The translations under genes were made by a program, and so were the position numbers. From positions 1-32,570 of the forward strand of contig JAEUJX010000053.1 of assembly GCA_016794545.1 (NCBI GenBank): a stretch of DNA of 32,570 bases, written 5' to 3'. Shown in pieces: positions 1-32,570 of this stretch (within the stretch, counting starts at the first letter, position 1; every line of letters starts with the position of its first letter). This DNA comes from Myxococcales bacterium. Lineage in GTDB: Bacteria > Myxococcota_A > Polyangia > Haliangiales > Haliangiaceae. The notes under the pieces are model-generated. The model was not told the DNA's origin. It saw only the letters and a list, made by a program, of their open reading frames with translations, and searched no databases.

Positions 1-79
1 CGATCGCGCCGAGCCCGTACAACACGAAGCCGCCGGCGAGAAACAGCGGTCGCCCGAGCCTGAGAAACGCGAGGAGCAA
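1..79 (-). CDS. Partial N-terminus, probable UbiA-family prenyltransferase
   Basis: Only the first ~26 codons lie in the window; the gene continues past the left edge. Read from a TTG at 79 (an in-frame TGA sits at 83-85, so no earlier start is possible), the peptide is hydrophobic and contains RLGRPLFLAGGFVLYGLGA. This resembles the first helix of UbiA/MenA-type membrane prenyltransferases, which often begin with a LSRPLFLLGG-like segment. The start lies 8 nt after the stop of the Cys-rich lipoprotein gene on the same strand, so co-transcription is plausible. No clear ribosome site is visible. The family call rests on this short match alone; any polytopic membrane protein is possible. Confidence 0.4.
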   Translation of the reverse strand, partial: MLLAFLRLGRPLFLAGGFVLYGLGAI

Positions 80-87
80 GGGTCAGC

Positions 88-543
88 TCAGCGGCAGCCG
101 CCGCCGTTGCACGAGCTCCTGCAGTCCGCACCTCCGGCGCACGCCAGGCTGCAACCCCCGCCGTTGCAGTCGGCCGAGCAGGTCGCGCCACCGGCGCAGG
201 CGGTCTGGCAGGCCCCGCCGTTGCAGTCGACGTTGCAGGTCGCGCCGCCGGCGCAGGTGAGCTTGCAGCCACCACCGTTGCACGCGGCATTGCAGGTCGA
301 GCCGCCTTCGCACGCGACGCTGCAGCCGCCGCCGTCGCAGCCGAAGTTGCAGGTCTCTCCGCCGCGGCACACGAGCTCGCAGCCGCCCTGCGGGCAGCCT
401 TGCTCCGCGCCGGGCGCGATCACCGCGAGTGGTGCGCCTTCGCCGGGCGGCGGCGGCGGCGGGCCCTGCGGGCCGGGGCCCGTCGACGACGTCGTACACG
501 CGACCGACCACCCGACGAAGATCAGCGCCGTCAGCTTGCCCAT
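88..543 (-). CDS. Cys-rich tandem-repeat lipoprotein
   Basis: A 151-residue protein. The start is ATG at 543, because the peptide from there is a lipoprotein signal (MGKLTALIFVGWSVAC, lipobox SVAC); the frame is open to 615 but the extra residues look non-native. After a Gly/Pro linker (about 24-37), the rest is a Cys-rich array with a 19-residue period, of the form CNGGGC-xxx-CxGGxTC-xxx, running to the C-terminus. Cys spacing is almost invariant, suggesting a disulfide-stapled or metal-binding rod on the cell surface. Similar Gly/Cys repeats occur in secreted proteins of myxobacteria; I recognise no named family. The protein ends with a repeat Cys, so the array may be expanding or contracting by whole units. 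Function unknown. Confidence 0.75.
   Translation of the reverse strand: MGKLTALIFVGWSVACTTSSTGPGPQGPPPPPPGEGAPLAVIAPGAEQGCPQGGCELVCRGGETCNFGCDGGGCSVACEGGSTCNAACNGGGCKLTCAGGATCNVDCNGGACQTACAGGATCSADCNGGGCSLACAGGADCRSSCNGGGCR
101..385 (-). repeat. 57-bp tandem coding repeat
   Basis: About five units at exact 57-bp spacing lie inside the Cys-rich lipoprotein gene. The marker ccgccgttgca, or a close variant, starts at 101, 158, 215, 272 and 329. Each unit encodes 19 residues with four cysteines. Units have diverged mainly at the variable positions between cysteines, so the cysteine spacing looks selected. Confidence 0.8.
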
Positions 544-616
544 CCCGCGAGCGTACACCGCGGCTCCGTGATCGCGCTGCTTCGCCCCGACCCCGTCGTC
601 CCATTCCGGCGACATC

Positions 617-2869
617 TCAGGGCGCGGGCTTTTCGCCCATCACGAAGCGGAGCGTCGAGCCGTTAGCGAGCTGCGCGTGCGTGAGCTCCGGCCCGGTGAT
701 CGCGGCGCCGTCGAGCTCGACCGACTGCACGTAGATCGCCTTCTCGGACAGGCCCTCCGCGGTGATCACGAGCTCCTTGCCGCCAATGCGCACGCGCGCC
801 TGCGGGAAGCGCGGCGCGGTGAGGATCCAGCGATCGCTGCCGGCGATCGGATAGACGCCGAGCGCGTTCAGCACGTACCACGAGCCGAGCGTGCCGCCGT
901 CGTCGTTGCCGGCGACGCCCTCGGGCTGGTCGCTGTACATCACGTCGGCGACCCAGTCGGCCCACAGGTTCGTGAGGTCGCGGCGGCCGAGCTGCGCGAA
1001 GATGAACGGCGCGTTGATGTCGGGCTCGTTGCCGTGCCAGTAGTACGGGCGCGGGAAGTTCGCCGCCGACTCGTCGGCGTGGTCCCAGTCGTCCTTCGCC
1101 TTGGTGAAGAACTCCTCGAGCTTGGCGACCGCGGCGTCGGTGCCGCCGAGGATCTCGGCGAGGCCGGCGGTGTCGTGGATCGCGGCCATCCACAGCGAGT
1201 GCCACGCGTTGGCCTCGGCGTACTCGTCGGTCATGTCGAGCGGATCGAAGTCCGCGGCGGGCGGGAACGAGCCATCAGCGTGCCGGCCGCGGATGAACCC
1301 GACGGCCGGATCGTAGAGCTTGCGCCAGCCGCGGCTGCGCACGAGCAGCGCGTCGCGGTCGCCGGTGTGGCCGAGCGCGCCTGCGAGCTGCGCGAGCGCG
1401 AAGTCGTCGTTCGCGTACTCGGTGGTGGTGGACGCGCTGCGCCCACCGGTCAGCGGCACGTAGCCATACTGGATGTACGAGACGATATCGCCGCGGCCGC
1501 CCCGGACGCTCGGCGGCGCTGCCGGATCCATCGCGGCCTGCCGCAGGCGCGGCCACGCGAGGTCCGCGCCCGCGTCGGCGATCGAGATGCCGCGCGCGAC
1601 CGCATCCGCGATCACGATCTCGGCGGAGGCGCCGAGCATCGAGCCGCTCTCGCCGTTGGCGATCGGCCACTTCGGATACGCGCCGAGCCCCTCGCCGAAC
1701 CCGACGAGCGAGCGCGCCTGGTGCTTCGCGCTCTCGGGCGCTAGCCACGCGTAGAGCGACACTGCCGTGCGGTAGGTGTCCCACAGCGAGAGATCCGACA
1801 TCTGATCCCAGCCTGCCGCCTTCACGACCGGCTGGCCGGCGAGCTGGTAGTTGCCGTCGACGTCGCCGATCACGCTCGGCATCAGGAACGCGTGATAGAG
1901 CGACGTGTAGAACACGCGCCGCTCCTCCTCGGTGCCGCCGGTGAGCAGCACGCGATCGAGGAGCTTCGCCCACGCCGCCCGCGCCTGGGCCGCGACGGTG
2001 TCCACCGAGATCGCCGGCACCTCGGCGGCGAGGTTCGCGCGCGCGCCTGCGATCGACACGAGCGAGATGCCGACCGCGAGCTCGAAGCTCGCCGGCACCG
2101 TCAGCACCGCACCGACGGCCGTGCCCGACGCGGTCATCGCACCCGACGGCTCGTTCCCCATCGACCACACCTGGTGCGCGGTCCACGGCGTGGACGCGGC
2201 GGGCTTCGCGACGAAGTACAGGGTGTAGCCGCCGAACCCGCGCGACATGCCGCCCGTGGTGTGGAGCTGGCCGGTGATCTCGCGCGCGGCGTCGTCGACC
2301 GTGATCTCGGCGGCGTCGATCGTGCCGCTCTCGAGCGTCTTGCCGAGATCGATCAGCACCGCGCCCGCGTTCGTGTAGCGGTGAACACCCACGCGCTGCG
2401 TCGCCGTCAGCGCGACGTCGATCCCGCTCGCGAGCGAGACCTCGTAGAGCCCCGCGGCCGCGGTCTCGCCGTCCTTGGTGAACCGCGACTCGTAGTCGGT
2501 GACCTTCCGCTTCGCCGGGTCGAACGCCTTGATCGGCATCAGGCTCAGCACGCCGTAGTCGGTCGCGCCCGCGCCGTGGAGGTGCACGTGGGAGAAGCCG
2601 CGGATCTTGTCGTCTCCGGCCCAGTAGCCCGAGTAGTGGAGGAAGTTGACCGTGCCGAACGGTCCGCTCGTGTCGGGCCCGAGCTTGACGAGCCCGTGCG
2701 GGACCGCCGCCCCGACGAAGCAGCTGCCGTGGGCGAAGCCGAGGCCCCCCGTCCCGATCGTGGGATCCACGTAGGCGACGGTGTCCGTCACCTCCGGCAG
2801 CTCCGCGGGTGGCCCGTCATCTCCGCTACATGCGGCGGTGATCAGCAGCACGGCGACGGCGGCCCTCAT
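617..2869 (-). CDS. GH92 family alpha-mannosidase, lipoprotein
   Basis: A 750-residue exo-alpha-mannosidase-type enzyme, expected to trim mannose from glycans outside the cytoplasm. The start is ATG at 2869 because it gives a lipoprotein signal (MRAAVAVLLITAACSG, lipobox TAAC); the frame is open to 3520 but that part is low-complexity and crosses a repeat. Family motifs: YVDPTIGTGG then HGSCFVGAAVPHGLV at the N-domain; SLWDTYRTA, YPKWPIANGESGSMLGA and EYAEANAWHSLW in the barrel; GNEPDINAPFIF; and GNDDGGTLGSWY at about residue 654, the acidic pair matching the calcium-dependent GH92 active site. Length matches the family. It is divergent from the membrane protein at 2924 with only 54 nt between. 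It probably contributes to degrading mannosylated prey or environmental polymers; exact linkage specificity cannot be read from sequence. Confidence 0.95.
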   Translation of the reverse strand: MRAAVAVLLITAACSGDDGPPAELPEVTDTVAYVDPTIGTGGLGFAHGSCFVGAAVPHGLVKLGPDTSGPFGTVNFLHYSGYWAGDDKIRGFSHVHLHGAGATDYGVLSLMPIKAFDPAKRKVTDYESRFTKDGETAAAGLYEVSLASGIDVALTATQRVGVHRYTNAGAVLIDLGKTLESGTIDAAEITVDDAAREITGQLHTTGGMSRGFGGYTLYFVAKPAASTPWTAHQVWSMGNEPSGAMTASGTAVGAVLTVPASFELAVGISLVSIAGARANLAAEVPAISVDTVAAQARAAWAKLLDRVLLTGGTEEERRVFYTSLYHAFLMPSVIGDVDGNYQLAGQPVVKAAGWDQMSDLSLWDTYRTAVSLYAWLAPESAKHQARSLVGFGEGLGAYPKWPIANGESGSMLGASAEIVIADAVARGISIADAGADLAWPRLRQAAMDPAAPPSVRGGRGDIVSYIQYGYVPLTGGRSASTTTEYANDDFALAQLAGALGHTGDRDALLVRSRGWRKLYDPAVGFIRGRHADGSFPPAADFDPLDMTDEYAEANAWHSLWMAAIHDTAGLAEILGGTDAAVAKLEEFFTKAKDDWDHADESAANFPRPYYWHGNEPDINAPFIFAQLGRRDLTNLWADWVADVMYSDQPEGVAGNDDGGTLGSWYVLNALGVYPIAGSDRWILTAPRFPQARVRIGGKELVITAEGLSEKAIYVQSVELDGAAITGPELTHAQLANGSTLRFVMGEKPAP

Positions 2870-2923
2870 CGGCCGCGAATCTATCCGAACAGCCCGGGCG
2901 ATGTCCTTTGCTATCTTGGAGGG

Positions 2924-3412
2924 GTGCGGCGAAGGCTCGGTGACATCACCCTGACCGACGGGCGGAGAACCGTGCGCCGCGCGGTGTTCACCGGTCAGGT
3001 CGTGCTCGCCGCCCTCGCGCTCCTCGCGGTGATGGTCGAGGAGCACCACCTGCCCGGGCGGCCGTGGCACTCGACGTGGGGCGAGATGGCCGGCGCGCCG
3101 CTGCTCATCATGGTCGCCGTCGTGATCGCGTGCGCCGCCGCGCTGCGCTGGCCGCGGCTCGACACCGGCATCCTCGCGGGCGCCGTCACCGTCGTCGGCT
3201 CGATGCTCTCGCTCGGGTTCCTCGTCGGCGTGCACATCCTCGAGCAGCCCGATCACAACATCGGCTACGGCGCCGCGGTCCTCACCCTGACGTCGCTCGC
3301 GCCGCTCGCGGTTGTCGCGCAGATCGCCGAGATCGCGACGCGCGTGCGCGAGCGTCGCCACCTCGAGGACAGCGAGCCCGCGTTTCCGATGGCGATCGTC
3401 GTCCGGAGATAG
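2924..3412 (+). CDS. Four-helix membrane protein of unknown function
   Basis: A 162-residue protein if it starts at the GTG at 2924. Its only SD-like tract (ggagg, about 2918-2922) is very close to that codon, so an internal GTG such as 2972 is possible. Hydrophobic segments: AVFTGQVVLAALALLAV, GAPLLIMVAVVIACAAA, GAVTVVGSMLSLGFLVGV and AVLTLTSLAPLAVVAQIA, so four helices are likely. A conserved-looking EEHHLPG follows helix 1. The charged tail RVRERRHLEDSEPAF is probably cytoplasmic. The last codons (IVVRR-stop) lie in the first copy of a 20-bp tandem duplication. I do not recognise the family. The gene is divergent from the GH92 gene. Confidence 0.6.
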   Translation: MRRRLGDITLTDGRRTVRRAVFTGQVVLAALALLAVMVEEHHLPGRPWHSTWGEMAGAPLLIMVAVVIACAAALRWPRLDTGILAGAVTVVGSMLSLGFLVGVHILEQPDHNIGYGAAVLTLTSLAPLAVVAQIAEIATRVRERRHLEDSEPAFPMAIVVRR

Positions 3413-3431
3413 CGATCGTCGTCCGGAGATA
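3392..3431 (+). repeat. 20-bp perfect tandem duplication spanning a stop codon
   Basis: The unit gcgatcgtcgtccggagata occurs at 3392-3411 and again at 3412-3431 with no mismatch. The first copy holds the last codons of the upstream membrane-protein gene and most of its TAG stop. The second copy is downstream and non-coding. Confidence 0.9.
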
Positions 3432-3661
3432 GGGACGGTCTCAACTTGCTCAACTTCGCGCGTGCAAGCGCTTGAGATCACGAGGCAGCAAGGGACGGTC
3501 TCAACTACGCACGCGGCCAACGCCGCACGTGTTTACGGACTCGTCTCCACGATGCCGCTCCTGCTCAGGTGCGCCGGGCGTAGCAACTTGAGACCGTCCC
3601 GCGTGGGTGAACAACTACGCGAGCTTGCGCATCGCAAGTTGAGCAAGTTGAGACCGTCCCT
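3431..3661. repeat. REP-like inverted pair built on GGGACGGTCTCAA
   Basis: This 231-bp stretch has no gene. The motif gggacggtctcaa occurs four times: plus strand at 3432 and 3492, minus strand starting at 3600 and 3660. Both pairs are spaced exactly 60 nt. The outer arms extend to a perfect 26-nt inverted repeat (3431-3456 against 3636-3661). Between the motifs each half holds its own small palindrome (caagcgcttg at 3474-3483; cttgcg/cgcaag around 3622-3638). The whole thus reads as two ~75-nt homologous elements facing each other, like a BIME made of REP units. GGGACGG-headed repeats of this type are, from general knowledge, linked with IS200-like REP-associated transposases; no such gene is in the window. 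Confidence 0.7.
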
Positions 3662-3666
3662 GCTTC

Positions 3667-5709
3667 TCAGTTGATCGTGAACGGATACGCGATCGACGCG
3701 TGGTCGCCGTCGGCGCGCGGCGGAAAGCGCCACGTGTTCGCCGCCTTGATCACGCACGCGCTGACCAGCGGGTTGCCGAGCGTCGACTGGATCTGCGCGC
3801 GCACGCGGCCCTCGGAGTCGACCTGCAGCTGCAGCGTCATCGTTCCCTTCAGGTCCGGAGACTTCTTCTTGCCGTCGGCGATGCACTTCAGCACCTCGGG
3901 GCGGTGCTGGGCGATCACCGAGGCAATCATCGCGCGATCGATCGCGGGCTTCGCGACCGTGACCTCCGCCTTCGGCGCTTCGATTGCCTTCGGCGCCTCG
4001 ACAACCTTCGGCGCCTCGGCCGCGGGCGCCTCGACCGCCTTCGGCACCTCGGCCGCGGGCGCCTCGACAACCTTCGGCGTCTCGGCCACGGGCGTCTCGG
4101 CGGTGGGCGACTCCCACGCCGGCTCGGCGAGCGCGCGCCCGATCTTGCGCGGCTCGACCGCCGGCGCGGGGGCCCGGCGCTCGACGGTCTTCGACGCCGG
4201 CGCGACGGTCACGACCGCGGACGACGGCGCCGGCGCCGCGACCGCCGTGGCCGGCGGGGCCACCGCCGGCGCGATCGGCGCCACCGCGGCCGCAGGCACA
4301 GCCACCTCGGCGGGCGGTGCCACCTCGCCGAGCGCGATCAACGTCGCCTCCTCGGAGGCCTCCTCGAGCCCCGTCCCCTTCGCGAGCCTCGCGGTGAGGT
4401 GCGTCGGACGATCGAACGTCAGCCAGTAGCGCGTCGTCTTGTAGCCGGGCGCCGAGACCTCGACGAGCTCGACGATGTCGCTCGAGCCGATCTGCATCGT
4501 CGCGGGCGCGGCCGAGACGCGGCGGCGGAACGTGACGCGTGCGTTGGGGACGTTGGCCTCGAACCGCACGTCGATCTTCTTCTGCGCGACCTCGCGCGCG
4601 GTCGGGGCCTGCGTCGCGACGGCGGGCAACGACGGCGGAGCAGCCGGCGCGGGCGCCGCTTGCGTGCTCTGGCTCGAGCGCATCGCCATCGCGAAGCCGG
4701 CGCCACCGACGAGCAGGCCGGCGGCCGCGATGCCGTACATCATCCACAGCCGCTTCGGCGCCATGACCGGCGAGCCCACCGGCAGCTGGGCGAGCGAGAC
4801 GGCGGTGTCGACGAGCGTCGCCGGGCGCGGGATCAGATCCGAGCGGCGCGCGATGTCATCGGTGGTCCTCGCGCGCGGCGTCGCGATCGCCAGTACGGCG
4901 AGCGCGGACTCGACCTCCTCGGCACTCGGGCGCGCCGCGGGATCCTTCGAGAGCAGCTTCCCGACCAGCTCCTCGAGCGCCTTCGGCACGTCGGGGCGCT
5001 GCATCGGCGGCGGCGCCGCGGTGACGATGCGGTGCATGAGCGCGCGCTCGTCGTCGTCGTTCGAGAACGGACGGCGCGCCGTGAGCATCTCGTACATCAT
5101 CACGCCGAGCGCGTAGACGTCGGCCCGCTTGTCGGCGAAGCCGCGCGTCGTGATGCGCTCGGGGGCGAGGAACTCGGGCGTGCCGACGCGCGCCGCGAGC
5201 CGCGCGACGCCGAAATCGATCACCTTTACGTGGTCGATCACGTCGTCCTTGTCGACGAGGAACACCGTGTCGCTCTCGAGCGCACCGTGGACGATGCCGG
5301 CGGCGTGCGCGGCGGCGAGCGCCGACGCGATCTGCTGCGCGATGCGCACCGTGCGCCGCACCGGCAGGCCACCGACGCGGTAGATCTCGTCGGTGAGGAG
5401 CGCGCCCTCGAGGTACTCGAAGACGACGTACGGCAGGAGCCCGCTCGTCAGGCCGATGTCGAGTGACTCGACGATGTTCGCGTTGCCGAGCGTGCCCGCC
5501 TTGCGGGTCTCGGTCATGAAGCGCTCGATCACCGACGCGTCGTTCGCGAGCTCGCCGCGCAGCACCTTCAGGGCGACGCGACGCCCGAGCGTCATGTGCT
5601 CCGCCAGGTACACCGCCCCGAGCTGCCCCTCTCCCAGGGTTTGCACCACGCGGTAGCGCCCTTCCACCACGTCCCCCGTCTTCACCACGCAATCCCTCGT
5701 TGTCCCCAT
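3667..5709 (-). CDS. Ser/Thr kinase-like protein with degenerate catalytic loop, PEGA-like and AgmX/PglI C-terminal domains
   Basis: A 680-residue protein from the ATG at 5709 (5724 is also possible; neither has a good SD). Residues ~17-270 are a Hanks-type kinase fold: GEGQLGAVYLAE, the ATP-binding Lys48 in VALK, DFG at 165-167, and TPEFLAPERI. The catalytic loop reads HGALESDT at 141-148 instead of HRDLKxxN, so the catalytic Asp, Lys and Asn are all replaced; phosphotransfer is unlikely. One transmembrane helix follows (~321-342), then a PEGA-like beta domain (~375-443), an Ala/Pro/Val/Glu-rich segment with imperfect VVEAPAAE repeats, and an AgmX/PglI (TonB-like) C-terminal domain (~590-680) ending in FPP...YPF. 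Topology suggests a cytoplasmic pseudokinase linked through the inner membrane to a periplasmic partner-binding domain. Confidence 0.9.
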   Translation of the reverse strand: MGTTRDCVVKTGDVVEGRYRVVQTLGEGQLGAVYLAEHMTLGRRVALKVLRGELANDASVIERFMTETRKAGTLGNANIVESLDIGLTSGLLPYVVFEYLEGALLTDEIYRVGGLPVRRTVRIAQQIASALAAAHAAGIVHGALESDTVFLVDKDDVIDHVKVIDFGVARLAARVGTPEFLAPERITTRGFADKRADVYALGVMMYEMLTARRPFSNDDDERALMHRIVTAAPPPMQRPDVPKALEELVGKLLSKDPAARPSAEEVESALAVLAIATPRARTTDDIARRSDLIPRPATLVDTAVSLAQLPVGSPVMAPKRLWMMYGIAAAGLLVGGAGFAMAMRSSQSTQAAPAPAAPPSLPAVATQAPTAREVAQKKIDVRFEANVPNARVTFRRRVSAAPATMQIGSSDIVELVEVSAPGYKTTRYWLTFDRPTHLTARLAKGTGLEEASEEATLIALGEVAPPAEVAVPAAAVAPIAPAVAPPATAVAAPAPSSAVVTVAPASKTVERRAPAPAVEPRKIGRALAEPAWESPTAETPVAETPKVVEAPAAEVPKAVEAPAAEAPKVVEAPKAIEAPKAEVTVAKPAIDRAMIASVIAQHRPEVLKCIADGKKKSPDLKGTMTLQLQVDSEGRVRAQIQSTLGNPLVSACVIKAANTWRFPPRADGDHASIAYPFTIN

Positions 5710-5792
5710 CAGAGAGAGCAACATGAGTCGGCCATCGGCTCGATCAAGGGATTTCTGACTGTCGTTCTGCGACGACGATGTAGGCTCGTGCG

Positions 5793-6143
5793 GTGACGAA
5801 ACCGAAGTCCGACTCTCCGTTCGCGGCTTTTGAGAAGTTACGCGCGGAGCTACCTGTAGGTGCGGCGCCGCCGACCGCGCCACCGGCGAAGCCCGAGAAG
5901 AAGGGACCCGCGCGCGCGGTCGTTCGGATGGAGCGGAAGGGCCGCGGCGGGAAGGAAGCGACGGTGATCGAGAAGCTCGATCTGCCCGCCACGCACCTCG
6001 AGCGGTGGTGCAAGGAGCTCAAGCAGGCGCTCGGCTGCGGCGGCTCCGTCGACTATCCGAACATCGTCCTCCAGGGCGATCTTCGCCCGCGACTCCCGGC
6101 GGTGCTGACCTCCATGGGCGTCGGCAAGGTCACCGTCGGATAG
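5793..6143 (+). CDS. yciH: SUI1/YciH-family translation initiation factor
   Basis: A 116-residue protein with GTG start at 5793. The C-terminal ~80 residues match the eIF1/SUI1 fold: ARAVVRMERKGRGGKEATVI (basic strand-loop), then LPATHLERWCKELKQALGCG and a VLQGDLRPRLPAVL helix, ending GVGKVTVG. The N-terminal 40 residues are Pro/Ala/Lys-rich and probably disordered. Bacterial YciH proteins bind the small ribosomal subunit and are thought to affect initiation fidelity under stress; that role is taken from the family. Length is normal. The gene is divergent from the pseudokinase gene with 83 nt between, which must hold both promoters. A hairpin-forming region follows its stop. Confidence 0.92.
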   Translation: MTKPKSDSPFAAFEKLRAELPVGAAPPTAPPAKPEKKGPARAVVRMERKGRGGKEATVIEKLDLPATHLERWCKELKQALGCGGSVDYPNIVLQGDLRPRLPAVLTSMGVGKVTVG

Positions 6144-6162
6144 TTCGCCGAGCTTGCGAGGC

Positions 6163-6212
6163 GGCAGGGGTGGCGACTCGACCTGCCGATCGCGGCACGC
6201 GTGGTCGGTAGG
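6163..6212 (+). other. Competing hairpins downstream of yciH
   Basis: The 203-nt gap between the yciH stop and the next gene is non-coding as far as I can see. Here cctgccgatc (6182-6191) can pair over 10 positions (two G-U) with ggtcggtagg (6203-6212), or its first half with ggcagg (6163-6168). The two pairings exclude each other. It could be a terminator without a U-tract or an attenuator-like switch; chance is possible at this G+C. Confidence 0.3.
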
Positions 6213-6346
6213 CCCGGAAGATCGAGTTGCAGTCCGCCGGGTTAGACGCACCGCGTCAGAGGGTGTCACCAGTGGATAGGCCCGGTTAGGAAACGCACGA
6301 ACCCCGCTCGCGATGGCCCCGCCCTTGCTGAAGGGACCGGCCAGCC

Positions 6347-8002
6347 ATGCGCCGGAACATCTCGCCCCTCCTCCTCGCCTCCTCGCTGTTGGTAGCTGCC
6401 GCCTGCGATCAGGCTCCGGCCGAGATGAAGGACCCGCCGGTCCTCCGCATCACCTCGCCACAGCGCTCGCTGATCCAGAAGGGCACCACCACCACCATCA
6501 CGGTGAGCGGCACGGTGACCCCGAACGAGGTCTCGCAGGAGCCGGTCGAGAAGGTGCTCGTCAACGGCGTACAGGCGATCGTGCAGCCCGACGGCTCGTT
6601 CAACGCGACGATCCAGATCAAGCCGGGCGCCACGCTGATCAACACGACGGCGCGCGATCACGCGGGCCAGGTCGCCGAGGACACGCGCGCGGTGCTCGCG
6701 GGCGAGCTCCGGCCGGTCGGCTCGAACATCGAGAACGCGATCACCGCCGCGATGGCGCCGCCGGCGTTCGCGAAGCTGTCGGCCGCGGCGAGCACGATGA
6801 TCGAGGGCATGGACTTCATGCCGATCCTCGCCCCGATGCAGCCCATGGTGCACTCCGGCGACGAGAGCGGCCCCGACTGCCTCTACGCGCGCGGCTACGT
6901 CGACAACGTCGACCTCTCGAACGCCGACATCGCGATCGTCCCGACCCAGGCGGGCCTCTCGTTCCGCGCGCAGATCGACGGCCTCGACGTCCCGGGCCAC
7001 GCGAACTACGCGGTCGCCTGCGTCGACGGCAGCACGAGCTTCCGCGTCAAGGCGCAGCGGGTGGTCGTCACCGGCACGCTCGTCGTCACGCCGGCCGGCA
7101 ACCAGGGCTTCAAGACGTCGCTCGCCAACGAGTCCGTCACCGTCACCGGCCTGAACATCCAGGCGTCGGGCATCCCCGGCACGATCATCGACATGCTGTC
7201 GCTCGACAAGCTCCTCGGCTGGGTGATCTCGAAGGCCGCGCCGATGGCGATGGAGCCGATGGTGAACAAGGCGCTCGGCGGTCTCGCCGGTCCGAAGGAG
7301 GTCGACGTGATGGGCAAGACGCTCGTCATGGAGGTCGACCCCACCGCGATCGACATCGACCAGCACGGCGCCTGGATCACGATGGACACGAAGATGCTGA
7401 TCAAGGGCACCGAGGGCTCGCCCGGCTTCATCTTCACCGACAACGCGATGCCGAACATGGACCCGGGCAACGGCATGATCCTCGGCCTCGCGGATGACCT
7501 CGCGAACGAGATGCTCGCCGAGCTGCACGCGACGGGCCTCCTGAACCTCCACATGCCCGCCGAGGGCGGCACGTTCGACAACACCAACATCTCGATGAGC
7601 CTGCCGCCCGTCATCTCGGCCGACCCGGCCGACGGCAAGCTGAAGCTCGTCCTCGGCGACATGATCGCGACGTACACCAACGCCGGTCACCCGGTCGCGA
7701 AGGCCGCGATCAACGCGACCGTGGACCTCAAGATCGTCCCCGCGTCGAACGGCTACGGTGTCGCGCTCCAGCTCGGCAAGCCGACCGCGAAGGTCACCAT
7801 CCTCGACGACATCGCGAACGAGACCCGCCTGCTCGACAAGGACCTCTCGCTCGCGACCGAGGCCTGCCTGGCCGCGCAGATCGAGAGCATCTCGAAGCTC
7901 CTCGTGAACATCCCGCTCCCGGCCGTGGCCGGCCTCCAGATGCGCAACATGTCGCTCGGCTCCGACGACGGTTACGTCATGCTGAAGGGCGACATCGAGT
8001 AG
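6347..8002 (+). CDS. Lipoprotein with Ig-like domain and probable TULIP (BPI-like) lipid-binding domain
   Basis: A 551-residue protein. The ATG at 6347 has an SD-like aaggga at 6331-6336 and opens a lipoprotein signal (lipobox AAAC). Residues ~28-120 look like a bacterial Ig-like domain (VLVNGVQAIVQPDGSF, then alternating strands). The rest is a long beta-rich region with amphipathic helices and features I associate with bacterial BPI/TULIP-like lipoproteins: LGLADDLANEMLAELHATGLL in the middle and NIPLPAVAGLQMRNMSL with DDGYVMLKGDIE at the end. It is probably anchored in the outer membrane or its inner leaflet and may bind lipid. The TULIP assignment rests on pattern memory, not a search. 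Same strand and 15 nt before the next gene, so they may be co-transcribed. Confidence 0.85.
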   Translation: MRRNISPLLLASSLLVAAACDQAPAEMKDPPVLRITSPQRSLIQKGTTTTITVSGTVTPNEVSQEPVEKVLVNGVQAIVQPDGSFNATIQIKPGATLINTTARDHAGQVAEDTRAVLAGELRPVGSNIENAITAAMAPPAFAKLSAAASTMIEGMDFMPILAPMQPMVHSGDESGPDCLYARGYVDNVDLSNADIAIVPTQAGLSFRAQIDGLDVPGHANYAVACVDGSTSFRVKAQRVVVTGTLVVTPAGNQGFKTSLANESVTVTGLNIQASGIPGTIIDMLSLDKLLGWVISKAAPMAMEPMVNKALGGLAGPKEVDVMGKTLVMEVDPTAIDIDQHGAWITMDTKMLIKGTEGSPGFIFTDNAMPNMDPGNGMILGLADDLANEMLAELHATGLLNLHMPAEGGTFDNTNISMSLPPVISADPADGKLKLVLGDMIATYTNAGHPVAKAAINATVDLKIVPASNGYGVALQLGKPTAKVTILDDIANETRLLDKDLSLATEACLAAQIESISKLLVNIPLPAVAGLQMRNMSLGSDDGYVMLKGDIE

Positions 8003-8017
8003 GCGTATCATCGAGGC

Positions 8018-8926
8018 ATGGCCTCGAGGGTGAAGCAGGCGAAGGCGAAGCCTCGCGCCAAGCCGGCGGCGAAACGCGCACCGGTGGCGAAGAGCAAGGC
8101 GGCGAAGAAGCACGCCGCTCCGAAGCGAACGGCGAGGGCGAGAAAGGCCGCACCGGCGCGAAAACACGCGACGACGAGCCCTCCACCCCCGCGTGCCGGC
8201 GAGCCGCTCGGCTCGATCACCTGCCCCTCGGGCACGCTCGGCATCTTCGACATCGGACTCATGGGGTACCTGCCCCGCCCGGCGCTCGAGCCGGCGATCG
8301 TGAAGGCGCAGGTGCCCGCGAACCGCGAGCTGCGCGTCGTCGGCGAGCGCGTCGGACGCGGCCGGTTCGCCGACTGCTGGGATCACGTCGCGGTCGTCCT
8401 CGGCGACGGCGAGGTTCACGGGTCGAAGAAGCTCGGCGAGGCGGGCGTCGACTTCGCGCGGCTCGTCTGCATGGACCACGGCGCGCTCGATGCGTGGCAG
8501 CACGACGACAGCCTCGACGGCCTCGCCGACGTGATGTTCTGGGGCCGCGACGAGAAGAAGCTCGCCGCCGCGACGCGCGCGCCGCGCACCCGCGAGGGCT
8601 ACGGCTGGACGGACCTGCCCGTCGCCGAGGCCGAGGCGAAGATCCTCGAGTGCGAGCGCCTCAAGGCCCAGAACAAGTGGCTGCTCGCCACCGACTTCCG
8701 CCCGCACTCGCACCACTTTCACGCCCTCGCCGCCGCGCGCGAGAACCCCAACGGCGCCGGCGCGCTCGAGCTCGGCGACGCGCGCATGCTGCTGTTCTTC
8801 ACGAGCTGGGGCGACGGCGTGTACCCGATTTACCTCGACACCGACGGTGACGACCGGCCGCTCCAGATCCGAATCCAGCTCGCAACCGAGGCGTCCGGGG
8901 CCGCGCTGCGCGCCGTGAACCCCTGA
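8018..8926 (+). CDS. DUF4241-like protein with Lys/Ala-rich histone-like N-terminal tail
   Basis: A 302-residue protein starting at the ATG at 8018. Residues 1-60 are a run of Lys, Ala, Arg and Pro in AKxAxKR patterns, like the basic tails of bacterial histone H1-like proteins. The globular part begins near SITCPSGTLGIFDIG and ends with FFTSWGDGVYPIYLDTDGDD, which resembles the SGWGDGxYPVY end of DUF4241 proteins. The middle carries conserved-looking CWDHVAVVLGDGEVHG and LLATDFRPHSHHFHAL. No signal peptide or membrane helix, so cytoplasmic. The basic tail may bind nucleic acid; the function of the globular domain is unknown. The start has little room for an SD (gagg ends 2 nt upstream). Confidence 0.8.
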   Translation: MASRVKQAKAKPRAKPAAKRAPVAKSKAAKKHAAPKRTARARKAAPARKHATTSPPPPRAGEPLGSITCPSGTLGIFDIGLMGYLPRPALEPAIVKAQVPANRELRVVGERVGRGRFADCWDHVAVVLGDGEVHGSKKLGEAGVDFARLVCMDHGALDAWQHDDSLDGLADVMFWGRDEKKLAAATRAPRTREGYGWTDLPVAEAEAKILECERLKAQNKWLLATDFRPHSHHFHALAAARENPNGAGALELGDARMLLFFTSWGDGVYPIYLDTDGDDRPLQIRIQLATEASGAALRAVNP

Positions 8927-9002
8927 ATCCGATAAGTTTCCGCGTTCAGCGGCGCTGAGGCGTGTTTGCCCGTCGACAAGCGGAGCGCCGCCACCATGTT
9001 GG

Positions 9003-9659
9003 ATGCAGATGCGTCCACTCCTCTTGCTGACGATCGTGCTCGCGGCCGGATGCACGGACGAATCGGGCCAGTTCGAGATCTCGTGGCACGTGCCCGGCGA
9101 CGCCACCTGTGACTCGGCGGAGCTGCAGTCGGTCACGGTGGTCGCGACGGAGCTGGCATCGGGGTATGCCGAGACCTTCACGGCGAGCTGCCTCGCGGGT
9201 GGGTTGACCACGGATTCGATGCCGCTCGGAGACTACGAGCTCACCGTCACCGTGTGGGGCACCTTTGGCGATCGCGTCGACACGAGGACGCGCCACGCGA
9301 CGCTCGCGTACGACGGACAGATCCACCGTCAGCCCTCGGTCGGCGTCGTCGCGCGCGCTCCGATGGTCCAGCTGCGCAGCTCCTGGACCGTGAACGATCA
9401 CGGCGCCGCGTCGACGTGCGAGGCGCTCGGCAACCCGGACATCGTCGTGGTGACCCAGCCGCTCCGCGGCCCGTCCACCACCGACGTCTGGAGCTGCGAC
9501 GCCGTCGATGGAACGATCGAGGTCCCGTACGGCCCGCTCGTCGTGACGGCGGCGATGTTCAGCGACCCGAGCCACCGGACCCTCCTCGGCAAACCGACGA
9601 CGGTTCGAGTGCCCGCGGCCCGAGGTCTCGTCACGCTCGACTTCACGTTCGATCGATGA
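9003..9659 (+). CDS. Small beta-rich lipoprotein, unknown function
   Basis: A 218-residue protein with a lipoprotein signal (MRPLLLLTIVLAAGC, lipobox AAGC); the start may be the ATG at 9003 or at 9009. The mature part is predicted mostly beta, with several Cys (CDSAEL, SCLAGG, STCEALG, WSCDAVDG) that could form two disulfides. It looks like two short Ig/carboxypeptidase-regulatory-like repeats (GDYELTVTVWG; YGPLVVTAAMF). No catalytic motif is visible and I do not recognise a family. Its end overlaps the convergent gene at 9643 by 17 nt. Confidence 0.75.
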   Translation: MQMRPLLLLTIVLAAGCTDESGQFEISWHVPGDATCDSAELQSVTVVATELASGYAETFTASCLAGGLTTDSMPLGDYELTVTVWGTFGDRVDTRTRHATLAYDGQIHRQPSVGVVARAPMVQLRSSWTVNDHGAASTCEALGNPDIVVVTQPLRGPSTTDVWSCDAVDGTIEVPYGPLVVTAAMFSDPSHRTLLGKPTTVRVPAARGLVTLDFTFDR

Positions 9660-10230
9660 GCCAGGCGTAGGGCGCGCGGACCACGGTCGTCACGATCCGG
9701 CGCCACCCGAGCCACGCGAGCTCGTCGCTCGCGACCACCGAGAGGTGGCGCAGCCCGGCCACGGGATCCCCGGCGGCCAGGTAGCAGATGCCGGCGTTGT
9801 AGGTCGCCTCGTCCGCGAGAGCGGTGAGGCGGAGCTCGCTCGTGGGAGCGTGCTGTCGCGCGAGCGCGGCGCTGGCGAGGAACGCATCGCACGCGGCGTG
9901 AAGCGCGACCGCGTCCTTCGCGCGGGTGGCCTCCGCCTCGGCGATGCGCGCGCGCTGGTAGCGGCCGCGCACCTGGAGGTTCTGGAGGTGGCTGACCAGC
10001 TTCGGCCGGCCGTACAGCAGCCGCGGCATCGCGAGCATGCGATCGACCCATCCAGTGACCTCGTCGAGTGTCCCGGTCTGGTTGATCCGCGCGATGAAGA
10101 GGATCGCGTACTGCTCGGCGCGCTCCGAGCGCGGGTGGATGGTGATCTCGTCGATCATCTCCCCCTCGGTCGGGCCCGCACGTGCGACCGAGGCGGCCAG
10201 CACGATCACGAGCGGGATCCGGACCGTCAC
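9643..10230 (-). CDS. Secreted helical (TPR-like) protein
   Basis: A 195-residue protein with a Sec signal (MTVRIPLVIVLAASVARA, cleavage after ARA). The mature part is almost wholly helical with TPR-like spacing: RAEQYAILFIARINQTGTLD, RYQRARIAEAEATRAKDAVALH, LRLTALADEATYNAGICYLAAGD. A single periplasmic TPR/SEL1-like scaffold is the best guess. It ends in a convergent overlap with the lipoprotein gene at 9003-9659 and lies 66 nt downstream of the SGNH esterase gene on the same strand, so it may be the last gene of that unit. Confidence 0.7.
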   Translation of the reverse strand: MTVRIPLVIVLAASVARAGPTEGEMIDEITIHPRSERAEQYAILFIARINQTGTLDEVTGWVDRMLAMPRLLYGRPKLVSHLQNLQVRGRYQRARIAEAEATRAKDAVALHAACDAFLASAALARQHAPTSELRLTALADEATYNAGICYLAAGDPVAGLRHLSVVASDELAWLGWRRIVTTVVRAPYAWLIDRT

Positions 10231-10296
10231 GGACGTGGGACACCACCCGACGAGCTCCGTTGCAGCGATCCTGCTGTTCTCGGCGACGCGTGACGC

Positions 10297-11517
10297 TCAG
10301 GGCGCGACGAGGCCCTCGTACAGCGCGGTCGCGATCATCTGCGCGCCCGCGGTCGTCGGGTGCTGGAAGTCCTTCACGACGAGGCCGCGCTTGTACCAGC
10401 CGCGCGACGCGCCCTTGCCACCCATCCACTGGTAGGTGTCCCAGAACGCGCAGCCGGCCGCGGTCGCGGCGCGGTGCTGCGCTTCGACCATCGCGGGGAT
10501 CGACTCGCGCGGCGGCATGCCCTCCTCGGTGTAGGCGAGCTGGTCGAGCGGCGACACCACGAGACAGGAGCCATCGGGATTCGCGGCGCGCACCGACGTC
10601 AGGAGCTCGCCGAACAGCCGCTCGTGCTCGGCCATGCCGGCGCCGCGCGGAGCGAGCCACTCCGCCTCGTTCGTGCCGAGCATGATCACGACGAGGTCGG
10701 CGTCGCGGTGCGCGAGCTGCTTCTGCCAGTGCTCGGGCATGTTGTGGTTGGCGAGCTGCTTCGCGGTCGCGTTGACCACGCCGAGGTTGTCGACGACCGC
10801 GCCGGTCTGCGCCTCGAGCGAGGCGCCGAACAGCCGCACCTTGCCCCGCGCGCGGAGCTCGAGCTTCTTCGCTCCGTCGGTGATCGCGAGCTGCGCGAAC
10901 GCGGCCTGCTTCGTCTCGGCCGCGGTCTGCACCGTCGCGAGCTCCTTGCCGTCGGCGAAGATCTCGATCGCCCCTCCGCGCGGCTGCGCGAGGTAGTGGA
11001 GATCGAGGGTCGTCACCGCCGTCTTCGCGACGTAGCGGATGGTGCCGCCGCCGTCGGACTCCGCGCTGCCGCCGAGACCGAGCAGGCGATCGGGCGCCGG
11101 GACCGTCGAGATGCCGTACGCCCGCCAGCCGCCGCTCGCGACGCGCGCGGCCGCGCGGTGCTGGCAGTACGGGTGCGGCGGGACCGCCCACAAGAACCCG
11201 GGACCGCCGCTGCCCAGGAGGTCCACGAGCTTCTCCCGCAGCGCGTGCGTGATCTGATCGTCCGCGGTCAGCGAGTCGCCGACGTACGAGACGCGCAGCG
11301 GGCGGGTCGCCTTGCCCGCCTTCGCGGCGGCCAGCGCGCGCTTCCACGCGACGAGCCCCTGCGGCTGCTCGAGCTTCGCCGCCGGGACATCGCGCGGCGC
11401 CCGCGTTCGAGGTGCCGCGATCGACTCCGCACCGCCTGCGACGGTGCTACGCGGCCCGGCGAAGCCGGGCTTTGCGATCGCGACGACCGGGAGGAGCACG
11501 AGCAGTGCGAGCCGCAT
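10297..11517 (-). CDS. Secreted SGNH/GDSL-type esterase
   Basis: A 406-residue protein; the ATG at 11517 begins a Sec signal (LALLVLLPVVAIAKPGFA). SGNH blocks are intact: SYVGDSLTADD (nucleophile Ser) near residue 78, VIMLGTNEAEW (Asn block), and DFQHPTTAGAQM near the C-terminus (Asp/His of block V). An inserted beta-rich domain (GGTIRYVAKTAVTTLDLHYL...) between blocks I and III recalls the carbohydrate-binding insert of periplasmic peptidoglycan O-acetylesterases and acyl esterases. Likely removes acetyl or acyl groups from cell-wall or prey glycans; substrate is inferred. It lies 17 nt beyond the OmpA gene on the same strand, which suggests one transcript. Confidence 0.88.
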   Translation of the reverse strand: MRLALLVLLPVVAIAKPGFAGPRSTVAGGAESIAAPRTRAPRDVPAAKLEQPQGLVAWKRALAAAKAGKATRPLRVSYVGDSLTADDQITHALREKLVDLLGSGGPGFLWAVPPHPYCQHRAAARVASGGWRAYGISTVPAPDRLLGLGGSAESDGGGTIRYVAKTAVTTLDLHYLAQPRGGAIEIFADGKELATVQTAAETKQAAFAQLAITDGAKKLELRARGKVRLFGASLEAQTGAVVDNLGVVNATAKQLANHNMPEHWQKQLAHRDADLVVIMLGTNEAEWLAPRGAGMAEHERLFGELLTSVRAANPDGSCLVVSPLDQLAYTEEGMPPRESIPAMVEAQHRAATAAGCAFWDTYQWMGGKGASRGWYKRGLVVKDFQHPTTAGAQMIATALYEGLVAP

Positions 11518-11534
11518 GAGCGGCCCATCGTATA

Positions 11535-13298
<1,764 letters not shown>

Positions 13299-13376
13299 AG
13301 CGGTCCTCTCGCCGGCCGAAACCTCGACCGTCGAGCACACAGTGCCGCGGCGTGCGCCGCCGGTTACACGCCCGCC

Positions 13377-13658
13377 TTAGAACCGCTTGGCGCCGCCGAC
13401 CATCTTCAAGGTCTTCGGCTTGCCAAGATCCGCGATGCGCTGGCGGAAGTCGATGATGTGCGCGCCGGTGATCCAGAAGCCCGAGAGCGCCACCACCGCG
13501 CAGATCGCGATGCCCGCGCCGCCCACGGGCGCCTTCCAGAGCAGGAGCCCGATCGAGACGACCACGCCGATCACCAGCCCCATGGCGAGGCGCCGCTGGG
13601 TGCGCCTGGTGTTCGCGATGTACCGCTCGAGCTCGGCGCGCTTCTCCTCGAGGCTCAT
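13377..13658 (-). CDS. Small two-helix membrane protein
   Basis: A 93-residue protein. A basic coiled helix (MSLEEKRAELERYIANTRRT) is followed by two hydrophobic segments, MGLVIGVVVSIGLLLW and GIAICAVVALSGFWITG, and a basic tail ending GGAKRF. The reading frame has strong third-position G/C. It begins 14 nt after a 38-bp repeat that ends the M1 aminopeptidase gene and is upstream of the OmpA gene on the same strand. I do not recognise the family; inner membrane is likely. Confidence 0.7.
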   Translation of the reverse strand: MSLEEKRAELERYIANTRRTQRRLAMGLVIGVVVSIGLLLWKAPVGGAGIAICAVVALSGFWITGAHIIDFRQRIADLGKPKTLKMVGGAKRF

Positions 13659-13672
13659 CCGGAAAGTCTGGC

Positions 13673-13786
13673 CTACTTCTCGGCGCCCGGCATCACCTCC
13701 GGATCCTGCGCTACTTCTCGGCGCCCGGCATCACCTCCGGATCCTGCGCTACTTCTCGGCGCCCGGTATCACCTTCGGGTCCTTCG
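13673..13786 (-). repeat. 38-bp triplicated tail of the M1 aminopeptidase gene
   Basis: Three head-to-tail copies at 13673-13710, 13711-13748 and 13749-13786. The first two are identical; the third, which holds the real last codons and stop of the aminopeptidase gene, differs at four positions. Because 38 is not a multiple of three, the extra copies are not an in-frame extension. Each extra copy, read on the minus strand, contains ggaggtg next to ATG and a six-codon frame ending in the copied stop (MPGAEK). Confidence 0.9.
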
Positions 13787-16598
13787 CCTGCTTCGGCCGC
13801 TTGTCCTTCCGGTCCTTCCGGTCCTTCTTGTCGTTCCGGTCCTTCTTGTCCTTCGGAGCGTCGCCGGGTCCCTTGTCCTTCGGAGCGTTCGCCTTCGGGA
13901 CCTTCACGCCCGTCAGCCATCCTCGCAGCTCGGGCTCCATGATCGCGCGCTTCGCGATGCACGTGTCCAGACCTTCGATCGCCTGCGCGACGATCCGCTC
14001 GCCGCCGAGCATCGAGGTGAACTCCTGCTTGACGAAGGCCGCGATCGAGTCGCGGTCCCGCGCGTTACAGGCCTTGGTGAACATGAACGCGTAGTACGCG
14101 GTGGATCCGGTGGCGCTGTCCTTCGGCAGACGCGCGAGGATCTCCTTCAGATGCGTGCGGAAGAAGTCCGCCGCGATCGCGTGGCCGGTCTCTTCGGAGC
14201 TGCTCCACATCACGGTGTCGGTCTCGCGGATGTCGAGCTTCGGATCGAGCAGGAGCTGGAGCGCCTGGGCCTGGCGCTTGGGATCGCGCACGCCGCCGAG
14301 CGCGCTGTACATCTCCTCGCGGCGCGTGCGGTCCGGCTCGGCGCGCACGTCCTTCAGGATCCTGTCGAACACCTCCGGCTTCGCATCGACGGCGATCGCC
14401 AGCACGAGCCCGCGGATCGACTGCGGCAGATCGCGCCACCGCTCGGCGAGCGCGACCGCCTGCGCCACGAGCTCGGGCTCGCCCGCTGTCCAGGCGACGG
14501 CCTGCGAGAGCTGGCCGCGCGTGGACTCGACGTCGATCGTGTCGCCCTCCCTGGGCGTCAGGCCGGCCGCTCTCGCGGCGGGGCCGAACGTCGTGCGTAG
14601 CCAGTACGCGTACTTCGCCCGCAGCTCGTCCGGAACCCACTCGTTGTAGCCGATCGGCAGCGACAGCGCCTGCCCCACGGAGAACCGGTCGTTGCCGACG
14701 AGCAGCTTCGGCACGAACGACAGGGCGAGCATGAGCGGCGCCTTGCCCTGCGAGACCGCGGTCGCGACGTCGTTGAAGATCGCGCGCCGCTCGTCCCACG
14801 TCAGCTCCGGCCACGCGACGTCGCGCAGCGTCGCGAGCTGCGCGGCCGTGTACGCGACGCGGTAGTAGCCGCGCGCGTTCGCGTTCGGCATCACCCAGCG
14901 CGGGCACGCCGCCTTCGCGAGGGCGAGCGTGCCGGTCAACGCGTTCAGCTGCGTGCACGCCTCGGCGCGCTTGCCGCCCTTCTCGTAGACCACGCAGACC
15001 GGCAGCAGCCAGGGCCTGGTCGCCGCGGCCGGCGGTGCGCCGCGCGGCAGGTAGCGGGACTGCTCGATCGACAGCGACGCGCCGCCCGCGCAGCTCGGCG
15101 TCACGGTGATCTGCGGCACGCCGGGCTGGTCGAGGAAGGTCGCGAAGGCGGCGGTCACGTCCTTGCCCGCCGCCTTGCTGATCGCCGCGGCGAAGTCCGC
15201 CGAGGTCGCGTTGCCGAACGCCTTGCGCGAGATGTACTCGCGCACGCCCCGCTGGAACACGTCGGGCCCGACGTAGCCCTCGAACATGCGCAGGATCGAC
15301 GCGCCCTTGTTGTAGGTGATGCCATCGAACGCATTGAGGATGTCGCCCGCGTTCGCGATCGGCTGGCGGATCTGCCGCGCGCTGACGAGGCTGTCCGCGC
15401 CCATCGCGCCGAACCGCTGGTCGAGTCCCGACATCTCGGCGTGCAGCGCCGGGTCGAACGTCGCGACGATCTTGGTCTCGAGCCAGTTCGCGAAGCCCTC
15501 GTTGAGCCAGATGTCATCCCAGAACACCATCGTCACGAGATTCCCGAACCACTGGTGCGCGATCTCGTGCGCCGCGACGAGCAGCCACGAGTACTGGCGC
15601 GCCTTCGAGCCGCTCTTCGGATCCATCAGGATCAGGCTCTCGGTGAACGTGATGAGCCCCGCGTTCTCCATCGCGCCGAAGCCGACGGTCAGCGGGATGG
15701 TGAGCATGTCCATCTTCTCGTAGGGGTACGGAATCCCGAACCAGTCCTCGGTGATCTCGAGCAACTTCGCGCTGGTCTTCGTCGCGTAGGCACCGTCGGC
15801 GGCGCGCTTCGCGAGCGTCAGCACGCGCACCGGCACGCCGGACTTCGTCTTGCCGCCGTCGAGGATCTCGAACGGCCCGATCCCGAACGCGACCAGGTAG
15901 CTCGGGAGCGGCTTCGTGCGTGCGAACTCGACGCGGCGTTTGCCGCCGGCGAGCGCCGCCTCGCTCGTGCTGGGCGTGTTCGCGACGGCGACGAGCTTCG
16001 CCGGCACGTCGAGCGTGAGCTTCCACGGCACCTTGTTGTCGGGCTCGTCGACGCACGGGAACACGCGGCGCGCGAAGATCGACTCGAGCTGCGTGTACAC
16101 GTAGCTCTGCCCGTCGACGACCTGCTTGAACGCCCCCGAGGTCGACACCGTGTCGAGCTCGCCCGCGTAGTCGATCATCAGCGTCCACTCGCCGGCCTCC
16201 AGCGGCCGCTCGGCGGTGAGCTTCAGCAGATCCTCCCCGACCGGCTGAACGCTGATCGCGATCTCGGAGCTCTCCTTCGTCGCGCTCGCGCGGCGGACGT
16301 TCAGGTGATAGCCGTGCAGCCAGATCACCGACGACGTCTGGTCGACGACTCCGGCGATCTCGATCGAGCCATCGAACGCGGTCCTCGCCGGATCGATGTC
16401 GAGGCGCGCCGTGTAACCGGTCGGCACGAAGTTTCGCGGGAGCCGCAGCGTCGGCTGCGCGGGCTCGACGCCCTGCGGACCGCCGCCCGGAGCCGGGAGG
16501 CCGACAGGCGGCCGCGTTGGCTGTTCGACCGGTGGGGCGGGCGCCCGGGGGCCGCAGGAGGCGAGTGCGACGACCACGGCGAGCAGCGGGCGCGACAT
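13749..16598 (-). CDS. M1-family zinc aminopeptidase lipoprotein
   Basis: A 949-residue protein; the ATG at 16598 begins a lipoprotein signal (lipobox LASC). A Pro-rich linker leads to the N-terminal beta domain (LPRNFVPTGYTARLDIDP). The catalytic domain is intact: GAMEN exopeptidase motif at 308-312, zinc site HEIAH at 344-348 with Glu367 in NEGFA, and a downstream ITYNKGASILRMFEGY holding the candidate catalytic Tyr. A helical ERAP1-like C-terminal region follows. The last ~45 residues are an unusual Lys/Asp-rich tail (KDKKDRNDKKDRKDRKDKR) ending in the codons copied in the adjacent 38-bp repeat. It should remove N-terminal residues from peptides at the cell surface or periplasm. Divergent from the microprotein/MFS unit. 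Confidence 0.95.
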   Translation of the reverse strand: MSRPLLAVVVALASCGPRAPAPPVEQPTRPPVGLPAPGGGPQGVEPAQPTLRLPRNFVPTGYTARLDIDPARTAFDGSIEIAGVVDQTSSVIWLHGYHLNVRRASATKESSEIAISVQPVGEDLLKLTAERPLEAGEWTLMIDYAGELDTVSTSGAFKQVVDGQSYVYTQLESIFARRVFPCVDEPDNKVPWKLTLDVPAKLVAVANTPSTSEAALAGGKRRVEFARTKPLPSYLVAFGIGPFEILDGGKTKSGVPVRVLTLAKRAADGAYATKTSAKLLEITEDWFGIPYPYEKMDMLTIPLTVGFGAMENAGLITFTESLILMDPKSGSKARQYSWLLVAAHEIAHQWFGNLVTMVFWDDIWLNEGFANWLETKIVATFDPALHAEMSGLDQRFGAMGADSLVSARQIRQPIANAGDILNAFDGITYNKGASILRMFEGYVGPDVFQRGVREYISRKAFGNATSADFAAAISKAAGKDVTAAFATFLDQPGVPQITVTPSCAGGASLSIEQSRYLPRGAPPAAATRPWLLPVCVVYEKGGKRAEACTQLNALTGTLALAKAACPRWVMPNANARGYYRVAYTAAQLATLRDVAWPELTWDERRAIFNDVATAVSQGKAPLMLALSFVPKLLVGNDRFSVGQALSLPIGYNEWVPDELRAKYAYWLRTTFGPAARAAGLTPREGDTIDVESTRGQLSQAVAWTAGEPELVAQAVALAERWRDLPQSIRGLVLAIAVDAKPEVFDRILKDVRAEPDRTRREEMYSALGGVRDPKRQAQALQLLLDPKLDIRETDTVMWSSSEETGHAIAADFFRTHLKEILARLPKDSATGSTAYYAFMFTKACNARDRDSIAAFVKQEFTSMLGGERIVAQAIEGLDTCIAKRAIMEPELRGWLTGVKVPKANAPKDKGPGDAPKDKKDRNDKKDRKDRKDKRPKQAKDPKVIPGAEK

Positions 16599-16671
16599 GC
16601 GCGCATCCTACACCCCGGGTTCGAGCAGCCGCGTGAACGCCGAGGCCAGCGCGCCGTCCTGTCCGGATGAC

Positions 16672-16788
16672 GTGCGCGACCTCGACCTCGACCTCGTGAC
16701 CGCCATGCTCGTGGCGGGGCTCGTGACGGCCCTGGTGGTGAGTGTGGTCTATCTCATCGTGATCGTGGTGTTCCGGACGCGACGATAG
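16672..16788 (+). CDS. Single-helix microprotein, copy 1
   Basis: A 38-residue protein from a GTG at 16672: RDLDLDLVTAMLVAGLVTAL, then a hydrophobic stretch ending VVFRTRR. One transmembrane helix with a short acidic N-terminus and basic C-terminus, so N-out/C-in is likely. A longer reading from ATG 16597 is open, but similarity to a second copy (21756-21866) begins at this GTG, and both share ccggatg just upstream. It ends 5 nt before the MFS gene, so translation of the two may be coupled. Reality is supported by the paralog; function is unknown, perhaps a small accessory subunit of a membrane protein. Confidence 0.65.
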   Translation: MRDLDLDLVTAMLVAGLVTALVVSVVYLIVIVVFRTRR

Positions 16789-16793
16789 CGCTG

Positions 16794-18200
16794 ATGAGGT
16801 CCGAGCACGAAGTCGGCGCCACCGTCCACTCGGACATCCCACCGCGGCTGGACGCGCTCGGTTGGTCGCGGTGGCACAGGCGCGTGGTCCTGGCGCTCGG
16901 GATCACCTGGATCCTCGACGGCCTCGAGGCGAGCCTCGTCGCGAACCTCGCGCCCACGCTGCGGGACGCGAGCACGTTCGGGCTCTCGGCGGGCGAGATC
17001 GGATTCGCGAATACGGTCTACCTCGTCGGGCAGGTCGTGGGCGCGCTCGTGTTCGGCCACCTCACGGATCGTCTCGGCCGGAAGCGGCTGTTCCTGGTGA
17101 CGATCGCGCTCTACCTCGCCGCGACCGCCGCGAGCGGCGCGGCGCCGAACTACGCGACGTTCGTCGTGCTCAGGTTCTTCGCCGGCGCGGGGATCGGCGG
17201 CGAGTACTCGGCGATCAACTCGGCGATCGACGAGCTGGTGCCCGCGCGCATTCGCGGGCACATCGACCTCGCGATCAACGGGAGCTACTGGATCGGCGTA
17301 GCACTTGGCGCGGGGCTGACCCTGGTGCTGCTCGACGCCGTGCCGATCTCGATCGGATGGCGCGTCGCGTTCGGAACCGGCGCGGTGCTCGGGCTCGCCA
17401 TCCTCCTCGTCCGCCGCGACATGCCAGAGAGCCCGCGCTGGCTGCTCAACCACGGCCACGTCAGCGCGGCGCAGGCGACGATGCAGGACATCGAGACGCG
17501 CGTCGGCGCTCCGGCCGGTGCCTTCGAGCCCGTCGCGATCAAGGTGTTCGGCACCGTCGGGATTCGCCACCTGCTCCGAACGCTCCTCGTGCGCTATCCG
17601 CGCCGCACCATCCTCGGCGCGACCCTGATGCTCGCCCAGGCGTTCTTCTACAACGCGATCTTCTTCAGCTACGGCCTCATTCTTCAGAAGTTCCACGCGG
17701 TGGATGCCGACGATGTCGGCCTCTACATCGTGCCGTTCGCGATCGGCAACTTCCTCGGCCCTCTCGTGCTCGGACGTGGCTTCGATCGGTGGGGCCGCCG
17801 GGTGATGATCCCCGCGACGTACGCGGTCTCCGGCGTCCTGCTGCTCGTCACCGGGGGGCTGTTCGTGCAGGGCCGGCTAGATGCGGTGACGCAGACCTTG
17901 TGCTGGTCGGCGGTGTTCTTCGTCGCGTCGGCCGCCGCGAGCTCCGCGTACCTCACCGTCAGCGAGCTGTTTCCGGTGGAGCTCCGCGGCATGTCGATCG
18001 CGGTGTTCTATGCGTTCGGTACGCTCGTCGGCGCGTTCGCCCCGACCCTGTTCGGCGCGATCGTCGACACGGGCGAGCCAGTGAACCTGTTCGCGGGATA
18101 CGCGCTCGCCGCCGGGTTGATGCTCGTCGCCGCCGTCGTCGCCCGTGCGTTCTGCGTGGCCGCGGAGGGCAAGTCGCTGGAGTCGCTGACGGCGGACTAG
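16794..18200 (+). CDS. MFS transporter, sugar-porter/metabolite:H+ symporter type
   Basis: A 468-residue protein with 12 predicted helices. The N-half carries the MFS loop motif GHLTDRLGRKR at 88-98, an RFFAGAGIGGEYSAINSAID segment and PESPRW at the end of the sixth helix, as in sugar porters and aromatic-acid/H+ symporters. The second-half counterpart is GRGFDRWGRR. ELFPVELRGMSIAVF is also typical. An Asp in the first helix (WILDGLE) could take part in proton coupling. Substrate cannot be read; sugars or organic acids are likeliest. It is preceded with a 5-nt gap by the microprotein gene and followed by a structured leader and the trehalose gene. Confidence 0.93.
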   Translation: MRSEHEVGATVHSDIPPRLDALGWSRWHRRVVLALGITWILDGLEASLVANLAPTLRDASTFGLSAGEIGFANTVYLVGQVVGALVFGHLTDRLGRKRLFLVTIALYLAATAASGAAPNYATFVVLRFFAGAGIGGEYSAINSAIDELVPARIRGHIDLAINGSYWIGVALGAGLTLVLLDAVPISIGWRVAFGTGAVLGLAILLVRRDMPESPRWLLNHGHVSAAQATMQDIETRVGAPAGAFEPVAIKVFGTVGIRHLLRTLLVRYPRRTILGATLMLAQAFFYNAIFFSYGLILQKFHAVDADDVGLYIVPFAIGNFLGPLVLGRGFDRWGRRVMIPATYAVSGVLLLVTGGLFVQGRLDAVTQTLCWSAVFFVASAAASSAYLTVSELFPVELRGMSIAVFYAFGTLVGAFAPTLFGAIVDTGEPVNLFAGYALAAGLMLVAAVVARAFCVAAEGKSLESLTAD

Positions 18201-18217
18201 CGGTCAGAAATCGGGTC

Positions 18218-18323
18218 CTTGCGCTCGCAAGCCGCATGAGATAGTTTGTCGTCAAACGAATACAGCCGACAAGGGTGCGACCTGGGTGGTCGCAGGCACG
18301 AAAGCTGGTCGGGCCGCCAGCTT
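18218..18323 (+). promoter_or_regulatory. Hairpin-rich leader of the trehalose gene
   Basis: Four successive dyads occupy the 140-nt gap: cttgcg/cgcaag (18218-18231), gtttg-tcgt-caaac (18244-18257), gcgacc-tgggt-ggtcgc (18277-18293) and aagctgg/ccagctt (18302-18323). All stems are perfect Watson-Crick. The last ends 7 nt before the SD of the fusion gene. The first may serve as terminator of the MFS gene. The arrangement looks like a folded 5' leader; no named riboswitch class fits. Confidence 0.4.
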
Positions 18324-18330
18324 CACACGA

Positions 18331-18335
18331 GGAGG
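18331..18335 (+). promoter_or_regulatory. Strong ribosome binding site of the trehalose gene
   Basis: ggagg lies 5 nt before the ATG at 18341 and decides the start; the frame is open to a GTG at 18275, but that would place the SD inside the gene. Confidence 0.8.
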
Positions 18336-18340
18336 TCGTG

Positions 18341-20524
18341 ATGAAGCTGCCTGTGATGAGACTTGCGGATGATCGGCTGTGCGGCGAGCTCGCCGGCTGC
18401 GATCAGCTGGCCCTGCTGCTCGACCTGGACGGCACGCTGATCCCGTTCGCGCCAACGACCGAGGCGGCACAGATCGACTCCGAGGCGGTGGAGCTACTGC
18501 AAAAGCTGCTCGACGCCGGGGTGCACGTCGTCGTCGTCTCCGGCCGTCCGAAGCCACTGATCGAGCCGTTTCGACGCGCCCTCGATGGCGTGTGGTGGGT
18601 GGCGGAGCACGGCAGCTGGCGGTGCGGCGCCGACCGGTGCTGGGTGGGACCACCACCAGCACCCGAGCTCGACGAGCTCGCGGAGTCCCTGCGCACGCTT
18701 GCGCTCGCTGCCGGTGTGAGGCTCGAGCGCAAGTCGCAGGCGCTGTGCATCCACTGGAGGCTCGTCGCAGCCGAGCACAAGGAAGCGCTCGTGTCTGCCT
18801 GCGAGCTGGCGTGCGAGGAGTGGCTCGAATCTCACGACGAGTTCGAGCGCCTGGACGGCATCGAGGTCCTCGAGGTGCGGAGGCGCTCGTTTCACAAGGG
18901 GATCGCGGTGTCGTGGGTGCGCGAGCACCTCCCCGACGCGCGCATCCTCGCGATCGGCGACGATCGCACCGACGAGGATATGTTCGCTGCGCTCCGCGAC
19001 AACGAGCTGGCGATCCGGGTCGGATCCGCGCACACGCGCGCGCGCTGCTGGTTGCCCAGTCACCACGCGGTGCGGGCGTTCCTCGGCTGGCTGGCCAGTG
19101 CGCGCACGAACAGCGCGGTCCCGCCGTTCCTCTCGCTCGAGTCGATTCGAGCGCAGGCGCCCGCCGAGAGCGGTCTCGTCGTCGTGTCCAATCGCATCCC
19201 GCCGGCGGCGCCCGGTCGCGAGCGCCCGGTCGGCGGGCTCGTCTCCGCGCTGGAGCCGGTCCTCCGGCACCACGGCGGCGTATGGATCGGATGGAACGGC
19301 GCCGAGGCGGAGGGCGAGCGGCCGCTGCTGGTCCACGAGATCGACGGCCCCGTGCGTGCGTCGTTCGAGCTCCCACCGGGGACGCGCGACCACTACTACG
19401 GCGGCTTCTGCAATCGCGCGCTGTGGCCGCTCTTCCACGGCTTCCCGGGACGCGTGCGGTACACCGACGATGACTGGAACGCATACGTCGCGGCCAATGC
19501 CGAGTTCGCGCGACACGCCATCGGGCTCGTCGCGCCCGGCGGGACCGTGTGGGTCCATGACTATCACCTGCTGCTCGTCGCGCGGGAGCTGCGCGAGCGC
19601 GGGTTCGGCGGACCGATCGGGCTGTTCCTCCACGTGCCGTTCCCGCACCGCGATCTGTTCGACACGATTCCCTGGGCCGACGAGCTGATCGCAGCGCTCT
19701 CCAGGTTCGATCTGATCGGGGTACACACCTCGCAGTGGGCGGAGAACTTGCGCTCGTGCGCGGCCGCTCGCCTTCCCAGCAGATCGATGCCGGAGATCGC
19801 TGTACTGCCGATCGGTGTAGATCCCGCTCCGTTTCGCGCGGTGCCGGCGACCGGATCGGCCGACGTCGAGGGGCTTCGCGTGGCCCTCGGCGATCGCCGG
19901 TTGATCCTCGGCGTCGACAGGCTCGACTACGCGAAGGGTATCCCGGAGCGCCTGCTCGGCTTCGAGCGCATGCTCGAGCGCTGGCCGGAGTGGCGTGGCA
20001 AGATCTCGTTCGTCCAGATCTCGGTGCCCTCGCGCGCGGAGGTCCCGGAGTATGCCGAGCTGCGGACGCGCGTGGAGACGCTGGTCGGGCGCATCAACGG
20101 CCGATTCGGCGAGGCGGACTGGGTGCCCGTGCGGTACCTGTACCGCTCGTACGATCACACCACGCTCGCGCAGCTGTACCGGATGGCCGATATCGGGCTC
20201 GTGACTCCGCTTCGCGATGGCTTGAACCTCGTCGCGAAGGAGTTCGTGCACGCGCAGGACCCCTCCCGCCCGGGCGTGCTCGTCCTGTCACGATTCGCGG
20301 GCGCTGCGGAGGAGCTGTGCGACGCGGTGATCACGAATCCGTTCCACACCGACGGAGTCGCCGCCGACCTCGATCGTGCGCTGCGCATGGACGGCGACGA
20401 GCGCCGCCGCCGGCACGGGCTGCTCTGCCGCGCGATGGCCGAGAAGACGCCCGAGCGCTGGGCCGCGGCGTTCCTCGACCGGCTCGTCAGCTGCCGGGGC
20501 CGCGGGACGGGCCTCACTGGCTGA
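18341..20524 (+). CDS. otsBA: Bifunctional trehalose-6-phosphate phosphatase / trehalose-6-phosphate synthase
   Basis: A 727-residue fusion. Residues ~20-255 are an OtsB-type HAD phosphatase: DLDGTL at 28-33 (nucleophile Asp28, acid Asp30), VVVSGRP, EHGSWRCG, the Lys in RSFHKGIAV and GDDRTDEDMF. From residue 278 to the end is an OtsA glycosyltransferase (GT20): LVVVSNRIPP, PVGGL, WVHDYHLL, LHVPFPHRD, VDRLDYAKGIPERL and the nucleotide-sugar site TPLRDGLNLVAKEF. Both active sites look complete. Together they would make trehalose from a nucleotide-glucose donor and glucose-6-phosphate, then dephosphorylate it, for osmotic or desiccation protection. The order (phosphatase first) is the reverse of the plant/yeast type. 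Preceded by a structured leader. Confidence 0.95.
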   Translation: MKLPVMRLADDRLCGELAGCDQLALLLDLDGTLIPFAPTTEAAQIDSEAVELLQKLLDAGVHVVVVSGRPKPLIEPFRRALDGVWWVAEHGSWRCGADRCWVGPPPAPELDELAESLRTLALAAGVRLERKSQALCIHWRLVAAEHKEALVSACELACEEWLESHDEFERLDGIEVLEVRRRSFHKGIAVSWVREHLPDARILAIGDDRTDEDMFAALRDNELAIRVGSAHTRARCWLPSHHAVRAFLGWLASARTNSAVPPFLSLESIRAQAPAESGLVVVSNRIPPAAPGRERPVGGLVSALEPVLRHHGGVWIGWNGAEAEGERPLLVHEIDGPVRASFELPPGTRDHYYGGFCNRALWPLFHGFPGRVRYTDDDWNAYVAANAEFARHAIGLVAPGGTVWVHDYHLLLVARELRERGFGGPIGLFLHVPFPHRDLFDTIPWADELIAALSRFDLIGVHTSQWAENLRSCAAARLPSRSMPEIAVLPIGVDPAPFRAVPATGSADVEGLRVALGDRRLILGVDRLDYAKGIPERLLGFERMLERWPEWRGKISFVQISVPSRAEVPEYAELRTRVETLVGRINGRFGEADWVPVRYLYRSYDHTTLAQLYRMADIGLVTPLRDGLNLVAKEFVHAQDPSRPGVLVLSRFAGAAEELCDAVITNPFHTDGVAADLDRALRMDGDERRRRHGLLCRAMAEKTPERWAAAFLDRLVSCRGRGTGLTG

Positions 20525-20549
20525 CGAAGCGGAACGCCGGGGCCGCCTC

Positions 20550-20822
20550 TCAGCGAGGTCGCAGCGAGCGGTTCTTGCGAAGAATCCCGATCACGATCAT
20601 GAGGAAGGCCGCGAAGCGCACGAGGTAGGACAGGTGCGCGTGCTCGGAGCCCCGGCTGAAGGCCAGGAGCGTCCACTGCGCCCCGAGCGCCACGAACGCG
20701 CCGGCGAACCAGAGGAACAGCTCGTCGCGCGACAGCCTGTAGTACCGGAGGAAGAAGATCGCGATCACGGCGCAGCCGAGCGACAGCGCGCCGTTCATGT
20801 ACGTGAGCGCGACGGAGGTCAT
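20550..20822 (-). CDS. DUF5985-like small membrane protein B
   Basis: A 90-residue protein with three hydrophobic segments (LSLGCAVIAIFFLRYY, LFLWFAGAFVALGAQWTLL, YLVRFAAFLMIVIGIL) and basic loops (YYRLSRDE; RKNRSLRPR). It starts at the ATG at 20822, overlapping the stop of the upstream gene by 4 nt (ATGA type), so translation is coupled. The size, pairing and pattern match small DUF5985-type membrane proteins as I remember them. Function unknown. Confidence 0.75.
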   Translation of the reverse strand: MTSVALTYMNGALSLGCAVIAIFFLRYYRLSRDELFLWFAGAFVALGAQWTLLAFSRGSEHAHLSYLVRFAAFLMIVIGILRKNRSLRPR

Positions 20823-21076
20823 CGGGACTCCCAGACGAGGCCGACGAGGAGCATGACGATCGCGACGAGCGCGGACGCGCTGCGCAGCGTGCTCATGTCC
20901 ACGTCCGGAACGACGACGAGGTCGACGAACAACAACACGTTGTTGAGGGCCAGGCCGGTGAAGCAGGCGGAGCTCCAGAGCAACAGGCCCGTGCGCTGCC
21001 GCTTGTAGCTGCGAACCTGCAGCACCGCGCAGAACGTGCTCGTCAGCGCGCACGAGAGGTAGACGACCTCAGGCAT
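20819..21076 (-). CDS. DUF5985-like small membrane protein A
   Basis: An 85-residue protein with three hydrophobic segments: VVYLSCALTSTFCAVLQV, LLLWSSACFTGLALNNVLLFV and SALVAIVMLLVGLVW, joined by a basic RSYKRQRTG loop. It resembles protein B in layout (short helix, basic loop, two helices), suggesting ancient duplication. It overlaps the upstream HTH-like gene by 8 nt and the downstream gene by 4 nt, forming a tight three-gene unit. The two small proteins probably work as a pair in the inner membrane; no activity can be assigned. Confidence 0.75.
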   Translation of the reverse strand: MPEVVYLSCALTSTFCAVLQVRSYKRQRTGLLLWSSACFTGLALNNVLLFVDLVVVPDVDMSTLRSASALVAIVMLLVGLVWESR

Positions 21077-21473
21077 TCGGGTCCTCCTTCTTCTTCGACC
21101 GCAACACGAACGCGTCCGCGAACGACCGCGCCGGGTTCCCGCGAATGCGCTGCATCGCGATCTCGGCGATCGCGCGAACCACCGTCACGCCGTCGGTGCG
21201 ATACGCGCGGAGCAGCTCCTCCATGCCGCGCGCCGCTTCGGGGTTCGCCGGCCCGATCGCATCGCCGCGCACCGCCAGCAGGCCGGTCTGAACGAGCTCG
21301 GCCAGGCTCCGGGCGAACACGTCGGCGGGCAACGAGAGTCCCGCCGCGAGGTGGCTGCGCTCGACCTCCGCGCCCGTGCTCGCGAGCTCCACCGCGATCT
21401 CGAGCTTGTCGAAGGTATCGATCTGCGTCGCGAGGAAGCGCTGCAGCGATGCGGGGAGACTGGTGGCGGACAC
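21069..21473 (-). CDS. Winged-helix-like protein heading the DUF5985 operon
   Basis: A 134-residue protein from the GTG at 21473; the frame is open to an ATG at 21560 (163 residues). The shorter start is preferred because the protein then begins SATSLPASLQRFLATQID, like similar short regulators. The core LEIAVELASTGAEVERSHLAAGLSLPADVFARSLAELVQTGLL has the helix pattern of a winged-helix DNA-binding domain. The C-terminal part is helical and ends in a basic/acidic tail (RSKKKEDPNA). No membrane helix. Its stop overlaps the next start by 8 nt. It may regulate or partner the two small membrane proteins; DNA binding is an inference. Confidence 0.65.
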   Translation of the reverse strand: MSATSLPASLQRFLATQIDTFDKLEIAVELASTGAEVERSHLAAGLSLPADVFARSLAELVQTGLLAVRGDAIGPANPEAARGMEELLRAYRTDGVTVVRAIAEIAMQRIRGNPARSFADAFVLRSKKKEDPNA

Positions 21474-21660
21474 GATACGTACCCAAAGGCTAGTCCAGGT
21501 CTGCCCCCGACGAGCCACCGCGCTCGGTGAACCCAACGTGAGACTTCCCCGTAGAATCATTGGAGGTCAAACGATTCTCTTCCACGAACGCCGTACCCGC
21601 GTACCCGCGCCAGAAAGCGCCAGCCACGGCGGTCCGGAGAGCGCTACGCGAAGAGCTCGA

Positions 21661-21732
21661 TCAGCCGGCCGTGCTGGCGCCGCAGCACTGCTTCCACTTG
21701 CGCATCGAGCCGCAGATGCAGAGGTCGTTGCG
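21661..21732 (-). pseudogene. Remnant of the SEC-C gene 3' end
   Basis: Read on the minus strand, this encodes NDLCICGSMRKWKQCCGA, then STAG and a stop. The first 18 residues are identical to the C-terminus of the intact SEC-C gene at 23779-24603. 55 of 56 bases (21677-21732) match 23795-23850. Similarity stops abruptly at 21733. The upstream frame holds only ~17 unrelated codons back to a stop, with no start codon, so this is not a complete gene. Either a decayed copy or the displaced 3' end left by an insertion. Confidence 0.8.
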
Positions 21733-21755
21733 CCGCGCCGTGTAGCCCGGATGTC

Positions 21756-21866
21756 GTGCCCGATCTCGATCTGCTGACTACCGTTCTGTTCGCCGGCCTC
21801 GTCACGAGCCTGATCGTCAGCCTCGTCTACGTGGTGGTTCTGCTCGTGTTCCGCGACCGGCGCTGA
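21756..21866 (+). CDS. Single-helix microprotein, copy 2
   Basis: A 36-residue protein from a GTG at 21756: PDLDLLTTVLFAGLVTSL, then a hydrophobic helix ending LVFRDRR. It aligns over its full length with copy 1 at 16672-16788 (DLDL, AGLVT, VxVY, VFR-RR shared), and both have ccggatg 6-12 nt upstream of the start. Codon third positions differ widely while the protein pattern holds, which indicates selection on protein. It sits just after the SEC-C remnant and 91 nt before the first tandem paralog gene. Unlike copy 1 it is not next to a transporter. Function unknown. Confidence 0.65.
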   Translation: MPDLDLLTTVLFAGLVTSLIVSLVYVVVLLVFRDRR

Positions 21867-21957
21867 CACGCTCGCGTGTCTCTGCCGCCACGCGCGTGCG
21901 GACGCCATGTCATCCCGCGGGCTTGGCGCGGGTACGCGGCCTGCACCTCCGCCGTGA

Positions 21958-22878
21958 ATGACCGAGCTCGCGCGTGCCGTGGAGCCGCCTCGTTCGCGGG
22001 GACGCTGGAAGTGGAGCCTGGGACTCGCCGCTGTCGCAGCCGCCGGGCTGGGTGTGAAGGTCGTCGCCTCGCGCGGCGAGCCCGATCCTCTCCCCGAGGC
22101 TCCGATGGTCTCGCCGATCCTGTTGCCGATCGCCGCCCCCCAGCTCGTGGTGATCCCGTCGCCCGAACCGCCGCCACCGCCGGAGCCCGAGCCCGAGCCC
22201 GAGCCCGATCTCGCGAGCACGGCGCTCGCGCTCGCCCCCGTGATCCGCGACGAGTGCGTGGCGGAGACCAACCCCGACGGACAGCCGCATTGCTCCTGGG
22301 ATACAGGCTTTCCGGCGATCTCCGCCGATGGCTCCACGATCGCGACGGCGTTCGTGCCCGACGACCGAGGCCGCGGCAACCCCGGCTTGACGATCCGCCT
22401 GGTCGATGTCGCGACGAGCAAGATCGTGAAGAGCGTGCTCGTGCTGTCGCCGGACGAGTACGTCGCCACCGATGACGCGACGCGCCCGGCGCTCGACAAG
22501 AAGATCTCGCGGCGCGCCGCCCAGGCGCAGGCCCTGCTCGGCGGATACCGCGCGATGACCAAGCTTGGCGTCTGGGACACCGAGGCCAATCAGGGGCGCG
22601 AGAGCGCCGGCCTTCGCGCGCAGTTCTCGGATGACTCGATCCGCGTGATCGACACCACGACCAACGTCGCGCTGTGGCAGCGGCGGTTCGAGGTCGCGAC
22701 GGAGTTCCCGAACCGCGTGCTCGACGGCAAGCGCTGCGAGCCGACCTTCACGAACGGGATGTCGGCCGCCTGGGACGCGCCGACCCGCACGCTCGTCACG
22801 AGCGTCAACTACCTCGTCGGTCCCGAGCTCTGCGGCAGCAGCGTGCAGCGCTCGTACGTCGTGACGGTGGCGCCGTGA
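21958..22878 (+). CDS. Membrane-anchored tandem paralog 1
   Basis: A 306-residue protein. A basic N-terminus and one helix (WSLGLAAVAAAGLGVKVVA) anchor it, with the rest probably periplasmic. A Pro/Glu linker follows, including four gagccc units at 22183-22206 (PEPEPEPEP). The globular part has CSWDTGFPAISADGSTIATA, a YVTN/WD40-like beta-propeller blade pattern, and VDVATSKIVKSVLVLSP; a second half has DSIRVIDTTTNVALWQRRF. Two Cys near 101 and 111 may pair. It is closely related to the next gene, whose GTG start overlaps this TGA by 4 nt. No catalytic motif; a binding or sensor role is possible. Confidence 0.8.
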   Translation: MTELARAVEPPRSRGRWKWSLGLAAVAAAGLGVKVVASRGEPDPLPEAPMVSPILLPIAAPQLVVIPSPEPPPPPEPEPEPEPDLASTALALAPVIRDECVAETNPDGQPHCSWDTGFPAISADGSTIATAFVPDDRGRGNPGLTIRLVDVATSKIVKSVLVLSPDEYVATDDATRPALDKKISRRAAQAQALLGGYRAMTKLGVWDTEANQGRESAGLRAQFSDDSIRVIDTTTNVALWQRRFEVATEFPNRVLDGKRCEPTFTNGMSAAWDAPTRTLVTSVNYLVGPELCGSSVQRSYVVTVAP

Positions 22879-23771
22879 GCGACCGCGTCGTCTCCCTCGG
22901 CGTCGGCCTGACCGCCATCGTTGCCACCGCGGTCGGCGTCAACATCGCGAGGACGCCACGCACGCCGTCCACCGACGTGCGCGTCCAGGCGGCGAGATCA
23001 CGAGCCTCGATCCCCGTGGTGCTGCCGGTGCCGCAGCCGCAGCTCCTCGTCGTCCACGCCGCACCGCCCCCCGCGCCTCCACCGTCGCCGGCGCCCGTGC
23101 CACCTCCGCCACCCGAGCCGCGCGCCGCGTCCCCGCGCCTGGACGTCGCGTGCGAGCTCGCGGTGTACTCCGACGGGGAGGAGCGTCCGCCGAGCTGCGA
23201 CTGGAACCGCGGATTCCCCGCGATCTCCGCCGACGGCACGACGATCGTCCAGGCGGTTCATCCCGACGACGGAGGCCGCGGCTTCCCGGCGCTCGAGGTG
23301 CAGTTCCTCGACGTCGCGACCGCACGCGTGATCGCAACGCACACGATCATCGATCCCAACGCGTTCGAGGACTACGACAAGCTGCGGCGCGGCGAGCGAG
23401 CCGCGATCGACCGCCGTGCCGCCGCCGTGCAGAAGCGCATCGCCGCCGGCAACTACCGCTCGCTCGCCCACGTCTCGATCTCGGGCGACGAAGCCCCCGC
23501 CTCGTCGGAGCTGCGCGCCGATGTCGAGGGCGATCGCATCCGCGTCGTCGATCGCGCCTCGAACGTCTCGCTCTGGGAGCACCGGTACGACGTCGCCGTC
23601 CAGTACCCGAACCGCGAGCTCGACGGAGAGCCGATGTGCGAGCCGACGGGGACGCACTCGATCGAGGCGTGGTGGGACTCCCGGACGCGCGTTCTCTTGA
23701 CGTCGGTGGGCTACGGCGCCGGCAGCTGCATGTGCAGCGACGAGATCGTGAACCACGTCATCCGGCTCTAA
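22875..23771 (+). CDS. Membrane-anchored tandem paralog 2
   Basis: A 298-residue protein from the GTG at 22875 (GTGA overlap with the upstream stop). The layout equals paralog 1: N-terminal helix (VVSLGVGLTAIVATAVGV), Ala/Pro linker (APPPSPAPVPPPPPEP), then CDWNRGFPAISADGTTIVQA, DVATARVIATHTIIDPNAF and DRIRVVDRASNVSLWEHRYD. It adds a Cys-Met-Cys near the C-terminus (GAGSCMCSDEI). The tandem pair with coupled translation suggests a heteromer or divided function. A short 11-bp tandem (ccggctcta twice, 23762-23781) crosses its stop. Confidence 0.8.
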   Translation: MSDRVVSLGVGLTAIVATAVGVNIARTPRTPSTDVRVQAARSRASIPVVLPVPQPQLLVVHAAPPPAPPPSPAPVPPPPPEPRAASPRLDVACELAVYSDGEERPPSCDWNRGFPAISADGTTIVQAVHPDDGGRGFPALEVQFLDVATARVIATHTIIDPNAFEDYDKLRRGERAAIDRRAAAVQKRIAAGNYRSLAHVSISGDEAPASSELRADVEGDRIRVVDRASNVSLWEHRYDVAVQYPNRELDGEPMCEPTGTHSIEAWWDSRTRVLLTSVGYGAGSCMCSDEIVNHVIRL

Positions 23772-23778
23772 GCCGGCT

Positions 23779-24603
23779 CTAGCCGGCGACCTGCGCGCCG
23801 CAGCACTGCTTCCACTTGCGCATCGAGCCGCAGATGCAGAGATCGTTGCGGCCTGGCTGCTTCGGCTTGATGCGCGCGGCCTCGCGCGGCGGCGGATAGG
23901 AGCTCGGCCGCTTCGCCTTGCCGATCGCCTCGGCCTCGCGGAAGCGCGCCTCGATCTCGTCGAGCTTCTGCGGCGTGAACCACGTGATCGCCTCGTCCTC
24001 GAGCTTGTGGGCGAGCGCGAGGTAGCGGCGCGTGTGCTGCTGATGATCGTAGTGCGGGACCCGGCGGTAGCCCGGCGGCACGTCGCACAGCGCGGTGCCG
24101 CCGGCGAAGCCGTACGTGCCGACCTCGCGCGCGGGGAGCAGCGTCCACTCGATCCCGAACAGCTTGTACGCCACCGTCGCGAGGCCGACCCACGCGCGCG
24201 CCTCGTGCTGGTTGTAGGTATGGAGGTACGCCGCCTCCTCGGCGGGCGGCACCGACTCGGGCACGCCGTACGGCAGCCCGACCGGAGTGCCGTAGTTCGG
24301 CGCGGTCGGATCGCCGCACAGCGCGTGGATGGTCTCGTGAACGCAGAACCCGAGCAGCCGGGCGTGAATGCAGGCGCCGTCGCGGACGGCGACCCACTTC
24401 ACCTCGCCGAGCTGCTGCTGGAGCCGCCACAGAGTGGGCGCCGCGAGGTCCCAGATCACCGTCTGGCCCCAGCCGCGCATCGCGTCGTCGAAGCGGTACA
24501 ACGCCTCGATCCCGGCCGCGCGCTCGTCGAGCGTCAGGCGTTCGTGACACGCGCACTGGCACGGGTACGGGGTCTGGACAGCATCGACCACGGTCGCCGG
24601 CAT
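23779..24603 (-). CDS. SEC-C motif protein with HExxH
   Basis: A 274-residue protein starting at the ATG at 24603. The C-terminus is a SEC-C zinc module, NDLCICGSMRKWKQCCG (CxC-x8-CC), as found at the end of SecA and many stand-alone proteins. The main domain is not a known SEC-C partner to me. It has an early Cys cluster (CQCACHERL, 15-23) and HETIH at 89-93, which fits the HExxH zinc-protease pattern; possible third ligands are in EEAAYLHTYNQHEARAW (122-138). No signal peptide. It is convergent with paralog 2, 7 nt apart, and its 3' coding end is copied at 21677-21732. A cytoplasmic metal-binding protein or hydrolase is likely; peptidase activity is speculative. Confidence 0.8.
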   Translation of the reverse strand: MPATVVDAVQTPYPCQCACHERLTLDERAAGIEALYRFDDAMRGWGQTVIWDLAAPTLWRLQQQLGEVKWVAVRDGACIHARLLGFCVHETIHALCGDPTAPNYGTPVGLPYGVPESVPPAEEAAYLHTYNQHEARAWVGLATVAYKLFGIEWTLLPAREVGTYGFAGGTALCDVPPGYRRVPHYDHQQHTRRYLALAHKLEDEAITWFTPQKLDEIEARFREAEAIGKAKRPSSYPPPREAARIKPKQPGRNDLCICGSMRKWKQCCGAQVAG

Positions 24604-24642
24604 TGTCCGGGAGCGTAGCGCGAAACGTGCTATCTGACCGGG

Positions 24643-25455
24643 ATGCTCGCTCGCCTGCTCGTCGCGATCGCTCTCCTGGGCGCCTGTTCTGGCAAGTCGG
24701 ACTCGCCGGGCGCGGCGAACACCGAGGCGCTGAGCTTCCCGTTCGTCTCCGACACGATCGCCCACCAGCTCGGCGACGCGAACGTCATCATCGCCATCGA
24801 TCTCGGCAAGTTCGGCCTCGAGAAGTTCTCGAGCATGGTGCCGCCGATGCTCGGCTGCGTGCGAGAGGTCCTCGGCAAGGTCGGCGTCGCCGTGATCGGC
24901 TCGAGCGAGTCGGGGACGCAGGGCTTCGTCACCGGTCTGCCGGAGGAGGCCACGAAGAAGTGCGCCGGCTCGCTCGCGCCGCTGCTCGGCGTGACGACCG
25001 CGGATGTGGCCGGTGCCTGGCAGCTGACCGCCGGCGGCGACAAGTTCCAGGTCACGTGGAAGGACGGCGTCGCCGGCGTGAAGGACGTCGCGCACCCGGT
25101 GAAGCCCGGCGCACCGAACGCGCGGATCCGCGGCCTGGTCGCGCAGGTGCCGAAGGACGCGTGGGGCTGGATCGTCTCGGGCGGCTTCCCCAAGTACAAG
25201 ATCACCCAGTCGGTCGCCTACCTGACGAGCGCGCCGAAGGTGTGGAAGCTCGTCGTGACGGCGGACTCCTCGGAGCCCGGCGTCGCGAAGGACTGGTTGT
25301 CGGGCATCGTGACCGGCTTCAAGCAGGGCGCCGCGCAGAAGGGCGTCACCGTCGAGGACTCGTGGTTCAAGCTCACGGAGAACGGCACCGCCGCGCGCCT
25401 CGAGGGCGAGATCCCCGACAACTTGTTCAGCACGCCCGTCGAGGCCGACGAGTAG
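24643..25455 (+). CDS. Lipoprotein of unknown function
   Basis: A 270-residue protein with a clear lipoprotein signal (MLARLLVAIALLGAC, lipobox LGAC). The mature part opens SGKSDSPG then a helical/beta mix: VIIAIDLGKFGLEKFSSM, VGVAVIGSSESGTQGFVTGL, and KAPKVWKLVVTADSSEPG near the end of a second half that mirrors the first, so it may be two repeats of one fold. I do not recognise the family; myxobacteria have many such orphan lipoproteins. Divergent from the SEC-C gene and nearly abutting the convergent gene at 25459. Confidence 0.8.
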   Translation: MLARLLVAIALLGACSGKSDSPGAANTEALSFPFVSDTIAHQLGDANVIIAIDLGKFGLEKFSSMVPPMLGCVREVLGKVGVAVIGSSESGTQGFVTGLPEEATKKCAGSLAPLLGVTTADVAGAWQLTAGGDKFQVTWKDGVAGVKDVAHPVKPGAPNARIRGLVAQVPKDAWGWIVSGGFPKYKITQSVAYLTSAPKVWKLVVTADSSEPGVAKDWLSGIVTGFKQGAAQKGVTVEDSWFKLTENGTAARLEGEIPDNLFSTPVEADE

Positions 25456-25458
25456 TCG

Positions 25459-26031
25459 CTACGGCTGAACCGCGAGGCCGATCGTCACGCCGTTCCGCGT
25501 GCTGTTCCCGTGGGCCGGCCCCTCGCCGAAGATGATCTTCTCCTGGTACGCGTCGGCGAACACGCCGAACGAGCCGAGCTGGAGCTGCAGACCGCCGCCG
25601 TAGCGAACGCCGCTGCCCCAGCTGTAGCTACCCGCGGCGCTGTCGACGAGCAGCGTGCGGGTCGGCGCGAGCACGATGTTCGTCGAGATGCCCTTGATGC
25701 GGACGAACGTGTAGCGGAAGTCGAGCGACGCGGCGGCCGAGAGGTACTGCGGACCGTTCGCGGCATCGAGCGTGGACGTCGCGATGTTGTTCGCGCGGAT
25801 GCCGAGCCCGATCTGGAACAGCCTGTCGCCGAAGCCGATGCCCGCGTTGATCGTGCGGCCCTCGGGAGCGGCGGGCGCCGCGTCCGGATCGCCGGTGATC
25901 GCGGCGATGCGCGGGATCGACTGGAGGTTCGCGAGAGGGCCGCGCACGCTCGCGGTGGCGTCGTAACCGGCGTGAAGGCGTGCGTTGCAGCCGGTGGCGA
26001 CGAGCGCGGCGAGCACGAGAGCGCGATCCAT
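25459..26031 (-). CDS. Outer-membrane beta-barrel-type lipoprotein
   Basis: A 190-residue protein from the ATG at 26031, chosen because it gives a lipoprotein-like signal (MDRALVLAALVATGC). The mature part shows alternating amphipathic strands with aromatic belts (FGDRLFQIGLGIRAN, YLSAAASLDFRYTFVRI, RYGGGLQLQLGSFGVFADAY) and a terminal TRNGVTIGLAVQP, fitting an 8-strand barrel. No Phe at the C-terminus, so it may be an atypical or lipid-anchored barrel. It ends 3 nt from the preceding convergent gene and is divergent from the PhzF gene. Confidence 0.7.
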   Translation of the reverse strand: MDRALVLAALVATGCNARLHAGYDATASVRGPLANLQSIPRIAAITGDPDAAPAAPEGRTINAGIGFGDRLFQIGLGIRANNIATSTLDAANGPQYLSAAASLDFRYTFVRIKGISTNIVLAPTRTLLVDSAAGSYSWGSGVRYGGGLQLQLGSFGVFADAYQEKIIFGEGPAHGNSTRNGVTIGLAVQP

Positions 26032-26135
26032 GTCCACGAGGTCGGCCGCATCGGCGGCTCGTTCAGGTGTGTGCTCCTCCTCCCTGGAGCCGGCTGTGCC
26101 TTGTGCCATGGGTGCCGGTGGGCGTACATCGGGCC

Positions 26136-26993
26136 ATGGCGCACGCGTTCCGCATCGTCAACGTGTTCACCGTCGACGGGGACCGGTTCTCCGGGAATCC
26201 CCTGTGCGTGTTCGAGGACGCCCGCGGGCTCTCCGATGCGCAGATGCAGGCGCTCGCGCGGCAGTTCAACCTGTCGGAGACCACGTTCGTCCTGCCGCCA
26301 ACCCGCGAGGGCGCCGACCATCACGTCCGGATCTTCACGCCGGGGTTCGAGATGCCGTTCGCCGGTCACCCGACGCTCGGCACGGCCAGCGTCGTCGCGG
26401 CCGGGCGCTCGCGCGTCGTGCTCGAGATGAAGGCGGGCCTGGTCCCGGTGACGACCGACGGCACCACGTGGACGCTGAAGACCGCTCGTGCGCCCGAGGT
26501 CAAGACCGTCGCCGCGTCGCGCGCGGAGCTGTGCGCGATGCTCGGCCTGCCCGACGGCAGCGTGAGCGACGAGCCGCTGTGGGTGAACACCGGCAGCGAG
26601 CAGCTCGTCATCCCGCTCGCGTCGAAAGACCTGGTCCGCGCGGCGGCGCCGAGCTACGAGCTCCTCGCGAAGCACGGCACCTCGCCGACGCGCGAGGAGG
26701 CGATGGCGTACGTCTGGGCCAAGGGCGATCCCGAACACGATCCCGAACACGTTGTCCGCTTCTTCTTCACGCTGAACGGCGGCGTGGTCGAGGATCCGGC
26801 GACCGGCAGCGCGTGCGCGAACCTCGGGGGCTGGCACCTCGCCACGAGGCAGCCCCTGCCCGTCGCGATCACGCTGTCCCAGGGCGAGGCGGTCCAGCGA
26901 CCGTCGCGGCTCGGGCTGCGGGTCGACGCCGACGGAGGCGTGTTCGTGACCGGCGGCGTGATCGAGCTCGGACGCGGGACCGCCCAGGTCTAA
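26136..26993 (+). CDS. PhzF-family isomerase-like enzyme
   Basis: A 285-residue protein starting at the ATG at 26136 (MAHAFRIVNVFT). Diagnostic motifs: VNVFTVDGDRFSGNPLCVF at the N-terminus, catalytic Glu48 in LSETTFVLP, MPFAGHPTLGTA, and VEDPATGSACANLGG in the second half. The two-fold diaminopimelate-epimerase-like fold and normal length are expected. PhzF itself isomerises a phenazine precursor, but most family members act in other, often unknown, isomerisations; no phenazine genes are nearby, so no pathway is claimed. A 12-bp duplication (26727-26750) adds DPEHDPEH in a surface loop. Confidence 0.93.
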   Translation: MAHAFRIVNVFTVDGDRFSGNPLCVFEDARGLSDAQMQALARQFNLSETTFVLPPTREGADHHVRIFTPGFEMPFAGHPTLGTASVVAAGRSRVVLEMKAGLVPVTTDGTTWTLKTARAPEVKTVAASRAELCAMLGLPDGSVSDEPLWVNTGSEQLVIPLASKDLVRAAAPSYELLAKHGTSPTREEAMAYVWAKGDPEHDPEHVVRFFFTLNGGVVEDPATGSACANLGGWHLATRQPLPVAITLSQGEAVQRPSRLGLRVDADGGVFVTGGVIELGRGTAQV

Positions 26994-27001
26994 CGTCCCT
27001 G

Positions 27002-27025
27002 CCGGCAACGCGAGTTGCCGCCGGC
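27002..27025 (+). terminator. Hairpin after the PhzF gene
   Basis: cggcaac-gcga-gttgccg (27003-27020) is a 7-bp stem with a GNRA-type tetraloop, 10 nt after the stop. There is no U-tract, so it may be a terminator or simply a stable RNA end. Confidence 0.35.
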
Positions 27026-27090
27026 CGTGTCCGCAACTATCGGACGATCCTCGCGATCGATCTGGCACGACCACTGCTCCAGACCACGGC

Positions 27091-28539
27091 GTGCGCCTGC
27101 GTCCTGGTCTCGCCTGTCTCCTCGGTCTGTCCGTCCTGGCCTCCGCCTGCACCGAGCAGCCCGGCAATCCCGAGACCGAGGACCCGAACGACGGCCTGCT
27201 CCGCGACTTCGTCGACGGCAAGTTCGACGACGCCGGGCACCCGCTGAACGCGAAGGTCGTCGAAGCGGACGCGATCGCCGGCGACACCTGCGGCACGGCG
27301 CGCAACGGCGCCGTCGAGCTGAAGCGGACGTGCGATGTCGTGATGCCGATGGGCGCCGAGGTCGGCGGCCTGACCGTCAACGCGCGCGTCCGCGTGCGTT
27401 CGCATCCGAGCAGGGGCCCGATCGTGGTGGTGACCGCGAAGGATCTCTCGGGCGCCGCGCTCGGCAGCGAGACGCTGACCGTGTCGCGCCTCCGGGCGCG
27501 CAACCGCTGGGTCGACGTGCCGGTGCGCATCCAGCAGGCCGCGCGCGTCGCCCGCGTCACCCTCGAGGTCTCGCCCGGCGCCGCCGTCGATCTGCAGTAC
27601 GTCGAGGTGTTCCCGAAGGAGCTCGGCGTCGTGATCGCGCCCGGCTCCGGCATCTATCGCGACTCCGACGTCATCACGATCGAGCTGCCGCGCGGCAAGA
27701 AGGTCGAGCGGTTCGAGGCGAACGGCATCGATCTGCGGCCTCGCCTCGAGATGGCCGACGCTCGCCTCGTCACGAAGACCACGACCGCGTTCCGCACGCT
27801 GATCTCGTTCAAGGTCGGCGACCTGATGCCCGACCGTGCGGAGCTCGTCGAGCTCCGCGTTCACTCGAGCGGCGACACGTCGCGCGCGCAGCTCCGCAAG
27901 ACGCCACCCCCGTGTGTCTTCGAGGGCGATCCGGACGGCGTGAAGGTCCTCGTCACCGGCTTCCAGCCATTCCCCGCCGACGGCTGGCACGAGAACGTGT
28001 CTGCGGTCGCCGTCGGCGAGGCCCGGCCGTCGGCGCTGCGCGGCGTCGCGCTGATGAAGCTGATCCTCCCGGTCGAGTACGACCGCGCGGCGTCGCTCGT
28101 CACCGACGTGATCGCGCGCTGCGAGCCGGCGCACGTCCTCAGCTTCGGCCAGGGCGGCGGATCGATCGCGCTCGAGCAGACCGCGTACAACCTGCAGGAC
28201 ACCGGCGAGCTCTCGGGCGGTGCGCCCGACAACCGCGGCATCATCCGCGCCGCGCAACCGATCTCGATGGATGCGCCGGCGACGCGCACCACGCTGCTGC
28301 CGCTCGACGCGATCGAGGCGGCGCTGGTGGATCTCGGCGAGTCGCCCCAGCCGAGCGACGATCCGGGCCGCTACATCTGCAACAACGTCATGTTCGCCAA
28401 CATCGGCGCGATCGGTCCGCGCGGCGGCCGCGCCGGCTTCATCCACCTGCCGTACACGACGCGGTTCGACGACGCGACCCGCTCTCGGTTCGGTCAGGTC
28501 GTCGAGGCCGCGGTGCAGGCGACCGTCGACGCACCCTGA
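27091..28539 (+). CDS. Lipoprotein with C-terminal pyroglutamyl-peptidase I domain
   Basis: A 482-residue protein from the GTG at 27091, with a lipoprotein signal (lipobox ASAC). Residues ~60-275 are beta-rich and unassigned, perhaps two small sandwich domains. Residues ~285-482 match peptidase family C15: KVLVTGFQPFPADGWHENVS, ILPVEYDRAASLVTDVI, GQGGGSIALEQTAYN, DNRGI, RYICNNVMF and RAGFIHLPY. The triad is present as Glu362, Cys430 and His452, with spacing (68 and 22) close to the soluble enzymes. It should remove N-terminal pyroglutamate from peptides, but outside the cytoplasm. C15 enzymes are normally small, cytoplasmic and single-domain, so the secretion and fusion are unusual. Confidence 0.92.
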   Translation: MRLRPGLACLLGLSVLASACTEQPGNPETEDPNDGLLRDFVDGKFDDAGHPLNAKVVEADAIAGDTCGTARNGAVELKRTCDVVMPMGAEVGGLTVNARVRVRSHPSRGPIVVVTAKDLSGAALGSETLTVSRLRARNRWVDVPVRIQQAARVARVTLEVSPGAAVDLQYVEVFPKELGVVIAPGSGIYRDSDVITIELPRGKKVERFEANGIDLRPRLEMADARLVTKTTTAFRTLISFKVGDLMPDRAELVELRVHSSGDTSRAQLRKTPPPCVFEGDPDGVKVLVTGFQPFPADGWHENVSAVAVGEARPSALRGVALMKLILPVEYDRAASLVTDVIARCEPAHVLSFGQGGGSIALEQTAYNLQDTGELSGGAPDNRGIIRAAQPISMDAPATRTTLLPLDAIEAALVDLGESPQPSDDPGRYICNNVMFANIGAIGPRGGRAGFIHLPYTTRFDDATRSRFGQVVEAAVQATVDAP

Positions 28540-29217
28540 TCAGAAGTAGAACGCGCCGCCGAGCGTGAAGCTGCCGCCGCCGATCTCCGGCATCTTCTCG
28601 CCGGTCGCGTCCTCGAGCGCCTGTTCGTCGTCGGTCTGACCGAGCTTGATCGCCTTCGCCTCGGCCTGGATCGCGAACTTCGTCCAGCGGTACTCGAGGC
28701 CGATGCCGAGCAGGCCGTGCGGCCGCTCGCTCGCCGTGCGCTGCTCCTCGCCCGCACCCTCCGGCGCGATGGTCGTCGAGCCGACGCCGGCCATCAGCCA
28801 CCAGTTCCAGTGGTTCTGCACGTTGAAGCGGTACTTCGCGGCGAGCGTGACCTGCGCGATCTCGTACGCCGCGTCGAGGTCGCGGCGCTCCTCCGGCAGC
28901 TGCTGCGTGCCTCCGGCCATCGCGAGCTCGAGCTCGAGGTGCCGCCAGCCGCGGTAGCGAACCGCGAGCTGACCGAGGTCGAAGTCCGCCTTCGCGTCGG
29001 GATTGCCCTCGGGCGCGAACGAGGCGCCGCCGAGCGCGAAGCCGATCGACCAGCGGGACCGGAACTCCGGCGGCGGCGGCGGTGCGGGCTGCGGCGCCGC
29101 GACGGTCGGCGGCGTCGCCGAGGGGCCCGCGTAGTAGTCGCCGCCGTAGTCGTCGTCCGCGAGCGCGACGGTGGGGACGAGCACGATCGCGGCGGCCAGC
29201 AGGCGGGGCAGAGTCAT
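28540..29217 (-). CDS. Outer-membrane beta-barrel protein
   Basis: A 225-residue protein from the ATG at 29217 (29226 also possible). The signal peptide ends VALADD; a Tyr/Gly/Asp and Pro-rich linker follows (PQPAPPPPPEF). The rest alternates strands with aromatic ends (RWSIGFALGGASFAP, HLELELAMAGG, IAQVTLAAKYRF, HGLLGIGLEYRW) and ends in SFTLGGAFYF, the terminal Phe expected of a BAM-inserted barrel. It resembles OmpW/autotransporter-like small barrels; no specific family is claimed. It abuts the convergent pyroglutamyl-peptidase gene with no gap. Confidence 0.82.
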   Translation of the reverse strand: MTLPRLLAAAIVLVPTVALADDDYGGDYYAGPSATPPTVAAPQPAPPPPPEFRSRWSIGFALGGASFAPEGNPDAKADFDLGQLAVRYRGWRHLELELAMAGGTQQLPEERRDLDAAYEIAQVTLAAKYRFNVQNHWNWWLMAGVGSTTIAPEGAGEEQRTASERPHGLLGIGLEYRWTKFAIQAEAKAIKLGQTDDEQALEDATGEKMPEIGGGSFTLGGAFYF

Positions 29218-29345
29218 GCCCTCCATGATTCCACGCTCCGTGCCACCGCAACGAGTGGAAACTGCAGGAGCGTGACCGGAGGCGCGGCGTCGGCAGAACC
29301 GACACCCGACACCGTGATCGTGGGCGATTCCTACACTACGATGGT

Positions 29346-30104
29346 GTGGTGTCGGGTCGGACCTTCGCGATCGGCGACATCCACGGGGATCTCGCGGCCT
29401 TGGAGAAGCTGTACGCGCGGCTTCCCGCGCTCACGGCCGAGGACACCATCGTGTTCCTCGGCGACTACATCGACCGCGGTCCCGACTCGGCGGGAGTCGT
29501 CGCGCGCGTCCGGGCGCTGATCGACGAGGGACCGGCGAAGATCATCGCGCTGCGCGGCAACCACGAGGACGCCTGGATCCAGGTCGTCACCAAGGGCTGG
29601 CCCGAGTTCCTGCTGCCGCGTGGCAACGGCTGCTACGAGGCCTACTGCTCGTACAAGGGCCTGCCGGTTCCCGACCCCGAGGCGCTGCCGTCCGCCGACG
29701 AGCTCGAGGCGATGTTCGCCGGTTCGTTCTTTCCACCCGAGGTCATCGAGTGGTTCAAGACGCTGCCGCACTGGTACGAGGACGAGCACGCGATCTACGT
29801 CCACGCCGGGATCAAGCGCACGCCGGGGAGCGAGTTCCCGCACCCATCGGCGGTGACCCCGCCGCGCGCGCTGCTCTGGCTGCGCGACCGTGACTTCTTC
29901 GAGAACTACCGCGGCAAGCTCGTCGTGTTCGGCCACACCACGACGCGCACGCTGCCGAACGAGCTTTCGTCGTGGACGCCCGACGACCCCACGGACATGT
30001 GGGCCGGTCCGGGGTGTGTCGGGCTCGACACCGCGTGCGGCAAGGGCGGCTTTCTGACCGCGCTCGAGCTGCCATCGAGGACCGTGTACGAGTCGCGTGA
30101 CTGA
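29346..30104 (+). CDS. Metallophosphatase (PPP-type protein phosphatase / ApaH-like)
   Basis: A 252-residue protein from a GTG at 29346 (or the next codon). The bimetal site motifs are complete: GDIHGD (9-14), GDYIDRGPDS, RGNHED, VHAGI and FGHTTT. These fit PPP-family Ser/Thr phosphatases and ApaH-type diadenosine-tetraphosphatases alike. Length and the NGCYEAYCSY insert are seen in bacterial PPP proteins. Its end overlaps the kinase gene by 8 nt, which suggests that it opposes that kinase; that link is inferred. The 128 nt upstream are non-coding, with a gtcgg-cagaa-ccgac hairpin near 29299. Confidence 0.92.
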   Translation: MVSGRTFAIGDIHGDLAALEKLYARLPALTAEDTIVFLGDYIDRGPDSAGVVARVRALIDEGPAKIIALRGNHEDAWIQVVTKGWPEFLLPRGNGCYEAYCSYKGLPVPDPEALPSADELEAMFAGSFFPPEVIEWFKTLPHWYEDEHAIYVHAGIKRTPGSEFPHPSAVTPPRALLWLRDRDFFENYRGKLVVFGHTTTRTLPNELSSWTPDDPTDMWAGPGCVGLDTACGKGGFLTALELPSRTVYESRD

Positions 30105-32358
30105 GTCGGCCGGAACGCGGTTCGATGTACCTCAGCCCCGGTGGGTGCGCGTCGGCCGCGCACTCGCCTCGCCGACCGGCGTGCTGGTGACGCTGCCCGT
30201 GCTCGTCGCCGCGGTCGGAGTCACCGTGCTGCTCGTCGGGCGCGACGCCACGCGGTCCGCATCGACGTCGATGGCCCGCCGCCAGCTCACCGAGCAGGCC
30301 ACGGCGATCACGGCTGATGTCGCGTTCGCGCTCGACCAGGCGTCGCCGATCCTCGAGCGGCTGCGGGTGCTCGCCGATCCGTCCCGCGCGCTCGACGACG
30401 TGCTCGTCCGGCTCCAGGATCTGATCGTCGGCCGCCCCGGCGTCGCGTACGCGAGCATCAGCTTCCCGGACGGCACGTTCCGCGGCGCGTACCTGAACGC
30501 CGGGCGCTCGCTCGAGGTGCAGGAGTCGCGGGTGACCCCGACCGGCACGCAGGTGCAGCGGTTCACCGTCGACGGCGGTGCGCTCCAGCCGCTGCGCCGC
30601 GAGGTCACCGACTACGATCCGCGCGAGCGCGGCTTCTACCGGCTCGCGCTGAAGACGCGCGCGCGCACGTGGACGGAGCCCTACACGTTCTTCAAGAGCC
30701 ACGAGACGGGCATCACGTGCACCGAGCCCGTGTTCGATGCCTCCGGCGGCCTGGTCGCCGTGCTCACCGTCGACTTCGATGTCGGCGCGCTCTCGACGTT
30801 CGTCGCGCGGCCGGCACTCGACGAGGCGCGCACGCTGATGTCGACGCGAGACGGCGTGATCCTCGCCTACCCCGCCGTGGACAGGATCGTGCGTCCGGTG
30901 GCGGATCAGCTGCTCCGCTACTCGGACCTCCACGACGACCCGCTCGACGCGCTGTTCGGTCACCTGCAGACCCCCGGCACGGCGAAGACGCTCGAGCTCG
31001 TCGAGCTCGCCACCGGCGACGGCGGCTACCTCGCGTCGATCGCGCCGATCGCCGGACGGCGCGCCGGCGTGCAGGTCCCGCTCGACTGGTACGTCGCCAC
31101 GATCGTCCCGACGCGCACGCTGCTCGCCCCGACGCGGGCGCTGGAGCGCTCGAGCATCGTCGCGTCGGCGAGTGCCCTCGCGATCGCGGTCGGCATCGCC
31201 CTGATCCTCGCGTGGAACCTGGTGCGCATGCGCCGCCAGGTCGCGGCGTCGCGCCAGCAGGCGAAGAACGCGGAGGCCCGGGCGAAGGAGCTCGGCGCGT
31301 ATCGGCTCGTCGCGCGGCTCGGCGCCGGCGGGATGGGCGAGGTGTGGCGCGCGGAGCACCGGCTGCTCGCGCGCTCGGCCGCGATCAAGCTGATCCGCTC
31401 GGAGGCGCTCACCGACGAGGCGTCGGCTCCGGAGATCCGCGAGCGGTTCCGCCGCGAGGCGCAGGTGCTCGCCTCGATGCGGTCGCGTCACACGATCGCC
31501 CTCTACGACTACGGCGTCACCGACGAGGGCGTCTTCTACTATGCGATGGAGCTGCTCGACGGCCTCGACCTCGAGTCGCTCGTCGTGCGCGACGGCGCGC
31601 AGCCCGCGGCGCGCGTGATCCAGATCCTGATCCAGGCGTGCTCGTCGCTCGCCGAGGCGCACGAGGCGGGTCTGCTCCACCGCGACATCAAGCCGCCGAA
31701 CCTGATGCTGTGCCGCGCGGCCGACGAGCTCGACATCCTCAAGCTCCTCGACTTCGGCATCGTGCAGACCGCGAACGAAGTGCCTGGCTCGAGCGCCGCA
31801 CGGCTGCCCGCCGAGATCCCCGAGACGCCGAAGCTGACGCAGCTCGGCGCCATGCTCGGCACGCCCGGCTTCATGGCACCCGAGCAGATCCTCGGCATGC
31901 CGCTCGACGGCCGCGCCGACGTGTACGCGCTGGGCTGCGTCGCGTGGTGGCTGCTCGCCGGTCGCGAGGTGTTCCCGCGCGAGGGCGCGGACGCGAAGAT
32001 CCTCCACAAGCACATCTACGATCCGGTGCCCGCGCTCGACGCGAGGGTGAAGGGCTGGCTGCCCGAGGAGCTCGAGGCGGCGATCCGGTCGTGTCTCGCC
32101 AAGGAGCCCGAGGATCGGCCGCGCGATGCGCGGCACCTCGCCGCGATGTTGAAGGCGATCGTGATCCCGCCCGAGCACGCCTGGACCGGGGCGAAGGCGC
32201 TCGCGTGGTGGACCGCCTACAAGCCGAAGGAGGTCGCGGCGGTCTCGCCGAGCGGGCAGCAGCTCATCATGCCCGGACGCTCGGAGGCCCGCCCGCAGGA
32301 GGCGACGAGCGACGTCGCGATCTCTCAGACCCTCATGACGCCGACGAGCAAGCCGTAG
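30097..32358 (+). CDS. Cache-sensor Ser/Thr protein kinase
   Basis: A 753-residue receptor-type kinase from the GTG at 30097, inside the end of the phosphatase gene. The first helix is at ~24-48. Residues ~50-345 are a periplasmic dCache-like sensor (YDPRERGFYRLALKTRARTW, TEPYTFF, GGLVAVLTVDFDVGALSTF). The second helix is at ~353-376, then a short coiled linker. Residues ~402-690 are a Hanks-type kinase with all motifs intact: GAGGMGEVWRAEH, AAIKL, HRDIKPPN at 528-535, DFG at 552-554, PGFMAPEQ. Thus a ligand outside could control phosphorylation inside. In this window it is the kinase with a complete active site, in contrast to the one at 3667. The C-terminal tail is short and disordered. Confidence 0.95.
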   Translation: MTESAGTRFDVPQPRWVRVGRALASPTGVLVTLPVLVAAVGVTVLLVGRDATRSASTSMARRQLTEQATAITADVAFALDQASPILERLRVLADPSRALDDVLVRLQDLIVGRPGVAYASISFPDGTFRGAYLNAGRSLEVQESRVTPTGTQVQRFTVDGGALQPLRREVTDYDPRERGFYRLALKTRARTWTEPYTFFKSHETGITCTEPVFDASGGLVAVLTVDFDVGALSTFVARPALDEARTLMSTRDGVILAYPAVDRIVRPVADQLLRYSDLHDDPLDALFGHLQTPGTAKTLELVELATGDGGYLASIAPIAGRRAGVQVPLDWYVATIVPTRTLLAPTRALERSSIVASASALAIAVGIALILAWNLVRMRRQVAASRQQAKNAEARAKELGAYRLVARLGAGGMGEVWRAEHRLLARSAAIKLIRSEALTDEASAPEIRERFRREAQVLASMRSRHTIALYDYGVTDEGVFYYAMELLDGLDLESLVVRDGAQPAARVIQILIQACSSLAEAHEAGLLHRDIKPPNLMLCRAADELDILKLLDFGIVQTANEVPGSSAARLPAEIPETPKLTQLGAMLGTPGFMAPEQILGMPLDGRADVYALGCVAWWLLAGREVFPREGADAKILHKHIYDPVPALDARVKGWLPEELEAAIRSCLAKEPEDRPRDARHLAAMLKAIVIPPEHAWTGAKALAWWTAYKPKEVAAVSPSGQQLIMPGRSEARPQEATSDVAISQTLMTPTSKP

Positions 32359-32370
32359 CTCGGCTGGGAC

Positions 32371-32570
32371 TCACTCGCCGCCTTCTTCGCGCCGCCGCTT
32401 CTCGGCGTCGGCCTCGCAGGTGGCGCCGCGCTCGGTGATCGCCTGGACCCACAGCGGGTCGCTGGCCGAGCGCGGCTCCTCGGCGAGGTACTGCTTGTAC
32501 GCGGTGCGCGCGATGTCGCACTTGCCGAGCCGGCGCGCGTAGTCGCCGATCCGCAGCATGTAGCGCGCGG
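32371..32570 (-). CDS. Partial C-terminus of a TPR-like protein
   Basis: The reading frame enters from the right edge and ends at 32371. The visible 65 residues read ARYMLRIGDYARRLGKCDIA, then RTAYKQYLAEEPRSASDPLW and a charged tail ending REEGGE. The first part has TPR spacing (Y-x6-G-x3-A-x3-Y). The N-terminus lies outside the window. Convergent with the Cache kinase gene, 12 nt apart. Confidence 0.6.
   Translation of the reverse strand, partial: ARYMLRIGDYARRLGKCDIARTAYKQYLAEEPRSASDPLWVQAITERGATCEADAEKRRREEGGE

Follow-up and report, generated by a model that had tools for sequence, protein, structure and literature searches.

A repeat family with doubled inverted ends, most likely mobilised in trans by a RAYT-type transposase, in a Myxococcales genome

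Organization of the locus

The window, the whole 32,570-nt stretch of Myxococcales DNA analysed here, contains an ordered repeat element between two genes whose 3′ ends face each other. The left-hand gene is a small membrane-protein-like open reading frame (ORF) that found no match in a Pfam search. The right-hand gene encodes a Ser/Thr protein kinase, and its TGA stop codon (3667–3669) is immediately beyond the right hexamer of the element. The features are as follows.

2924–3412, + strand: flanking gene, small membrane-protein-like ORF that ends at the left junction
3388–3427: 20-bp tandem duplication where the left gene meets the element; the TAG stop of that gene is in the first of the two copies
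3426–3431, + strand: left outer hexamer GAGATA (consensus GARNNA), directly outside the motif, from the alignment of 29 ends
3432–3508, + strand: left end unit of 77 nt, with the outer motif at 3432–3457 and the second motif at 3492–3505, from the ungapped alignment of 29 ends
3509–3583: variable centre of 75 bp, without homology to other copies by interior comparison
3584–3660, − strand: right end unit, inverted, with the second motif at 3587–3600 and the outer motif at 3635–3660, from the same ungapped alignment
3661–3666, − strand: right outer hexamer, GAAGCA when read on the − strand, from the alignment of 29 ends
3667–5883, − strand: flanking gene, Ser/Thr protein kinase (Pkinase)

Exact matches to GGGACGGTCTCAA are found at 3432–3444 and 3492–3504 on the + strand and at 3588–3600 and 3648–3660 on the − strand, with no further exact match elsewhere in the window; shuffled sequences gave a mean of 0.9 matches with up to 2 mismatches allowed. 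Copies on the same strand are exactly 60 nt apart from start to start. The positions, orientation and spacing of the four copies, two per strand in 60-nt pairs, are those described in an earlier sequence-only reading of this DNA, and the perfect 26-nt outer inverted repeat proposed there is also present (3431–3456 against 3636–3661). Over 39 nt the two ends are 85% complementary. The element is somewhat larger than the 3431–3661 given previously and spans about 3426–3666, because the hexamer GARNNA is conserved outside the motif on both sides, which would place the true end approximately 6 nt beyond the earlier boundary. As a single strand the element has a strong predicted fold (z = −11), largely because both ends are inverted copies of each other. 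The small palindromes that had been noted between the motifs are not conserved: no helix within the end unit has covariation support among 29 aligned ends, and an internal hairpin was rejected as a feature of the unit.

A family of 15 loci in the source genome

The source genome (8.49 Mb in 780 contigs, 96.6% complete) contains 39 exact copies of GGGACGGTCTCAA, where about 0.3 would be expected from composition, and 0 copies of the reversed motif used as a control. The motif is thus neither unique to this site nor at chance level. The copies form 15 loci, 14 of which have both ends and one of which (C465) has a single end; the family consists of 13 short dimers, this single end and one long copy on contig C359. 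The earlier suggestion is borne out in that the repeats form a dispersed family of intergenic copies, with pairs 60 nt apart and mostly at gene ends.

When brought into the same orientation, the 29 ends give a gap-free alignment of 77 nt in which the second motif is at +60 in 29/29. Mean pairwise identity is 98% at positions 1–17 and 80% at 18–26, lies at 36–58% at positions 27–60 and is 83% at 61–74, which is the second motif. Within the first motif a 9-nt sequence is repeated in tandem, TCAACTTGC TCAACTTG. In the conserved hexamer GARNNA outside the GGGACGG of each end, G is found at −6 in 26, A at −5 in 24 and A at −1 in 28 of the 29 ends; position −2 is T in 16/29 and position −3 is A, G or C. 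Complete short copies measure 208–326 bp. No meaningful similarity links their centres, either with each other or with the interior of the long copy, and common descent of the centres was rejected. The near-invariant motifs, set against randomised spacers and centres, say that recognition constrains the ends strongly or that activity has refreshed them. Most insertions look old, because the copies diverge between the motifs. An Rfam search gave no match, PADLOC and PHROGs gave none, and the 17-nt motif was absent from the viral contigs searched.

This anatomy bears on the label REP/BIME given to the element in the sequence-only reading. A classical REP/BIME would be a mosaic of palindromic REP units spread by a REP-type RAYT, and the family does consist of intergenic copies in inverted pairs, one pair of which has a RAYT-type protein encoded between its two inverted copies (see below). 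However, the unit is not self-complementary and has no conserved hairpin. A GTAG or CGTC head is not a constant feature, since only 16/29 ends have T at −2, and each end has two copies of the motif in direct orientation. The label is refuted by strict definition, and a classical REP/BIME origin is improbable.

The full-length copy encodes a Y1 transposase

The long copy (C359, 37751–38910; 1,160 bp) has the same doubled ends arranged around one intact ORF of 339 aa. The protein matches NCBIfam REP_Tyr_transpos with E 9e-11 at a score under the equivalog cut-off, and gives a weak match to Pfam Y1_Tnp under the gathering score. The HUH pair (H65 and H67) and the tyrosine Y123 are invariant across 11 sequences including that of C359. 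The C-terminal part is long in all homologues and has weak HTH or Bac_DnaA_C matches in three of them (L086, L088 and L106); no C-terminal HTH match was found in the C359 protein itself, and a PDB search by sequence returned chance-level matches only. A gene for a Y1 transposase of the REP-associated type, flanked by the same motif, had been predicted and is present at C359. Of the proposal that a BIME is mobilised by an IS200-like REP transposase, the part concerning a RAYT/Y1 gene with the same ends is upheld, whereas the BIME is not.

Other Y1 proteins of the genome were rejected as the mobiliser. Those of C709 (L078) and C350 (L079) are Y1_Tnp proteins similar to each other, of a different type and without such flanking inverted repeats, and the RAYT of C478 is a 208-codon frame without the repeats described here. 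On C697 (L084, 2278–2446) a different RAYT-like gene is followed by direct GGGAGGGGACGGACGAAGACTGG repeats with spacings of 33, 114 and 135.

Related transposases have motifs of their own

A cross-genus scan covered 30 genomes of the family and 26 others, which are metagenome-type assemblies in many contigs. The motif of the source genome has 0–1 copies in each of the 29 other family genomes, and the one in G006 (C20) resembles a degenerate end unit standing alone. Several genomes of the genus and family encode homologous RAYTs, 38–51% identical. When flanks were searched de novo, each of the 11 full-length RAYTs studied, C359 included, proved to lie between inverted repeats of a motif of its own. 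These repeats begin with TAGGGACG or GGGGACG, or nearly so, and differ in the remainder. Within the genus the motif is usually doubled at each end, 56–67 nt apart: the spacing is 60 nt in the source genome, 61 in G007, 60–61 in G013, 61 in G001, 56 in G012 and 65–66 nt for three RAYTs of G010, and the ends in G003 have spacings of 35 and 67. In G028 and G029, from another genus, the motif is single. In the RAYT tree the three G010 proteins form one cluster and the two single-repeat proteins another, both with full support, and deep branches are unresolved; this grouping suggests that motif class and spacing track the transposase.

G010 has three full-length RAYT copies in one genome beside many non-autonomous copies, with 172 matches to GGGGACGSWGTCA. 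Among the 100 matches listed, the spacing between same-strand neighbours is 65 or 66 nt in 40/40 cases and opposite-strand neighbours face inward in 17/17. Two further G010 loci have doubled inverted ends around a host-like gene rather than a RAYT. The first (C210:38082–39382; L260) encloses an ORF which we take, from its sequence, to be QueG-like (epoxyqueuosine reductase), and the second (C238:6101–7090; L261) encloses an AAA_21 ATPase ORF. Gene capture by element ends is possible at both.

Insertion sites and their empty counterparts

Orthologous sites without the element were found for C144, C240, C315, C431 and C749. In G012 and G006 the GH92 glycosidase and kinase genes that flank the window locus adjoin directly, without the element and without the small membrane-protein-like gene (2924–3412); this gene may have arrived together with the element, or have disappeared from these two genomes. 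The 3′ end of the kinase gene has different neighbours and no element in G010, G001 and G015. Both genes beside the C431 copy match their orthologues in length apart from a few codons; in G014 and G006 this site has no element, and the stop codons of the two genes overlap there (CTAG, CTAA). The pre-insertion region for C240, C315 and C749 was located in G004; no duplicated bases are visible at the C315 and C749 empty sites within the divergence of this relative. As the relatives with empty sites are only about 74–87% identical, exact junctions and short duplications are not fully resolvable, and within these limits the loci are lineage-specific insertions without target-site duplication. The sequences bordering the C315 copy (L068, ~2507 and 2714), CGGTGTCCGA / TCGGACACCG, are complementary and lead into a T-run; the copy looks as though it had been inserted in the loop of a terminator hairpin.

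The long terminal inverted repeats, the length of 208–326 bp and the TA that precedes 16/29 ends are also what would be expected of a MITE of a DDE transposase, for example of the IS630/Tc1 type with TA duplication, which shares the genome with the RAYT by chance. The full-length copy, however, encodes a Y1 RAYT and not a DDE enzyme, and the arrangement of ends around a RAYT recurs in relatives. The flank pairs do not match as duplications and none is seen at the C315 and C749 empty sites, so that a TA target-site duplication was rejected. The lack of a visible duplication fits a Y1 enzyme better than a DDE transposase, and a DDE-driven MITE is very improbable.

Gene ends and stop codons

The element ends are closely associated with the stop codons of the flanking genes. 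With genes called as long open frames of high third-position GC rather than taken from annotation, about 21/29 ends are no more than 27 nt from the stop codon of a flanking frame. In 11/29 this stop is an in-frame TAG that spans the junction, its T and A being the final flank bases and its G the first base of the element; such a junction TAG is present on both sides at C172, C359, C431 and C683. For the left end of C144 and the right end of C168 a junction TAG would have been present before a 20- or 23-bp tandem duplication shifted the junction. Tandem duplications that contain the gene stop are found exactly at the element/gene junction in the window (20 bp, 3388–3427), at the right end of C168 (23 bp) and at the right end of C240 (18 bp) (L064, L067); they could be remnants of the joining reaction, or could have arisen by slippage at the end hairpin. 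The coincidence with stop codons may stem from the choice of target, from counter-selection of insertions that would lengthen the protein, or from stops brought by the element end. The C431 orthologues mostly extend 1–6 codons further, which somewhat favours the view that the element shortened the genes and gave them new stops.

The same placement could mean that the elements, whatever their mobile origin, are retained mainly for a host role at gene 3′ ends, as a bidirectional terminator, an mRNA 3′-end hairpin or a protein-binding site. The element would form a long hairpin, and motif columns are kept where intervening columns are randomised. Against this, a search of 2800–4200 for intrinsic terminators (a GC hairpin followed by a T-run) gave 0 sites, the element is missing in relatives at every orthologous place examined, and the motif varies between species together with the RAYT. 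A role in stopping transcription from both sides, as raised in the sequence-only reading, finds no support in the sequence and is possible in principle only, and retention mainly for a host function is unlikely.

Proposed mechanism of mobilisation

The feature in the window is thus best described as a non-autonomous, REPIN-like mobile element of a 15-locus family that is, on the comparisons above, most likely mobilised in trans by the Y1 RAYT of C359. This transposase is the likely mobiliser since the same ends surround its intact gene, and since the combination of a RAYT with its own inverted motif recurs in relatives. The element consists of two inverted 77-nt ends, the presumed transposase-recognition sites, around a dispensable centre. 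The RAYT would recognise both spaced motifs of each end, and its tyrosine would cut and rejoin single-stranded DNA near TA|GGG, carrying any centre with it. Insertion would then occur at gene 3′ ends without target-site duplication. Counting against this reading are the scores of the C359 RAYT under the NCBIfam and Pfam thresholds, the divergence of the copies between the motifs, and the fact that no movement has been observed.

A more tentative extension is that a lineage of TIR-type RAYTs in the genus reads jointly two motif copies at a fixed, lineage-specific spacing of about six helical turns, and inserts at stop codons with the element end supplying the TAG. If true, these would be RAYTs with an end built of two sites, with safe-site targeting and with an end code particular to each species. 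The stop-codon placement of the ends suggests a route by which such elements survive in a gene-dense genome. As homologous RAYTs each have their own motif and spacing, hairpin-free end recognition could be tested by motif and spacing swaps.

Comparison with known systems

The family shares with strict REP, BIME and REPIN systems the association of a RAYT with the same repeat (C359). Its likeness to REPINs (Bertels and Rainey, 2011; PMC3116915) extends to two inverted recognition units, a variable centre, dispersed copies, a species-specific motif and presumed movement in trans by a RAYT. It differs in that the units are non-palindromic and without GTAG heads, there are two motif copies per end, and there are 15 loci rather than hundreds.

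IS200/IS605 elements have no terminal inverted repeats and use subterminal hairpins. The present family resembles the IS608 and ISDra2 members of this group in its HUH single-tyrosine transposase and in that no target-site duplication is visible, but has perfect 26-nt inverted ends without a conserved hairpin.

The closest likeness is to elements for which the available text of Di Nocera et al. (2013; PMC3733652) describes RAYT-like genes flanked by terminal inverted repeats (TIRs) and not by REPs, named TIRYT and TIRtron. Some of these TIRs contain a GGGGWSAS motif, and single, dimeric or grouped repeat copies are described there as moderately abundant. The available text of Quentin et al. 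(2018; PMC6006769) assigns most TIRYTs to subclass 2.1, which lacks a REP and has an HTH-like C-terminus. Within the literature searched, both names are confined to these two papers. RAYTs have mostly been studied via palindromic REPs, and the present family offers a natural experiment for the TIR-associated branch. As in TIRtrons, a Y1 RAYT-like gene lies between long terminal inverted repeats unrelated to REPs (C359 and 10 homologues), the same repeats are dispersed without the gene (13 short dimers and one single end), and several RAYTs, each with its own repeats, can be present in one genome. As in TIRYTs, the protein has the HUH motif and catalytic tyrosine. An HTH-like C-terminus is indicated weakly in some homologues and not in the C359 protein. 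The repeat start GGG(G)AC is near GGGGWSAS; that of the source genome, GGGACGGT, departs from it in detail, and several relatives have GGGGACGG, one base off. The difference lies in the end motif, doubled here at 60 nt (56–67 nt in congeners). A doubled end at a fixed, lineage-specific spacing across a genus is undescribed in the texts of PMC3733652 and PMC6006769, the figures and supplements of which may depict it. By most tested features the element fits with the TIR dimers of TIRtrons and TIRYTs, here with doubled ends.
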